The position numbers and the translations under genes are program-made. Shown here one piece after another: positions 1 to 64,000 of a stretch of DNA of 64,000 bases. The stretch lies in the NCBI RefSeq assembly GCF_040126305.1, contig NZ_CP149510.1:3669001-3733000 (forward strand), given 5' to 3'. This DNA is from Pararhizobium sp. A13. Its GTDB lineage: Bacteria > Pseudomonadota > Alphaproteobacteria > Rhizobiales > Rhizobiaceae. Under the pieces are notes generated by a model. It saw nothing but the letters and a program-made list of their open reading frames with translations, was not told where the DNA came from and did no database searches. Each line of letters begins with the position of its first letter. Position 1 is the first letter of the stretch.

Positions 1-461
1 TTTGTTTCATGCAGGGTTAGCCCAAATTCCTCAAGTACGCCGCGTGGATTGATCACTGCGCGTGAACGATAAGGCGGCGCCTTGTACCAGACTGGCGGGA
101 GGCCAAGCACCGCCCAAGGGTAACACGAGCATAGCGTGCAGACCACAAGGTTGTGCGTCTCCGGGGTGTTGAACACCGCCCGCATATGTTCGCCCTGCCG
201 ACCGGTATAATCGAGGCTGGCGATCGCCGCCGTCGCGTCGCGGGCCAGCCAATCGGCAAAATCGGGCTCACTCCAGGCCTTGGCAACGACACGGGCACCG
301 TTGCGTGGGCCGACCTTCGTTTCGTAAGTCTCGACGATCGCGTCGATCGCCGCCGGGTCGATCAGCCCCTTCTGCGTCAGCACCGTCTCCAGCGCCTTTA
401 CCCGCGCCTGCATATCGGAAAAATGGTTGTCGTGATGGTCGTGGTCGTCGTGATCGTGCAT
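1..461 (-). CDS. nthA: Nitrile hydratase subunit alpha, cobalt type (C-terminus beyond window)
   Basis: Nitrile hydratase converts nitriles to amides in the cytoplasm as an alpha/beta complex. The visible part of about 153 codons holds the metal-binding motif VCTLCSC near residue 110; Thr after the first Cys is typical of cobalt enzymes (Ser of iron enzymes). The two later Cys of that motif are the ones normally oxidised to sulfinate and sulfenate. The N-terminus is His/Asp-rich ([10 protein letters not shown]). I place the start at 461 because a GAGGA ribosome site lies just upstream; an ATG at 479 is in frame and would overlap the preceding stop by 4 nt. The beta subunit and activator should lie left of the window. 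Confidence 0.93.
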
Positions 462-475
462 GGCGTCCTCGGATG

Positions 476-1306
476 TCATTGGCTGGTTTCTGTGCTCAGT
501 GCGACGGGCGGCAGTCTCTTGCCCATATCTCCACGCAATAGATTTTCGAAAGCGATAGGCTCCAGCTTTCCCGGTTGCTCGAACGGGTTGGAAAAGGCAA
601 AAATGAAGAAGAGAACGACACCCGAATAGGCACCGAAAATCGACAATAGAAACATGTGGGTCCGGGTCGGACGATAGACATAGAACGGTATTGAAAGCAG
701 GCATAGCCCGATCAGTGCCGGTGCCCAGAACATCCCTCCAAACCCTCCCGCGGCGGTTTCTTCCCGGATCTGGCGGAAACGCGCGATAGAGGTCGCCCGA
801 TCACGCATCCTGTTGCTCAAATAACGTTGGGGGTCCGTCTCCGGCGTAAGCTCGAGCAGACGATCATAAACGTCGTTCCACTGTACCCACGCTTTGGGGG
901 ACAGGCCCTGACGAGCCCCGAGCATGTCCCACTCCTCGCCGACAACGGTCGCCACGTAATTGGCCAGGTCATGCTGAATCGGCGCCACCTCCGCCCCGCC
1001 GTATCGCCCAATATCGTTGTAGACATCCGATATCGCCACCGCTTCTTCCATCAGGTTGTTGCGAATACCCTTGTAGTCGTCGAGTTCCTGGGCATAGACC
1101 AGAGCCAGGATAAGGCCGTGCAAGGCGGCGATACGCACGGCGACGGTCGCCGCCGCATCATGGGTTCGATCGCCTTCCAGGCCAGGATTGAGCAATGTCC
1201 GGGCCAGGAAATAGCAGAAAAAGACGATCGCAAGCGCCCCGGAAACGAAAGCGAAGCCGACGACGATCGAGGTAATAAGGCCCCCCGGCATGCTCAAAAT
1301 CCCCAT
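476..1306 (-). CDS. DUF4239-type membrane protein
   Basis: About 276 residues. A pair of hydrophobic segments sits at the N-terminus ([17 protein letters not shown]) and another pair near residues 200-245, with a long polar region between them, which is the arrangement I associate with DUF4239 (bestrophin-like) proteins. The function is unknown. An upstream in-frame TTG at 1354 would overlap the LysE gene by 19 nt; I prefer the ATG at 1306. The stop lies 14 nt before the chosen nthA start, so the LysE gene, this gene and nthA look like one leftward transcription unit. Its role beside a nitrile hydratase is not obvious. Confidence 0.72.
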
Positions 1307-1335
1307 CTGCCCAGAATTCGGCGGCGGTTCACCGG

Positions 1336-1929
1336 CTAGCGCAGCATCGGCCAAAGGCTAACGACGAGCAAGACCGCCATTGTGATATTGAACCATTTCA
1401 GCCGGCCCGGATCGGACAGCCATTGCTTCAGCGCCGAGCCGAAACCGGCCCAGGTCGAGACGCTCGGCACGTTGACGATTGCAAAGACGATGCCGACCCA
1501 TATCACGCTGGCGAGATAGCTTTGCTGGCTCGTATAGGTCGCCATCGCGGTAACGGCCATGACCCAGGCCTTCGGGTTGATCCACTGGAAGGCGGCCGCC
1601 TGCAGGAAGGTCATCGGCACGGCATTGCTTTTCCCCTCGGAAAGGCTCCGCGACGTCCCGATTTTCCAGGCGATCCACACGAGATAGGCGCCGCCTGCGA
1701 ATTTCAGCACGGTATAGAGCAGAGGCACGGAATGCAGGAGCGCACCAAGGCCGAGACCGACGGCGATCAACAGCGAGAGGAAGCCGGCGCCGATGCCGAA
1801 CATATGTGGGATGGTGCGGGCAAAGCCGAAATTCACCCCCGATGCGAACAGCATCATGTTGTTCGGCCCCGGCGTGATCGATGTCGTAAAAGCAAAGAGA
1901 AACAACGCCAGAAACGTGTCGGCCTGCAT
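1336..1929 (-). CDS. LysE/RhtB family exporter
   Basis: A 197-residue inner-membrane protein with about six hydrophobic segments. It has the family signature TPGPNN near residues 19-24 (TTSITPGPNNMML). The family exports amino acids and similar small molecules using the proton gradient; the substrate cannot be read from the sequence. It is the first gene of the leftward unit that continues into the DUF4239 gene and nthA. The 196 nt between it and the rightward aldo/keto reductase must hold both promoters; I see no clear boxes there. Confidence 0.9.
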   Translation of the reverse strand: MQADTFLALFLFAFTTSITPGPNNMMLFASGVNFGFARTIPHMFGIGAGFLSLLIAVGLGLGALLHSVPLLYTVLKFAGGAYLVWIAWKIGTSRSLSEGKSNAVPMTFLQAAAFQWINPKAWVMAVTAMATYTSQQSYLASVIWVGIVFAIVNVPSVSTWAGFGSALKQWLSDPGRLKWFNITMAVLLVVSLWPMLR

Positions 1930-2125
1930 GGAACCCTCCCGAAATTTTAGGTCAATCTAGCTGACCTATCGATGCAGGCCACCCGAAACTTGTCACGGTG
2001 ACAAGAAGCGGGAACAATCAGCGGTGCAGTTTTGACACACGGTCTTTGCGCGGCCACGATACGCCTTAAATGAGACATCGACCGTTCATACGACTGGGCC
2101 GACCTGCAAGCCAAAGAGGATTCCG

Positions 2126-2971
2126 ATGCACGACGCCATTCCGACCACCCCCTTTCCCAACGGCAGGACTGTTCCCGTCATCGGCCAGGGCACATGGCAT
2201 ATGGGCGAGCGCAAGGCGAGTGCCGCCGAGGAGGCCAGGAGCCTGCGGCATGGCCTCGATCTCGGCATGACGCTGATCGACACGGCAGAAATGTATGCGG
2301 ATGGCGGCGCCGAACGGGTCGTGTCTGAGGCGATCAAGGGCCGGCGCGGCGACGCCTTCGTCGTCAGCAAGATTCTGCCCACCAATGCGAGCCGCGACGG
2401 TACAATCAAAGCCTGCGAGGCGAGCCTGAAACGGCTCGGCACCGACCATATCGACCTCTATCTGCTGCACTGGCGCGGCCGCTACCGGCTTTCTGAAACG
2501 GTGGAAGCCTTCGAGACGCTGCGGCAGGCGGGCAAGATCGGCGCCTGGGGCGTCTCCAATTTCGATTCCGACGACATGGAGGAACTGTTCGCCGTGCCGG
2601 ACGGCGGCAAGGTCGCCACCAATCAGGTGCTTTACAACCTCAACCGCCGCGGCATCGAATACGATCTCCTGAAGGACAGCCTGGCCCGCGGCATCCCGGT
2701 CATGGCCTATTCACCGCTCGACGAAGGTCGGCTCCTGCGCCACCCGGACCTCATCCACATCGCCAAGGCGCACCAGGCGACTGTCGCGCAGATCGCGCTT
2801 GCCTTCCTCATCCGCAATCCTGGTGTCATCGTCATCCCGAAGACCGGGATGCCGGAACGCGTGCGGGAAAACCGGGCGACTGTGGAGGTCCATCTGACGG
2901 CGGACGACCTAGCGATGCTCGACAAGGCTTTCCCGCCGCCTCAGCGAAAAATGCCGCTGGAGATGATTTGA
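2126..2971 (+). CDS. Aldo/keto reductase
   Basis: An NADPH-dependent carbonyl reductase of the AKR superfamily, 281 residues, cytosolic. The catalytic tetrad is visible: Asp52 and Tyr57 ([11 protein letters not shown]), Lys82 (VVSKIL) and His115 (LYLLHW). The cofactor motif near the C-terminus ([16 protein letters not shown]) fits NADP binding. It resembles the E. coli YeaE branch. The start is supported by AGAGG six bases upstream of ATG. Its stop overlaps the TTG start of the next gene. The true substrate is unknown. Confidence 0.92.
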
Positions 2972-3456
2972 GCGTGGCGAAGCAAAGCTCCGCATTCTTG
3001 TTGCGATTGCTGATGTTTGCCATAGTCGGGGCGACAGCAGGCGCCACTCTTGCCGTAGATGAATCCAACTCCAAGGAAGTGTCGCTAAAATATTGGATTT
3101 CCTTCAGAAACGTCACGCCTATTCTGTCAGGAAAGACATGTCATCTCGACAGAAAATGCACCATCTACCAAGATGCCGATAGAGATCGCGGCTTTATCAT
3201 CAGCATCACCATTTCCGGCGAACCTAGACAGGAATCGTATGCGGAGATTGATTGCGAAAAGGAATGCTTTTTCCACAATATGAAGCACCGGATCGTGGTT
3301 TCCGGCACGCCCTCGACCAAGGTGACCTTCTATACAGGCGACCTACCCAGAGGGCTTGAAATGACAGTCAACGAATATATCGGGCAGTTCAGATTGTTGT
3401 TCACGGCTCCCGGAATGAAAACTACAGCGCCGGCGGCCGATGGCATAGAACTTTAA
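2968..3456 (+). CDS. Small secreted hypothetical protein with two cysteine pairs
   Basis: A 162-residue protein that I do not recognise. Residues 8-30 form a hydrophobic signal-like segment ([20 protein letters not shown]), so export is likely. The mature part holds two close cysteine pairs, TCHLDRKC and DCEKEC, which could form disulfides in the periplasm. The start is a TTG that overlaps the TGA of the aldo/keto reductase (TTGA); an in-frame GTG lies at 2974. The gene looks AT-richer than its neighbours and uses codons they mostly avoid, so it may be a later arrival. A hairpin terminator follows. Confidence 0.68.
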
Positions 3457-3461
3457 GGAAT

Positions 3462-3501
3462 GGGACGCCGGACCTTGACGGTGACCGGCGCCCCGCTTTT
3501 C
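3462..3501 (+). terminator. Hairpin terminator between convergent genes
   Basis: Ten-base arms GGGACGCCGG (3462-3471) and CCGGCGCCCC (3485-3494) pair with one G-U, followed by GCTTTTCTT. It sits in the 45-nt gap between the small secreted protein gene and ilvH and could serve both strands, though only the plus side has a T-rich tail. Confidence 0.6.
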
Positions 3502-4074
3502 TTACATTCCCTGCGGGCCGCGGTTCATCGCAGCGATGCCGGTGCGGCAGACTTCGATGACGCCAAGCGGCTTCATGATGGCGATGAACTGGTCGATCTT
3601 CGACGACTTGCCAGTGATCTCCAGGATGAAGTGCTCGAGCGTCGCGTCGATCACCTTGGCATGGAAGGCGTCGGCAAGGCGCAGCGTCTCCGCCCGGCTC
3701 TCGCCGTGCCCACTGACCTTCACCAGCGCCACTTCGCGCTCAATCGGCCGGTCGTGGCCGAGTTCGGCGGCCCTTACCGTCAGGTCGACGACGCGGTGAA
3801 CCGGCACGATGCGCTCCAGTTGTGCCTTGATCTGCTCCAGCACATGCGGCGTGCCGCGCGTGACGATGGTGATGCGCGAGAGGTGCGTCTGATGTTCGGT
3901 TTCCGAGACGGTCAGGCTCTCGATATTGTAGCCCCGGCCGGAAAACAGGCCGATGACGCGGGCGAGAACGCCCGGCTCGTTATCGACGAGAACCGAAAGC
4001 GTGTGGTTTTCCGCCTTCTCGGTTTCCTTGGCGATGAAATAGGCCGAGCCGGTCGGCTGAAGATGTGCGTTCAT
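3502..4074 (-). CDS. ilvH: Acetolactate synthase regulatory (small) subunit
   Basis: The 190-residue regulatory subunit of acetohydroxyacid synthase, the first common step of valine, leucine and isoleucine synthesis. An ACT domain lies at residues 27-100 (LSVLVDNEPGVLARVIGLF), which binds valine for feedback inhibition, followed by the usual C-terminal half (MKPLGVIEVCRTGIAAM). Length fits the family. It follows ilvI by 22 nt and should be co-transcribed with it, so it falls under the same leader control. Confidence 0.97.
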   Translation of the reverse strand: MNAHLQPTGSAYFIAKETEKAENHTLSVLVDNEPGVLARVIGLFSGRGYNIESLTVSETEHQTHLSRITIVTRGTPHVLEQIKAQLERIVPVHRVVDLTVRAAELGHDRPIEREVALVKVSGHGESRAETLRLADAFHAKVIDATLEHFILEITGKSSKIDQFIAIMKPLGVIEVCRTGIAAMNRGPQGM

Positions 4075-4096
4075 GATCTTGTCCTTTTCCTATTCA

Positions 4097-5908
4097 TCAA
4101 ACCAGCGCGCGGCCCTTGGCATCGATCGCGTTGGCGACCGCCTCGTCCGTTGCCTCGTCCGGCAAAAGCATCTCGTTATGCGCCTTGCCCGAAGGGATCA
4201 TCGGGAAGCAGTTGGCGAGATTGGCCACGCGGCAGTCGAAGATCACCGGCGCCGGGCTGTCGATCATCTGCTGGATCGCAGCGTCGAGGTCGCCCGGTTT
4301 TTCACAGCGGATGCCGACGCCGCCATAGGCTTCCGCCAGCTTGACGAAATCGGGCATGGCTTCGGTATAGGAATTCGACAGGCGGTTGCCATGCAGCAGC
4401 TGCTGCCACTGGCGCACCATGCCCATGTACTGGTTGTTCAGGATGAAGATCTTGACCGGCAGGTTATACTGCACGGCACAGGACATTTCCTGGATGCACA
4501 TCTGGATCGAGGCGTCGCCGGCGATGTCGATGACGAGGCTCTCCGGATGCGCGACCTGCACGCCGACCGCCGCCGGGAAGCCGTAGCCCATCGTGCCGAG
4601 GCCGCCCGAGGTCATCCAGCGATTCGGATGTTCGAAACCGTAGAACTGCGCCGCCCACATCTGGTGCTGGCCGACTTCGGTGGTGATGTAGGTATCGCGG
4701 TGCTTGGTCAGTTCATAGAGCCGCTGGATGGCGTATTGCGGCATAATGACGTCGTCGCTCGGCTTGTAGGCGAGCGAATTGCGCGCACGCCAGCGGGCAA
4801 TGCTGGTCCACCAGTCTTCAAGACGACTCTTGTCCGCCTCCTTGGCGGTGGACGCGCGCCACAGGCGAACCATGTCCTCCAGAACGGAGCCGACGTCGCC
4901 GAGGATCGGTACGTCGACACGAACATTCTTGTTGATCGACGACGGGTCGATGTCGATATGGATTTTCTTCGAGTTCGGCGAGAAGGCATTGAGGCGGCCG
5001 GTGATACGGTCGTCGAAGCGGGCGCCGATGCAGACCATGACGTCGCAATCATGCATCGCCATGTTGGCCTCATAAGTGCCGTGCATACCCAGCATGCCGA
5101 GCCAGTTCTTGCCGGAAGCCGGATAAGCGCCGAGCCCCATCAGCGTCGAGGTGATCGGAAAGCCCGTCAACTCCACCAGTTCACGGAGCAGATGCGACGC
5201 TTCCAGACCGGAGTTGACGACGCCGCCGCCGGAATAGATGACGGGGCGGCGAGCGCCCTTCATCAGTTCGATGGCCTGCTCGATGCGGCGCATGTCGCCC
5301 TGCACCTTCGGCTGATAGCTGTGCTGGACCTTGGCGGCCGATGGCGGCGTATAGGTGCCGGTGGCGAACTGGACGTCCTTGGGAATATCGACGACGACTG
5401 GCCCCGGACGACCGGACTGGGCGATGCGGAAGGCTTCGTGGATGATGCCGGCCAGTTGGTTGACGTCCTTGACCAGCCAGTTGTGCTTGGTGCAGGGCCG
5501 CGTGATACCAACGGTATCGCATTCCTGGAAGGCGTCCGAGCCGATCAGCGATGTCGGAACCTGGCCGGTCAGGCAGACGAGCGGAATCGAGTCCATCAGC
5601 GCATCCTGCAACGGCGTGACGGCATTGGTCGCACCCGGACCGGAGGTCACCAGCATGACGCCGACCTTGCCGGTCGAGCGGGCATAGCCTTCGGCCATGT
5701 GACCAGCGCCCTGCTCGTGGCGCACCAGGATGTGCTGGATATCGTCCTGCTGGAAGATTTCGTCATAGATTGGCAAGACGGCGCCGCCAGGATAGCCGAA
5801 AATATGCTGCACGCCATTGTCCCTCAGTGCCTGAAGAACAATTTCCGCCCCTGTCATCTGGTTGCCCTGCGTCTGGTTGCCCTGCGTCTGGTTGTCTGTG
5901 CCGCTCAT
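4097..5908 (-). CDS. ilvI: Acetolactate synthase catalytic (large) subunit
   Basis: The catalytic ThDP-dependent subunit that condenses pyruvate with pyruvate or 2-oxobutyrate. The activating glutamate lies in VRHEQGAGHMAEGYAR near residue 65. The central domain contains the FAD-contact region, and the ThDP/Mg motif GDASIQMC continues to LNN near residue 460. I use the ATG at 5908 (MSGTDNQ), because known homologues begin close to this; an in-frame ATG at 5926 adds six residues. Neither start has a strong ribosome site. The N-terminus carries short TQGNQ repeats encoded by a 15-bp tandem repeat. Expression is probably set by the attenuator upstream. Confidence 0.96.
   Translation of the reverse strand: MSGTDNQTQGNQTQGNQMTGAEIVLQALRDNGVQHIFGYPGGAVLPIYDEIFQQDDIQHILVRHEQGAGHMAEGYARSTGKVGVMLVTSGPGATNAVTPLQDALMDSIPLVCLTGQVPTSLIGSDAFQECDTVGITRPCTKHNWLVKDVNQLAGIIHEAFRIAQSGRPGPVVVDIPKDVQFATGTYTPPSAAKVQHSYQPKVQGDMRRIEQAIELMKGARRPVIYSGGGVVNSGLEASHLLRELVELTGFPITSTLMGLGAYPASGKNWLGMLGMHGTYEANMAMHDCDVMVCIGARFDDRITGRLNAFSPNSKKIHIDIDPSSINKNVRVDVPILGDVGSVLEDMVRLWRASTAKEADKSRLEDWWTSIARWRARNSLAYKPSDDVIMPQYAIQRLYELTKHRDTYITTEVGQHQMWAAQFYGFEHPNRWMTSGGLGTMGYGFPAAVGVQVAHPESLVIDIAGDASIQMCIQEMSCAVQYNLPVKIFILNNQYMGMVRQWQQLLHGNRLSNSYTEAMPDFVKLAEAYGGVGIRCEKPGDLDAAIQQMIDSPAPVIFDCRVANLANCFPMIPSGKAHNEMLLPDEATDEAVANAIDAKGRALV
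5858..5894 (-). repeat. 15-bp tandem repeat in the ilvI 5' end
   Basis: The plus-strand unit ctggttgccctgcgt occurs twice in full (5858-5872, 5873-5887), followed by the first seven bases of a third copy. It is in frame and encodes the QTQGN/QTQGN expansion just before the conserved MTGAEIVLQAL start of the enzyme. Because 15 is a multiple of 3, copy-number change would not break the gene. Confidence 0.85.
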
Positions 5909-5965
5909 TGGCCTGTTTCCGTCCATGTTTCGCGATTTTGGCTGTGAGTATCGTGTTTGGAGGCA

Positions 5966-5989
5966 TAAAAAAAGGCCCTGTGAGGGCCT
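5966..5989 (-). terminator. Attenuator terminator upstream of ilvI
   Basis: Perfect seven-base arms AGGCCCT/AGGGCCT around a three-base loop, followed on the minus strand by seven T. It lies after the leader peptide and before ilvI, so it can only act as a conditional terminator for the ilvIH transcript. Confidence 0.88.
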
Positions 5990-6022
5990 CGTGTTTGCGC
6001 ATGGGTGGCTATCGCCGGATGG

Positions 6023-6079
6023 TTAAACCATCCTGCCCATGCGCCGTCCCACCACAAGAATTGCAACGATCTTTTTCAT
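6023..6079 (-). CDS. ilvL: ilv leader peptide (18 residues)
   Basis: A short reading frame MKKIVAILVVGRRMGRMV followed by TAA. Seven of 18 residues are Ile, Val or Leu (I4, V5, I7, L8, V9, V10, V18), the products of the pathway it precedes. The stop codon lies inside an inverted repeat GGATGGTT/AACCATCC, and a longer pair GCGCATGGG/CCCATGCGC encloses it. An intrinsic terminator follows 34 nt after the stop. This is the layout of ribosome-mediated attenuation: scarce branched-chain aminoacyl-tRNA would stall the ribosome and alter the fold. Branched-chain leader peptides ahead of ilv genes are known in alphaproteobacteria. The RNA switch itself I infer; I did not resolve the competing anti-terminator. 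Confidence 0.87.
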   Translation of the reverse strand: MKKIVAILVVGRRMGRMV

Positions 6080-6087
6080 GGGGCGCA

Positions 6088-6116
6088 GTGATAACCAGAA
6101 ATGCAGACCCCGTCAA
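6088..6116 (-). promoter_or_regulatory. Probable sigma-70 promoter of the ilv leader
   Basis: On the minus strand TTGACG (6116-6111) and TATCAC (6093-6088) are 17 bases apart. The expected start of transcription, 6-7 bases downstream, falls at about 6081-6080, that is, one or two bases before the leader ATG at 6079. The leader mRNA would then be nearly leaderless. Confidence 0.65.
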
Positions 6117-6234
6117 CGCCTTTCCCGAAAACAACCGGCGCGGGTCCAAAACGGCACAAACTGGCCCAAGCCCAAGAAACAACTTGTTAAATCCCTTCCC
6201 GTAATATGACAAACTCTTGGGTAGAGGTTTCGTA

Positions 6235-8292
6235 TTGCTGAACAGCGATCTTCATTCATCGATCAGTGCTGGAGAACAGGATCGGCGCGATACCCTGAAA
6301 CGGGGCAATCGCTTCCTTGGCCGCGTCGTTGCGTGCAGCGGTTCGCGGGCAACGATTGCTGCTCTGGCGGAAAACGGTGAGACCGCGCTGACCGAATTAT
6401 GGTCCGTCGGCAGGCTGATCTCGATCAGTGTCGGCGAGAACCGCGTCGTCGCCCTCGTCTATTCCATGCAGACCGCTACCAACGAATGGGGCGAGGAACT
6501 CGACAATACCTTCCGCATCGAAGTCGAACTGATGGGCGAAGTCCATGTCGGCCCGACCGGCCGCGAGGAATTTTCCGCCGGCATCAGCCAATATCCCTAT
6601 CTCGGCGCCATTGCCCACCGCATTCGCTCGGCCGACCTTGCCCGCATCTACGACACCGGTAAGAACGAAAATTGCGTTATCGGCCAGTTGACCCAGGATG
6701 AGAGCCTCGACGCCACCATTCACGTACCCTCAATGCTCTCGAAGCATTTTGCCATCGTCGGCACAACCGGCGTCGGCAAGTCGACGGCCGTCAGCTTGCT
6801 GCTGCGCAAGGCAATCGCGGCGGATCCGAAACTGCGTGTGCTTATTCTCGATCCGCACAACGAATTCGCGGCTGCCTTTCCCGATATCGCTGTCGTCATC
6901 GATACCGATAATCTCGATCTGCCTTTCTGGCTGATGAAGCTCGAGGAGTTCGCCGAAGTCATTTTTCGCGGCCGGCCGGCCATCCCGGAAGAACTCGACA
7001 TCCTTCGGGATGTCATTCCGGAAGCGAAAAAGGCATTCAAGGGCTCGGCGGAATCCGGTCTTGCACGCCGGACCAGCGAAAAAAGCTCGATCACCGCCGA
7101 CACCCCTGTCCCCTACCGCATGGCCGATCTTTTGGCACTGATCGACGAGCGCATCGGGCGGCTGGAAGGGCGCAACGAGAAGCCGCATCTGCGCTCGCTC
7201 AAGGTCAAGGTGATCGGCGCGATCAACGACCCGCGCTATAATTTCATGTTCTCGTCGAACACCATCACCGACACGATCCTCGAGACGATCGCCAAGATCT
7301 TCCGCATTCCGGGAGACGGCAGGCCGGTGACGACGTTCCAGTTGGCCGGCATCCCCTCGGAAGTCGTCAATTCGGTCGCCTCCGTGCTTTGCCGCATGGC
7401 GTTCGAAATCGGCCTCTGGAGCAATGGCGGTGTCCATATGCTCGTCGTCTGCGAGGAGGCACACCGCTACGTCCCGGCCGATATCAGCCTTGGCTTCGTT
7501 CCGACCCGCCAGGCCATTGCCCGCATCGCCAAGGAAGGTCGTAAGTACGGCGTCTCGCTCGGCATCATTACACAGCGTCCCGGCGAACTCGATCCGACCA
7601 TCCTGTCACAATGTTCGACCGTCTTTGCCATGCGCCTGTCCAATGATCGCGACCAGGACATCATCCGCTCGGCCATCCCGAACTCGTCGATTTCGACGAC
7701 CAGCTTCATCTCGTCGATCGGCAATGGCGAAGCCATCGCCTTCGGCGAGGCGGTGGCGGTGCCGATGCGTATGCGCTTTACCCGCGTCGACGAAAGGAAC
7801 CTGCCGAAAGCCAATGGCGTCGGCGTCAAGGCAACGGACGAAACCCCCGACACCGTCGATCTGCGCTCCGTGGTGGCACGGATGCGCGCCCTGAACGGCC
7901 CCGACATTTCCGGTTTCCAGCAGGCCTATTCCGCCAGCATGGGCGCGCTTGCGCAAGACAGCGCGCCCATCGATGACGACTTCGCTGACGAGCAGGAAGC
8001 CGGCGGCATCGGGATGGTCCCGAGAAGCGACGGCGACGCGCCGGCTATCGAACCATACAACCCGGCCATGCTGCCGCGGGCGGAGCCGGTCAACCCACAA
8101 CTCGATCGTTTCAACCAGATCCGCAATCAGTTGCTCTCGGAAGACCTTCCGGCCCAGCCGAAGCCGGAGCCTTACCGGGCGCCTGCGCCGCGCGTCACCC
8201 CAAGCTTTGCCCAACCCGGATCGGACCAGCCCCGGCCATCCCTGCGCGAAAGCCTCTTGAAGAAACCGTTGAGCAGCATCATCCGCAAGTAG
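6235..8292 (+). CDS. HerA-like ATPase (DUF87 family)
   Basis: A 685-residue ATPase of the HerA/FtsK class, predicted to form hexamers that move DNA. A beta-barrel-like N-terminal region (residues 1-150) precedes Walker A GTTGVGKST at residues 176-184. The Walker B strand is MLVVCEEAHRY near 402-412, followed by ITQRPGELDPTILSQC, which carries the usual sensor and arginine positions. The last 120 residues are Pro-rich and look disordered. I start at the TTG at 6235 because TAGAGG sits eight bases upstream; another TTG at 6217 has no such site. No NurA nuclease or other partner lies next to it, so its pathway is open. Confidence 0.85.
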   Translation: MLNSDLHSSISAGEQDRRDTLKRGNRFLGRVVACSGSRATIAALAENGETALTELWSVGRLISISVGENRVVALVYSMQTATNEWGEELDNTFRIEVELMGEVHVGPTGREEFSAGISQYPYLGAIAHRIRSADLARIYDTGKNENCVIGQLTQDESLDATIHVPSMLSKHFAIVGTTGVGKSTAVSLLLRKAIAADPKLRVLILDPHNEFAAAFPDIAVVIDTDNLDLPFWLMKLEEFAEVIFRGRPAIPEELDILRDVIPEAKKAFKGSAESGLARRTSEKSSITADTPVPYRMADLLALIDERIGRLEGRNEKPHLRSLKVKVIGAINDPRYNFMFSSNTITDTILETIAKIFRIPGDGRPVTTFQLAGIPSEVVNSVASVLCRMAFEIGLWSNGGVHMLVVCEEAHRYVPADISLGFVPTRQAIARIAKEGRKYGVSLGIITQRPGELDPTILSQCSTVFAMRLSNDRDQDIIRSAIPNSSISTTSFISSIGNGEAIAFGEAVAVPMRMRFTRVDERNLPKANGVGVKATDETPDTVDLRSVVARMRALNGPDISGFQQAYSASMGALAQDSAPIDDDFADEQEAGGIGMVPRSDGDAPAIEPYNPAMLPRAEPVNPQLDRFNQIRNQLLSEDLPAQPKPEPYRAPAPRVTPSFAQPGSDQPRPSLRESLLKKPLSSIIRK

Positions 8293-8339
8293 ATCATCCC
8301 CGGTTTGGCCGCGTCGTCACCTAGAAGCGCCACAGGGTC

Positions 8340-9245
8340 TCACGAACCCGCGTCCAGATCCCAGCGCAGCCAGCTCTCGTCCAGTTGATTGCGAAACCAC
8401 GTCATCTGCCGCTTGGCATATTGGCGCGTCGCAGCGGAGGCGGTTTCAATCACCTCGGCCCTCGTCATCGTCCCGGCCAGCATGGCGGCAATCTGCGGCA
8501 CGCCGATCGCCTTCATCGCCGGCATCTCGGCCGTTAGATCAAGGGACAGCAACGCCTCAACCTCCTCGACGGCGCCGCCATCCAGCATCTGGGCAAAGCG
8601 CCGGTCGATCCGTTGGCGCAGTCCGTCACGTTCCGGCAGGACGACGACCTTGAGCGCTTTTTCCGGATCGATGGCAACCAGGCCCTGCTGCGCTTGGAAG
8701 ACCCGGATCGACTGCCCCGTGGCCTCGAAGATTTCCAAAGCCCGGGCAATGCGCTGGCCATCGCCCGGCCGCAGGGTCTCGGCGGTTTCCGGGTCCCTTT
8801 GCGAAAGGACGGCGTGCAGCGCCTCAGCCCCCTCTTCCTGCAGGCGCTTACGGACATCGCCGCGTATGGCGATGGGAACCGAGGGCATATCGGACAAGCC
8901 ACCGGTCAGCGCCTTGAAATAAAGCCCGGTGCCGCCGACGAAGACCGGAATGCGCCCCTCGCCGCGCACGGCCTGCAAGAGCTTGACCGCATCGCGAAAC
9001 CATTCGCCGGTGGAATAGAGCTGCGACGCCGGAACATGGCCGTAAAGATGATGCGGAATGCCCTGCATTTCCTGTTCGAACGGCCGCGCCGTCAGCACAT
9101 GCAACGTGTCGTAAACCTGCATGCTGTCGGCATTGATGACCACACCATCGTGCCGCTTGGCCATCTCCATGGCGAAAGCGGACTTGCCGCTGGCGGTCGG
9201 CCCGGTTATCAGGATCGCGTCCTGTCCAATCTCAAGGTTTTTCAT
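8340..9245 (-). CDS. miaA: tRNA dimethylallyltransferase
   Basis: Transfers a dimethylallyl group to A37 of tRNAs that read UNN codons. The P-loop GPTASGKS is at residues 15-22, then VINADSMQVY and VGGTGLYFKAL, the usual MiaA motifs; the C-terminus carries the RQYAKRQMTWFRNQ signature. The protein has 301 residues when started at 9245, and GAAGG lies just upstream; ATGs at 9248 and 9275 are in frame. The start is one base from the serB start on the other strand, so the two 5' leaders must overlap the neighbouring coding sequence. Confidence 0.96.
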   Translation of the reverse strand: MKNLEIGQDAILITGPTASGKSAFAMEMAKRHDGVVINADSMQVYDTLHVLTARPFEQEMQGIPHHLYGHVPASQLYSTGEWFRDAVKLLQAVRGEGRIPVFVGGTGLYFKALTGGLSDMPSVPIAIRGDVRKRLQEEGAEALHAVLSQRDPETAETLRPGDGQRIARALEIFEATGQSIRVFQAQQGLVAIDPEKALKVVVLPERDGLRQRIDRRFAQMLDGGAVEEVEALLSLDLTAEMPAMKAIGVPQIAAMLAGTMTRAEVIETASAATRQYAKRQMTWFRNQLDESWLRWDLDAGS

Positions 9246-9246
9246 C

Positions 9247-10134
9247 ATGGCCTTCGTTGCCACGCTTGTTGCCAATCCGTCAAATCCCGTTCTGACACCG
9301 GCGCTCGCCGAAGAGGCCGCCGCCGCCGTCGATGCCTCCGGCCTTTACTGGCTCGCCGACGGTATCGCCTGTGACATCGCGCTGAAGGATGGTGCCAATC
9401 CCGATTGGCAGGAAGCGCTGCTGCGTGGCGTCGTCGGCGATGCGCCGGTCGATGTCGTCGTGCAGGATGCCGAGACGCGCCGCAAGAAGCTTCTGATTGC
9501 CGACATGGATTCGACCATGATCGGCCAGGAATGCATCGACGAGCTTGCCGCCGAAGTTGGCCTCAAGGACAAGGTCGCGGCCATTACGGCGCGGGCCATG
9601 AACGGCGAGATCGCCTTCGAACCGGCACTGATCGAGCGTGTCGCCCTGCTCAAGGGCCTGCCGGTCACCGTCGTCGGCGATGTCATTGCCAAGCGCATCA
9701 CGCTTACATCAGGCGGTAAGGAACTCATTGCGACGATGAAGGCCAAGGGCTACTACACCGCTCTCGTCTCGGGCGGCTTCACAGTCTTCACCGGCCCGAT
9801 CGCCGAAACACTCGGCTTCCACGAGAACCGCGCCAACATCCTCCTCGAAGAGGGCGGCTGTCTGACCGGCACTGTTGCCGAGCCTATCCTCGGTAAACAG
9901 GCCAAAGTCGATGCGCTCGTCGATATCTCCACCAGGCTTGGCATCTCGACGGCTGAAGCGCTCGCCGTTGGCGACGGCGCCAACGATCTCGGCATGCTGC
10001 ATCTCGCCGGCGCCGGCGTCGCGCTGCACGCCAAGCCCGTCGTCTCCTCGCAGGTGAAAATCCGCATCGACCACGCCGACCTCACCGCCCTCCTCTACAT
10101 CCAGGGCTACAGGAAAACGGATTTCGTTTTATGA
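9247..10134 (+). CDS. serB: Phosphoserine phosphatase
   Basis: The last step of serine synthesis, hydrolysis of phosphoserine. A 295-residue HAD-family enzyme: the nucleophile motif DMDST gives Asp86 and Asp88, motif II is in LVSGGFT, and motif III is VGDGANDLGML near residue 240. The N-terminal 80 residues match the small regulatory domain seen in rhizobial SerB. The start at 9247 matches known N-termini; an earlier in-frame ATG lies inside miaA antisense and is unlikely. The stop overlaps the next gene by 4 nt (ATGA). Confidence 0.96.
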   Translation: MAFVATLVANPSNPVLTPALAEEAAAAVDASGLYWLADGIACDIALKDGANPDWQEALLRGVVGDAPVDVVVQDAETRRKKLLIADMDSTMIGQECIDELAAEVGLKDKVAAITARAMNGEIAFEPALIERVALLKGLPVTVVGDVIAKRITLTSGGKELIATMKAKGYYTALVSGGFTVFTGPIAETLGFHENRANILLEEGGCLTGTVAEPILGKQAKVDALVDISTRLGISTAEALAVGDGANDLGMLHLAGAGVALHAKPVVSSQVKIRIDHADLTALLYIQGYRKTDFVL

Positions 10135-10688
10135 TCGTTCTGGAAACAAAGCGCCTGCGCATCCGCAACTGGCTGGAGACAGACAGGCCGCTCTTTGCCG
10201 AAATCAACGCCGACCCAAAGGTCATGGAATTCTTTCCGCGCCAACGCTCGCGCCAGGAATCCGATGCCCTGATGGACGAAGTCCAGCGCCGGATCAGTGA
10301 AACCGGCCTGGGCTTTTTCGCACTGGCGCTCAAAGAAACGGATGAGCCGATCGGATTTCTCGGGCTGGCGCGCACGGACCTTGAGCCGTTCCTGCCAAAC
10401 GGCACAGTCGAAATCGGCTGGCGGCTGGCCATTCGTTTCTGGCGGCAGGGTTACGCGACGGAAGCGTCGGAAGCGATGCTGCGGCATGGCTTCGAAAAGC
10501 ACGGCCTTGGGGAAATCGTCTCCTTTGCGGTGGCAAACAACACGCGCTCGACGGCGGTGATGCAACGCATCGGCATGCGGCGAGACCCGGCGCGTGACTT
10601 CGAACATCCGCGCGTGCCGGACACGGCGCCGCAACTCAAGCATCATGTACTCTATGCCATCAGCCGAAAAGAATGGCTGGCGCGATAA
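10131..10688 (+). CDS. GNAT-family N-acetyltransferase (RimJ/RimL-like)
   Basis: A 185-residue acetyl-CoA-dependent acetyltransferase. It begins with MIVLETKRLRIRNW and has the RimJ/RimL-type core, with EIGWRLAIRFWRQGYATEAS around residues 100-120 as the acetyl-CoA-binding motif A and AVANNTRSTAVMQRIGM as motif B. The target, a protein terminus or small amine, cannot be told. Start overlaps serB by 4 nt, so translation is probably coupled. Confidence 0.9.
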   Translation: MIVLETKRLRIRNWLETDRPLFAEINADPKVMEFFPRQRSRQESDALMDEVQRRISETGLGFFALALKETDEPIGFLGLARTDLEPFLPNGTVEIGWRLAIRFWRQGYATEASEAMLRHGFEKHGLGEIVSFAVANNTRSTAVMQRIGMRRDPARDFEHPRVPDTAPQLKHHVLYAISRKEWLAR

Positions 10689-10784
10689 AGGCGGACCTTT
10701 CAGCCCGCCTTCCAATTTCTTCCGCGATCACTACTGCAGAACTCCTCCGCGTCATATCGGACGCGCGGCGCTGCGGACCCGAGC

Positions 10785-12320
10785 CTATTCCATCCGCACG
10801 GTGACGAACCGCAACTCGCCCGTCTTGTTGGCAATCATCAGGAGCGCGTTGCGCCGTCCGTCGGCCTTCAGTTCCTCGACCCGCGCCGACACGTCCTCCG
10901 GCGTCTTCATAGCCTCCTGGCCGATCTCGACGATCACGTCGCCCGGCGCGATCCGCCGTTCCGCCGCGGCCGACTGCGGCTGCACCTCGGCAATGACGAC
11001 ACCCTCGACATCCTCGGAAATGCCATAGGTCTTGCGGCTTTCCGCATCGAGAACCGAGAGCTTCATTCCGAGCACCATGTCGGAAGCTGGCAGTTCAGCC
11101 GCCGGCGGCTCAGCCTGGTCCGTTCCTTCCTGGGCTTGCGGGGTCTGATCCGCCTCTGCGCCCGCGAGATTTTCGCCATCCTCAAGACGGCCGAGCGTCA
11201 CCTTGACTGTCATCTCCTTGCCGTCGCGAATGATGACGACATCGACGGCCTTGCCGACCGCGCTTTCGGCGACGGCACGCGGCAGGTCGCGCATTTCGAC
11301 AACGTCGCGTCCGTCGAACTTGACGATCACGTCGCCCGTCCTGATCGTGCCGCCATCAACCGGGCCGCCCTTGATGATGCCGGCAATAAGCGCGCCTTTC
11401 GGCGTCTCCATCTTCAGGCTTTCGGCAATTTCGTCCGTCACCGGCTGAATACGCACGCCGAGCCAGCCCCGATGGGTCTCGCCGAATTCCCTGAGCTGGT
11501 TGATGACGTTCTGTGCCAGTTCCGTCGGAACGGAAAATCCGATGCCGATCGAGCCGCCGCTCGGAGAAATGATCGCCGTATTGATGCCGATCACCTCGCC
11601 CCTCATGTTGAACAGCGGACCGCCGGAATTGCCCTTGTTGATCGCCGCGTCCGTCTGGATGAAGTTATCATAGGGGCCGGCGTTGATGTTGCGGCCGCGG
11701 GCTGAAATGATCCCGACCGTCACCGTGCCCCCAAGCCCGAAGGGGTTGCCGATCGCCATCACCCAGTCGCCGATGCGCATCTGGCGGGAATCGCCGAACG
11801 GAACGGCGGTCAGCGGTTTCTTCGGCTCCACCTTCAACAGCGCAAGATCGGTTTTCGTGTCGGTACCGATCAGCTTTGCCTTGAGCTTGGTGCCATTGGC
11901 GAAATTGACCTCGATGTCGTCGGCGCCCTCAATCACATGATTGTTGGTGACGATGAAGCCAGTGGGGTCGATGACGAAACCGGAGCCCAGCGAATTGACG
12001 GTGCGCTGGCGGTTGCCGCCTTCGCCGCCCTGGCCCTTGAAGAACTCGTCGAAGAAGTCCTGGAATGGCGAGCCTTCCGGCACCTGCGGCATCGGCGCCT
12101 GGTCATCGTTCTTCACATTCTGCGAGGTCGATATGTTGACGACGGCATCTAGCAGCCCGGCCGCGAGGTCGGCAACCGAATCCGGACCATGCTGCGTCGC
12201 CACCGGCGCCTTTGTCTGGGCTGCGGCGATGGAAGGCAGCGACACGGAATTCATCATGAGCGCGGCGCCTGCCGCCAGCGTTGCGGTGCGGAAGAAGGAA
12301 GCGCGGATGGACAAGCCCAT
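10785..12320 (-). CDS. degP: Periplasmic serine protease, DegP/HtrA family
   Basis: A 511-residue HtrA protease and chaperone of the periplasm. A signal peptide covers about residues 1-34 (cleavage near SIAAAQ). The catalytic triad is His128 (VTNNHVIEG), Asp158 (TKTDLALLKV) and Ser232 (NKGNSGGPLF). Two PDZ domains follow (about 285-370 and 420-505) with an acidic, Gln/Glu-rich linker between them. The start at 12320 has GAGAGG upstream. It ends the leftward hflK-hflC-DUF2065-ACT group, fitting a role in envelope protein quality control. Confidence 0.96.
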   Translation of the reverse strand: MGLSIRASFFRTATLAAGAALMMNSVSLPSIAAAQTKAPVATQHGPDSVADLAAGLLDAVVNISTSQNVKNDDQAPMPQVPEGSPFQDFFDEFFKGQGGEGGNRQRTVNSLGSGFVIDPTGFIVTNNHVIEGADDIEVNFANGTKLKAKLIGTDTKTDLALLKVEPKKPLTAVPFGDSRQMRIGDWVMAIGNPFGLGGTVTVGIISARGRNINAGPYDNFIQTDAAINKGNSGGPLFNMRGEVIGINTAIISPSGGSIGIGFSVPTELAQNVINQLREFGETHRGWLGVRIQPVTDEIAESLKMETPKGALIAGIIKGGPVDGGTIRTGDVIVKFDGRDVVEMRDLPRAVAESAVGKAVDVVIIRDGKEMTVKVTLGRLEDGENLAGAEADQTPQAQEGTDQAEPPAAELPASDMVLGMKLSVLDAESRKTYGISEDVEGVVIAEVQPQSAAAERRIAPGDVIVEIGQEAMKTPEDVSARVEELKADGRRNALLMIANKTGELRFVTVRME

Positions 12321-12534
12321 GGGGTCCTCTCGATTAGGGATGGCACGCCGGAGAAAGACGGACCGGCAGGAAATCGTTTCGTCGTGCCGGCGCCGCGGCT
12401 GCGGGATCGTGTCTCCGCCAGTCTTTTCTACCGCGCAATGTGGCCTAGAATCTGTTTGAAGATAAGGCGGATTTGGGACGCGTCCAGTCATCTTTTCGTT
12501 AGCGAGGAAAAGGACGATCTGGCGCAGACCCTGC

Positions 12535-12921
12535 TCAACTCATGATCTCGTGACCGTGGGCCTTCAACGCCGCTACGGCCTTGTCGAGGTCCGAGCCGAT
12601 GATGAACACATAGTCAGTGCTGAAGGTCGAATTGGCGAAGATGCCGACGCCCGCATCCGACAAGGGGTTCAGCACGGAGGCGAGTACGCCCGGAACCTCG
12701 AAGGTGAAATGCTGCTCGATGCGCAGACAGCGCCAGCCGCCGGATGACTGGACGTTGGAGGGAATACGGGTGGCACGACAGACCAGCGTCATCTCCTCGC
12801 GCGAACTCGATACGGTCCAGAACCCCGGCCCCATCAGCCATTCCGGCAGCGGCGTTCCGATGTTGAGCCTCGTGATCGCATATTCGGCGTCCACCAGGCG
12901 GATCAGCAGTTTATGGGTCAT
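12535..12921 (-). CDS. ACT-domain protein
   Basis: A 128-residue protein with an ACT-like regulatory fold. The second half (FEVPGVLASVLNPLSDAGV to STDYVFI) is a clear ACT motif; the first half looks like a related domain as in the CASTOR-like ACT proteins. ACT domains bind amino acids, so a sensing role is possible, but the ligand is unknown. It starts three bases after the DUF2065 gene, which suggests co-transcription with hflKC. Confidence 0.85.
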   Translation of the reverse strand: MTHKLLIRLVDAEYAITRLNIGTPLPEWLMGPGFWTVSSSREEMTLVCRATRIPSNVQSSGGWRCLRIEQHFTFEVPGVLASVLNPLSDAGVGIFANSTFSTDYVFIIGSDLDKAVAALKAHGHEIMS

Positions 12922-12924
12922 TTT

Positions 12925-13110
12925 CTATCCTCGAACCATCCAGACAAGTGCCACGCCGATGGCAACGGAGACAAGTCCGAACAGCCGCAACTGTTGCTCC
13001 GGAATATGGGGCAATCGTTTCGCCATTTCCACCAAAACCAAAGGGGCCAGTGCGTACACCAGCCCCTCGATGATCAGGAAAAATGCAATTCCTGTCAGAA
13101 AATCACTCAT
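12925..13110 (-). CDS. DUF2065 small membrane protein
   Basis: A 61-residue protein with two hydrophobic segments (FLTGIAFFLIIEGLVYALAP and LFGLVSVAIGVALVWMV) joined by a short polar loop. This matches DUF2065 (YjeT in E. coli), a family often found beside hflC. The function is unknown. It lies 8 nt downstream of hflC. Confidence 0.9.
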   Translation of the reverse strand: MSDFLTGIAFFLIIEGLVYALAPLVLVEMAKRLPHIPEQQLRLFGLVSVAIGVALVWMVRG

Positions 13111-13118
13111 TGCGCTGA

Positions 13119-14036
13119 TCAGTTTCCTGTCGCAGGCTGAGCGACCGATGGAACAGAAGTCCCGTCCGAGCTATTGAAATAGCGGAAGAATTCCGAGTCC
13201 GGCGACAGCACCAGCGTCGTATCCGGGCTGCCGATCGCCTGATCATAAGCCGTCATCGAGCGGTAGAACTCGAAGAACTGCGGATCGCGCGCAAAGGCAT
13301 CGGCAAAGACGCCGGTCCGCTCGGCCTCGCCCTGACCGCGAAGGATTTCCGAATCGCGCTGCGCTTCGGCGATGAACTCGACCACCTGACGATCAGCAAC
13401 CGCGCGGCGCGTTTGGCCCTTCTCGATACCCCGGGCGCGGATCAACTCGGCTTCCGCCAGACGCTCGGCCTTCATCCGCTCGAAAGTCTGCTGCGAGACT
13501 TCCTGCGTCAGGTCGGTGCGGCGGATACGGACATCTTCGATGTTGAGACCGAGCGATTCAGCATCGGTCTTCAGGTCAGCGCGCACTTCGCGCATCATCG
13601 ATGCCCGCTCTTCGGAAAGTGCGGATTCAAAGCCGCGGAGACCGTAAACCCGGCGCAGCGAAGCGTCGAGGCGGGTACGCAGCCGCGATTCGGCCGATTC
13701 CCGATCGCCGGAAACCGTTTCGCGGAAGCGACGGGGATCGGCGATCTTGTAGACGACGAAGGCATCGACCTCATAGAACTTGCCGCCGGAGACCTGGACG
13801 CGGATGTTGTCGAGATCGAAGCGCAGCGCCTGCTTCTCGACATACTGCACGCGGTCGGCATCCATGAAGGCAAAGGGAAGCTTGAAGTAGAGGCCCGGCT
13901 CGCTCTTGACGTCCCTGATCTCACCGAAACGAACGACGATCGCCTGCTGGCGCTGGTTGACGATGAAGACGGAGGAATAGGCCGTCATCAGGACAAGCGC
14001 GAGGCCGATCAGAATATAGGGGAGACGATTGTTCAT
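13119..14036 (-). CDS. hflC: Membrane protease regulator HflC
   Basis: A 305-residue SPFH/band-7 protein that forms a cage with HflK around the FtsH protease in the inner membrane. One N-terminal membrane helix (YILIGLALVLMTAYSSVFIV) is followed by the SPFH domain (residues 20-200) and a coiled coil (SQQTFERMKAERLAEAELIR). Its ATG shares one base with the hflK stop (TAATG), so translation is probably coupled. Confidence 0.96.
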   Translation of the reverse strand: MNNRLPYILIGLALVLMTAYSSVFIVNQRQQAIVVRFGEIRDVKSEPGLYFKLPFAFMDADRVQYVEKQALRFDLDNIRVQVSGGKFYEVDAFVVYKIADPRRFRETVSGDRESAESRLRTRLDASLRRVYGLRGFESALSEERASMMREVRADLKTDAESLGLNIEDVRIRRTDLTQEVSQQTFERMKAERLAEAELIRARGIEKGQTRRAVADRQVVEFIAEAQRDSEILRGQGEAERTGVFADAFARDPQFFEFYRSMTAYDQAIGSPDTTLVLSPDSEFFRYFNSSDGTSVPSVAQPATGN

Positions 14037-15136
14037 TACTGGGCCCCTCCCGACTGTGCGGGCTTGCCGATTTCATTGAGCGGAAGATAAGGTAGCACGC
14101 CCTGCCCGTTCTTCTCGTCGAGGATGACCTTCTTGGACTTCCCGAGAACGCTCTGCATCGTTTCGAGATAGAGACGCTTGCGCGTCACGTCGGGCGCCTT
14201 GGCATAGGCGTCGTAGACCGAGATGAAGCGCTGCGCCTCACCCTGCGCTTCCTTGACGACACGGCCCTTGTAGGCGGCAGCCTCTTCGCGGAGCTGGGCG
14301 GCCTGACCGCGGGCCTTGCCGAGCACCTGGTTGGCATACTGGTTGGCCTCTTCCACGAAACGGTCTTCGTCCTGTTCGGCGCGCTGCACTTCGTCGAAGG
14401 CATCAGCCACTTCGCGTGGCGGTGCCGCATCTTCGATGGCAACCGTGTTGACGGAAATGCCGGCGCCGTAGGTATCCATCGTAGCCTGGATCGTCGTCTT
14501 CACGTCGGCCGCGATCGCCTGACGGTTATCGCGGAAAATGTCCTGCGCCGGACGGCGCCCCACCACCTCGCGCATGGCGCTTTCGGCAACCTGCTGCAGT
14601 GTCTCGGCCGGGTTCTCGACATTGAAGAGATAGGCCTTCGGGTCGGTCACGGAAAACAGCACGGAGAACTGCACGTTGACGATGTTCTGGTCGCCGGACA
14701 GCATCAGGCCGGCCGACGACTGGCTGCCGAGGCCCGACTTGCTGCCGATATTCTGCTGTTGCTCGGTGATCTTGACCAGTTCGACCTTTTCAAGCGGCCA
14801 GAAATGGTAATGCAGACCCGGCATGGAAATTTCTTCCTTGGGCTTGCCGAACCGCATTTCGACACCGCGCTCGTCCGGCTGGACGGTGTAGATCGAATTG
14901 ATCAGCACAAAGCCGACAACAAGAAGGCCGATGATCGCGGCAACACCGCCGTTGAAACCGCCCGGCACAACGTTCTTCAGCTGATCCTGTCCCCGGCGGA
15001 AGATTTCCTCGAGATCCGGCGGACCGCCATTGCCACGGCCACCGCGCGGGCGGTTCGGCCCCTGGCCCCAGGGCCCCTTGTTTCCGCCGCCGCCCCAAGG
15101 ACCGCCGCCGCCGCCGTTCTGATTGCTCCAGGGCAT
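14036..15136 (-). CDS. hflK: Membrane protease regulator HflK
   Basis: A 366-residue partner of HflC. The first 60 residues are Gly/Asn/Pro-rich (GGGGGPWGGGGNKGPWGQ), as usual for HflK. A membrane helix lies near residues 63-83 (AAIIGLLVVGFVLINSIYTV), then the SPFH domain and a long coiled coil. Gene order hflK-hflC-degP is the normal alphaproteobacterial one. About 150 nt separate it from folA. Confidence 0.96.
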   Translation of the reverse strand: MPWSNQNGGGGGPWGGGGNKGPWGQGPNRPRGGRGNGGPPDLEEIFRRGQDQLKNVVPGGFNGGVAAIIGLLVVGFVLINSIYTVQPDERGVEMRFGKPKEEISMPGLHYHFWPLEKVELVKITEQQQNIGSKSGLGSQSSAGLMLSGDQNIVNVQFSVLFSVTDPKAYLFNVENPAETLQQVAESAMREVVGRRPAQDIFRDNRQAIAADVKTTIQATMDTYGAGISVNTVAIEDAAPPREVADAFDEVQRAEQDEDRFVEEANQYANQVLGKARGQAAQLREEAAAYKGRVVKEAQGEAQRFISVYDAYAKAPDVTRKRLYLETMQSVLGKSKKVILDEKNGQGVLPYLPLNEIGKPAQSGGAQ

Positions 15137-15285
15137 TCAAACCTCTTCCACTGAAAAATTCTAGGATCGACACCCCGCGGACACGCCGCGGACCGTGATG
15201 TGAACCCGTTATAGGTATCTCCAGAACGGCTTTCAACGCGGCGCATCCAACTTCACCGTAAATCCGGCAAAATAGTTATCTTTGC

Positions 15286-15801
15286 TTAGCTTTTGCGCCG
15301 CCAGGTCGAGAACCGCATGGCATGGCTGTCCTTTTCCCCCTGCGGTAACGGCTCATCGACGATCTTGTCGAAAACGGCGGGATCGACCGGCGGAAAGCGT
15401 GTGTCGCCACCGACCTCCGCAGCCACTTCCGTGATGTGCAGGATGTCGGCAGCACCAATGGCCTGCCGGTAGATTTCACCGCCGCCGATGACGCAGACCT
15501 CATCGACCCCGAGGGCTCTTGCCTGCTGCCGTGCCAACGTGACGGCTTCTTCCAGCGAGCGGACGGCCGTCGCACCCTCGGCGCGAAAATCCGGATCGCG
15601 ACTGATGACGATGTTGGGCCGCCCGGGCAGCGGCCTTCCGATCGACGCCCAGGTCTTGCGCCCCATGATCACCGGTTTTCCAAGCGTCAGCGCCTTGAAG
15701 CGCTTGAGATCGGTCGGCAGATGCCATGGCAACCCGCCGTCGCGGCCGATCACACCGTTTGATGAGACGGCAACGACGATGGTAACTTTCGGCTCACTCA
15801 T
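15286..15801 (-). CDS. folA: Dihydrofolate reductase
   Basis: Reduces dihydrofolate to tetrahydrofolate with NADPH. 171 residues starting MSEPKVTIVVAVSSNGVIG; DGGLPWHLPTDLKRF is the folate-site motif and VIMGRKTWASIG the cofactor motif. I start at 15801, which overlaps the GST stop by 8 nt; a longer form would add 14 unlikely residues. Proximity to thyA fits function, as thymidylate synthase makes its substrate. Confidence 0.95.
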   Translation of the reverse strand: MSEPKVTIVVAVSSNGVIGRDGGLPWHLPTDLKRFKALTLGKPVIMGRKTWASIGRPLPGRPNIVISRDPDFRAEGATAVRSLEEAVTLARQQARALGVDEVCVIGGGEIYRQAIGAADILHITEVAAEVGGDTRFPPVDPAVFDKIVDEPLPQGEKDSHAMRFSTWRRKS

Positions 15802-16399
15802 GAAATCCGTCCGGCTTGCTGTCGATCTCGCGGGCACGGGCAAGCGCGGGGCGCGATGTCAATGTTTTCACGTAACGATCGACGCTTATGCTTTCCGGCA
15901 GCAGCTTGCGCATCCACGCAAGCGCGCCGCCCAGCATGAGATCGGCCGCGCTGATCTGTGCGCCGAGCAAATAGGGCTGCCTGTCAAGCGTGGCGACCAC
16001 GTGCGCGCACATATCCTCATAGCCTTTCGCAAGGTTCGGACTGGTCTGCGTCAGGCCGCTGATGAAGGCGGTTCCCACGGGTTCGATCACACCGGCGTAG
16101 TAGGCAAGCCAGGACAGATAGGCACCCCGCTCCGGATGCTCCGGTCGCCGCCCCATCTCGGAATCCGGAAAGAGTTCCGTCAGATACTGCGCGATCGCGG
16201 TTGATTCCGTGACCAGCGAGCCGTTATGCAAAAGGGCGGGAACCTGCTTGTGCGGATGCGGATTGTTGTCGTCCGGCCCGCCCGAACCGTCCCAGCGGCG
16301 GATCGAAACATAACGAACCTCGTATTCCGCCCCCAACTCTTCCAGCAGCCACAGGATTCGGCCCGAGCGCGACAAGGGCGCATGGATCAGTGTCAGCAT
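15794..16399 (-). CDS. Glutathione S-transferase-like protein
   Basis: A 201-residue protein with an N-terminal thioredoxin-like domain (MLTLIHAPLSRSGRILWLLE, residues 1-75) carrying the glutathione-contact segment VPALLHNGSLVTESTAI, and an all-helical C-terminal domain. The catalytic residue is probably Ser10 or Ser12. It lies between thyA and folA and overlaps the latter, so it is likely co-transcribed. The substrate is unknown. Confidence 0.9.
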   Translation of the reverse strand: MLTLIHAPLSRSGRILWLLEELGAEYEVRYVSIRRWDGSGGPDDNNPHPHKQVPALLHNGSLVTESTAIAQYLTELFPDSEMGRRPEHPERGAYLSWLAYYAGVIEPVGTAFISGLTQTSPNLAKGYEDMCAHVVATLDRQPYLLGAQISAADLMLGGALAWMRKLLPESISVDRYVKTLTSRPALARAREIDSKPDGFHE

Positions 16400-16459
16400 G
16401 TGGTCCTCCCAAACCGTCCGGATGCAGGCGACGTCATCACGTCGCCTCGCTTGCCCGCG

Positions 16460-17254
16460 TCACACTGCAACCGGCGCTTTGATATGTGAATGAGCTTCGT
16501 AGCCGGTCAGCTCAAAGTCTTCGAATTTAAAGGAAAATAGATCCGTCACATCCGGGTTCAAGTGCATCTTCGGCAAAGGTTTCGGCGTTCTGGCCAGTTG
16601 TTCGCGCACCTGATCGAAGTGGTTGTGGTAGATATGGGCGTCCCCGAACGTATGGACGAAATCCCCAGGCTGAAGGCCGCAAACCTGCGCCACCATCAGC
16701 GTCAGCAGCGCATAGGAGGCGATGTTGAAGGGTACCCCGAGGAAGATATCCCCCGAGCGCTGATAGAGCTGACAGGACAGCTTGCCGTCCGAAACATAGA
16801 ACTGGAACAGGCAGTGGCACGGCGGCAGCGCCATCTCGTCCACCAGCGCCGGGTTCCAGGCAGAGACAATATGACGGCGGGAGTTCGGGTTCTTTTTCAG
16901 GCCCTCGACGAGCGCCGCGATCTGGTCGAGATGGCGGCCGTCATGGGTCGGCCAGGATCGCCACTGATAGCCGTAGACGGGGCCGAGGTCGCCGTTCTCG
17001 TTCGCCCATTCGTCCCAGATGTTGACGCCGTTTTCCTTGAGATAGGCGATGTTGGTGTCGCCCTTCAGGAACCAGAGCAGTTCGTGGATGATCGATTTCA
17101 GGTGCAGCTTCTTGGTCGTCAGGACCGGGAAGCCCTCAGACAGGTCGAAGCGCATCTGATAGCCGAAGACAGAGCGGGTGCCCGTTCCCGTCCGGTCGCC
17201 GCGATCGGAACCGGTCTCCATCACCTGACGCAAAAGATCGAGATATTGTTGCAT
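16460..17254 (-). CDS. thyA: Thymidylate synthase
   Basis: Methylates dUMP to dTMP with methylene-tetrahydrofolate. 264 residues, the same length as the E. coli enzyme, with catalytic Cys146 in [13 protein letters not shown] and the folate and dUMP motifs ([10 protein letters not shown] near 23-31; [20 protein letters not shown]). I start at 17254 (MQQYLDLL). It heads the group that contains folA. Confidence 0.98.
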
Positions 17255-17359
17255 GGGTCCGCCGCCGATTCGTTTTGCGGGTAAAATAAGCCCAAGTTGG
17301 CGGCGAACCAATCGGTAAATCCCGGGTTTCCCCAAGGCCGTTGTAACTGGCACTCTAGA

Positions 17360-17668
17360 TTAGAGCGTCGCGAGCTTGCCGAGTTGTTTTGCCACCAGAT
17401 AATAGAACGTCACACGCGACTTCGACCGGTCGCCGGCCATGGTCTTGGCAACGGCATCGACGGCCGCGTCCGCATCCGGCCCGGTGACACCGAGCTTCTT
17501 GGCGCACCATTTCTCCTTCACGCGATCGAGTTCCGTCTGGTCGGTGGCGGAGACGAGCGCGGAATCCTTGTTGCGCAATGCGATTCCCAGATGTTTGACA
17601 ATCTTGTTCACAACGGCCTCATCGGCGCTTCTGTCATACTTCTGCACATCTGCGAGATAATCCGTCAT
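17360..17668 (-). CDS. DUF2853 family protein
   Basis: A 102-residue soluble, largely helical protein beginning MTDYLADVQKYD. It matches my recollection of DUF2853, a small family common in alphaproteobacteria with a solved structure but no known function. It contains one Cys (KEKWCAKKLGV). It is separated from thyA by 105 nt and lies upstream of the tmRNA gene on the opposite strand. Confidence 0.8.
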   Translation of the reverse strand: MTDYLADVQKYDRSADEAVVNKIVKHLGIALRNKDSALVSATDQTELDRVKEKWCAKKLGVTGPDADAAVDAVAKTMAGDRSKSRVTFYYLVAKQLGKLATL

Positions 17669-17848
17669 GGTGTCTCCTCACATGGCTGGGCTTACGCCGA
17701 GAGCCGTTCTTCATGAAAGGCGCGCAAGCCAAGTTTTTTCACGCCTGACGGGCTAGTCAAGGTCAATCAGCCCGCGGTTGGCAGCAAGCATACACTGTAT
17801 TTTCCGGAAGCCCCTTTTCTTGGAACCATTTAAGACCTATATGTCACT

Positions 17849-18222
17849 TGCCGTCTTCGGGCGGCTATGGCGATAAACAGGCGGTGAAATAAACCTATTG
17901 GACCCGGGGGCGGTACCCGGCGCCTCCACCAAAAACCGGTCAGCAATGACTTACAGACCGGCTTTTGATGGGGGCGAAATAGGATCGACAAGGGTGTAAA
18001 GATCGACTTTTCGCTCGGCATTGTACCACCGTTATCGGGCTAAAATTGTAGTTGCAAACGACAACTATGCGGAAGCTCGTCTCGCTGCTTAATCGCGGTG
18101 TGACACTTCAAATCAAGTCCTAAGGGGTCGCACTCTTAGGCGGGGTCCGAAGGCACCTGGCAACAGAAGCCTTCACCTTCTCCCCTGCCTTGAAATGGTC
18201 TATAGATGATGCAACTGACTCG
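17849..18222 (+). ncRNA. ssrA: Permuted two-piece tmRNA (alpha type)
   Basis: The order of parts is reversed, as in alphaproteobacteria. The acceptor piece comes first and ends CGCCTCCACCA (17921-17931) after a T-arm-like CCGGG/CCCGG hairpin. A 38-nt spacer with a CCGGTC/GACCGG hairpin follows, then the coding piece begins at 17970 with GGGGGCG, which pairs with CGCCTCC (one G-U). The tag frame runs 18054-18092 and encodes ANDNYAEARLAA before TAA. A -10-like CTATAT at 17837-17842 predicts a start near 17849. Both ends are approximate. It rescues stalled ribosomes and tags the peptide for proteolysis. Confidence 0.94.
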
Positions 18223-18300
18223 TATGCGAGGACTTTCCTGCTAAGAGAGCAGACGGCATAGAGTGTGACAGAGTTGAGTTACAAGAAAGACGGGGATCTT

Positions 18301-18819
18301 ATGGGCCAAGACCATATCCGCTACGACATTCTCGCGCAGGACGCCCTTCGCAGCGTCATTCGCAAGGTCTTGACCGAAGTCGCAGCCACAGGCCACCTTC
18401 CCGGCGATCACCACTTCTTCATCACCTTCCTCACCGGTGCTCCGGGCGTGCGCATCTCCCAGCACCTCAAAGCCAAATATGCCGAGCAGATGACGATCGT
18501 CGTCCAGCATCAGTTCTGGGACTTGAAGGTCACCGAGACGCAGTTCGAAATCGGCCTGTCCTTCTCCGATACCCCTGAAAAGCTGGTCATCCCGTTCAAC
18601 GCCATTCGCGGCTTCTACGATCCCTCGGTCAATTTCGAGTTAGAGTTCGATGTCGCCGCGACTGAGGAGGATGAAGGCGCCGAGATCACCGCCTATCCGA
18701 TCACGCAGACCGAGAAGACGGCCGATTCCGAGACCGACACCGCGGCGAAGTCCGGCGATGACGGCAAGAAGGAGAGCGGCTCGGTCATCTCGCTCGATTC
18801 CTTCCGCAAGAAGAACTGA
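18301..18819 (+). CDS. sspB: ClpXP adaptor SspB, alpha type
   Basis: Delivers tmRNA-tagged proteins to ClpXP. 172 residues starting MGQDHIRYDILAQDALR; the core (residues 1-125) has the SspB fold signature FFITFLTGAPGVRIS and MTIVVQHQFWDL. An acidic, Ser/Thr-rich linker follows, and the C-terminus SVISLDSFRKKN should be the ClpX-docking tail. I start at 18301 (GGGGATCTT upstream); a TTG-to-ATG extension upstream is in frame but unlikely. It lies directly after the tmRNA gene on the same strand, so tag and adaptor are neighbours. Confidence 0.95.
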   Translation: MGQDHIRYDILAQDALRSVIRKVLTEVAATGHLPGDHHFFITFLTGAPGVRISQHLKAKYAEQMTIVVQHQFWDLKVTETQFEIGLSFSDTPEKLVIPFNAIRGFYDPSVNFELEFDVAATEEDEGAEITAYPITQTEKTADSETDTAAKSGDDGKKESGSVISLDSFRKKN

Positions 18820-18845
18820 AGCCATTCTTTAAGATAGGTCCCCTC

Positions 18846-19052
18846 ATGGCCGGCGACGTCGTCAATCTCCGTCAGTTCCGCAAGCAGAAGGCGCGGACGG
18901 AAAAGGACAAGCTCGCCGAGCAGAATCGTATTTCCTTCGGCCGGACCAAGGCCGAGAAAAAACTGACCAGGACGCTGAACGACAGGGCTGAAAAGGCGCA
19001 TGAGCACGGCCGGCGCGAGACGGCGCCGGGTCAGACCGACGATAAGGCATAG
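18846..19052 (+). CDS. DUF4169 family small basic protein
   Basis: A 68-residue, highly charged protein, probably helical, starting 26 nt after sspB. It fits DUF4169, known to me only as a short alphaproteobacterial family. Its N-terminus GDVVNLRQFRKQK closely resembles the end of the neighbouring SspB, SVISLDSFRKKN (hydrophobic pair, polar, Leu, two residues, Phe-Arg-Lys). The rest is Lys/Arg/Glu-rich with FGRTKAEKKLTRTL. Function is unknown. Confidence 0.85.
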   Translation: MAGDVVNLRQFRKQKARTEKDKLAEQNRISFGRTKAEKKLTRTLNDRAEKAHEHGRRETAPGQTDDKA

Positions 19053-19160
19053 GCTTTCCGGGCCCGATCAAGGCCCTCATTTCAAAACCGGATCAATGGG
19101 TTAAAGAGCCTGCCGGAATCAAATTCCAAACGACCTGATTCATTTCCTGAGGCACGATCG

Positions 19161-19376
19161 TTGATCCGCAAGCATTCCGCGACACTGCATGGCCACCGCA
19201 CCAGCTTCTCGCTGGAAGAGCCCTTCTGGCTGGAATTGAAGACGATCGCCGACACCCGGAAAATCGCGCTTGCGCAGCTGATCGCCGAAATTGACGATGG
19301 ACGCCTAGCCGACAGCAATCTTTCCTCGGCGCTCCGGGTCCATGTGCTGAACTGGATCAAGACGCACCGGGCTTGA
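19161..19376 (+). CDS. Ribbon-helix-helix domain protein
   Basis: A 71-residue protein beginning at TTG with TGAGG eight bases upstream. The sequence HRTSFSLEEPFWLELKTIA followed by LAQLIAEID matches the alphaproteobacterial ribbon-helix-helix family (strand then two helices), a DNA-binding fold in other settings. Whether it binds DNA is not known. It follows the DUF4169 gene on the same strand. Confidence 0.83.
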   Translation: MIRKHSATLHGHRTSFSLEEPFWLELKTIADTRKIALAQLIAEIDDGRLADSNLSSALRVHVLNWIKTHRA

Positions 19377-19430
19377 AGCCGGACAGATTTCGCTCACCTG
19401 CCCGCCATTCGGCTGCTCACGTTTTGCCTT

Positions 19431-19451
19431 TGGTCCACCGGTCGTGGACCA
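19431..19451. terminator. Perfect hairpin between convergent genes
   Basis: TGGTCCAC (19431-19438) and GTGGACCA (19444-19451) are perfect eight-base arms with a five-base loop, between the ribbon-helix-helix gene and the AsmA gene. There is no U-tract, so termination would be weak or Rho-assisted. A separate perfect palindrome TTGACCGGTCAA lies at 19479-19490. Confidence 0.45.
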
Positions 19452-19494
19452 GCAAAGACCGCAGCCGCTTCAGGGGCATTGACCGGTCAACGTC

Positions 19495-22400
19495 TTACTG
19501 CGGCGCAACGCCGGGCAGCGTATTAAAGTCGAGCCCCTGCTGCGGCGTCTGGACCGTCGGCTGCTGCTCAGCAGGCACTCCGGTCGTTCCGCCCTCCTGC
19601 GGCGCGGGCAGTTCGCCGCCCCGCAACACGCCACCGGTCGGATCGAACGGCAGAAGGTTCTTCTCTTCCTCGGCTTTGCGCGCCGCCTCCTCCGCCGCCT
19701 TGGCTGCAGCCGCCTCTTCCGCCACCTTGGCTGCAGCCGCCTCCTCCGCGGCCTTCTTCTCGGCAAGCGCCCTGGCGTCGGCTTCCGCCTTCTGCCGCGC
19801 TGCCGCTTCCACGGCAAGTTGGCGGCGCCGCTCTTCTTCGATGGCCCGCAGCCGAGCCGCCTCGCGTTCGGCGGCATTGGCCTTGTAGAGCGCCACTTCC
19901 CGCCGCAGCCGCTGTTTTTCCAGCACATTCGCCTGCAGCGTCTCGACACGACGGCGTTCCCGCTCGAAGGCCCTGAGCGACAGGAAATTCGACAGGTCGG
20001 TGGCGTCCAGCGTCAGGCCGGGGGACTGAAGCAGGCCCGCATACTCCAGCTTCACCTGCGCCTCGGCGCCGGTCAACGCTTCCTCGCCCGGGTTGAATTG
20101 GATAGTTACGCCCGCGCTCATCCGTTCGTCGGGAAAGCTGATTTCGGCATCGACAGAGAGATTGGCAGCAGCGTCACCCGCCGTCACGTTCTGCGCCCGC
20201 AGGGTACCGCCGGCAATATTGAAGGGCACCGTCACCGCGCCAAGCACCACCTGCCCCGTCAACACGTGCTTCTCGGCAATGGGCTTGATGGAATCCGGCG
20301 TGACGTCCCCTTCCAACCGATCGGCAGCCGCCATGATATCCGGCAGCGCCGCTGTGTTGAGGCCGTGAATGACGGCATCCTTAAGTGTCGCCGTACCGGA
20401 TCCGCTGGCCGATTCAACCATCGCCCGCGCCGTCTTGCCGGAGGCCTCCATCGCAATCGTCAGGTCGGCCTTGCCCTCCGCGACCGCCGCACCGCGCGTT
20501 TTCCAGGCCGTCGTGGCAAGGTCTGCATCCTTTAGGTCAAGCCGCGTCTGGAAAAAGCCGGAACCGTCGCCGTTGCCGAGCAACATGCGGCCCTCGACCT
20601 TGCCACCCAGCCAGTTGCCGGACAGCGTATCGAACGCTATCTGGTCGCCCTTCCAGATAAGCTTGCCGGTCAGGTCGGACACGGCTCCGTAGACACCCGG
20701 CCAGAACCGCTTGGTGGAAAAATCAAGAGCGACGTCGAGCCCGCTCCATGCCGGCCGCACGACAGGCGACGTCGACAGATCGCCGCTCGCCGTATCCTGA
20801 ACGGGTCCGACGATGCCTTCGCCGATCCAGGCCAGATCGAGCGTATCGAGCGCAATCTGCCCCGTCGCCTTGCCGGCGTTCTTCCGGTCGATGGCGATGG
20901 TCCCGGAGAAGGCGTTGCCGTCGGCGTTGCCCTCGATTGCCGAGACGGTCACCGCTTCCGGCGTTGTCGTGATATCGGCCTTCAGCGCCAGCGGCAGACC
21001 CGTTCCCATCTGCGGCAGGCCAATCCCCTGCAGCAGCAGGAACGGCTCGAAGTCGCGGCTTTCCAGCGTGATCTTCGATTGGCCGGAAAGGAAATTCTCG
21101 CGCGACAGATCGATATCGCCATTGGCCGACAGCGACGTCCGCTCGGTGGTAAAGGTCAGCGAGCCGTTGGCCTTCTGGCCGTCCGCACCCTGCAGCTTGA
21201 CCGAGAAAATCGCATTGGCGTCGGCGTCGAACGGCAGCGGATCGAAGCCGATCTGGCCGAGCAGCACCGGCGTCGAAGGGTTCTCCATCGTCGCCTCCAG
21301 CAGGATGCCTTGCCCGGTAAGCGCCTGCGCCACATTCGGCGCCTGATAATTGGCAGCGATCTTCGTGCCGTTCGCGGTGCCGATAATGCCGAAGGTCACC
21401 GGCGCCTTGCCGTCCTGGCCGCCGGAGGTCACGGTCACGTCGAGGGCCGCGTCCGAGTAATAGGGGCCGCTTTTCACCAGCCGCTCCAGCGCCGGATGGG
21501 CGGCTGCATGACGCTCGATCATCTTCAGAAAAGGCGTCGGATCCGACGAAGCCAGCTTCATCTTGGCCGAAACCACAGGTGTCGAGAGGTCGCCGCTCAT
21601 GCGCCCTGACAAGGCCAGTTGCGTTCCGGCGAGATTGCCGATGGAGAGGCGTTCGGCTTGCAGCTGGCCATTTTTCAAGGTCGCCACCAGCTGCACGTCG
21701 CTGGCATCCTCATTGAAAGCGGAGAAATGCTCGGCCGAAAGATCGGCGGCGATCGTGTGGGAAAGCACCGTTTCGTTCGACGCATCGCCCGCCACCAGCC
21801 CCGCCAATGCCTGCAGCGCCTCAAGATCGATGCGGTTTCCCTTGAGCTGCAGCGACAGATTCGGCGGCGCGCCATCAAGCGCCTGCCGCTCGATCCGGCC
21901 GCGCAACACGGCAGGCCCGGCGGCGACTTCGAGGCGCTCGAACTGCTGCAGCGTGTCGGTAAGGTTGACGGTGGCGGAAAAACCGGCAGTCTTCAGCTTT
22001 CGGATAGCCGGATCGACCGAACCGGCAACCCAGGTCGCAAGGCCCGACGGCTGGTTGGACGCGACGAGCATTTCGCCGCGGAAAGCGCGCTGGCCGCTCA
22101 GTTGCAGCCTGCCCTTGGCCTCGAACTGCGTGCGGCCGGGAAGTTGCGCCACCGCATTGTCGACCATCCAGCCGGCCCCGTCCGGCCTCAGGTCAAGGCG
22201 GACATCGCGCACCGTCGTATCGCCGATCACGATCGCCGGCAGCTTCAAACTCGCCCGCCCCGGCACCTGCGGGATCGGGATATCCGCCGCGATCGCCATC
22301 ATCGCGGCAAGCCTCTGGCGGATCGAGATGGCCGGGTCGCGACCGGTCTTGCCCGCCTCGCCGGTGTTGCCGATGCGGCTGACGTCGATCTGCTGGCCAT

Positions 22401-23331
22401 CGGCCAGAAGCAGGAATTCCTGTTCCTTGCCGGTATCGAGCGTCGCCTCGCCGGTCACCAGATAGGGATCGTCCTTCGGGCCGATCTCGAGACGGAATTC
22501 AGGCACGCGGATACGCTCATTGGTCAGCTCGAAGCCGCCCGTCACCCGCAAGGCACCGGATTGATCGGACACCTGATGCGCCTCGGCGGGCTTGTTTTCG
22601 GTCAGCGTGAACTTGCCCTGGTAAACCGGCTTGAAGTCGACGATCTTCAGATCACCGTCCAATTCCACACCAAACGGGCGCTTGTCCGGGGTCAATCGCG
22701 CTCGCAGGCCAAGCGTTCCGGCCTCGTCATCGGCCTCACTGCTGGAAAAGGCGAAGCTCCCTGCCTCGCCGTCCAATGCCGCGCGGCCTTCCATCTTCCA
22801 TGGTCCGGCGAGCGAACGGGCAGAGAGATCGGCTTCGAGCCCGTTGATCCGTCGGGTCCGCCCGGTCTGCTCGTCGATGAAGTCGATCTGGCCGCCCGTG
22901 ATCGCAACGTTTTCGAGGACCACGATCTTTGCCGGAATGGAAGCCTTGCGTCCGCGCGCCCAGTCAAGCGTGCCATCCGGCAATAGACGTATCTTCGCCT
23001 TCGGCTGTTCCAGCCGCATGTCGAAGATCAGCGCTTCGCCGGAAAGGAACGGTGCAAGCTCCGCATCCATCGAGAAACGCGCAACCTGGATCAGCGGCTC
23101 TCCGCTCTCGGACTGACCGACGCGGACATCGTTGAGGGTGACCGAGGGGAACGGGATCAGCCGGGCATCGACACTACCGTACACGACCACGGGCTTTCCC
23201 ATGATCCGGCTGGCCTCGCGCTCGAAATCCTTGCGAAAATCGGTCCAGTCCACGAACAGTGGCGCAATCAGCGCGGCAAATAGAGCCACGACCAGAAGAC
23301 CACCGACGAAAACCAGAATTCGCGAAAGCAC
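19495..23331 (-). CDS. AsmA family protein, very large
   Basis: A 1278-residue protein anchored by one N-terminal helix (ILVFVGGLLVVALFAALIAP) with a long periplasmic part rich in beta strands. The start (FVDWTDFRKDFEREASRIMG) and the C-terminal AsmA-like repeats match the AsmA/TamB-like group now thought to bridge the periplasm and move phospholipids. Residues about 1150-1235 form a charged Ala/Glu/Lys coiled coil (EEAAAAKVAEEAAAAKAAEE), then a Pro/Gln-rich tail with GVLRGGELPAPQ. The tail is a low-complexity feature that many AsmA proteins lack. It is transcribed alone. Confidence 0.93.
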   Translation of the reverse strand: MLSRILVFVGGLLVVALFAALIAPLFVDWTDFRKDFEREASRIMGKPVVVYGSVDARLIPFPSVTLNDVRVGQSESGEPLIQVARFSMDAELAPFLSGEALIFDMRLEQPKAKIRLLPDGTLDWARGRKASIPAKIVVLENVAITGGQIDFIDEQTGRTRRINGLEADLSARSLAGPWKMEGRAALDGEAGSFAFSSSEADDEAGTLGLRARLTPDKRPFGVELDGDLKIVDFKPVYQGKFTLTENKPAEAHQVSDQSGALRVTGGFELTNERIRVPEFRLEIGPKDDPYLVTGEATLDTGKEQEFLLLADGQQIDVSRIGNTGEAGKTGRDPAISIRQRLAAMMAIAADIPIPQVPGRASLKLPAIVIGDTTVRDVRLDLRPDGAGWMVDNAVAQLPGRTQFEAKGRLQLSGQRAFRGEMLVASNQPSGLATWVAGSVDPAIRKLKTAGFSATVNLTDTLQQFERLEVAAGPAVLRGRIERQALDGAPPNLSLQLKGNRIDLEALQALAGLVAGDASNETVLSHTIAADLSAEHFSAFNEDASDVQLVATLKNGQLQAERLSIGNLAGTQLALSGRMSGDLSTPVVSAKMKLASSDPTPFLKMIERHAAAHPALERLVKSGPYYSDAALDVTVTSGGQDGKAPVTFGIIGTANGTKIAANYQAPNVAQALTGQGILLEATMENPSTPVLLGQIGFDPLPFDADANAIFSVKLQGADGQKANGSLTFTTERTSLSANGDIDLSRENFLSGQSKITLESRDFEPFLLLQGIGLPQMGTGLPLALKADITTTPEAVTVSAIEGNADGNAFSGTIAIDRKNAGKATGQIALDTLDLAWIGEGIVGPVQDTASGDLSTSPVVRPAWSGLDVALDFSTKRFWPGVYGAVSDLTGKLIWKGDQIAFDTLSGNWLGGKVEGRMLLGNGDGSGFFQTRLDLKDADLATTAWKTRGAAVAEGKADLTIAMEASGKTARAMVESASGSGTATLKDAVIHGLNTAALPDIMAAADRLEGDVTPDSIKPIAEKHVLTGQVVLGAVTVPFNIAGGTLRAQNVTAGDAAANLSVDAEISFPDERMSAGVTIQFNPGEEALTGAEAQVKLEYAGLLQSPGLTLDATDLSNFLSLRAFERERRRVETLQANVLEKQRLRREVALYKANAAEREAARLRAIEEERRRQLAVEAAARQKAEADARALAEKKAAEEAAAAKVAEEAAAAKAAEEAARKAEEEKNLLPFDPTGGVLRGGELPAPQEGGTTGVPAEQQPTVQTPQQGLDFNTLPGVAPQ

Positions 23332-23425
23332 CAGTTGAAAGTCCTAACCCGTTTGCTGCGGAAGATGGCGGCCTTGAGGGCGCCTCCTGTCATCGATAAT
23401 TGGTATTAACACCGCTTCAGGCTTT

Positions 23426-24835
23426 TCACATGGCAAAAATCTTGCCGGGATTGAAGATGTTGCCTGGATCGAGCGCCCGCTTCACCTGCCGCATCAGATC
23501 GAGCGCGTCGCCAAGCTCAGCCTCGAGAAACGGCATCTTGCCCTGTCCAATGCCGTGCTCGCCGGTGCAGGTGCCATCCATCGCCAGCGCCCGCTCGTTG
23601 AGGCGGGCGACGAATGCCTCCGCCTTCGCAATGTCGGCGTCGTCCTTGTCGTCGAACAGCAAGCCGACGTGAAAGTTCCCGTCACCCGCATGCCCGACGA
23701 TCGGGGCGATCAGGCCATTGGAGAGAATGTCCTCATGCGTCGCCTCGACGCAATCGGCAAGCCGCGAGATCGGCACGCAGACGTCGGTGGAGAGTATAGC
23801 CAACCCGGGCGCCAGGCTCTTCTGTGCCCAATAGGCATTGTGCCGCGCCTTCCACAGGGCGTTGCGCTCCTGGGTATTGGCCGTCCAGAGGAATTCGGAA
23901 CTACCGAATTCGGTGGCTATCTCGCCGAAGTGCTTCGATTGCAGCGCCACGCTCTCGGCACTGCCGTGAAACTCGACGAACAGAGTCGGCATTTCAGGGA
24001 AGGACAATCCGGAATAGGCATTGCTTGCCCGCATCTGTACGGCGTCCAGCAGTTCGATCCGTGCCACCGGAATGCCCGACTGGATGGTCAGGATCACCGT
24101 GTTGCAGGCATCGCTCACGGACGGAAACGAGCAGACGCCGCCCGCGATCATGTCCGGGATGCCCTGCAGCCGGAGTGTGATCGAGGTGAGGATGCCAAGC
24201 GTCCCCTCGGCACCCACGAAAAGGCGGGTGAGATCGTAGCCCGCCGACGACTTCCTGGCCCGATGCGCCGTGCGGATTTCCTTGCCTCCCGCCGTCACCG
24301 CCGTCACGGCGAGCACATTGTCCTTCATCGTGCCGTAGCGCACCGCGTTCGTGCCGGACGCCCGCGTCGATGCCATGCCGCCGATCGAGGCATTGGCGCC
24401 CGGATCGATCGGGAAAAAGAGGCCCGTGTCGCGCAGATAGATGTTCAGCGCTTCCCGGGTGATCCCCGGCTGGACAGTGCAATCGAAATCGCTGGCATTG
24501 ACCTCGAGCACCTTGTCCATGCGGCTCATATCGACGCTGATGCCGCCATGCGGCGCGTTGATATGGCCTTCGAGCGAGGACCCCGTGCCAAAGGCGATCA
24601 GCGGAACGCCATGCTCGCTGGCAATCGCGACGATCGCCTCGACCTCGTCCGCACTTTCTGGAAAGACGACGCCGTCGGGCAATTGCGCAGGAATATAGGT
24701 CGTCGTGTGGGCATGCTGCGCCCGGATGGCCTCGCCGGTCTGGAAACGATCGCCGAACCGCTCGCTCATCAGCCGCAGGGCGGCAGCTATGCCGGTTTCG
24801 TTGCGGATGCCCGCCTTGATCGCCTTCAACGCCAT
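23426..24835 (-). CDS. dld: FAD-linked D-lactate/glycolate-type dehydrogenase
   Basis: A 469-residue flavoenzyme of the GlcD/D-lactate dehydrogenase (cytochrome) family that oxidises a 2-hydroxy acid and passes electrons to the respiratory chain. The PCMH FAD domain spans about residues 50-230 (FGTGSSLEGHINAPHGGIS; DPGANASIGGMASTRASGTN). The C-terminal domain holds HAGDGNFHVGLLFD and GEHGIGQGKMPFLE, typical metal/substrate motifs. No iron-sulfur or GlcE/GlcF partner is next to it, so D-lactate is more likely than glycolate, but the substrate is not proven. Confidence 0.92.
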   Translation of the reverse strand: MALKAIKAGIRNETGIAAALRLMSERFGDRFQTGEAIRAQHAHTTTYIPAQLPDGVVFPESADEVEAIVAIASEHGVPLIAFGTGSSLEGHINAPHGGISVDMSRMDKVLEVNASDFDCTVQPGITREALNIYLRDTGLFFPIDPGANASIGGMASTRASGTNAVRYGTMKDNVLAVTAVTAGGKEIRTAHRARKSSAGYDLTRLFVGAEGTLGILTSITLRLQGIPDMIAGGVCSFPSVSDACNTVILTIQSGIPVARIELLDAVQMRASNAYSGLSFPEMPTLFVEFHGSAESVALQSKHFGEIATEFGSSEFLWTANTQERNALWKARHNAYWAQKSLAPGLAILSTDVCVPISRLADCVEATHEDILSNGLIAPIVGHAGDGNFHVGLLFDDKDDADIAKAEAFVARLNERALAMDGTCTGEHGIGQGKMPFLEAELGDALDLMRQVKRALDPGNIFNPGKIFAM

Positions 24836-25061
24836 CTCTCGCTCCCGAACTGCCGCTGCACATGGCGGAAATTCTTAGATTTCAACGCGCTACTGTGCAA
24901 ATCGGAATCACTTTGTCCAGAACCTCGTCCTGAACATCACGGGTTTAGCAGAGAATTGCGACGAAGTGAGACAGTCCGGTCACAGGGCAGAATGAGCCCA
25001 TGGTCGCCGACCCGGAAAGGCGGGCGGCGATCATGAGCTGCGTTGGAGTACCTGCTCGGTA

Positions 25062-28000
25062 TTATTCCGCAGCTTCGGCCAGCTGCAGTGCTTCGGCCTG
25101 TTCCAGCTCGCGGTGGAGCCGCCGTTCTTCATCGACATGCGGTTTGGTGAACCGGGCGATGACCAGATAGGCGACCGGCGTCAGGTACAGCGTGACGACC
25201 GTGGCAAGCCCGAGGCCGCCGACCAGCACTCCGCCGAGCGCGATGCGGGCCTCGGCCCCGGCACCACTCGCCAGAACCAGCGGCACGGCGCCGACGATGG
25301 TGGCAATCATCGTCATCATCACCGGCCGCAGCCGAATATTCGCAGCGTCTTCGATCGCCGAGCGCAGGTCTTCGCCGCGGTCGCGCAACTGATTGGCGAA
25401 TTCGACGATCAGGATGCCGTTCTTCGCCATGATACCGACCAGGAGCACCAGGCCGATCTGGCTGTAGATGTTCAGCGTGTTACCGGTCATCACCATGGCA
25501 AAGACGGCGCAGGCAAGGCCGAGCGGCACGGTCGACATGATGATCAGGCCGCTGACCAGGCTTTCGAACTGCGCCGCCAGCACCAGGAAGATGATGACGA
25601 GCGCGAAGCCGAAGGTGACGAACATACCGTTGGCATTCTCATCGAGTGTCGCCGCTTCGGCGAGCGGCACGACGCGTGAGCCCGGCGGCAAGAGCGGCTG
25701 GGCCATGTCCTCCACCATCGTCAGCGCGTCGCCGAGCGCAAGCCCGGATGTCAGGCCGGCGGACAGCGAGACGGAACGCAGCTGCGATTCTCGCGCCAAT
25801 TGCGGCGCGACGGCCTTTTCCTCGACCGTGGCGATCGACGACATCGGCACGATCTTGCCGTCGCCGGTCTTCAGGAAGATGTTCTGCAGGTCGGTCGGAT
25901 CATTGACTGGGTTGGTCGTCGACAGGAGTTTGACCGGATAGGCCTCCCCTTCGACATAGACGTCAAGCACGCTGTTGCCGTCGAGCATCGCCTGCAGCGC
26001 CGACGACAGCCCCTTGATATCGATGCCGAGATCGGATGCCCGTTCGCGATCGATCGTCACCGAAAGCTGCGCCTGGTTCTCCTCGTAGTTCAGGCGAACG
26101 TTTTCAAAGCGGCCGCTGTCTTCCATCTGGCGCACGAGTTTTGCAGCGGCATCGCCGAGTTTGCCATAGTCGTTGCCGACCAGCGCCACCTGCAGCCCGT
26201 TGCCGGCGCCGCGGATGCCGAGGCTGTTCGGCTGGATCGGGAAGACCCGGATCGACGGAATATTGACCGTCATTTTGGTAATGTCGGCGGAAATCTGCTG
26301 CTGGGTACGCTCGCGGTCGCTCCAGGGCGCCAGCGTCAGCACCATGAAGCCACTGTTGACTGATCCACCCTGACCGGAAATGGAAAAGATATTGGCGATC
26401 TCGCCGCTGTCGACCAGCGGCTTCAGCCCGTCCTCGACGCGACGCATCTGTGCCTGCGTATATTCGAGCGACACGCCTTGCGGCGCCTGCATCCGCAACA
26501 TGATGCGGGCGCGGTCCTCCGTCGGCGTCAATTCCGACTTCAACAGCGTGAAGGCGCCGGCACCCGTCGCCGTCACCATGACAGCGACCATGAAGACAAT
26601 CAGCGGTGAGTTGAGGCAGGCCCGTAGCGTCCGCCGGTAGAAACCGGCGGCAAAAGCGCCGATCCTGGCCATGAACCCCGTATGGCCGTGCTCCCCGCCA
26701 TGCGGTTTCAGCATGCGCGAGGCCAGCATCGGGCAGAGCGTCAGCGACACGAAAGCCGAGAGCAGGATCGCGAAGGCCAGCACGAAGCCGAACTCGCGGA
26801 ACAGACCGCCCGTCTGTCCCGGCAGGAACGACAGCGGCACGAAGACCGCCACAAGCGTTGCCGTGGTAGCAATGACCGCGAAAAACACTTCGAGCGTCCC
26901 GAGCACGGCCGCCGCCCGCGGCCCCATGCCTTCGCCGCGTCGCCGTACGATGTTTTCGAGCACGACGATGGCGTCATCCACCACCAGCCCCGTCGCCAAG
27001 ACGATCGCCAGCAGCGTCAGGATGTTGATCGAGAAACCAGCGAGATAAATGGCGGCGCAGGTGCCGACCAGCGCGATCGGCATGGTGAGCGTTGGGATGA
27101 GTGTCGCCCGCCAATCGAGCAGGAAGAGATAGATGACGATGGTGACGATGATCACGGAGGCGGCGAGTGCGATCTCCACCTCATGGATGGCGCCATCGAT
27201 GAACACCGCATCGTCGCTGGTGACCTTGAGCTGCGTGCCCTGCGGTAAGATCTCGTCGATCGTTGCCACCGCCTTCTTCACGCCCTCGGAAATATCGAGT
27301 GTGTTCGACTGTGCCTGCCGGATGATGCCAAGCCCGATGCCCTGACGCCCGTCGGACCTGAGCGACGACGTACCGATATCGGGGCCCAGCGTCACCGTCG
27401 CAATGTCGCCAAGCCGCACATTGTCGCCGAGGATCAGGTTCTCGAATTCTTCCGGCGTCTGCAGGCCCGCGGTGGCGCGCACCGAAATGTCCTGGTCGGC
27501 GCTGGTCAGCGATCCCGCCGGCACGTCGAGCGAGGCAGTTGCCAGCGCGTCGCGCAGATTGGCGACAGTCAATCCGCGCGAGGCCAGCTTCGACTGATTG
27601 ACGTCGATGCGGAAGATCTTCTCCTGGTCGCCGTTGATCTGCACGTCGGCAACGCCCTCGACGGCGGCGAGCCGGTCGGTGATCTCGTTTTCGGCAAGCA
27701 GCGTCAGGTCTTCCATCGACAGCGTATCGGACGTCAGCGCCAGCCGAAGGATCGGCTGGCTGTCGGCATCGGCCTTGACGATACGCGGCTCATCGGCATC
27801 CTCCGGCAGCTGGTTCGCCACCCGGCCAAGCGCATCGCGGATATCATTGGAGGCCTGGCCTATATCGGTCGTATCGGAAAACTGCAGCGTGACGCGGCTC
27901 TGGGCATATTGCGAGGTCGAGGAAATATCCTTGATGCCCTGGACGCGCGACACGGCGCCCTCGATCACCGAGGTTAGCTCGCGGTCCACGGTTTCCGGCG

Positions 28001-28202
28001 AAGCACCGTCGAACTGGGTGTTGACCGACACCACCGGCTGGTCCACCTGCGGCAACTCGCGGATCTCGATGCCGTTCAGGGCTGCCAGGCCGGCAACGAT
28101 GATCAGCGTGTTGACGACCAGCGCGAAAATCGGGCGGCGAATGAAGAGCGCGGTAAAACCGGCCGTGCGCCCGGCCTCGTGATGCTCGCCTGCGCCGCTC
28201 AT
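25062..28202 (-). CDS. RND efflux pump permease (HAE-1 type)
   Basis: The inner-membrane proton-driven pump of a tripartite multidrug exporter, 1046 residues, in line with AcrB/MexB. It begins with a membrane helix (RPIFALVVNTLIIVAGLAAL). The proton-relay aspartates are visible in ATGLVVDDAIVVLENIVRR within helix IV. Two large periplasmic loops lie at about residues 45-340 and 560-870. The start overlaps the adaptor stop by 4 nt. There is no TetR-type regulator and no TolC-like channel in the window. Confidence 0.96.
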   Translation of the reverse strand: MSGAGEHHEAGRTAGFTALFIRRPIFALVVNTLIIVAGLAALNGIEIRELPQVDQPVVSVNTQFDGASPETVDRELTSVIEGAVSRVQGIKDISSTSQYAQSRVTLQFSDTTDIGQASNDIRDALGRVANQLPEDADEPRIVKADADSQPILRLALTSDTLSMEDLTLLAENEITDRLAAVEGVADVQINGDQEKIFRIDVNQSKLASRGLTVANLRDALATASLDVPAGSLTSADQDISVRATAGLQTPEEFENLILGDNVRLGDIATVTLGPDIGTSSLRSDGRQGIGLGIIRQAQSNTLDISEGVKKAVATIDEILPQGTQLKVTSDDAVFIDGAIHEVEIALAASVIIVTIVIYLFLLDWRATLIPTLTMPIALVGTCAAIYLAGFSINILTLLAIVLATGLVVDDAIVVLENIVRRRGEGMGPRAAAVLGTLEVFFAVIATTATLVAVFVPLSFLPGQTGGLFREFGFVLAFAILLSAFVSLTLCPMLASRMLKPHGGEHGHTGFMARIGAFAAGFYRRTLRACLNSPLIVFMVAVMVTATGAGAFTLLKSELTPTEDRARIMLRMQAPQGVSLEYTQAQMRRVEDGLKPLVDSGEIANIFSISGQGGSVNSGFMVLTLAPWSDRERTQQQISADITKMTVNIPSIRVFPIQPNSLGIRGAGNGLQVALVGNDYGKLGDAAAKLVRQMEDSGRFENVRLNYEENQAQLSVTIDRERASDLGIDIKGLSSALQAMLDGNSVLDVYVEGEAYPVKLLSTTNPVNDPTDLQNIFLKTGDGKIVPMSSIATVEEKAVAPQLARESQLRSVSLSAGLTSGLALGDALTMVEDMAQPLLPPGSRVVPLAEAATLDENANGMFVTFGFALVIIFLVLAAQFESLVSGLIIMSTVPLGLACAVFAMVMTGNTLNIYSQIGLVLLVGIMAKNGILIVEFANQLRDRGEDLRSAIEDAANIRLRPVMMTMIATIVGAVPLVLASGAGAEARIALGGVLVGGLGLATVVTLYLTPVAYLVIARFTKPHVDEERRLHRELEQAEALQLAEAAE

Positions 28203-29407
28203 TTCGTGGCCTCCGCTTCGGAGACCTTCTGTTCCTGATCACCTTGCTGCGGCTTCTGTTGCCGCGGCTGCTCTTCGCTCGCCACGCGCACCGCGCCACC
28301 GTCACGCAGGCGCTGCACGCCCTCCATCACCACGGCATCGCCCTTGGCAAGCTCCGCCTCGACCAGCACCTTGTCGGAATTGCGCTGGATGATCTTGACC
28401 GGAATCTTCTGCGATTTTTCCGCCTCGACGCGCCAGACATAGGACCCGTCGGCGCTCCACTGGATCGCCAGCGGATTGACCGTCGGATACTGGTCGCCGG
28501 GGAAACGGACCGCGACGGAGAAGGACATGCCGGCCCTGAGCGTATCGTTGGGATTGTCGATCCGCGCCCGGACCCTCAGCGTCCGGCTTGCCTGGTCGAT
28601 GCGGTTGTCGATGGCGTGAATAGCACCGGAATATTCTGACCCCGGCAGGGCGATGGCCGAGGCCGTCACCGCCTGTCCAACGGAGATTTTCGTCGAAAAC
28701 CGCTCCGGCGCCCAGAAATCGACGAGGATCTGCGAGCGGTCGTCAACGACGGCGATCGGCGTCGAAGTCGTGACATAGTCCCCCGGATTGACGGTGATGA
28801 TGCCGACGATGCCGCCGGACGGCGCGACAATGTCGCGGCGCTTCAGGTCAAGCTCCGCCGTCTGCAGCGCAAGCTCGGCGGCCTGCATGGCGAATTCCGC
28901 CTCGCGCAACACCGCGACGGAGACCGCATTGCCGAGCCTGCGGTTGCGCTCGACCTTTTCGCGGGCGCTGTCGACGGCGACCTTCGCCTGTGCGGCGGCG
29001 ATCTTCTGTTCGTCGCTGTCGAGACGGGCAATGACCTGCCCCTTCTCGATCCGATCGCCGGAGTGGACCAGCACCTCGGTCAGATTACCGGTCGCCTGCG
29101 GCGTCACTGCGACGGACAAGATCGCCTCGCCATTGCCGATGGCGTTCAACCTGTCGTTGACAACGGCGCTATCGACCGGCTGCGTGACAACGAGCGGCGC
29201 ACCACCGCCCTGCCCGCGTCGGCCCGAACCTTGCCCCTGGCCGTCGGCCGCCCCATCCGCCGGCTTTGCGGCAAAAGCCAGCAGCTGCTCGGGCACGCCC
29301 GCCTTGGCAAGCATCGCGCCGGCGCCCGGCACGAAGCGAACCCAGATACCCAGGCCGACCGCAAGAATGACCAGACTGATCGACAGCTGCTTCCAAAGCC
29401 GCATCAA
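28199..29407 (-). CDS. RND efflux periplasmic adaptor
   Basis: The 402-residue membrane fusion protein of the pump. One N-terminal helix (LSISLVILAVGLGIWV) anchors it; I see no lipobox Cys. The lipoyl half-motifs (GEAILSVAVTPQATGNLTEV and GGIVGIITVNPGDYV) flank a helical hairpin. The C-terminus is Gln/Glu-rich and low in complexity. It is upstream of the permease in the operon; a palindrome at 29514-29531 lies in the control region before it. Confidence 0.94.
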   Translation of the reverse strand: MMRLWKQLSISLVILAVGLGIWVRFVPGAGAMLAKAGVPEQLLAFAAKPADGAADGQGQGSGRRGQGGGAPLVVTQPVDSAVVNDRLNAIGNGEAILSVAVTPQATGNLTEVLVHSGDRIEKGQVIARLDSDEQKIAAAQAKVAVDSAREKVERNRRLGNAVSVAVLREAEFAMQAAELALQTAELDLKRRDIVAPSGGIVGIITVNPGDYVTTSTPIAVVDDRSQILVDFWAPERFSTKISVGQAVTASAIALPGSEYSGAIHAIDNRIDQASRTLRVRARIDNPNDTLRAGMSFSVAVRFPGDQYPTVNPLAIQWSADGSYVWRVEAEKSQKIPVKIIQRNSDKVLVEAELAKGDAVVMEGVQRLRDGGAVRVASEEQPRQQKPQQGDQEQKVSEAEATK

Positions 29408-29513
29408 GGAACTCCATTGAAATCCACGGCTCCCGGCCGCAGCGGCGCGCGGGGTCCATCAACAAGGCCAACTATCCCCTTTTGCCGCAGCCCGGGCAAT
29501 GCCAGAATACCAT

Positions 29514-29531
29514 CATTACGCAATTGTAATG
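29514..29531. promoter_or_regulatory. Candidate operator between the efflux operon and the AhpD-like gene
   Basis: CATTAC and GTAATG are perfect six-base arms around GCAATT. The site lies about 110 bp upstream of the efflux adaptor and 57 bp before the AhpD-like gene, in the only shared intergenic space. The regulator is not known and none is encoded next to it. Confidence 0.4.
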
Positions 29532-29587
29532 AAAGCCATTTTCGGTCCAGAGCAGCCGCTGCCAATCAAACAATGCCCGGAGGCCCC

Positions 29588-29998
29588 ATGAGCACCATTG
29601 CCAGAAATCAGAACCCGGAATCCGATCCCCGCGTCAAAGCGGTGTTCGACGACATCCGCGCCACCCGCAACTCCGACTTCATCAACAACATGTGGCACTA
29701 CCTCGCCTTCGATGCCGATCTGCTCGAAAACACCTGGGCCGAGGTCAAGACGGTGATGGCAACACCCTCGGCGCTCGATCCGCTGACCAAGGAAATGCTC
29801 TATATCGCCGTCTCCGTCACCAATGGCTGCGGCTACTGCGCCCATTCGCATACGGCCGCGGCAAAAGCCAAGGGCATGACTGCCGAGCAGCATGCCGATC
29901 TCCTGCGCGTCATTTCGCTCGCCGCCAAGACCAACCAGCTCGCAACCGCGCTGCAGGTTCCCGTCGATCCCGTCTTCGATGCCGATCATCGGCCCTGA
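29588..29998 (+). CDS. Carboxymuconolactone decarboxylase/AhpD-like protein
   Basis: A 136-residue alpha-helical protein with the AhpD active-site motif CGYCAHSH (Cys81, Cys84, His88), which implies a thiol peroxidase or disulfide-reducing activity rather than lactone chemistry. I start at ATG 29588, with CCGGAGG five bases upstream. It diverges from the efflux operon, so the two may share control. The natural substrate is unknown. Confidence 0.9.
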   Translation: MSTIARNQNPESDPRVKAVFDDIRATRNSDFINNMWHYLAFDADLLENTWAEVKTVMATPSALDPLTKEMLYIAVSVTNGCGYCAHSHTAAAKAKGMTAEQHADLLRVISLAAKTNQLATALQVPVDPVFDADHRP

Positions 29999-30101
29999 TC
30001 GCGGCACAAAAGCGGTTGCTGGCGCAAAGAAGCTGGACTTCCCGGAATAAAAGAGGAACGGAATTCTGGCCTTTCGGCTCCGAATCACTACATTGAGCCG
30101 C

Positions 30102-32738
30102 ATGAGCAATGGATTTGACGATATTCCCTTCTTCGACGAGGAGCCGGCGCCGCGTCCTACGCGCGGGCACCAGCCGGCGCCGCCCGCCCCCACCGGTGGC
30201 ATCGCCGCCCGCGCCATGGCAGCGCGTGACCAGCATCGGGCACCCGATTATCTTTCCGGCCTGAACCCGGAACAGCGCGAAGCGGTCGAAACGCTGGATG
30301 GCCCGGTCCTGGTGCTTGCCGGCGCCGGCACCGGCAAGACCCGCGTGCTCACGACCCGCATCGCCCATATCCTGTCGACCGGTCGCGCCTATCCCAGCCA
30401 GATCCTCGCCGTCACCTTCACCAACAAGGCAGCGCGCGAAATGAAGGAGCGCATCGGCGTTCTGGTCGGCGCCGCCGTCGAGGGCATGCCCTGGATGGGC
30501 ACCTTCCACTCGATCGGCGTCAAGCTGATGCGCCGCCACGCCGAACTCGTCGGCCTCAAGTCCTCGTTCACCATCCTCGACACCGACGACGTGGTGCGCC
30601 TGATCAAGCAGATCATTCAGGCCGAGGGCATCGACGACAAGCGCTGGCCGGCCAAGCAGTTCGCCCAGATGATCGACGGCTGGAAGAACAAGGGCTTCGG
30701 CCCCGCCGACATCCCCGAAGGCGACGCCCGCTCCTTTGCCAACGGCAGAGGCCGCGAGCTCTACGCCGCCTACCAGGCCCGGCTGATGACGCTGAACGCC
30801 TGCGATTTCGGCGATCTTTTGCTCCACCCGATCCGCATGTTCCGCGCCCATCCGGATGTGCTGAAGGAATATCACGACAAGTTCCGCTATATCCTCGTCG
30901 ACGAGTACCAGGACACCAACACCGCCCAATACATGTGGCTGAGGCTGCTCGCCCAGCGTCCGGTTAGAAAGAACCCCTCCCCAACCCCTCCCCACAAGGG
31001 GGAGGGGTTTGCCGGGTCGTACTCGCCGCGATCATCATTGGATGCAGAATTGGACGAGAGGTCGCGGCAATCTAGCCCCTCGCCCTTGTGGGAAGGGGTT
31101 GGGGAGGGGTCTTCGTCGTCACGATCAGCTAGCGACAATGGCCGTATCAACATTTGCTGCGTCGGCGACGACGACCAGTCGATCTATGGCTGGCGCGGCG
31201 CCGAGGTCGACAACATCCTGCGCTTCGAGAAGGATTTTCCCGGCGCCAAGGTGATCAAGCTCGAGCGCAACTACCGCTCCACCGAGCATATTCTCGGCGC
31301 CGCCGCCCATCTGATCGCCCATAACGAAGGCCGCCTCGGCAAGACGCTGTTCACCGATCGGGCGAACCCCGACGATGACAAGGTACAAGTCCACGCCGCC
31401 TGGGATTCGGAAGAGGAAGCCCGCGCCGTCGGCGAGGAGATCGAACAGCTGCAGCGCCAGAAGCACAATCTGAACGACATGGCGATCCTGGTGCGCGCCT
31501 CCTTCCAGATGCGCGAGTTCGAAGACCGCTTCGTCACGCTTGGCCTGAATTACCGCGTCATCGGCGGCCCGCGCTTCTACGAGCGGCTGGAAATCCGCGA
31601 TGCGCTCGCCTATTTCCGCCTCGTCTGCCAGCCCGCCGACGACCTCGCCTTCGAGCGCATCGTCAACACCCCGAAGCGCGGCCTTGGCGATACGACGGTG
31701 CGCAGCCTTCACGACTATGCCCGCGGCCGCAACATCCCGATGCTCGCCGCCGCCGCCGATCTCATCGAAACCGACGAGATGAAGGCCAAGCCGCGCAAAT
31801 CGCTGTTCGACGTCGTCACCATGTTCCAGCGCTGGCAGGGCCTCTTGGAGACCACGCCGCACACCGAGCTTGCCGAGACCATCCTCGAAGAGTCCGGCTA
31901 TACGGACATGTGGAAAAACGACAAGTCGGCCGAAGCGCCCGGGCGCCTCGAAAACCTCAAGGAGCTCATCCGCTCGATGGAAGCGTTCGAGAGCATGCGC
32001 GGCTTCCTCGAGCACATCGCGCTGGTCATGGATGTCGAGCAGAATGCAGAGCTCGACGCCGTCTCGATCATGACGCTGCATTCAGCAAAAGGCCTGGAAT
32101 TCGAAACCGTCTTCCTGCCCGGCTGGGAGGAAGGCCTGTTTCCGCACCAGCGCGCGCTCGACGAAGGCGGCCGCTCGGGCCTCGAGGAAGAACGCCGCCT
32201 TGCCTATGTGGGTCTCACGCGGGCAAAACGCCGCTGCCACATCTGGTTCGTCTCCAACCGCCGCATCCACGGCCTGTGGCAATCGACGCTGCCCTCCCGC
32301 TTCCTCGACGAACTGCCGGTCACCCATGTCGAAGTGTCGGAGGCCGAACAATCCTATGGCGGCTACAACCGCGGCGGCTACGGCCAGTCCCGCTTCGACA
32401 AGCAGGAACCGTTTGCCAATTCCTACTCCACCCCCGGCTGGAAACGCGCCCAGGCCAACAAGACCGACGCCACCCGCGACAACTGGGGCACCCGCTCCGG
32501 CGTGTCGATCGAGCGCATCGGCTACGGCGAATCCGGGCCCCGCGCCCGCACGATCGACGGCGAACTCATCGCCAAGTCAAAAGTCGACGAACCCTCGAAA
32601 TTCAACGTCGGCGACCGGGTGTTTCACATCAAGTTCGGCAACGGAAACATTGCCGGGATCGAGGGCAACAAGCTGACGATCGATTTCGATCGGGCGGGGC
32701 AGAAGCGGGTGCTGGACGGGTTTGTCGAGCGGGTGTGA
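30102..32738 (+). CDS. uvrD: ATP-dependent DNA helicase UvrD (UvrD/PcrA/Rep family), with inserted segment
   Basis: A superfamily 1A 3'-5' helicase of nucleotide excision and mismatch repair, 878 residues from the ATG at 30102 (a TTG at 30093 is also in frame). Motif I is AGAGTGKTRVL near residues 71-81, motif Ia VTFTNKAAREMK, II DEYQD (267-271), III VGDDDQSIYGWRG (near 353), IV ERNYRST, V TLHSAKGLEFETVFL and VI YVGLTRAKRR. Residues about 290-337, between II and III, are a Ser/Pro/Arg-rich stretch encoded by a palindromic DNA repeat. All motifs remain intact, so the gene looks functional. The C-terminus is Gly/Tyr-rich and then forms a UvrD C-terminal domain. Confidence 0.95.
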   Translation: MSNGFDDIPFFDEEPAPRPTRGHQPAPPAPTGGIAARAMAARDQHRAPDYLSGLNPEQREAVETLDGPVLVLAGAGTGKTRVLTTRIAHILSTGRAYPSQILAVTFTNKAAREMKERIGVLVGAAVEGMPWMGTFHSIGVKLMRRHAELVGLKSSFTILDTDDVVRLIKQIIQAEGIDDKRWPAKQFAQMIDGWKNKGFGPADIPEGDARSFANGRGRELYAAYQARLMTLNACDFGDLLLHPIRMFRAHPDVLKEYHDKFRYILVDEYQDTNTAQYMWLRLLAQRPVRKNPSPTPPHKGEGFAGSYSPRSSLDAELDERSRQSSPSPLWEGVGEGSSSSRSASDNGRINICCVGDDDQSIYGWRGAEVDNILRFEKDFPGAKVIKLERNYRSTEHILGAAAHLIAHNEGRLGKTLFTDRANPDDDKVQVHAAWDSEEEARAVGEEIEQLQRQKHNLNDMAILVRASFQMREFEDRFVTLGLNYRVIGGPRFYERLEIRDALAYFRLVCQPADDLAFERIVNTPKRGLGDTTVRSLHDYARGRNIPMLAAAADLIETDEMKAKPRKSLFDVVTMFQRWQGLLETTPHTELAETILEESGYTDMWKNDKSAEAPGRLENLKELIRSMEAFESMRGFLEHIALVMDVEQNAELDAVSIMTLHSAKGLEFETVFLPGWEEGLFPHQRALDEGGRSGLEEERRLAYVGLTRAKRRCHIWFVSNRRIHGLWQSTLPSRFLDELPVTHVEVSEAEQSYGGYNRGGYGQSRFDKQEPFANSYSTPGWKRAQANKTDATRDNWGTRSGVSIERIGYGESGPRARTIDGELIAKSKVDEPSKFNVGDRVFHIKFGNGNIAGIEGNKLTIDFDRAGQKRVLDGFVERV
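30971..31111. repeat. Palindromic repeat inside uvrD
   Basis: Outer arms of about 39 bp, 30971-31010 and 31073-31111, are inverted copies with about four mismatches. Each arm contains a smaller hairpin of the type CCCCTCCCC-ACAA-GGGGGAGGGG. Inner GCCGCGA/TCGCGGC also pair. The element is open in the uvrD frame, with no stop. Its composition and architecture resemble the element at 60854-60971. Confidence 0.88.
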
Positions 32739-32752
32739 GGGCACCTTGTGAG

Positions 32753-32791
32753 TGGATCCTCGGGTCAAGCCTGGCTTGACCCGAGGATCCA
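32753..32791. repeat. Perfect 39-bp palindrome after uvrD
   Basis: Nineteen-base arms (32753-32771 and 32773-32791; left arm starts TGGATCCTCGGGTC) with one central base. There is no U-tract, so it looks more like a dispersed palindromic repeat than a simple terminator, though it could end uvrD transcription. It lies 14 bp after the uvrD stop. Confidence 0.8.
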
Positions 32792-32881
32792 TTTCCAAGC
32801 CGCGGGCAGTCTCCTTTTCAAACAGAATCGAGCCCCCGCAGGCCGCCCGATCCCCCTAACAGGCACAGCGAATACCCCCAC

Positions 32882-33340
32882 CTAAAGCGGCAATTCCGAC
32901 GTCTGCTTGATCACCTGGCTCGGGACATCGGTCTTGACGTTCTGCACCCCCTTGATACGGCTGAGATGCTCGGACTGGAAGCGCCGGTAGTCGTCGATAT
33001 CCTCCGCCACGACGCGCAGCAGAACGTCGCAGTCGCCGAGCATCAGGTAGCATTCCAGTACCTGCGGAAACCGCCGGACCTTTTCGACGAAATACTCGAT
33101 GGTGTCCTCGTCCTGCGCCGTCAGCCACACCCGTGTGAACAGGGTCAGCCGTTTTCCGAGCTTCGCCGGGTTCAGCACCGCGACGTAGCGGTCGATGATG
33201 CCAGCCTCCTCCAGGAGCTTGACCCGCCGCAGGCAGGGCGACGGCGACAGCCCCACCTCCTTCGCCAGTTCGATGTTCTGCATCCTGCCGTCACGCTGCA
33301 GGGCTCTCAAAATCTTCCGGTCGATGTCGTCAAGCTGCAT
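32882..33340 (-). CDS. Lrp/AsnC family regulator
   Basis: A 152-residue transcription factor: an N-terminal helix-turn-helix (MQLDDIDRKILRALQRDGRM, then ELAKEVGLSPSPCLRRVKLL) and a C-terminal ligand-sensing RAM/AsnC domain (residues 65-150, LECYLMLGDCDVLLRVVAED). The start at 33340 is the normal Lrp N-terminus. It diverges from azlCD, and inverted repeats lie in the gap, so it probably controls the exporter in response to an amino acid, as in other Lrp-azlCD pairs. The ligand is inferred. Confidence 0.93.
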   Translation of the reverse strand: MQLDDIDRKILRALQRDGRMQNIELAKEVGLSPSPCLRRVKLLEEAGIIDRYVAVLNPAKLGKRLTLFTRVWLTAQDEDTIEYFVEKVRRFPQVLECYLMLGDCDVLLRVVAEDIDDYRRFQSEHLSRIKGVQNVKTDVPSQVIKQTSELPL

Positions 33341-33362
33341 GTGGCACCTGATTTCAATATAG

Positions 33363-33437
33363 TTGTTAATAGCAATACATGATGCCAAACAGGATGAAAA
33401 TACCGCTATCTTCGCCACCAAATTGCGTGAAGTTTGG
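33363..33437. promoter_or_regulatory. Candidate Lrp operators between lrp and azlC
   Basis: Two imperfect palindromes occur in this AT-rich gap: TTGTTA-A-TAGCAA at 33363-33375 (one mismatch) and CCAAA-N10-TTTGG at 33418-33437. They lie upstream of both divergent genes. Assignment to the Lrp protein rests on position only. Confidence 0.45.
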
Positions 33438-33488
33438 AATAAAAAAAGCACTCCAAAGTGATGCCGCCGACCGGCGACGGGAGTGAAC

Positions 33489-34232
33489 ATGATGAGCGCA
33501 ATCGAGACCAACGCACAACAGCGCATCGACAACCGCACCCTGGCTGAGGTGCGCCGCGGCGTGGCGGCCTGCGTCCCCGTGCTGCTTGGCATTGTCCCCT
33601 ACGCGCTGGTGCTTGGGGCTCAGGCGGCGCAAAAGGATCTGAGCCTCATCGAGGTGCCTTTGATGACGGGGCTGAACTTCGCCGGCGGCTCAGAGTTCGC
33701 CGCCATCCAGCTCTGGACATCGCCGCCGCATGTCGCCCTCATCGTCGCCATCACGTTTCTGGTCAATAGCCGGCACCTGCTGATGGGTGCGGCGCTGGCG
33801 CCCTTTCTGCGGCATCTGCCGAAGCGCAAGGTGCTTCCGGCCCTCTTCGTCATGACCGACGAAAGCTGGGCGCTGGCCTTGGCCGATATCAGGGAGCGTG
33901 CCGCCCGCGGCCTGCACCCCGCATTCAGCATGCCCTATTACCTCGGCACCGCGCTTGTCTTCTACGCAGCCTGGGTAGGCTTCACCACACTCGGTGCAGT
34001 CCTCGGGCCGGTCCTCGGCGACGTTAAGGCCTATGGCTTCGACATGGCGTTCCCGGCGGTCTTCCTCGTCCTCATGCGCGGCATGTGGAAGGGGTTCGAT
34101 GCCGCCCGCCCCTGGCTGGTCAGCCTCGTTGTCGCCGCTGTGACCTATCTTGTCGTCCCAGGTGCCTTGTACGTTGCCGCCGGCGCCGTGTCCGGCCTCA
34201 TCGCAGCCTATATCCTTACAGGTGAAGCATGA
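33489..34232 (+). CDS. azlC: Branched-chain amino acid exporter, AzlC subunit
   Basis: The large subunit of the AzlCD exporter, 247 residues with about seven membrane segments. The family start RRGVAACVPVLLGIVPYALV and the motif NSRHLLMGAALAPFL are clear. I start at ATG 33489 with GGGAG five bases upstream; GTG 33483 and ATG 33492 are alternatives. The stop overlaps azlD by 4 nt. It diverges from lrp. A second azlCD pair lies at 51925-52958. Confidence 0.93.
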   Translation: MMSAIETNAQQRIDNRTLAEVRRGVAACVPVLLGIVPYALVLGAQAAQKDLSLIEVPLMTGLNFAGGSEFAAIQLWTSPPHVALIVAITFLVNSRHLLMGAALAPFLRHLPKRKVLPALFVMTDESWALALADIRERAARGLHPAFSMPYYLGTALVFYAAWVGFTTLGAVLGPVLGDVKAYGFDMAFPAVFLVLMRGMWKGFDAARPWLVSLVVAAVTYLVVPGALYVAAGAVSGLIAAYILTGEA

Positions 34233-34528
34233 TCGATCCGATGACATTCCTCACCATCGTCCTGATGGCGATCGTCACCTACGCGACGCGCATCGGCGGC
34301 TATCTCGTGCTGCGCAACCGCGCGCTCGGCGCCCGCGCCACGTCCGTCATGGAAGCGGCTCCCGGATGCGTGCTGATCTCAGTGATCGCCCCGGACTTTG
34401 TATCGAACAGCCCCGCGGACCTGATCGCAATTGCGTTGACGCTCGCCGCCGCCACACGCTTTTCCATGTTGCCAACGGTGACGATCGGCGTCGCGGCGGC
34501 AGGGTTCTTGCGCCATTTTATCGGGTGA
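34229..34528 (+). CDS. azlD: Branched-chain amino acid exporter, AzlD subunit
   Basis: The small subunit, 99 residues with three or four membrane helices (MTFLTIVLMAIVTYATRIGG at the start and a final helix near MLPTVTIGVAAAGFL). Motif VMEAAPGCVLISVIAP matches AzlD. Start overlaps azlC (ATGA), so translation is coupled. Nothing recognisable follows for about 600 nt. Confidence 0.93.
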   Translation: MIDPMTFLTIVLMAIVTYATRIGGYLVLRNRALGARATSVMEAAPGCVLISVIAPDFVSNSPADLIAIALTLAAATRFSMLPTVTIGVAAAGFLRHFIG

Positions 34529-34611
34529 CGCATGGACTTCCAAGTCCGCAGCGCGGATCCCCGAGACACACGCAATATCCCCGTCCCGCAAACCTCGCCT
34601 ACACTAGCTCC

Positions 34612-34935
34612 CGTCCCGCCCCCGGATACGCTGCCAGCCGTGGCAGTAAGGCGGGGCCGGCGCCGGGTTCGGGGAAAGGACGGAAGTCCCCGAGGCCGGG
34701 GTTCGCAAGAAGGTTCCCCTCCGCAGGCCGATGCTGCTGCGGGCGTGCAATCGCACAGAGGACCGACAAGGCCGTAGCGGAACGCGTTTGCGGGCAGAAA
34801 CCTCCGAACGGGGCGCTGAGAGGTGTCACCTATTCTTATTCTCACGAGGCAGCTTTCAGCGCCCCGTCCGACTTGCTCTTTGAAAACCACTGCGGTTTTC
34901 CCGCGCGTGTGCGGAAGCGTTTTTTTTGGGGGCGG
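34612..34935 (+). other. Hairpin-rich non-coding stretch, candidate RNA
   Basis: This is the core of a 598-nt gap without a supported gene (34529-35126). I see nested stems, for example CCCGCC/GGCGGG around CTGCCA-GCCG-TGGCAG, CGGGGA/TCCCCG, CCGCAG/CTGCGG and a long ACGGGGCGCTGA pairing with TCAGCGCCCCGT near 34815-34865. It ends with a weak CCGCG/TGCGG hairpin and a run of eight T around 34920-34927. Reading frames here lack domain matches or ribosome sites. It may be a structured RNA gene, or merged repeat debris. I compared it with the class A RNase P RNA consensus from memory and it does not fit. Confidence 0.3.
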
Positions 34936-34950
34936 CAGCGGATGCCGGAC

Positions 34951-35090
34951 TACCTCTCCCCCTGGGGGGATGGGTAGCGCCACGAACGCGGAGGAAAAGT
35001 ACCCCTCCCGCTCTTTGGGCCACCTTCTCCGCAAGGCGAGGGAAAGGCGGGACCCGCGCCCTCCTATTTTCCCCATCGCCACGGGTTGTG
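34951..35090. repeat. Degenerate palindromic repeat (low confidence)
   Basis: CCTCTCCCCCTGGGGGGATGGG at its left side folds back on itself, and the right part (CCTTCTCCGCAAGGCGAGGG) resembles common rhizobial palindromes. It has the same CTCCCC/GGGGAG composition as the elements in uvrD and between recN and ligA but is less regular. It lies just before the cyclase gene. Confidence 0.35.
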
Positions 35091-35126
35091 CTAGGCTCCG
35101 GTACCAGAGGGGCGGATGGCGTAGGG

Positions 35127-37313
35127 ATGACACGCGCGCAGCAAGTTGGCGTCATTGTCGGTCTGGTGATCGTAGCGATCCTCACGATCCTGAGGGCCAG
35201 TGACCCGCAACTCATGCGGCTGGCGCGCGAGGTGGCGTTCGACGAGTATCAGCGCATCGCACCGCGGGCATTTGAGGACCTGCCGGTCCGCGTGATCGAC
35301 ATAGACGAAGCGTCGCTGAAAGAATTTGGCCAGTGGCCATGGCCGCGGGACCGCATGGCCATGCTGGTGGACAGGCTTTCCGAAACGGGAGCGGCGGCGA
35401 TCGCATTCGACATCCTCTTCTCGGAACCCGACCGCCTTTCGCCCCGCACGATCATGCGCGATGTCGCGGGGGTCGATCCCTCGCTGCTTGAGCGGCTTCC
35501 GGACAATGACGAAATTTTTGCGCGGTCGATTGCCGAAAAGCCCGTCGTGCTCGGCTTTGCGCTCTCCAACGAAGGCGGCTACCGGCCTCAGGTGAAGGCC
35601 GGCTTTGCCTTCACGGGCGAACCGCCCTTCCGTGCGCCTCCCCGCATCACGAGCGCGACACCCTTGCGGCCGCAGCTTGAGGCCAATGCCGCCGGCATCG
35701 GCCATATCAGCCTCAACCCCGGCGATCCCTCGGCAGTGGTGCGCACCGTGCCGCTGCTGCTGAGCGACGGGGAGCAACTCTATCCCAACCTTGCGCTCGA
35801 AGCGCTGCGCGTCGCGCAGGGCGCGTCCACCTACGTGCTCGCCGATGCGCCGAACGTGCCGGACACCATTACCTTGATCAAGGTCGGAGATTTCGTCGTC
35901 CCGGTGACGGCATCAGGAGAGCTCTGGCTCTATGTCAGCCCCGACAGGGCAGACCGGTATATTTCGGCGCGACGGATACTGGCGGAAAAAGGTGTGTCGC
36001 CCGAAACAAGCGCTGCGCTCGAAGGCAGCATCGTCTTCGTCGGCACGTCGGCCGCGGGCCTGCAGGATATTCGCACAACAGCGCTCGGGCAGAACGTTCC
36101 CGGCGTTTCGCTTCAGGCCCAGACCGTCGAGCAGATCCTGTCCGGGCGTTTTCTCTCGCGTCCCGACTGGGCCGACGGCCTTGAAATCCTGTCCATTGCG
36201 GTGGCGGGTACCCTGCTCGTCATCCTGACCACATTCGTCAGTCCCGCCATGGCGCTGGCCTGTGGGCTGCTGATTACCGCACTCGCACTTGCCGCCTCCT
36301 GGCTCGCCTTCCTCTACGGTGGCCTTCTGCTTGATCCCCTGGCACCGATCATCAGCGGATCAGTCACGCATTTCGCGGCAACCGCGTTCCGCTTTCTGGT
36401 GATCGACCGGGAACGCCGGGAGGTCCGCGCCGCCTTTGGCCACTACCTCTCCCCGTCGCTCCTCTATCGCATCGAGCATACCCGCGACGCCTTGCGTCTC
36501 GGCGGCGACGACCGCGAACTGACGGTGATGTTCGTCGACATCCGCAACTTCACCGAGATCAGCGAGCGACTGGCGCCCACCGCCGTCGTCGGCTTCCTGA
36601 ACACCTTTCTCGACGCCCTCAGCCGCCATATCATCGAGAACGAAGGCACCCTCGACAAGTTCATCGGCGACTCGATCATGGCCTTCTGGAACGCGCCCGT
36701 CGATGTGAAAGATCATGCGGCCAAGGCGGTCCATGCCGCATTGGCGATGCGCGAGACGCTTGCCCGTCTCAATGCCGATGACGCGTTCGGATTTGGAAAT
36801 GGACAGGCAGTGGGCATCGGCATCGGTATCCATACCGGCCTTGCCTGCGTCGGAAACATGGGCGCCGAGACCCATTTCAACTATTCGGCCGTAGGCGACA
36901 CGGTCAATGTGACCGCACGCATCGAGAGTGCCTGCAAGGAAGTCTGTTTCGACATTCTCGTGTCGGAGAGCACAGCGAGCCTCGCGCCGCAGTATGCGCT
37001 GCTCGAGGCGGGAGCGCTGACGCTCAAGGGCAAGAGCGCGCGAACCCGCACCTTCGCGGTCATCGGCGACGAGCGCCTTGCCATGTCCCGCGAATTTGCC
37101 GCACTGAAGCATGTGCACGAGCAACTGATCGAAGCCCTGGCATCGCGATCGCCGGCTGTCCGCGACGTGCTGCGCGTTGCAAAACGCAGGGCGGCGGCAG
37201 TGCCGGTGGGTCTGGCGGAATTCTATCGCCGCATCTCGCGCAGGGCCGACCACTTTCTGCAGCGGCCCGCCGCAGCGCCGCCCGTCCTACCAGATAGAAA
37301 AACGTTACCGTAA
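35127..37313 (+). CDS. CHASE2-domain class III adenylate/guanylate cyclase
   Basis: A 728-residue membrane enzyme. After one N-terminal helix (VGVIVGLVIVAILTIL) comes a periplasmic CHASE2 sensor (about 20-345, with AAAIAFDILFSEPDRLSPRT). Three helices follow (about 350-425), then a catalytic domain from about 455. Metal-binding Asp lies in MFVDIRNFTEI; the base-selecting Lys is in LDKFIGDSIMAFW and the GDTVNVTARIES motif is intact, which favours cAMP over cGMP, though not proven. The start at 35127 has GTAGGG upstream. It converges with a FecR-domain gene; such cyclase-FecR neighbours are frequent in rhizobia. Confidence 0.95.
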   Translation: MTRAQQVGVIVGLVIVAILTILRASDPQLMRLAREVAFDEYQRIAPRAFEDLPVRVIDIDEASLKEFGQWPWPRDRMAMLVDRLSETGAAAIAFDILFSEPDRLSPRTIMRDVAGVDPSLLERLPDNDEIFARSIAEKPVVLGFALSNEGGYRPQVKAGFAFTGEPPFRAPPRITSATPLRPQLEANAAGIGHISLNPGDPSAVVRTVPLLLSDGEQLYPNLALEALRVAQGASTYVLADAPNVPDTITLIKVGDFVVPVTASGELWLYVSPDRADRYISARRILAEKGVSPETSAALEGSIVFVGTSAAGLQDIRTTALGQNVPGVSLQAQTVEQILSGRFLSRPDWADGLEILSIAVAGTLLVILTTFVSPAMALACGLLITALALAASWLAFLYGGLLLDPLAPIISGSVTHFAATAFRFLVIDRERREVRAAFGHYLSPSLLYRIEHTRDALRLGGDDRELTVMFVDIRNFTEISERLAPTAVVGFLNTFLDALSRHIIENEGTLDKFIGDSIMAFWNAPVDVKDHAAKAVHAALAMRETLARLNADDAFGFGNGQAVGIGIGIHTGLACVGNMGAETHFNYSAVGDTVNVTARIESACKEVCFDILVSESTASLAPQYALLEAGALTLKGKSARTRTFAVIGDERLAMSREFAALKHVHEQLIEALASRSPAVRDVLRVAKRRAAAVPVGLAEFYRRISRRADHFLQRPAAAPPVLPDRKTLP

Positions 37314-37400
37314 CACCCTCATACTGTAGCAGCGCTTTGGCGGCGTAAGACCAATTCGAGCTGACAGGAGCATCGTGGCGTCCGCGAAGATGCCTCCCTG

Positions 37401-38387
37401 TCATTTCCCGCTCTTGCCTCTGTCGTTACGGTCCTTGCCCTTGTCGTTGCGGTCCCTGTCGTGGCCGCGATGGTAGCCGTCGTCGTGATCACCGTGATGC
37501 TGGCTGCCGTCGTCGACGCTGTTGCCGTCGCGATCATGATGGTTGTGATGATGATGCCTGTCGGGCTTGTCATCGTCATGGTGCGGCTTGTCGGGCTCCT
37601 CATCACGCGGCTTGTCAGGCTCATCCTCATCGGGCGGGTCCTTGGGGTCGACCCTCTTGTCCGGCTTGATTGGAACAGCGCGTTTCTCCTTGGGAACGAC
37701 GTCTTCCCGCTGAATTGCCACGTTCGTAAGGCCGCAACCACCGCCGCCAAGCGCTGAAAGCTTCTGACTGCCCGAGAGAAACGGCAGCGCCTTGGCATTG
37801 CCGAGCGTCTTGAAGATGCTGCGGTCGACCCGGCGGGTTTCGGTCAGGCCGCCGTTGCGGTTGGCAACCACGCAGTCGCAGCGCCGCGTGAGTTCTCTGC
37901 AACCGCCCTGGCCGCAAAAACTGGCTGATCCGCCCAACAGAACGACCGCGGTCGTGCCGTCGGCACCGATATAGAAATCGAACACAGTCCCACGGACGCC
38001 GATCGTGCCGGCTGGCGTTACGATCTCATAGGCCGCGTGTTTGGAGTTCCCGCTTATCCAGCGAAACGTCCCCTTGGCCGCTTTGACGGTGAGCTTCTTC
38101 ACAGAACGGGAGCCATCGAAGACGAACTTGTCGATGACCACGGATGAGCCCCACCCCACGGCAAGCTTGGTGCCATCCTGGAATACAAACTGGCCCAGCC
38201 CGGATAGGGACGTGCGGATCCGTTCGTCCTGGAACACCGGATCGTTGACCGCAAGCTCACCGCTCGCCCCTGTCACCGCAGTCTTGATATGGACCGCCTT
38301 GCCGATCGATTCCGCAGCGACTGACGGCGATGCAGCGGCGAGCAGAACACTGAGCGCGACGACGACCGCCCGATCTGGAGCAAACAT
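37401..38387 (-). CDS. FecR-domain secreted protein with Asp/His-rich tail
   Basis: A 328-residue exported protein: signal peptide (AVVVALSVLLAAASPSVAAE), then a FecR domain (about 35-150, GLGQFVFQDGTKLAVGWGSS; VTPAGTIGVRGTVFDFY). A central Cys-containing part (SFCGQGGCRELTRRCDCVV) is followed by an extraordinary C-terminus of Asp, Lys, His and Pro (residues about 245-328; HHHHNHHDRD), which looks unstructured and able to bind metal ions. Start at 38387 has GGAGGGGGAG upstream. A -10-like TATAAT lies at 38421-38426 on this strand. It is not a TonB-linked anti-sigma factor; no sigma factor is adjacent. Confidence 0.88.
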   Translation of the reverse strand: MFAPDRAVVVALSVLLAAASPSVAAESIGKAVHIKTAVTGASGELAVNDPVFQDERIRTSLSGLGQFVFQDGTKLAVGWGSSVVIDKFVFDGSRSVKKLTVKAAKGTFRWISGNSKHAAYEIVTPAGTIGVRGTVFDFYIGADGTTAVVLLGGSASFCGQGGCRELTRRCDCVVANRNGGLTETRRVDRSIFKTLGNAKALPFLSGSQKLSALGGGGCGLTNVAIQREDVVPKEKRAVPIKPDKRVDPKDPPDEDEPDKPRDEEPDKPHHDDDKPDRHHHHNHHDRDGNSVDDGSQHHGDHDDGYHRGHDRDRNDKGKDRNDRGKSGK

Positions 38388-38420
38388 CTCCCCCTCCATC
38401 GAAACGCAAAACATTAGCAT

Positions 38421-38426
38421 ATTATA
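38421..38426 (-). promoter_or_regulatory. Possible -10 box for the FecR gene
   Basis: TATAAT on the minus strand about 35 bp before the start, in a locally AT-rich run; the -35 region is poor. The rest of the 339-nt gap (38388-38726) before the DUF2778 gene shows no gene or clear repeat. Confidence 0.35.
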
Positions 38427-38726
38427 ATTTAGCTGTCTCGCGATCCACGTATGGCAATCCGGCCACGAGAGACGGCGGGCAATACCGGGTGGAACGGGAA
38501 TGGGGGCGGGGGTGGTTTGCGGAAGGGGAGGTTGGCGGTACCCCTTAAACGCAACGCGCGTCTTGCACTACACGGTGATCTTTTCGCGCGTCGCGTAAAG
38601 TCGTGGAGGTTGGTGCTGAACCACTCCCTCCTCGTGCGGAGGTAAGCCACAGGCGCCGAAGCAAGGCCCCCTTGCTGGCCCTCTCACCGCAAAAGGGTAC
38701 AAATCTTCGCCTGCAAAGGCGCCAGA

Positions 38727-39872
38727 TTACGCGCCCTTGGAAAACAGTGAGGCCAGCGTGCGTTTCGGGGCGGACAAGCCTTTCATGCTCTTGACGATGA
38801 CCATGTGCGAGATTTCCCCGCGCTTGAAGGCTTTCAGGAAGCGCGGATACTCCTCGAAGGCGACGCAACCGTGCGAGTCGCCGCGGTTGCGCAGGAGATA
38901 GCTGTGGGCGAGCAGACCGACGCGGCCATGCGGCGCGACGCCGTCGATCGGCGTCAGGCGTACGGCCGCCACACCGTGGAACAGTGACTCGCGCATTGTC
39001 ACCTTGTAAGTACCGGGCGGCGTCGGGCCCTTCATCTTCACATGGACATAAGCGGGATTGTCGCGCATCTTGCCGATACCGGAATGGGCCTCGAGCTTCT
39101 CACCGTTCGGCATGTAAACCACGCCGGCCGAGATATCGTAGTAGGCAACGCCCTTGCGGCCGCGGAAAGTCGGACGAACCTCGTCCTCATCGTCCATGGG
39201 AAGATCCGGCTTGGCATAGGCAAGCTCTTTGGTCCCCGGCTGCTTGGTCTGATCGGCAGGTTTGCCGGCGCTGTCGGCAAGGCTCCGCGGTTTGGAGAGC
39301 GGTAGCGGCCCCAAATCCGGTAGCATGCCATTCAGCGACGATGCCGGCTCCTGCATCACGAGGCTGAAGGGTTTGCCCAAACCGTCCTTGAGCGAGACGT
39401 TTTCAACGAGAGCGTTGGCCACCACGGGCGTCGAGCCGGTGATCACGTCGTCGCCCCTCGCCGCAGCCGCCTTCGCCAGCGCCAGGACCTGTGTCTTTTC
39501 GATAAAGTCGACGGCAGGTTTCGCCAGGGCAATGGCCACGATGCTCTTCTGTGGCACAATCGTCGAGGCCAGATGGATGCGCGGCAGGACGGTCAGCCGC
39601 GAGAACTTGGCAACGCGCACCACGCGCTGCTGTGGGGCGGCGCGCACGATCGCATTAAGTCCCAAGGAGGCTTCCAGGCGGGGATTTTTGCCTGACGGCA
39701 GCGATGGCCCCATGGCCTGCATGGCCGCGAAGGTCGCGATCATCCAGATCGAAGCGGCGATGCCGACGCCTATAACGGTCGCGCCGGAGACGAGAGAATG
39801 CGCCTTTTTCGAGCGGCCTCCCGATTTCCCGGATGAGGCGACATGACTGAATTTTTCGACCGCAAACGCCAT
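38727..39872 (-). CDS. DUF2778 protein (L,D-transpeptidase-like fold)
   Basis: A 381-residue single-pass protein. It starts MAFAVEKFSHVASSG, has a membrane helix near residues 28-52 (LVSGATVIGVGIAASIWMIA), a 170-residue linker rich in Ala/Lys/Pro, then a C-terminal DUF2778 domain with HSGIGKMRDNP, PTPPGTYKVTM and the catalytic-type SHGCVAFEEY near residue 333. The fold is that of L,D-transpeptidases and T6SS Tlde1-type toxins; here a cell-wall role in the periplasm is more likely than a toxin because no secretion or immunity gene is adjacent. The start has only a weak ribosome site. Confidence 0.85.
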   Translation of the reverse strand: MAFAVEKFSHVASSGKSGGRSKKAHSLVSGATVIGVGIAASIWMIATFAAMQAMGPSLPSGKNPRLEASLGLNAIVRAAPQQRVVRVAKFSRLTVLPRIHLASTIVPQKSIVAIALAKPAVDFIEKTQVLALAKAAAARGDDVITGSTPVVANALVENVSLKDGLGKPFSLVMQEPASSLNGMLPDLGPLPLSKPRSLADSAGKPADQTKQPGTKELAYAKPDLPMDDEDEVRPTFRGRKGVAYYDISAGVVYMPNGEKLEAHSGIGKMRDNPAYVHVKMKGPTPPGTYKVTMRESLFHGVAAVRLTPIDGVAPHGRVGLLAHSYLLRNRGDSHGCVAFEEYPRFLKAFKRGEISHMVIVKSMKGLSAPKRTLASLFSKGA

Positions 39873-40651
39873 GATACTCGTTACCCGAAACGCATTACTC
39901 AATCCAAAGGCAACGGAACGCATTGCCGAGGAGGCCGGTCCAATGCTTGAGAGGCGCCAATTGCTGCGCTTTCCTGGGCATGCCGATCGATCAGAAGAAT
40001 GACAAAGTATGGTAACCAATTCCTTTACGCGGGCTCCGCGAAATATCGAGGAGGAGGATGCAGGAGGAAGAACAGCATTGCGGCATATAAAAAGGCGAAG
40101 AAGGCCGTGCCCTCCCCGCCCGAGACATCGTGGTCCAACGGACATGTGGCATGCGTCAGCGCCTGCATCGAGCGGAGGCTCGGCAGTCTGCGTCTGTGTT
40201 CGGTCTCAAAACCTTTATTTTTGACGATATTATGGAGGCGAAGAAATGGGCGGGATTTTTCTTGGCATTACTGTATCGTTCTGCGATCGTCCCGCTTGAG
40301 CGCGCCCCTCTGTTCGACGTGCTTTCCGATCCGATTTTCCACACAGGACAGCGTCCGCAGTTTCGCGTTCGCTCAGACGCACTCTCGGTCCGCGCGGCGG
40401 GCTCCCCAGCACCAACCGGCCGCTCGCCAATGCCGCACCTGCAAGCTTGCAATGCCTAAATCAGTGGTAGAGAACGATGCCCCACCCGCCGCTCCGCGAA
40501 CAGTGGTGGAAATCGCGGGGATGTGACCGGCTTTGTTAAAATTGCAGCAAATTTCGGCCGAAAAAATTAAAGCGCCGCCACTACGAATTTGGGCTTATCC
40601 GCGCAAACGGACCAAATCATTTTAAGCGCCGCCCGGCAGAAATTCGCACCC
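39873..40651. other. 779-nt gap without a supported gene
   Basis: Several short open frames exist on both strands, but none shows a recognisable domain, a good ribosome site or codon use like that of neighbours. The stretch is AT-richer than its surroundings in places and must contain promoters of the two divergent genes. I find no tRNA, hairpin terminator or repeat in it. Confidence 0.6.
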
Positions 40652-41905
40652 ATGAGTTTTCTTTCCGCCATCGCAGTCATTTCCCTTGCAGTCATGTTTC
40701 CCGTGCTCCTGTCGCTTCGCAAGACCAGCGTCCCGGGCATAACGAGCTTCTGCCTCGCCTGTGCTCTCTCGGCGCTTTCCGCCGGATTGGGCCTCACATC
40801 GGCGATCGCCCCCCCGTGGATCCACGCGGTGATCGGATCGACATTGATGGTCGCCGCAGGCGTGATGACGTTGAACGGTTTCCGCGAATTTCTGGGGCGA
40901 AAACCACTCGGATCGCGGCCGCTCGTCGCAACCCTTGCCTGCACTGTCCTGATGCTTGGCGCCCTCAGTGACATGTTCGAAGACCGCGACGCCTGCCTCG
41001 CCGTGAGCGCTGGAGTGGCGGGGATGATCTATTTCCTCGCCGGCGTCTCGATCCTGCGTCACTGGTCGAGGAAACGCGCCGTCGCCCCCTATACGCTGTT
41101 CTGCTGCGTTTCGGCCTTTGCCGTCGCTGCCCTGCACGCCATTCGCGTCATTGCCGCGGCGACGGATTTCAGCACCGCCACAGAACCGCAACTGTGGACG
41201 ACAGCCCTTCTGGCCGCCCGTCAACTGATGATGCCGCTGTTCTTCCTCGGTGTCATTTTGTTGTTGCACGGATGGATGATTGCCAATCTTCGTCACTTGA
41301 TCGCCCACGACGAACTGACGGGTGCCCTGTCCCGCCGGGCCTTCATGGCCGGATATGAGCGGATGTTCCACGTCGCCTCCGGATCGGGTCGCCAAACAAC
41401 GTTGATGCTGCTCGATCTCGACCGGTTCAAACAGATCAACGACCTGCATGGCCACGCCGGCGGCGACGCGGCGCTTGTACACTTCACCAGGACCGTCCGC
41501 GCTACGCTTGCCGGGCGCGGCATCCTCGGGCGCCTGGGCGGCGAAGAATTCGGTATCGCAATCGCAGGCATCGGGCGACCGGAGGCAGGCGCGATCGCCG
41601 ATGCGATCTGCGCCGCGGTGAGGACGACACCCGCCAGCGGCCGCAAAGGCGCGGACATCGCGCTGACCGTCAGCATCGGCGTCGCCATCGCCGAACCCGG
41701 TGGCGCACTGGCGGATGTCATGGTGCAGGCCGACATGGCACTTTACGAAGCCAAGGCGATGGGACGCGACCGGTCGAGCATTGCCGATAGCCTTCAGGCC
41801 GCCTCCTCGGCCAGCGCCCGCGCGCTTGCAGGCGCCGCGGCCCAGATGCGGGCGGCAGCTGCCATTGCGGTTACCTCAGCGCAGCCGTTGTCGAAGGCCA
41901 GCTGA
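40652..41905 (+). CDS. Membrane diguanylate cyclase (GGDEF)
   Basis: A 417-residue protein with about six N-terminal membrane segments (residues 1-200) and a GGDEF domain from about 215. The active site is RLGGEEFGIA; the GTP region LIAHDELTGALSRRAFM is normal. The position of the inhibitory RxxD (I-site) five residues before GGEEF holds AGRGILG, so product inhibition is probably absent. The C-terminus is Ala-rich. Start at 40652 has a poor ribosome site. It makes cyclic di-GMP. Confidence 0.93.
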   Translation: MSFLSAIAVISLAVMFPVLLSLRKTSVPGITSFCLACALSALSAGLGLTSAIAPPWIHAVIGSTLMVAAGVMTLNGFREFLGRKPLGSRPLVATLACTVLMLGALSDMFEDRDACLAVSAGVAGMIYFLAGVSILRHWSRKRAVAPYTLFCCVSAFAVAALHAIRVIAAATDFSTATEPQLWTTALLAARQLMMPLFFLGVILLLHGWMIANLRHLIAHDELTGALSRRAFMAGYERMFHVASGSGRQTTLMLLDLDRFKQINDLHGHAGGDAALVHFTRTVRATLAGRGILGRLGGEEFGIAIAGIGRPEAGAIADAICAAVRTTPASGRKGADIALTVSIGVAIAEPGGALADVMVQADMALYEAKAMGRDRSSIADSLQAASSASARALAGAAAQMRAAAAIAVTSAQPLSKAS

Positions 41906-41996
41906 GATCAACGCGGCAAGGGTTTCTGACGACCGTGCGGCTTGCATTGCCACGCGGCCGTCCTATGTGAGGGATACCGCCCCTGGAGAACGATCA

Positions 41997-42494
41997 ATGC
42001 CGCTTGCCCTTCGTCTTGTCAGCGCTTGTGCCCTTTTCGCGGCAAGCGTCGCATCCCTGCCCGCGCAGGCCGAAACCGTCGGCGAGGTCGGCGTCGACTG
42101 GCTCGGCAACGACATCCTGATCGATGCGGTTACGGATCCGAAGGTGGCCGGCGTCACCTGCCACGTCACCTATTTCGATCGCAGCGTCATCGACCGCCTG
42201 AGAAAGGGAAACTGGTTTGAGGATCCCTCCAACAATTCGATCGCCTGCCGCCAGACCGGGCCGGTAACGATCGGCGATATCGACCTCAGCCAGGAAGGCG
42301 AAGAAGTGTTCCGAGAGGGGCTTTCGCTGATCTGGAAGAAACTCGTCGTCAACCGCATCTACGACAAGAAAAACAATACTTTGATCTATCTCGCCCATTC
42401 GCGCGAACTAACCGACGGCTCCGCCAAGATGTCGATCTCGACCATTCCGCTCTTCGGCCAGCCGGTGACATGGACGGACGGTGCGCCGAAGTAA
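41997..42494 (+). CDS. creA: CreA family protein
   Basis: A 165-residue secreted protein: signal peptide (LRLVSACALFAASVASLPAQA), mature start AETVGEVGVDWLGND. The CreA signature VAGVTCHVTYFDRS and two conserved Cys (TCHV, IACRQT) are present. Function unknown, often near the creBCD two-component system in enterics but not here. GGAG lies eight bases before ATG. It converges with pncA. Confidence 0.9.
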   Translation: MPLALRLVSACALFAASVASLPAQAETVGEVGVDWLGNDILIDAVTDPKVAGVTCHVTYFDRSVIDRLRKGNWFEDPSNNSIACRQTGPVTIGDIDLSQEGEEVFREGLSLIWKKLVVNRIYDKKNNTLIYLAHSRELTDGSAKMSISTIPLFGQPVTWTDGAPK

Positions 42495-42499
42495 CCGCG

Positions 42500-43129
42500 T
42501 TACCGATCTGCGAAGACGTCCTTGGAAGTAATGATGCGAACGCCGGCCGCCGCCATTTCGGCAATTGCGGCCTGCACGCCGGCGGGGTCGATACCGCGGC
42601 TTGCATCGGCAATAAACCGGACATCAACACCGGGCATCATCACCATCGCGTCAAGCGCCGAGGCCTTGACGCAATAATCGGTCGCAAGGCCGCAAATATC
42701 GAGGGTGCCGACGCGTGCCCGGGTCAGGTAGCCCGAAAGTCCTGTCAGCGCGGAGTGATCATTGTCGCGAAAGGCGGAGTAACTGTCGACCTCACGGTTC
42801 TCCCCCTTGCGCTGCACGTGGTCGATGCCTGCGAAGTTCAGACCGGGATGGAACTGGGCATCTCGGGTGCCCTGGACGCAATGATCCGGCCATAACATCT
42901 GCGGCTTGCCGTTCAGCGTGCCCTTCTCGAAAGGCTTCTTTCCGGGATGCTGGGAGGCGAAGCTGCCATGATCGGCCGGATGCCAGTCCTGCGAGGCGAC
43001 GACCAGATCATACCTGCCCTCGGCGATCAGCCGGTTGGCGACCGGCACCACATCTTCACCATGCGGTACCGCAAGGTTTCCACCGGAGCAGAAGCCATTC
43101 TGGATATCGACGAGCAGAAGGCATCTCAC
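42500..43129 (-). CDS. pncA: Nicotinamidase/pyrazinamidase
   Basis: Hydrolyses nicotinamide to nicotinate for NAD salvage; also converts pyrazinamide. 209 residues; triad Asp8 (LLLVDIQNGF), Lys in VQRKGENREVDSYSAF and Cys in GLATDYCVKASA. Metal-binding DWHPADHGSF is conserved. It is transcribed alone and ends five bases from the convergent creA stop. Confidence 0.96.
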   Translation of the reverse strand: MRCLLLVDIQNGFCSGGNLAVPHGEDVVPVANRLIAEGRYDLVVASQDWHPADHGSFASQHPGKKPFEKGTLNGKPQMLWPDHCVQGTRDAQFHPGLNFAGIDHVQRKGENREVDSYSAFRDNDHSALTGLSGYLTRARVGTLDICGLATDYCVKASALDAMVMMPGVDVRFIADASRGIDPAGVQAAIAEMAAAGVRIITSKDVFADR

Positions 43130-43311
43130 GGCAGTCTCCTATCATTGCTGCGACACGTTCGGGCGGAGAAACGGCGCCCGGTTTTCGCATCGCACAATAA
43201 ACGCAGCGGCGGGAAAAACCAGCCAGCATCTGCCATCGGTCAATCTATCACGAACGCACAAAAACACCGCCCGGTTTCCCGCACGGTGCTTGCCGTTCTT
43301 GCAAATGACGC

Positions 43312-43776
43312 TTAGGCGGCCTGCGCCAGTTCGTCGGCAATGACCGTGTCGAGGTTGAGGAAGCAGACCATGGTCTTTTCCAGTGCCACGATGCCGCGGC
43401 AGAAGGCGCGCTGTGCCTCTGGAATGATCTCCGGCGCCGGCTGCAGGTCTTCGCTCTTGATGGTCATCATGTCGGAGACCTGCTCGACCAAAAGGCCGAC
43501 CAGCTTGCCGGCGATGTCGGTGACGATGATCGCCGAGCGCTCGGACGGTTCGGTCATCTTCATGCCGAGGCGGCAAGCCATGTCGATGACCGGAATGACG
43601 GCGCCGCGCAGGTTGATCAAGCCGAGAACGTAAGGCGGCGTGTGCGGCATCGGCGTCACCGGCGCCCAGCCACGGATTTCGCGGATCGCCATGATATCGA
43701 TGCAAAATTCCTGATCGCCTAGGTGAAACGAAACGATTTCGAGATAGGCACCGGACTGCTTGATTGCGTTTGACAT
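43312..43776 (-). CDS. cheW: Chemotaxis coupling protein CheW
   Basis: A 154-residue CheW domain (LEIVSFHLGDQEFCIDIMAI; LGLINLRGAVIPVIDM) that links chemoreceptors to CheA. It begins two bases after the receptor gene, so both are one operon. No cheA, cheY or cheR is nearby; the pair may join a main pathway encoded elsewhere. Confidence 0.96.
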   Translation of the reverse strand: MSNAIKQSGAYLEIVSFHLGDQEFCIDIMAIREIRGWAPVTPMPHTPPYVLGLINLRGAVIPVIDMACRLGMKMTEPSERSAIIVTDIAGKLVGLLVEQVSDMMTIKSEDLQPAPEIIPEAQRAFCRGIVALEKTMVCFLNLDTVIADELAQAA

Positions 43777-43778
43777 GA

Positions 43779-45752
43779 TCAGAACTCTTCCCAGTTTTCG
43801 GCGGAACCCGATGCCTTCGGCACGGACGACGCGGGGCTGCTAAAGGCGCCCGCCAGCTTGCCCATCAGGGCCTTGGCAGGAGACGGCGCGGGACGCGTGG
43901 TGGCCGATGTGGCGACGCGGACCGGTTGACGGATTTGCGGGGCGGACGCGCCGCCGAGCTGGAACTGGCCGATCATTGCAGTCAAGCCTTCGGCATCCTG
44001 TGCCAGCGTATGGCTGGCGGCATTGGTTTCCTCGACCATGGCGGCATTCTGCTGGGTCATCTGATCCAGCTGGCCGATGGCCGTATTGATTTCCTGAAGA
44101 CCGGTCGACTGCTCGCGGGCAGCCATCACGATCGACGTCATGTGCTCGTTGATACGCACCACATCCGTGCCGATGCGCCCGAGCGCCTTGCCGGTTTCCT
44201 GCACCAGGCGAACGCCGGTTCCGACCTCGGTGCTGGAGCGCCCGACCAGAACCTTGATATCCTTGGCAGCGCCCGCTGCCCGCTGGGCAAGTTCGCGAAC
44301 CTCCTGAGCGACGACGGCAAAGCCCTTGCCGGCTTCACCAGCACGGGCAGCCTCGACGCCGGCATTCAACGCAAGCAGGTTGGTCTGGAAGGCGATCTCG
44401 TCGATCACGTTGATGATCTTGCCGATTTCGGACGATGCGTTTTCGATCCGGGCCATGGCTTCGACCGCTTCGCGAACGATACGGCCGGATTCTTCCGCAT
44501 TGGTGCGCGTCTCGCCGACCATCTGGCTGGCTTCCTCGGCGCGCTGCGTGGCGGTGCGCACGGTAACGGTGATCTGGTCGAGCGCTGCCGAGGTTTCTTC
44601 GAGGGAGGCAGCCTGCTGCTCGGTCCGCTTCGCAAGATCGTCGGCGGCGCCGCGCATCTGCTGGCTGTTGGACTGGATCGAACTGCTGTTTTCGCGGACG
44701 CTGGCAAGCACGCTCTGCAGCTTTTCCACCGTGTGATTGAAGTCCTGGCGCAGCGTTTCGAGATCAGCGCGGAACGGCTGGTCGATCGTTGCCGTCAGAT
44801 TGCCTTCGGAGAGGCGATTCAGACCCAGTCCAAGCGCCGTGACTGCCGTCTGCACCTGCCGGGCCTCTTCAGCGCGGGCTGCCTCGCTGGCCGCGCGCTC
44901 AGCTTCATTTTCGCTGCGGCTTGTCGCTGCCGACCGTTCAAGATCGCGTTTTTCAACGGCGGCCGCCCGGAACATCTCGACGGAACGGGCCATTTCGCCG
45001 ATCTCGTCGCTGCGGCTGACCGCGTCGACTGCGGTTTCGTAGTCGCCTTTCAGGATGCGCTGCATGCTGTCGCGCACGGCAAAAACGCCGCGGCGGAGGA
45101 CGTTGCCATGGAAATACAGCATACCCAGAAGCGACGCCATGGCGAAGAGCCCAACGACAATCTGGAACAGGAGGGATTCGTGCGAGCGCTCGGTTGCATC
45201 GGCGACGCGCGCAGCAAGCGCCAGGCCAGCCTCTTCATACAATTTTCCAAGCGTTACGGCCATGCGCTCGCCGGCGCCATCAATCGTATCGTCGATAGCG
45301 CCGTATGCATCCGCGGGAGCGCCCTCTTCCACCATTTTCTTCAGGTCCACCTGAATAGCCTTGGTTATCTCGGCGAGGTCGGCATCAAACGTTGCCATGA
45401 TCTCCGGCTTACCCAGAGATGCGGCCAATTCCATTGCCGCCGGCTTCCCGGCATTCAGTGCCGATATGAAATCGGCGACCGCCGTCACCCGTTCCGGCGC
45501 GACCTGACGCTCCTCGCGATCGACAATCGTATCCATCGCCACCAGGGTCAGCTCGACGCTGGCAAGCCGCATGGCCCCGGCGTTCTCGATGGCATCCTGC
45601 GCGACGATGGCTTTGTCGAGCGCCTGTTCGACATGCGAATTCTGGTACCAGCCAACAGCCAGCATCGAACCGACGCCAATGAATGCGGCGAAACCCAGGG
45701 TGCCGAGCCGCTGGCTGACGGAAAGTTTACGGTCGAGTTTTGCAGACGTCAT
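43779..45752 (-). CDS. Methyl-accepting chemotaxis protein
   Basis: A 657-residue receptor. Membrane helices lie near 14-35 and 192-212 around a helical periplasmic sensor. HAMP follows (213-266), then the signalling domain with the hairpin tip NVIDEIAFQTNLLALNAGVE and VVAQEVRELAQRAA. The C-terminus ends NWEEF, the pentapeptide that tethers the CheR methyltransferase. The ligand is unknown. Co-transcribed with cheW. Confidence 0.96.
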   Translation of the reverse strand: MTSAKLDRKLSVSQRLGTLGFAAFIGVGSMLAVGWYQNSHVEQALDKAIVAQDAIENAGAMRLASVELTLVAMDTIVDREERQVAPERVTAVADFISALNAGKPAAMELAASLGKPEIMATFDADLAEITKAIQVDLKKMVEEGAPADAYGAIDDTIDGAGERMAVTLGKLYEEAGLALAARVADATERSHESLLFQIVVGLFAMASLLGMLYFHGNVLRRGVFAVRDSMQRILKGDYETAVDAVSRSDEIGEMARSVEMFRAAAVEKRDLERSAATSRSENEAERAASEAARAEEARQVQTAVTALGLGLNRLSEGNLTATIDQPFRADLETLRQDFNHTVEKLQSVLASVRENSSSIQSNSQQMRGAADDLAKRTEQQAASLEETSAALDQITVTVRTATQRAEEASQMVGETRTNAEESGRIVREAVEAMARIENASSEIGKIINVIDEIAFQTNLLALNAGVEAARAGEAGKGFAVVAQEVRELAQRAAGAAKDIKVLVGRSSTEVGTGVRLVQETGKALGRIGTDVVRINEHMTSIVMAAREQSTGLQEINTAIGQLDQMTQQNAAMVEETNAASHTLAQDAEGLTAMIGQFQLGGASAPQIRQPVRVATSATTRPAPSPAKALMGKLAGAFSSPASSVPKASGSAENWEEF

Positions 45753-46016
45753 ACAGCGTTATCCAGTCTCGTAAGTGCGGCAGCGAGCGTCGCGCGCAGA
45801 AAGGGAGCGATGATGCGGGAACCGGACTCGGACAAACCGGCGACGTCATGTCGGGCAAGGGATTTCGCACCCCTTCACGCGCTTAGAATATGGCAAACAC
45901 AAATTAAACTTTTGCTAAAATGAGCGACGAATTCTAGCGAGCTGAACATGCGGGCCGCGTTAGAAACGCTCCGCCCACGCCTTTCAATAATGAACGCGAC
46001 CGGGTATCATGACGGC

Positions 46017-46175
46017 ATGCAAGACGATGTGAAAAAGCACCCGCAAACCTTGATGATCACGGTCCTCGCCGGCGGCGGTCTCATTCTATTCCTTGCCGCT
46101 TTTCTCGGATGGATCGTCCAGGGACCGGAGATCTTCCTGACCATGGCCGAAAACGGCCTTTCCTGGTGCTTCTGA
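46017..46175 (+). CDS. Small single-helix membrane protein
   Basis: About 52 residues starting MQDDVKKHPQTLM, with one membrane helix (ITVLAGGGLILFLAAFLGWI) and the end FLTMAENGLSWCF. I recall similar rhizobial proteins ending SWCF but cannot name the family. Starts at 45948 and 45990 are also in frame. It lies 100 nt before the sco gene, same strand. Confidence 0.6.
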   Translation: MQDDVKKHPQTLMITVLAGGGLILFLAAFLGWIVQGPEIFLTMAENGLSWCF

Positions 46176-46277
46176 TCCTGCCTGCCGCATATTGACGCTG
46201 GCCGCCCGAACGTTTGCAACCTGCGGTCCGAAGGTCTATCTGGTCATCGGGATTGGTTAAATGGACCGGACGTCATC

Positions 46278-46877
46278 ATGAAAGCACTTCGCATTGTTCT
46301 TTGGGTCGTCGTTGCGGTAGCAGCGGCCGTACTCGGCTACGGGACCTACACGCTGACCAAGTCGAAGGATCAGCTCGCGGCCGGCCCCTTCGGCGTGCCG
46401 TTCCAGCTCGTCTCCCAGACGGGCCAGCCGATCTCGGAAAAGGCCTTCACCGGCAGGCCGACGGCCCTGTTCTTCGGCTTCACGCACTGCCCGGAAGTCT
46501 GCCCGACGACGCTGTTCGAGTTGGACGGCTGGCTGGAAAAGGTCGATCCGGACGGCACCAAACTGCAGGCCTATTTCATCAGCGTCGATCCGGAACGCGA
46601 CACGCCTGAAGTCCTTGGCCAATATGTGTCGAACGTTTCCAAGCGCATCACCGGCATTTCCGGTCCGCCGGACAAGGTGATGGAGATGATCAAGGGTTTC
46701 CGGGTGTACGCCAAGAAAATCCCGCTGGACGAGAAGAAGCCGGACGGCGATTATACGATGGACCACACCGCCTCCGTTTTCCTTCTCGATTCCGAAGGCA
46801 AATTCACCGGCACGATCGCTTACGGCGAAAATCCGGACACTGCGGTCAAGAAGCTGGAAAATCTGCTGAAGACATAA
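46278..46877 (+). CDS. SCO1/SenC family copper chaperone
   Basis: Helps build the copper centre of cytochrome oxidase. 199 residues: an N-terminal anchor (LWVVVAVAAAVLGYGTYTL), then a thioredoxin-like fold with the copper-binding Cys71 and Cys75 (FGFTHCPEVCPTT) and a His (YTMDHTAS near 160). SVDPERDTPEVL is the family motif. The FAD monooxygenase gene follows after 19 nt. Confidence 0.95.
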   Translation: MKALRIVLWVVVAVAAAVLGYGTYTLTKSKDQLAAGPFGVPFQLVSQTGQPISEKAFTGRPTALFFGFTHCPEVCPTTLFELDGWLEKVDPDGTKLQAYFISVDPERDTPEVLGQYVSNVSKRITGISGPPDKVMEMIKGFRVYAKKIPLDEKKPDGDYTMDHTASVFLLDSEGKFTGTIAYGENPDTAVKKLENLLKT

Positions 46878-46896
46878 TGATCGCCGCGAGGAGCTG

Positions 46897-48027
46897 ATGG
46901 GGGAACGCACCGGAAGTTCAATTCTGATTGCCGGTGCGGGGCCCACCGGACTTGCTCTGGCGCTCGAACTCACCCGGCGCGGCTTCCGTCCGCGTCTGGT
47001 CTCAAGGGCCGCGGGACCGGCAGCAATCAACGAAAGCCGGGCGCTCGGGATCAACGCCAGAACCCTGACGCTTCTGGAAGCCTGCGGCGCCACCGCCCTG
47101 ATCCTGGCTGAGGCCCGGCGCCTGACCAAATTCAAGATATCTTCCGCAGGCAAGTTGCTGCTGACGATCGACACCGAAAAATTCCGCGGCCCCTATTGCC
47201 CGATCTACGCGTTGCGGCAGGGCGAAACGGAACGGTTGCTGCTCCAGCGGCTGTCCGCTTTCGGCATAAGGCCCGAGTGGTCAACGCACGTTCAGACCGT
47301 GTCCGGCGATGTCCGGAACCCGATCGTCACGCTTCTGCACGCGGACGGACGGGCAGAGACGGTGCTGCCCGACGTGCTGATCGGTGCGGATGGAGCCCAT
47401 TCCTCTGTGCGCAAGGCCTGCGGCTTCGCTTTTCCGGGCGATGCGATCGAAAGCCAATTCTTCCTCGCCGATTACCGCTATGCCCAGCAGGTCGATACCA
47501 GCTTCGTCCAAATGAATTTTCTCAATCCGGGCGTGCTCGGACGCCTGCCGGTGTGCGAAGACACGCTGCGTTACGTATCGACGATCGAGGATTTCGAAAC
47601 TCGCATCGATCATCCGGCCACGGTGCTGGAACGGACGTGGAAATCGGACTTCACCATCAGCTTCCGCCACGTCGAAACGATGAGCCGCGGCAATGTCTTT
47701 CTTGCCGGCGACGCGGCGCACGTGCACTCGCCGGCCGGTGCGCGGGGCATGAACCTCGGTATCGAGGACGCCTGCTGGCTCGCCTGGCTGATTTCCGAAG
47801 GGCGGGAACAGGACTATTCCAACCTGAGAATGCCCGTCGTCAAAACCGTGCTCAAGGATACGCGGCGCAACACCACCTTCATCACCCTGAAGAATCCGCT
47901 CCTGACAGACCTGCGCGCCCTGTTGATGCCGCTGTTAAACCACATGCCCGGCTTCACGGCGGCGGCGCTGCGCAAGGTTTCCGGCCAGGACACGCCGCCG
48001 CCACCGTGGATACCCGACGCCAGATAG
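46897..48027 (+). CDS. FAD-dependent aromatic-type monooxygenase
   Basis: A 376-residue flavoprotein of the PHBH/UbiH group. The dinucleotide motif is IAGAGPTGLALALEL, the DG motif LIGADGAHSSVR (residues about 160-171) and the GD motif FLAGDAAHVHSPAGARGMN. It lacks the C-terminal thioredoxin-like domain of phenol hydroxylases. Start has GAGGAG upstream. The substrate is unknown. Confidence 0.88.
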   Translation: MGERTGSSILIAGAGPTGLALALELTRRGFRPRLVSRAAGPAAINESRALGINARTLTLLEACGATALILAEARRLTKFKISSAGKLLLTIDTEKFRGPYCPIYALRQGETERLLLQRLSAFGIRPEWSTHVQTVSGDVRNPIVTLLHADGRAETVLPDVLIGADGAHSSVRKACGFAFPGDAIESQFFLADYRYAQQVDTSFVQMNFLNPGVLGRLPVCEDTLRYVSTIEDFETRIDHPATVLERTWKSDFTISFRHVETMSRGNVFLAGDAAHVHSPAGARGMNLGIEDACWLAWLISEGREQDYSNLRMPVVKTVLKDTRRNTTFITLKNPLLTDLRALLMPLLNHMPGFTAAALRKVSGQDTPPPPWIPDAR

Positions 48028-48114
48028 GGGCTGCGCTTTACCTTTGATCGGCGCGCATGCTAGAGCCGCGCAAGCCGCCGCCCGGCAATCACCCGCCGAC
48101 CAAGGACAAACACA

Positions 48115-48993
48115 TTGAGCGACCTTCGCCTGTTCATCACCACGACCGAAAAGCAATCCGAAGTCATCATGGACCTGATGACCGATGCGTTCGAGGATGA
48201 CGGCTATGCCATCGCCACCATGGAGATGGACGAAAAGAAGGACATCTGGGAGGCCTCGCTCTACATTGACTTCCACGAGGAAGACGAGATGCGGGCGCGC
48301 CTGAGCGACGCCATTGCACCGCATTTCCCTGATGTGAAAATCGAGCGGGAAGTCATTCCCGATGTCGACTGGATCGCCAAGTCGCTGGAAGGCCTGTCGC
48401 CGGTGCGCGCCGGCCGCTTCCTCGTCCACGGCTCGCATGACCGCGACAAGGTTCGTGTCAACGACATCGCCATCGAGATCGATGCCGGCCAGGCTTTCGG
48501 CACCGGCCACCACGGCACGACGGCAGGCTGCCTCGAAGTCATCGAAACCGTCATGCGCGCCCGCAAGGTCCGCAACGCGCTCGATCTCGGCACCGGCAGC
48601 GGCGTCCTGGCGATCGCGGCGCGAAAGCTGAAGCCGGTGCCAGTTCTCGCAACCGACATCGATCCGATCGCAACGCGTGTTGCGGCCGAGAATGTCCGCC
48701 GCAACGGCATCGCCAGCGGCATCACTACCGTAACCGCCGCCGGCTTTCACTCGCCGGCCTTTGCCGGGCACGGTCCGTTCGACCTGATCATTGCCAACAT
48801 CCTTGCCCGCCCGCTGATCAAGATGGCGCCGCAGCTTGCCAGTCATCTGGCGCCCGGCGGCTCGGTCATTCTGTCCGGCATTCTGGCGTCGCAACGCTGG
48901 AAGGTGCTGTCCGCCTATAACGGCCAGCACCTGCGCCATGTCCGAACCATCTGGCGCAACGGCTGGGTGACGATCCATCTCGACCGTCTCTGA
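48115..48993 (+). CDS. prmA: Ribosomal protein L11 methyltransferase
   Basis: Trimethylates ribosomal protein L11. 292 residues with the SAM-binding motif LDLGTGSGVLAIAARKL, FGTGHHGTTAGCLEVIE and the acceptor motif NILARPLIKMAPQL. It starts at TTG (48115); the N-terminal substrate-recognition domain is about 120 residues. A strong hairpin terminator follows at 49024. Confidence 0.95.
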   Translation: MSDLRLFITTTEKQSEVIMDLMTDAFEDDGYAIATMEMDEKKDIWEASLYIDFHEEDEMRARLSDAIAPHFPDVKIEREVIPDVDWIAKSLEGLSPVRAGRFLVHGSHDRDKVRVNDIAIEIDAGQAFGTGHHGTTAGCLEVIETVMRARKVRNALDLGTGSGVLAIAARKLKPVPVLATDIDPIATRVAAENVRRNGIASGITTVTAAGFHSPAFAGHGPFDLIIANILARPLIKMAPQLASHLAPGGSVILSGILASQRWKVLSAYNGQHLRHVRTIWRNGWVTIHLDRL

Positions 48994-49023
48994 CGGAGAT
49001 CAATACTTCGGGACTGGAAAACG

Positions 49024-49060
49024 AAAAACCCGCCTGTCCGTCATGGACAAGCGGGTTTTC
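49024..49060 (+). terminator. Intrinsic terminator after prmA
   Basis: Arms AAAACCCGC-C-TGTCC and GGACA-A-GCGGGTTTT with loop GTCAT form a strong stem with one C-A mismatch. T-tract is TTTT. The A-rich left side makes it bidirectional. The rest of the gap to 49381 shows no supported gene. Confidence 0.8.
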
Positions 49061-49381
49061 GAAACAAAGGCGATGCCGAAGCACCGCCCGCTGACCGGCA
49101 AGCCGGCCATGTCCGCGAGCTTGAGGAGGAGGAGCGCTCAAGCGGACTCTTCATGATCCAAAATTGGCCACCCGGAGGGAGGAGGAGAAGGATGACCAAC
49201 CATTCTCGGATCATGCAGCTCTTGCCTTTCGGCATTCGCGTGAACAACAGATTTGCGTCCGTGTTCGTTGAGCGGGTTTATAGACTATTTTTGAAATGGG
49301 GCTAGGTGCATTGCAGCATGGGAGCCATGCGCGCGGCGCATAAGTATGATAATTATGGCGGCGCGGCGATGCGAGGATTGA

Positions 49382-49915
49382 ATGCTGGCGACGATCATAC
49401 CCCTCCTTTGCCTCGGGCTGATTATCTGGATCCTCGGCACGGTCCTTTCATCGATACGCGGCAGGAAAAAGGAGAGCGGGACAGTCTGGCCGCCCTACCC
49501 TGTCATTGATGCCACGGAAGAAGAGATGCAGCGCCGGCATCTCGAATGCCGGGACCGTCTCAGTCGCGCAGCCTACGGCGAGGCAGCCGCGCGGTCGCTC
49601 TGGCAAAAACTTATGACATGCGAATCGGGCTCGGGTCTGATCCACGAATTCCACCGCGATTATTGCGGACATGGCCTGATCCGCACCGGCAACGCCGTCA
49701 CGCTGCGCAAGATCTACGACGGGGGCTACAGCACCGGCGATCCGATGGCAGAGTGGCAGACAGAAGCCGATTTCGTCGCCTTCTTCTCCCGCCAGTCGGA
49801 TTTCAGTTGCAGCGGCTTCGACCCACAGGAGCCGGTATTCCTCACCGACGACCGCTGGTCGCAGAACAATCAACGCTTGACGTTGGGTGTTATCCGGAAA
49901 TTCGTCAAAGACTGA
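49382..49915 (+). CDS. Membrane-anchored hypothetical protein
   Basis: 177 residues. An N-terminal helix (LATIIPLLCLGLIIWILGTV) anchors a polar domain with several Cys (ECRDRL, TCESG, DYCGHG, FSCSGF) and Trp/Tyr/Phe-rich stretches. I do not recognise the domain. GAGG lies five bases before ATG. It stands alone between prmA and the aminopeptidase gene. Confidence 0.65.
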   Translation: MLATIIPLLCLGLIIWILGTVLSSIRGRKKESGTVWPPYPVIDATEEEMQRRHLECRDRLSRAAYGEAAARSLWQKLMTCESGSGLIHEFHRDYCGHGLIRTGNAVTLRKIYDGGYSTGDPMAEWQTEADFVAFFSRQSDFSCSGFDPQEPVFLTDDRWSQNNQRLTLGVIRKFVKD

Positions 49916-50055
49916 GCTGGCTGGGCTCCGCCCGTTACACCATCTAGAAACACGGGCTTTCGCTGCTCCGCCTGTTTCCGCTAGAGTGCCCCCACCTTTC
50001 AGGAATCGGTGCTTCGCCAACCGGTTCCCTCTTCGGACCCTCGCAGGAAAATCAG

Positions 50056-51891
50056 ATGTTCCAGTCCTTTGAAGTCACCTCCACTCCGCAATTCGGCAAG
50101 GAACGCGTCAATGCGCTGCGTTCCGCCTTCGCCAGCCTGAACATCGACGGCTTCCTCGTTCCCCGCGCCGACGAATTCCAGGGCGAATATGTCCCGAAAT
50201 CGGCCGAACGTCTTGCGTGGTTGACCGGCTTCACCGGGTCCGCCGGCATTGCCCTCATCACGCAGAGTCAGGCGATTGTCTTTGTGGATGGCCGTTACGT
50301 CACCCAGCTCAAGGAGCAGGTGGACGGCACGGTTTTCGAAGGCGGCGATCTGGTCGGCGAACCGCCGCATCTCTGGCTTGAGCAGCATGGCAAGAAAGGC
50401 TTCCGCCTTGGCATCGACCCGTGGCTGCATACCGGCGCCGAGGTGCGCAAGCTCCAGAAGGCGCTGGAAGGACTGGGCGGCACAGTTGTCTTCCTCGACC
50501 ACAATCCGCTCGACCGGCAATGGGCTGACCGGCCCTCCGCCCCCCTCGGCCGCGTCAAGATCCAGCCGCTGGATCATGCCGGCGTGCTCGCCAAGGAGAA
50601 GCTTGTGACGATGGCGCAGAACGTAGCCAAGGCAGATGCCAGTGCTGTGGTTCTGACCGACCCCTCATCGATCGCTTGGACCTTCAACATCCGTGGCAGC
50701 GACGTGCCGCACACGCCGCATCCGCTGGCCCGCGCCATTGTTCACGCCGATGGCAAGGCCGAACTGTTCCTCGACAAGCGCAAGACAGGCATCGAGGAGG
50801 AAGCCTATCTGACCCAGCTTTCAAGCCTTGAGGCGCCCTCCTCCTTCGAGGACCGGATCGCAGCACTCGCCGCGACCGGCGCAAAGATCATGATCGATCC
50901 GGACCACGCGCCGTTTGCGCTCGCCGAACGCATCCGCGTCAGCGGCGGCACGGTTGTCGAGGCGATCGATCCCGCCCGCCTGCCCCGCGCCCGCAAGAAC
51001 GCGGCCGAAATCGAAGGCTCTGCCCGCGCGCATCTGCAGGACGGCGCTGCCATGGTCGAGTTCCTCGCCTGGCTCGATGGGACGCAGCCTGGGACGGTCA
51101 CCGAGATCGGCGCTGTCGAGAAGCTCGAAGCCATCCGAATCGCCGTCGGCGAGCGTATGCAGAACCCGCTCAAGGACGTTTCCTTCGACACGATTTCCGG
51201 CGCCGGTGAACATGCGGCGATCATGCATTATCGCGTCACGACCGAGAGCGATCTGGCGATTGCCGACGGGACGATGTTCCTGATCGATTCGGGCGGCCAA
51301 TATATCAACGGCACCACGGATATCACCCGCACCGTTGCGATCGGCACCGTTCCGGACGAGCAGCGACGCTTCTTCACGCTGGTTCTCAAGGGCATGATCG
51401 CCATCAGCCTCGCCCGCTTCCCGAAAGGCTCGCGCGGCGTCGATCTCGATCCGCTGGCTCGCATCGCGCTCTGGAAAGCCGGCGCCGACTTTGCCCATGG
51501 CACCGGCCACGGTGTCGGCTCCTATCTTTCCGTCCATGAAGGTCCGCAGCGCATCTCCCGCGCTTCGACGCAGGAACTGCTGCCCGGCATGATCCTGTCG
51601 AACGAGCCCGGCTATTATCGCCCCGGTTCCTTCGGCATCCGTATCGAGAATCTCGTGCATGTGCTGGAGGCAAGTCCAATCGAGGGCGGCGACCTGCCGA
51701 TGCTCGGCTTCGAAACGCTCACCTTCTGCCCGATCGACCGCCGCCTGGTCGTCGCGGGCCTGCTGACCGAAGAAGAACTGGACTGGCTCAACGCCTATCA
51801 CGCCGAGACGCGGGAAAAACTGTCGCCGCTGATCTCGGACGAAAAGGTGCTGGAGTGGCTGAAGGCGACGACAGCGCCGCTGGCCCGGTGA
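50056..51891 (+). CDS. Xaa-Pro aminopeptidase-type protein (M24B)
   Basis: A 611-residue, three-domain aminopeptidase P-like metalloprotein that removes an N-terminal residue before proline. Two N-terminal creatinase-like domains precede the M24 domain from about 310. Metal ligands: Asp in LIDSGGQY and TTDITRT, His in GTGHGVGSYLSVHEG, Glu in LSNEPGYYRPG and GIRIENLVHV, so both metal sites appear complete. It is transcribed alone. Confidence 0.93.
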   Translation: MFQSFEVTSTPQFGKERVNALRSAFASLNIDGFLVPRADEFQGEYVPKSAERLAWLTGFTGSAGIALITQSQAIVFVDGRYVTQLKEQVDGTVFEGGDLVGEPPHLWLEQHGKKGFRLGIDPWLHTGAEVRKLQKALEGLGGTVVFLDHNPLDRQWADRPSAPLGRVKIQPLDHAGVLAKEKLVTMAQNVAKADASAVVLTDPSSIAWTFNIRGSDVPHTPHPLARAIVHADGKAELFLDKRKTGIEEEAYLTQLSSLEAPSSFEDRIAALAATGAKIMIDPDHAPFALAERIRVSGGTVVEAIDPARLPRARKNAAEIEGSARAHLQDGAAMVEFLAWLDGTQPGTVTEIGAVEKLEAIRIAVGERMQNPLKDVSFDTISGAGEHAAIMHYRVTTESDLAIADGTMFLIDSGGQYINGTTDITRTVAIGTVPDEQRRFFTLVLKGMIAISLARFPKGSRGVDLDPLARIALWKAGADFAHGTGHGVGSYLSVHEGPQRISRASTQELLPGMILSNEPGYYRPGSFGIRIENLVHVLEASPIEGGDLPMLGFETLTFCPIDRRLVVAGLLTEEELDWLNAYHAETREKLSPLISDEKVLEWLKATTAPLAR

Positions 51892-51924
51892 GAGATATGG
51901 CCCGCTCCCTCCGGAGCGGGAAAG

Positions 51925-52239
51925 TCACGACATAACCCAATGCCGGATCGTCATGACCACCAGCCAGCCGGCGAAGAGCATCCAGAGCGACGAGAAACGC
52001 AGGCCGACGGCGCAGCCGACGAGCATCGACGCTGCCACGTCCCAGCCGCCATGAACGAACGCCGGCGCAACCAGCGTCGAGAGCACGGCGGCGGGCACCG
52101 AATTCAGTGCCGCTTCCATGCGCGGCGGAATGCGCTTCATCTGCGTGATCATCACGTAGCCGCCGATGCGGGTGAGGAACGTCGCAAAGGCGGCCGCGAG
52201 GATGGTGTAGATCAGCTGCATGTGCTCTGCGCTATCCAT
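51925..52239 (-). CDS. AzlD family exporter subunit (second copy)
   Basis: 104 residues with three or four membrane helices and the AzlD motif ALNSVPAAVLSTLVAP. It begins two bases after the azlC-like gene, so the two are co-transcribed. It diverges considerably from the AzlD at 34229 (different C-terminus). Confidence 0.9.
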   Translation of the reverse strand: MDSAEHMQLIYTILAAAFATFLTRIGGYVMITQMKRIPPRMEAALNSVPAAVLSTLVAPAFVHGGWDVAASMLVGCAVGLRFSSLWMLFAGWLVVMTIRHWVMS

Positions 52240-52241
52240 GA

Positions 52242-52958
52242 TCAGACCTCGTGTTCCAATGTCACCGGCCCTTCATGCAGCTTCGGCAATGGCAGGCAGG
52301 CGGCAAGCAGGATGCCGGCGATGGCGCCGATGCTGACGTGCCAGGGCGAGCCGACGAAATGCACCGCAGCGATGGATGCCACCGAACTGGCGGCAACGAC
52401 CGGCAGCCAGTTGTCACGCTTGCGGAAGCCTAGAACCAGACCCATGAAATAGATCGGCAACAGCACGTCGAGACCGATGGCGCTGGGATCGCCGATCATC
52501 TGCCCGAAGATGGCGCCGAGCAGCGTCGTCACCTGCCAGGGCAGATAGATGATCATGGCGAAGCCGAGATACCAGGCGAAGGTCACCGGCTCGCCGCGCT
52601 CGGCCCGCTTCTCGGTTTCGGCATATTGCGGATCGACCAGCAGGAAGAAGGTGAAGAACTTCTGCAGGCCGGAAAAGTGCCGGATATGCCGGGCGATCGA
52701 CGCCGAATAGAGGATGTGACGGAAATTGACCGCGAAGACCGACAGCACGATCAACCAAGGCTGAACCTTGTGGCCGAACAACTCGATGCCGACCATCTGG
52801 CTGGCGCCGGCATAGATCGTTGCGCTCATGAAAACCGCGTCGAAGACGGAAAAGCCGTTGTCGACCGCCAAGGCACCGAACAATGCGCCGAAGGGCGATG
52901 CCGAGACCGTGACCGGGAAGCCGCCGCGAACACCCTGCCAGAAATCATCTTTTGTCAT
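52242..52958 (-). CDS. AzlC family exporter subunit (second copy)
   Basis: 238 residues; motifs VRGGFPVTVSASPFGALFG and FAVNFRHILYSASIARHI identify AzlC. About seven membrane helices. Unlike the first pair there is no Lrp gene next to it, and the NSRHLLMGAALAP motif is changed to NFRHILYSASIAR, which suggests another substrate range. A 174-nt gap separates it from panB. Confidence 0.92.
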   Translation of the reverse strand: MTKDDFWQGVRGGFPVTVSASPFGALFGALAVDNGFSVFDAVFMSATIYAGASQMVGIELFGHKVQPWLIVLSVFAVNFRHILYSASIARHIRHFSGLQKFFTFFLLVDPQYAETEKRAERGEPVTFAWYLGFAMIIYLPWQVTTLLGAIFGQMIGDPSAIGLDVLLPIYFMGLVLGFRKRDNWLPVVAASSVASIAAVHFVGSPWHVSIGAIAGILLAACLPLPKLHEGPVTLEHEV

Positions 52959-53132
52959 GAGGAAACTTTCCGGAGCAGGCCGCGGCCAAGACTAAACCGC
53001 GCCTTCCCAGGAAGCGCGAGACCCGCGCACAGATAGGCCGCGACCGGCCGAGGAACAATTCAATAAGATTGATGCAGCGATCCAAATTTCTGATCGAAGC
53101 GGACCGGAGTAGTGCCCGGCCCGCTGCACCGC

Positions 53133-53954
53133 TCAGCGCTTGACCTGAAACGTGTGCTCGATGCCGGGAAACGTCCGCGCCTTGACCTCGTTGGCGTAGG
53201 CTTCGAACGCCGCGGAAATCTGCGGGGCCAGTTCGGCGAAATGCTTGACGAAACGCGGCTTGAAATCGCTGAAGATGCCCAGCATGTCATCCGACACGAG
53301 AATCTGGCCATCGCAGGCCGGCGACGCGCCGATGCCGATGGTCGGCGCCCGGAGCGATGCGGAAATTTCGCGCGCCAAAGGCTCGATCGTGCCCTCGACG
53401 ACGATGGCAAAGGCGCCGGCGTCGTCGATGGCCTTGGCGTCGCGCCGGATCTTTGCCGCTTCCTTGTCGTTGCGGCCAACCGACCGGTAGCCGCCCATGG
53501 TATTGACGAGCTGCGGCATCAGGCCGACATGACCGAGCACGGGAATGCCGCGCTGGGTGAGGAAATCGACAGTCTCGGCCATCTCCGCACCGCCCTCGAG
53601 CTTCACCGCGCTGCAACCGGTCTCCTTCAGCACGCGAGCGGCGGTGGCGAACGCCTGCTCCTTCGATTCCTGATAGGAGCCAAACGGCAGATCGACGACG
53701 ACGCAGGCTTTTTCCGAGCCGCGCATGACGGCCTGGCCGTGCGCGATCATCATGTCGAGCGTGACAGCGACGGTCGAATCGAGGCCGTAGAGCACCATGC
53801 CGAGGGAATCGCCGACCAGCATGAAATCGACATGCGGATCAAGCAGACGGGCGATCGGCGTGGTATAGGCCGTCAGGCTGACGATCGGCCGCTCGCCCTT
53901 CAGCGCCTCGATGTTGCCGGGGCTCAGGCGACGCTTCAATGCCTGTACACTCAT
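53133..53954 (-). CDS. panB: Ketopantoate hydroxymethyltransferase
   Basis: The first committed step of pantothenate synthesis, adding a hydroxymethyl group to 2-oxoisovalerate. 273 residues with magnesium-binding motifs [14 protein letters not shown] and the catalytic CGI-like segment [13 protein letters not shown] and [14 protein letters not shown]. It follows panC by two bases. Its substrate comes from the ilv pathway. Confidence 0.97.
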
Positions 53955-53956
53955 GC

Positions 53957-54832
53957 TTACGCCACCTTTGCAAATTTTGCGGTTTTCGGCGTGAAAACCC
54001 TGTTATCGAGCAGTTTCGTGCTCCCGAAACGGACAAAAAGCAACAGAAGAACCGGCTTTTCGCCGATTTCCGTCACGGTATGCAGTGTTTCCGGATCGCG
54101 AAAGGCAACCACTTCCGGCCTTGCCAGAGGCTCCGAAGCGATGAAATCCGTGACTGCCTTTTCGAGTGCGGCGACATCCGTCAGCCCCCCTGCAATCAGC
54201 CTTTCGGCCTCGTCGAGCGCCTTGGGCACGATCGCGGCGGCAGCACGTTCCGCTGGCGTCAGGTAGACGTTGCGCGACGAGCAGGCGAGCCCATCGGCTT
54301 CGCGCACGGTGGTAACGCCAATGACCTCGACCGGCTGTGCCAGATCCTCGACCATGCGGCGAATGATCTGCAGCTGCTGAAAATCCTTCTCGCCGAAATA
54401 GGCACGGTCCGGCTGGACGATGTTGAAGAGCTTGGTAACGACCGTGGCGACACCGGCGAAATGGCCGGGCCGGACAGAGCCTTCGAGTTCGCTGCCGAGT
54501 GTGGGCACATCGACCACCGTTTCCATCGGTTGCGGATACATGTCGGAGACGCCGGGCGCGAAGAGGAAATCGGCGCCACCTTTAATGAGCATCGCCTGAT
54601 CGCGGGCGAGATCACGCGGATATTTCGCGAGGTCCTCGTTAACCCCAAACTGCAGCGGGTTGACGAAGAGGCTGACGACGACGATGTCGTTCGCCGCCCT
54701 CGCGCGGCTGACCAGTTCCATATGGCCGACATGCAGATAGCCCATGGTCGGCACCAGCCCGATGGTCTTTCCGGCCCGGCGATGGTCCGCCAGGCGCGCG
54801 CGCAGGTCTGCAATGCTGGTGATCGTTTCCAT
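53957..54832 (-). CDS. panC: Pantothenate synthetase
   Basis: Joins pantoate and beta-alanine with ATP. 291 residues starting [32 protein letters not shown] has the HxGH nucleotide motif and [12 protein letters not shown] matches the family. I start at 54832 with GGAGG nine bases upstream; the ATG at 54847 is an alternative. Operon with panB. panD is not in the window. Confidence 0.97.
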
Positions 54833-55003
54833 CCCGGGATCCTCCAATCCGTCAAGGCTGCCGCCTTAGGCGTGGCGGCCGGCTCCTGCCGGACTTCACG
54901 AGGTTCCCCGCAAAATCCGGCGCGATTTCCCTAACGTGTGCAGTGCAAAAAGACAATTCAAGAATTGCCTGCCGGGAAATCGGTTCCCGGCGTGCCGGGA
55001 CAA

Positions 55004-55759
55004 TCATTTGCCGCGCATTTCCACCGTCTGCTCGATTGCACCGAAGATGGAATGTCCCGTCCGATCATTCATCTCGATGCGAAGGGTATCACCGACGGAA
55101 AGGGCGCAGGATGCCTTGCAGAGACCTGTGCCGACGATGCTGCCGGCCACCAATGCGCGAGTCGCTGCGGTTTTGGCGACGATGTCCGCCGCCTCCTTCC
55201 TGCCGACCTCACCGCCATCGAGGGCCTTGCCGTTGCGACGGACGAGCAGTGCCAGGTCGCCGGTATTCCAGCCCTCACCCAGCTCGTCAGGCGTGACGGC
55301 GACAGGAGAAAACGCCGCCGCCGCCGGCGCATTGCCAACCGAAACATCGCTGGCGAGCAGGATGAGAAGAACAGCGTCTTTTGCATCGGCGCTGGCTGCC
55401 TGCGCCTCGACATCATCGGTGATGACAGCGACCTGCGCGGTTACAGTGATATCGGATGCACCATCCGCAAGTGAAATAGAATCCCGTGGTCCGGAAAAAC
55501 CGCCGGAGCCGCCGGCCCAGAAGAAGGCGCGCGGCAACGGCGAAGCCGCATCATTCTCGTGAAACCGCATGGTCGGCTGCGAGCCGGTTTCTATACCGAT
55601 GGCGACCTGCGCAAGGCGCGGGGCGACATGGGCCCAGTCGTCCAACGCCGCCTGCAGCGTGCGGGCGATGTGGCCGACTTCCGAGCAGCGCGTGAGATCC
55701 CGCGATACCACGACGAGTTTTCCGTCACGGGTCGAATCCTTCAAGGTAGCAAGCTTCAT
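55004..55759 (-). CDS. Shortened fumarylacetoacetate hydrolase-like protein, metal site lost
   Basis: 251 residues. The ends match the FAH family of about 330 residues (MKLATLKDSTRDGKLVVVSR and LRIEMNDRTGHSIFGAIEQT) but two internal stretches of roughly 30 and 40 residues are missing. The segment that normally reads EAE-VAVIT, whose glutamates bind the metal, reads TAQVAVIT; a later Asp (ASDVSV) is kept. I compare with family members from memory. The reading frame is intact, so it may be a non-catalytic protein or a decaying copy. It lies alone after panC, same strand. Confidence 0.82.
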   Translation of the reverse strand: MKLATLKDSTRDGKLVVVSRDLTRCSEVGHIARTLQAALDDWAHVAPRLAQVAIGIETGSQPTMRFHENDAASPLPRAFFWAGGSGGFSGPRDSISLADGASDITVTAQVAVITDDVEAQAASADAKDAVLLILLASDVSVGNAPAAAAFSPVAVTPDELGEGWNTGDLALLVRRNGKALDGGEVGRKEAADIVAKTAATRALVAGSIVGTGLCKASCALSVGDTLRIEMNDRTGHSIFGAIEQTVEMRGK

Positions 55760-55925
55760 GGATGGGTGTTCCTCGGTTCCGTTCAAAAACGGCGGCTCTG
55801 CGGTCGCCTGCACCCATAGGACACTATTTGTCGGCGGGTGTCGCGTCGAATTTGCGCCATCGGTTGAGAAGGAAAATCCAGACGGCAATGCGCTCTCATC
55901 GCACATTGCCGTCTGGACATCGCAG

Positions 55926-56129
55926 TCAGCCGGACTTGACGAGGTTGAGCGCGGGCAGCGGGCCGCCGGGAAACTGGACGAGCTTGCCGCCGATGGCGAG
56001 CGCGCCGAGATCGATGCCGAAGAAACCAAGGTTTTCGATCAGGGCGGCGACATCGGCCTTCGCCGCAGCGTCATCACCCGAATAGAACAGCACGCGACGG
56101 CCACCCTCTTCCGTCGAGTCACCGGACAC
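55926..56129 (-). pseudogene. C-terminal remnant of an F420-type NADP oxidoreductase
   Basis: 67 residues (RVLFYSGDDAAAKADVAALI and LVQFPGGPLPALNL) that match the C-terminus of NAD(P)-binding, F420-dependent reductase-like proteins of about 200 residues. The N-terminal Rossmann domain is absent upstream: only about 200 nt remain before the GGDEF-EAL gene on the other strand, in which I see no GxGxxG motif. Another frame carries an unrelated stretch. I take it as a gene fragment. Confidence 0.65.
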
Positions 56130-56420
56130 CAGATGCGGCTATCACCATCGTCTCGGTTCCGGATGCTCTCGCCCATCTCGAAGGCGGCCGCCTCGAACGG
56201 TTCGCCGGCAGCCTCGGTTGAAGCCGTCATTATCCGGCTCCCTCTTCCAATGGCGCACAATAATACACGCGGTGCGTGTCATCCTTAAATCAAGCGCAAT
56301 TTCTTCAGCAGTTGATAACCGCTTTTCACTAGTCTGAGGCGCAAATTGGTCACGGCTCGGTTGATATCGGGCTGCTGCCAGTTGCAGCCTTTGCCGTTGA
56401 ACCGAACGCTGGGATTTGGA

Positions 56421-58622
56421 ATGGGCATGCACGAAGAGCCCGACGAGGATCGGATCGATGATATCGAGCGCGGCCGTTTGGAGGCGCTTTCTGGCCTCTG
56501 GATCGCCGGAACCGCGCCGGAGCGGCGGTTCGACGCGGTCGCGCAACTTGCCGCCGATCTCTTTGAAGCCCCGATGGCGTTCATCACGCTGATCGAGAAG
56601 GATCTCCAGCGCTTCAAGGCCATCGTCGGCGCCGGTCATCCCGATATCGCTCGCTCCGTCTCCTTCTGCACCCACACGATTGAGAGCGATGACACGTTTG
56701 TCATCCCCGACGCGCATGCCGACCCTCGTTTTACAGAGAACCCGCAGGTAATTGGAGCACCCTTCGTCCGTTTCTATGCCGGCGCGCCCCTTGTCACCAG
56801 GGACGGCTTTCGTATCGGCGCGCTATGCATCGCCGATACCGCACCGCGCCGCCGGTTCGACGCGCAGCAACAACAGGTGCTAAAACACCTTGCAAGCCTG
56901 GTGATGGAGCAGATGCACCTGCGCCAGGAAGAGATCGTTCGCTCGACGGTCCTCAATTTTTCCAACGCGACCGAACTGGCCTTCTTTTCGATCAACGCCG
57001 GCGGCCGCATCGAATTCGTCAATAGGGCGGCGCTACGCCTGTTCGGTTATGAACGGGGGGAAATGCTCGGCCAACCCATCGACATCATCATTCCCGATCG
57101 CCTTCGCGGCGCCCACAATGCCGGGTTGGCGCGGGTTCTGGCGGGGGGCAGCACAAGACTGATCGGCAAGACTGTGGAAGTCGTGGCACGCAAGCGCGAT
57201 GAAAGCGAAGTACCGATCGAGATTTCGCTTTCGCTCTGGAATGACGAGCGCGGCGTCGGTATGGGAGCAATCATTCGCGATATCTCGGAACGCCGGGAGC
57301 GGGATGCGCGGCTGCTCAGAATGGCAAACCAGGATACGCTGACCGGGCTCAGCAACCGCAACAGTTTTGAAAGCCTGCTTCAGGACGTGCTGTCCGCAAA
57401 TCATGGCGCGACCGTCGCCTTGGTCGATCTCGACGGCTTCAAGGATGTCAATGACAGTCTTGGCCATGCGGTCGGGGACGCGCTGCTGCAGGCCGTTGCG
57501 GTACGCCTGCCGGCGGTCCTGCCCGCCGGTGCCACAGTTGCCCGCTTCGGCGGCGACGAGTTTGCGATCCTCCTGCCGAAGGACACCCAAGCAACACAGG
57601 CCCTCGCGTCGATCGGTGCCGTTCTCTCGGCTTTCGAATCGCCTTTCGAGGTTGGCGGACACGTGTTTCAACTGGCTGTGAGCATCGGCCTCGCTCTTGC
57701 CCCGGACCATGGCGAGGACGCCGAAGAGCTGCTCGCCAGCGCCGATTTTGCGCTCTACAGGGCAAAGCAGGCCGGTGGCAGCACTATGCTGATGTTCGAT
57801 CCTGAGATGCGCAGTGATTCGCTCGCTCGACGGGCCACCCAGGATGAGCTGTTGCGCGCGCTGCAGAACGGCGAATTGGTGCTGCATTATCAGCCGCAGG
57901 TCTCCCTCGACACCGGCCATGTCTTCGGCATTGAGGCACTGATCCGCTGGCAGCATCCCGAGCGCGGATTGTTGTTTCCAGGCGCATTCCTCGCGGCGCT
58001 GGAATCGAGCTCGCTCGCCCTGCCGGTTGGCTGGTGGGTCCTCGACGAGGCCTGCCGGCAGGCGGCGGCATGGCAGGCGAAAGGCCTTCCCCCGATCAAG
58101 GTCAGCGTCAACCTCTTCGCTGCCCAATATCGCGCCGGCACGCTTGTTCAGCATGTCGTCGATGCGCTTGCCGCACACCGGCTTCATCCTTCGGCGCTCG
58201 GCCTCGAGGTGACGGAAACAATTGCGCTGCTCAACGAAGATCATGCCTTTGCAGCCATGCGCACGCTGCGCGAACTCGGCGTCGACATCGCTTTCGATGA
58301 TTTCGGCACGGGCTACGCATCGCTGAGTTCCCTGCAACGCTTCCCGCTGACGACGCTCAAGATCGACCGGAGTTTCATCGGCGACTTGCTTTCAAATCCG
58401 CATGACGCCGCCATCACCCGGGCCCTATTGATGATGGGCAACGAGCTCGGACTGAAAACCATCGCCGAAGGTATCGAGACGGAAGAACAGGAAATCGCGC
58501 TTCGGCTGCTCGGCTGCAAGGCCGGCCAGGGCTACCGATACGGAAAGGCGCTGCCCGCCGACGAGGCCGAGATGCTGTTGGCGGCCTCGTCCGCCGATCA
58601 ATGTGCGAAGCGGACAGCCTAG
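56421..58622 (+). CDS. GAF-PAS-GGDEF-EAL cyclic di-GMP protein
   Basis: 733 residues, no membrane helix. A GAF domain covers about 30-165 (FITLIEKDLQRFKAIVG; FYAGAPLVTRDGFRIGALCI), PAS about 180-295, GGDEF about 305-460 with intact RFGGDEFAIL, and EAL about 480-725 with GIEALIRWQHPE and DDFGTGYASLSSL. Both the synthase and phosphodiesterase motifs look complete, so either activity is possible. I start at ATG 56421; a second ATG lies at 56427. The stop is nine bases from the ligA stop. Confidence 0.94.
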   Translation: MGMHEEPDEDRIDDIERGRLEALSGLWIAGTAPERRFDAVAQLAADLFEAPMAFITLIEKDLQRFKAIVGAGHPDIARSVSFCTHTIESDDTFVIPDAHADPRFTENPQVIGAPFVRFYAGAPLVTRDGFRIGALCIADTAPRRRFDAQQQQVLKHLASLVMEQMHLRQEEIVRSTVLNFSNATELAFFSINAGGRIEFVNRAALRLFGYERGEMLGQPIDIIIPDRLRGAHNAGLARVLAGGSTRLIGKTVEVVARKRDESEVPIEISLSLWNDERGVGMGAIIRDISERRERDARLLRMANQDTLTGLSNRNSFESLLQDVLSANHGATVALVDLDGFKDVNDSLGHAVGDALLQAVAVRLPAVLPAGATVARFGGDEFAILLPKDTQATQALASIGAVLSAFESPFEVGGHVFQLAVSIGLALAPDHGEDAEELLASADFALYRAKQAGGSTMLMFDPEMRSDSLARRATQDELLRALQNGELVLHYQPQVSLDTGHVFGIEALIRWQHPERGLLFPGAFLAALESSSLALPVGWWVLDEACRQAAAWQAKGLPPIKVSVNLFAAQYRAGTLVQHVVDALAAHRLHPSALGLEVTETIALLNEDHAFAAMRTLRELGVDIAFDDFGTGYASLSSLQRFPLTTLKIDRSFIGDLLSNPHDAAITRALLMMGNELGLKTIAEGIETEEQEIALRLLGCKAGQGYRYGKALPADEAEMLLAASSADQCAKRTA

Positions 58623-58631
58623 CGACGACGG

Positions 58632-60818
<2,187 letters not shown>

Positions 60819-60853
60819 TTAGAGAAATTTCGAGGAATGGGAAGATGTTGAAA

Positions 60854-60971
60854 CCCACCTCCCTTGAGGGGGAGGTCGCGCGGAACGCGCGGGTGGGGTG
60901 ATCCATTGGGCCGCTCGAAAGTCACCCCACCCCGGAGCTTCGCTCCGACCCTCCCCCTCAAGGGGAGGGTG
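60854..60971. repeat. Composite palindromic repeat between recN and ligA
   Basis: Outer arms (60854-60877 and about 60947-60971) pair with small gaps; each has CTCCC-TTGAG-GGGGAGG symmetry. Inside are a CGCGCGGAACGCGCG hairpin, an exact GGTGGGGTGA/TCACCCCACC pair, and CGGAGCTTCGCTCCG. The element starts four bases after the recN stop and fills the gap to ligA. It has the same style as the one in uvrD. Confidence 0.88.
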
Positions 60972-60975
60972 AAAA

Positions 60976-62649
60976 CTACACGTTCCCGGCCAGCAGCCTT
61001 ACTGCCGCCGCCCTCGCCTCGTCGGTCACGGAGGCGCCGGCGAGCATACGGGCGATTTCCTCGGTGCGGGCCCTGTCGTCCATGCGGGCGACGCGGGTGG
61101 CGATGGCTTCGGATTTTTCCGCCGATGGCCCCTTGGAGATGAGCAGATGCGTCGCGGCGCGGGCTGCCACCTGCGGGGCGTGGGTCACGGAGAGCACCTG
61201 CACGTTCTTCGACAGACGCTTCAACCGCTGGCCGATGGCATCCGCCACGGCGCCACCGACGCCGGTATCGATTTCATCGAAGACCAGGGTCGGCGCTGAA
61301 CCACGATCGGCAAGCGCCACCTTCAGCGCCAAAAGGAAGCGCGAGAGCTCGCCGCCCGAAGCCACTTTCATGATCGGACCCGGGCGCGTCCCCGGGTTGG
61401 TCTGCACGTGGAACTCGACCACATCGATGCCGTCTGCCGTGGCGGCGTCCGGGTCGGAGGTGACCTCCACCATGAACCGGGCCCGCTCCAGCTTCAAGGC
61501 CGGAAGCTCGGCCATGACGGCCTCGGAAAGCGCCGTCGCAGTGTTGTGGCGCTTGGCCGAGAGTGCGGCGGCGGCGGCATCAAAGGCGCGCTTGGCGAGG
61601 CCAAGCTGCGCGTCGAGCTGCTTCAGCTTCTCCTCGCCGGCATCGAGATCGGCAAGGTCAGAAATCATCCTGACGGCGAGAGCGGGAAGCGCCGTCACCG
61701 GCACGGAATATTTGCGGGCGGCGGCCCTGAGTGCAAACAGGCGTTCCTCGACGCGCTCCAGTTCCTTCGGATCGTATTCGGTTTTCCGAAGCGCCGCCTC
61801 GATCGCCATCTGCGCATCGGAGAGATGGTTGAGCGCCGCGTCGAGATACTCGACCGTCTCTTCGAGAAGCCCCGGCGCCTCATGGCTCTTGCGCTCCAAC
61901 CGACGCACCAGCGAGGCAATCAGCGGAACCGGCGAGGCATTGCCGTTGAGGAACTCGCTCGCCTCGTTGATATCAACGGCGATGCGCTCGGCCTTCATCA
62001 TCCGCGAGCGGCGTTCGGCGAGATCGTCCTCCTCGCCATCCTGCGGCGAGAGGGTCTCCAGTTCATCCACCGACGAGCGCAAATAGTCGGCTTCGCGGGC
62101 GGCCTCCTCGACCTTCTCGCGGTGCTTCTTCAGCGTACGCTCGGCATCCTTCCAGACGCGGTGGAGACCCGCCACATTCTCCGCCTCGTCGGCAAGACCG
62201 CCGAAGGCATCGAGCAACGTGCGGTGGGCATGAGTATCGACGAGAGCGCGGTCGTCGTGCTGGCCGTGGATTTCGACGAGCAGCTGCCCTGCCTGGCGCA
62301 TCAGCTGGACGGAAACGGGCTGGTCGTTGACATAGGCCTTGGTGCGGCCATCAGCCGATTGCACCCGGCGGAAAATCAGGTCGCCGTCGTCGTCGATGCC
62401 GTTTTCGCGGATCATGATGCGGGCGGGATGGCTCATGCCGACATCGAAGACGGCCGTCACCTGCCCCTTGTCGCCGCCGTGGCGGACCAGCGAACCGTCA
62501 CCGCGACCACCGAGCGCGAGCGAGAGACTGTCAAGCAGGATCGATTTTCCGGCACCGGTTTCCCCGGTCAGAACGGACAAGCCGGCGTCGAAGGACAGAT
62601 CAAGCCGTTCGATCAGGACGATATCGCGGATCGAAATCTGTGAAAGCAT
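60976..62649 (-). CDS. recN: DNA repair protein RecN
   Basis: An SMC-like ATPase for double-strand break repair. 557 residues; Walker A GETGAGKS (29-36), ABC signature in VASGGELSRFLLALKVAL near 440, Walker B in LVFDEIDTGVGG, and a coiled coil between (about 150-350). Between bamD and ligA in the order usual for Rhizobiales. Confidence 0.97.
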   Translation of the reverse strand: MLSQISIRDIVLIERLDLSFDAGLSVLTGETGAGKSILLDSLSLALGGRGDGSLVRHGGDKGQVTAVFDVGMSHPARIMIRENGIDDDGDLIFRRVQSADGRTKAYVNDQPVSVQLMRQAGQLLVEIHGQHDDRALVDTHAHRTLLDAFGGLADEAENVAGLHRVWKDAERTLKKHREKVEEAAREADYLRSSVDELETLSPQDGEEDDLAERRSRMMKAERIAVDINEASEFLNGNASPVPLIASLVRRLERKSHEAPGLLEETVEYLDAALNHLSDAQMAIEAALRKTEYDPKELERVEERLFALRAAARKYSVPVTALPALAVRMISDLADLDAGEEKLKQLDAQLGLAKRAFDAAAAALSAKRHNTATALSEAVMAELPALKLERARFMVEVTSDPDAATADGIDVVEFHVQTNPGTRPGPIMKVASGGELSRFLLALKVALADRGSAPTLVFDEIDTGVGGAVADAIGQRLKRLSKNVQVLSVTHAPQVAARAATHLLISKGPSAEKSEAIATRVARMDDRARTEEIARMLAGASVTDEARAAAVRLLAGNV

Positions 62650-62685
62650 CCTGTTTCAAATCTCTTCGCCTAGGTCTTTGTTTTC

Positions 62686-62734
62686 ATGCATGTCGTTGTC
62701 CCAAAACCGCTATGCACTTCTGGGCGACATGCAT
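62686..62734. repeat. Dispersed ATGCATGTCG-type palindrome
   Basis: ATGCATGTCG at the left end and CGACATGCAT at the right are perfect arms; an inner CCCA/TGGG pair adds to them. I recall such about 45-bp palindromes scattered through rhizobial genomes. The right end shares one base with the bamD stop. Confidence 0.75.
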
Positions 62735-63600
62735 CAAGCGCCCAGAAGCTTCTTGCCCGCGCGCGAAATCCACGAATTGCCGCTTTCGCGCGGCTCAAGA
62801 CCGCCGGTCTGCAGGAGCTTGTAAGAATCGGCGTACCACTGGCTATCCGGATAGTTGTGGCCGAGAACCGCCGCCGCCGTCTGCGCTTCGCTGGTGATGC
62901 CCATGGCGAAATAGCTTTCGACAAGCCGCGACAGGGCTTCTTCCACCTGGTTGGTGTTCGGATATTGTTCGACCACGGTGCGGAAACGCGTTACGGCAGC
63001 AAGATATTCCTTGCGCTCGAGATAGTAGCGGCCGACCTGCATTTCCTTGCCGGCGAGCTGGTCCTTGGCAAACCGGATCTTGGCCTCGGCATCCTCGACA
63101 TAGTCCGAATCCGGATATTTGGTCACGACAGCCTGCATCGCCTCGATGGTCTTCATCGCCGGCTTCTGGTCCTGCGTCACTGCCGGAATCTGCTTCGAAT
63201 AGGCAAGGCCGACGATGTACTGCGCATAGGCCGCGTCTTCGGATTCTGGATAAAGATTGAGATAGCGGCTCGCGCCGTTGATGGCGTCCTGGTACTGGCC
63301 GTTGCGGTAGTTGACGAAGGACCGCATCACCAGCGCCTTGCGGGCATATTCCGAGAAGGGATGCTGCTGGTCGATCGCATCGAACTTGCGCGCCGCTTCC
63401 GTCGTCTTGCCGGCATTAAGGTTGGCAAGACCCTGATTGTAGAGGACTTCCGGCGGATCCGTTTCCGCGGTGAGCTTGGTGATATCAATGTCGGGATCGT
63501 TCTGGCAGGCGCTCACCAGCACACTGGTCGCGGAAGCCGCAAGCGCGATGACGGCAACACGCGCCATCTTCTTCAATTCAAACTGGCCTGCAAATACCAT
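62734..63600 (-). CDS. bamD: Outer membrane assembly lipoprotein BamD
   Basis: An essential BAM complex lipoprotein. 288 residues; signal and lipobox (SVLVSAC, Cys32), followed by TPR-like helices ([40 protein letters not shown]). The start is at 63600, with an in-frame ATG 12 codons later. Follows lpxC and precedes recN, the standard alphaproteobacterial order. Confidence 0.96.
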
Positions 63601-63726
63601 TCGTAAATCCCAACTCGCACAGCGGTAAGAATACCGCCGCCTATGAACCGCGTTTTAGATCAAGATGCAACACGACCGCAACGTCATGATGATCGATTAA
63701 CGCAATTTTGTGGCGGCGGGATCATG

Positions 63727-63752
63727 AAAAAGCCGGTCAAAAGACCGGCTTT
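63727..63752 (-). terminator. Intrinsic terminator of lpxC
   Basis: Arms AAAGCCGGTC and GACCGGCTTT around TTTT, then T-rich tail on the minus strand. It lies 49 nt after the lpxC stop, so bamD has its own promoter or depends on readthrough. Confidence 0.85.
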
Positions 63753-63800
63753 GGCAAAGATCAGCACTGGTTTTCCGGCTCCGGAAGACCCGAATCTGAC

Positions 63801-64000
63801 TTATGGAGCGTTGACGGCGATGACCTCGCGAGCGGTCACGCGCTGGCGACGCGTTGCAGCCTCGACGATTTCGTAGGCCGTCGGATCGCTCATCAGCGCC
63901 TTCAGCGCATTCGCGTTCATCTTGTGGCCACCGCGATAGGAACGATAGCAGCCGATGAACGGCGCGCCGGCCAGAGCCAGGTCGCCCACCGCGTCCAGCG
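63801..64000 (-). CDS. lpxC: UDP-3-O-acyl-N-acetylglucosamine deacetylase, C-terminal part
   Basis: The first committed enzyme of lipid A synthesis, a zinc amidase. Only about 65 C-terminal codons lie in the window: DAVGDLALAGAPFIGCYRSY, then GGHKMNANALKAL with the last-domain His that takes part in catalysis. The rest lies to the right; ftsZ usually follows there in related genomes. Confidence 0.93.
   Translation of the reverse strand, partial: LDAVGDLALAGAPFIGCYRSYRGGHKMNANALKALMSDPTAYEIVEAATRRQRVTAREVIAVNAP

Follow-up and report, generated by a model that had tools for sequence, protein, structure and literature searches.

An in-frame palindromic repeat in the UvrD helicase of a Pararhizobium lies in a loop that repeatedly carries repeat inserts in Hyphomicrobiales

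How a conserved DNA repair helicase comes to carry a palindromic repeat in its reading frame is the question raised by the uvrD gene of Pararhizobium sp. A13. The gene occupies positions 30102..32738 (plus strand) of the window, the 64,000-nucleotide stretch of contig NZ_CP149510.1 analyzed here. It encodes an 878-aa 3'-5' helicase of the uvrD/pcrA type, as indicated by the ORF and its translation, Pfam matches PF00580 and PF13361, and PcrA/UvrD structures in the PDB. The frame is open from the ATG at 30102 to the stop at 32738, with a further TTG upstream at 30093. A preliminary description of this locus proposed that a repeat is read through in frame between helicase motifs II and III and leaves the motifs unharmed. 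Both points stand, as no stop occurs within 30102-32738, and the two flanking motifs, II (DEYQDTN, 30900..30920, plus strand) and III (GDDDQSIYGWRG, 31164..31199, plus strand), can be read whole in the sequence. At the domain level, the repeat is flanked by UvrD-helicase (E value, 1.7e-83) and UvrD_C (E value, 3.6e-64). A separate perfect palindrome with 13-bp arms is located just 3' of the uvrD stop (32757-32787); its pattern has no second exact copy in the genome, and it was dropped as a candidate dispersed repeat and is perhaps a terminator instead.

Comparison with the empty site of relatives delimits an insert of 62 codons (30963..31148, plus strand), which replaces a 5-codon KGxPQ loop. 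The real gain is therefore 57 residues and not the roughly 48 initially estimated. The palindrome of about 141 bp was likewise described with 39-bp arms; the inverted repeat is confirmed, with measured arms of 35 nt each that are 94% complementary and separated by 68 nt. The left arm (30973..31007, plus strand) is itself hairpin-like (CCCCTCCCC..GGGGGAGGGG) and is read as PSPTPPHKGEG, while the right arm (31076..31110, plus strand) is its reverse complement with two mismatches and is read as SPSPLWEGVGEG. A 34-nt arm pattern allowing up to 3 mismatches matches twice in the window, and 100 shuffles gave no match. For the 141-nt stretch, the folding energy is -102.9 kcal/mol, compared to -59.6 +/- 4.8 kcal/mol in 200 dinucleotide shuffles (z = -9.05). 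Three of its six reading frames lack a stop codon, and the phase used yields near-identical end peptides in either orientation of the palindrome (PSPTPxHKGEG ... PSPLWxGVGEG). Because the segment is stop-free in that phase, it would be translated as a loop. The idea that these 62 codons are an intron or intein, spliced out before the protein acts, is exceedingly improbable and was rejected, since Pfam reports no intein domain and the three Rfam matches of the window all lie away from the segment. Rfam places an alphaproteobacterial tmRNA on the plus strand at 17811-18177 and the Rhizobiales sRNA Atu_C8 at 5957-6077 (minus strand).

By alignment, the insertion site corresponds to the position between residues 242 and 245 of PcrA and to about residues 237-243 of Escherichia coli UvrD. 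In the RecA fold, the turn before the motif III strand faces away from ATP and single-stranded DNA. Judged from this fold, the insert would be exposed at the protein surface.

The repeat is dispersed in the genome. A search of the own genome returned 28 matches, which group by position into 12 places, uvrD included; at five places besides uvrD, two oppositely oriented arms surround a variable spacer. At the 11 other places, 20 spanning open frames, a subset of the possible frames, were scanned with Pfam. Five of the 20 gave a match (two of them being the same DUF559 frame), each time with the repeat N-terminal of the domain and perhaps upstream of the true start. Thus, in these 20 frames no copy lies inside a Pfam domain. 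Within the scanned frames, only in uvrD is this repeat family flanked on both sides by domains of a conserved gene.

Within the genus, the uvrD site is empty (KGxPQ, 39-aa motif spacing) in 23 of 26 genomes, the own genome being counted among the 26. The three filled sites are those of the own genome, of G005, which carries the same repeat kind with the arms kept and a different spacer between them, and of G025, which carries a different insert. Together with the arms at 11 further genomic places, the 23 empty sites uphold the proposal that a dispersed repeat entered uvrD in frame. Since 23 of the 26 genomes are empty, the insert appears to have been gained recently relative to the age of the genus, or else to have been lost many times. 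Among 120 listed database proteins (of 7,999 scored), nine are not of the empty type, again with several insert kinds. The preliminary description would have been undermined if relatives had a linker of equal length and different origin. This is partly the case, and informatively so: at this position, many wider kin have inserts of comparable length that are unrelated to this one, but a good part of them consist of other palindromic repeats rather than an ancestral linker.

These features resemble the Rickettsia palindromic elements (RPEs), which are palindromic repeats of about 150 bp in several families, many of them in frame within genes according to the portions of PMC10969869 and PMC3733652 consulted (further sources, likewise in part, are PMC5896051 and PMC2635572). 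The uvrD insert is a strongly folding palindromic element of comparable size (141 nt), recurs at 12 places, although the recurring part consists of the arms only and the spacer differs, and is in frame while missing from most orthologues of the genus. The RPE comparison drawn in the preliminary description is thus right in kind, but it missed the main point, namely, that the loop itself is a hotspot and that a second target exists in cobN. As far as these same sources describe them, RPEs strike many unrelated genes in one genus, whereas in uvrD one position receives many insert kinds across genera of the Hyphomicrobiales.

The spacing between motifs II and III was used to follow the loop across this order, with 35-39 aa considered empty and at least 55 aa considered long, in four overlapping and non-independent samples. 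Among named public genomes (the best 80 of at least 587 matches), 33 of the 78 loops read have a spacing of at least 55 aa. When the order was sampled evenly (140 genomes, of which 136 matched, yielding 135 regions), 131 loops could be read; 7 of them reach 55 aa, and 119 have 41 aa or fewer. Long loops are frequent in the own family, sampled with one genome per genus (51 genomes, 50 with a match), where 22 of 50 have a spacing of at least 55 aa and 12 of 50 have 42 to 54 aa. They are also frequent in a Bradyrhizobium-type family (51 genomes from 47 genera, 48 with a match), with at least 55 aa in 30 of the 45 loops read. Both family names are presumed from the resemblance of the loops to named Rhizobiaceae and Xanthobacteraceae/Bradyrhizobium records.

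The loop pattern detects in-frame loops only, and nine loci that it missed were inspected separately and stand outside the counts given: 2 of 80 named loci (L105 and L126), 4 of 135 order-wide regions (L204, L244, L260, and L263), and 3 of 48 in the second family (L310, L311, and L325). The first six proved to be short in-frame loops. In L311 (G249, about 2284-2970), 229 residues are inserted in frame, apparently as stacked repeats; L310 has N letters and a frame change at the loop, and the L325 sequence ends there. No stop or frameshift was found in any loop that was seen whole and free of N letters. On a uvrD tree (223 rows by 192 columns), the labels taken together change 62 times, and switches of empty to filled or back number 16; as only 30 of its 216 inner branches are starred and long branches meet, these counts were not leaned on. 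Taken at the level of sequence, the motif II-III loop of UvrD behaves as a recurrent hotspot for repeats of multiple families.

What fills the loop was examined on inserts of at least 20 residues, comprising 91 distinct sequences, 83 of which were folded. A z score below -3 was obtained for 43 of the 83 (mean, -3.90), compared to 0 of 83 equal-length downstream controls and 1 of 65 upstream controls. The other 40 show no strong inverted-repeat signal, and some loops are merely rich in Ala, Ser, and Pro, such as L331 (z = 0.0). Given these 40 inserts and the low copy number of one tested kind (see below), not every long loop is established as a repeat. Loops such as L331 would suit slippage, in which a low-complexity linker expands and its likeness to a repeat arises by chance. 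For the copy in the window, this explanation is contradicted by the arm pattern, which the shuffles never reproduced, and by the matches elsewhere in the same genomes; overall, we give it hardly any weight.

Single-linkage clustering at an E value of 1e-4 was set aside, as GC-rich and chimeric matches drew 69 of the 91 inserts together; a same-strand cut at 50 bits or more gave 11 clusters of two or more and 26 singletons. By our reading of the peptide motifs, at least eight insert kinds can be told apart (PTPPHKGEG, SPLEGEM, SLPGLTRQS, VIPGR, VIPEAAQ, AAPQDE, SPRxRGE, and DGAPxRSEP), and the kinds follow lineage. Copy number was searched for four kinds (SLPGLTRQS, AAPQDE, SPQVGEM, and DGAPxRSEP) in the same 12 genomes (5 of the own family and 7 of the second family); matches on both strands were counted, and all numbers are lower bounds. 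For the SLPGLTRQS insert, its own genome gave at least 42 matches, the six others of the second family 2 to 53 each, and the five of the own family none. For the AAPQDE insert, there are at least 80 in its own genome, 29-64 in four others of the second family, and 0 in two; in the own family, two genomes have 19 and 1 and three have none. The SPQVGEM insert reaches at least 148 matches in its own genome; the other four genomes from the own family have 132, 88, 8, and 2, and all seven from the second family have none. The genome of the window is the one with 88 matches, yet its own uvrD is filled by another repeat kind. The DGAPxRSEP kind is low-copy, with 4 matches in its genome (query included), 3, 1, 1, and 1 in others of the own family, and 0 in the seven of the second. 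High-copy dispersed repeats are thus three of the four tested kinds, and for these three the insert mirrors the repeats of its lineage. Despite its low copy number, a DGAPxRSEPxSGDSVSE insert is common to UvrD of different genera (L308, L295, L301, L281, and L031), with 94% identity over 107 nt between G171 and G195. A single ancestral insert that later diverged was rejected as the whole story, as the inserts of three lineages match different repeats of their own genomes.

Targeting could also be suspected, as different repeat kinds occupy one position in two families; a mobilizing enzyme, RAYT-like or other, would then recognize uvrD and cobN DNA. Such an enzyme would have to use one shared target for repeats with different ends. 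Moreover, the own genome has five Y1_Tnp matches (L139-L143), whose proteins read as IS200-like, and neither of the two repeat units occurs within about 1.5 kb of these loci, where local scores of the arms are at best 7-9 of a possible 34. A RAYT as mover of the uvrD repeat is unsupported in the absence of repeats flanking the Y1 transposase loci, and we regard targeting in general as unlikely.

Carriers other than UvrD were sought among proteins of about 485-1540 aa, with matching that needs shared 5-residue words in the same phase. With the own-type insert (E value up to 1), 39 matches were obtained, 34 CobN and 5 UvrD by the Pfam column, with nine of the sequences also inspected directly; the known carriers P0045 and P0052 (Rhizobium giardinii) are missing from them. 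With the AAPQDE insert, all 30 matches have UvrD domains, including the query's own protein. Both searches are incomplete, and further genes may carry such inserts. In the cobaltochelatase CobN, two loops carry repeat inserts like those of UvrD. The own cobN (L401, G000:C1:3527140-3530784, minus strand) has SPLEGEM-type palindromic repeats in frame in both loops, with a uvrD-type repeat pair (G000:C1:3531225-3531444) situated upstream of the CobN Pfam match at a distance of about 440 bp. Long CobN proteins from 22 of the 26 genus genomes were aligned with five database sequences. On a quick DNA tree of the 22 genomes, built without the loops and with loop states assigned by motif pattern, each loop changes 7 times. 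In loop 2, the repeat family differs within the sister pairs L395/L403, L389/L397, and L385/L392 (support of 100, 89, and 100, respectively), i.e., cassettes of different families have been switched between close relatives.

The cobN alleles bear on a further explanation, in which most loop copies stem from between-species exchange of filled alleles and not from new insertion. L403 and L395, whose cassettes belong to different families, are 96-99% identical in nine windows, whereas the codons adjoining the cassette (25 and 24) are 93% and 86% identical, and the bases directly 3' of the cassette go with the cassette family in the six alleles compared. Short-tract exchange in cobN is therefore possible on these patterns. 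On the other hand, alleles with the same cassette are no more alike near it (81% and 82% for L403/L397), and the other two sister pairs, L389/L397 and L385/L392, are mosaic along the gene. Exchange also leaves unexplained the first arrivals and the match of inserts to the host's own repeats. As the source of most copies, we consider recombination doubtful, though it deserves more credence than targeting.

A neutral filter for surface loops would predict less selectivity than is seen, in that the searches, though incomplete, gave UvrD and CobN as sole carriers. This could favor an adaptive insert, kept by selection, with repeats in UvrD tuning repair or the mutation rate or with an mRNA hairpin controlling uvrD translation. 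The very strong hairpin of the 141-nt stretch points in the same direction, and Di Nocera et al. (2013; PMC3733652), in the sections consulted, doubt that the targeting of repair genes is fortuitous and speculate on mutators. Against selection, the sequence, length, and kind of insert differ among relatives, most genus genomes are empty, the same pattern occurs in CobN, a subunit of a cobalamin enzyme, and no peptide common to all insert kinds was seen. An adaptive role seems improbable on balance.

The same 2013 report, in those sections, already describes repetitive extragenic palindromes (REPs) of the GTAG/CGTC superfamilies inside replication and repair genes, with a UvrD/REP helicase among them. 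It reports different REPs at about the same site in recB of Xanthomonas campestris and X. oryzae and REPs at different sites in other repair genes. Its UvrD case may concern the same site as the loop studied here or another one. The L199 insert, of the SLPGLTRQS type, is alike in kind: it reads CGTC ATTGCCGGG CTTGA CCCGGCAAT CCG, with the CGTC tag, a 9-bp stem, and a 5-nt loop, in line with the 8-9-bp stems and 4-5-nt loops of CGTC REPs, and its short tail, CCG, is near their CCA. The window's own repeat carries neither the GTAG nor the CGTC tag at its unit ends, as its units are preceded by AAAGAA and GAAGA. Rhizobial repeats are also on record (PMC5082802, PMC2573895, PMC2245857, and PMC2873474, as excerpted), including the Rhizobium-specific intergenic mosaic elements (RIME; Osteras et al., 1995), known here through citing papers. 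RIME are likewise rhizobial repeats and are described as intergenic. Among the titles and opening lines of abstracts in the open-licence PMC literature surveyed, no multi-family hotspot in uvrD or cobN is named. The in-frame repeat insertion is of a known kind and probably tolerated; what is new is that its site is a hotspot whose inserts match the repeats of the lineage, together with the switching of cassettes in cobN.

We consider it likely that the segment is a translated and tolerated copy of a dispersed rhizobial palindromic repeat in a permissive hotspot loop of UvrD, and that the same holds for the two CobN loops. The copy would consist of two REP-like units in inverted orientation, one on each side of a variable spacer. 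It would have entered uvrD in frame where the helix that follows motif II turns toward the strand that leads into motif III, in RecA-like subdomain 1A. Being stop-free in the phase used and not removed, it would form a Ser/Pro/Gly-rich surface loop that is probably disordered, in a protein that is presumably stable. Repeats abundant in a lineage would land at this permissive site, or arrive through recombinational exchange, and filled alleles would survive, perhaps nearly neutrally, as the two halves of the helicase would remain able to fold; the two CobN loops may be subject to the same process. In a more novel variant, the UvrD II-III loop and the two CobN loops would be dedicated landing or exchange sites, entered by many families far more often than other tolerant loops through a process tied to the genes, with cassette switching altering helicase behavior and coupling repeat content to repair. 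This variant appears rather unlikely.

For our preferred reading, a tolerated repeat in a permissive loop, the meaning lies in the repetition. Palindromes in coding sequence are usually treated as scattered accidents, and here one position of a repair helicase is filled repeatedly by different families. Empty and filled alleles in close relatives, together with the switched cobN alleles, amount to a natural experiment on protein segments made from repeat DNA. They also caution annotators to expect UvrD and CobN loops of differing length on account of repeat inserts. Why such inserts persist in some proteins can be examined in this loop as in a natural test, and the 2013 suggestion that repair genes are non-random targets becomes directly testable.
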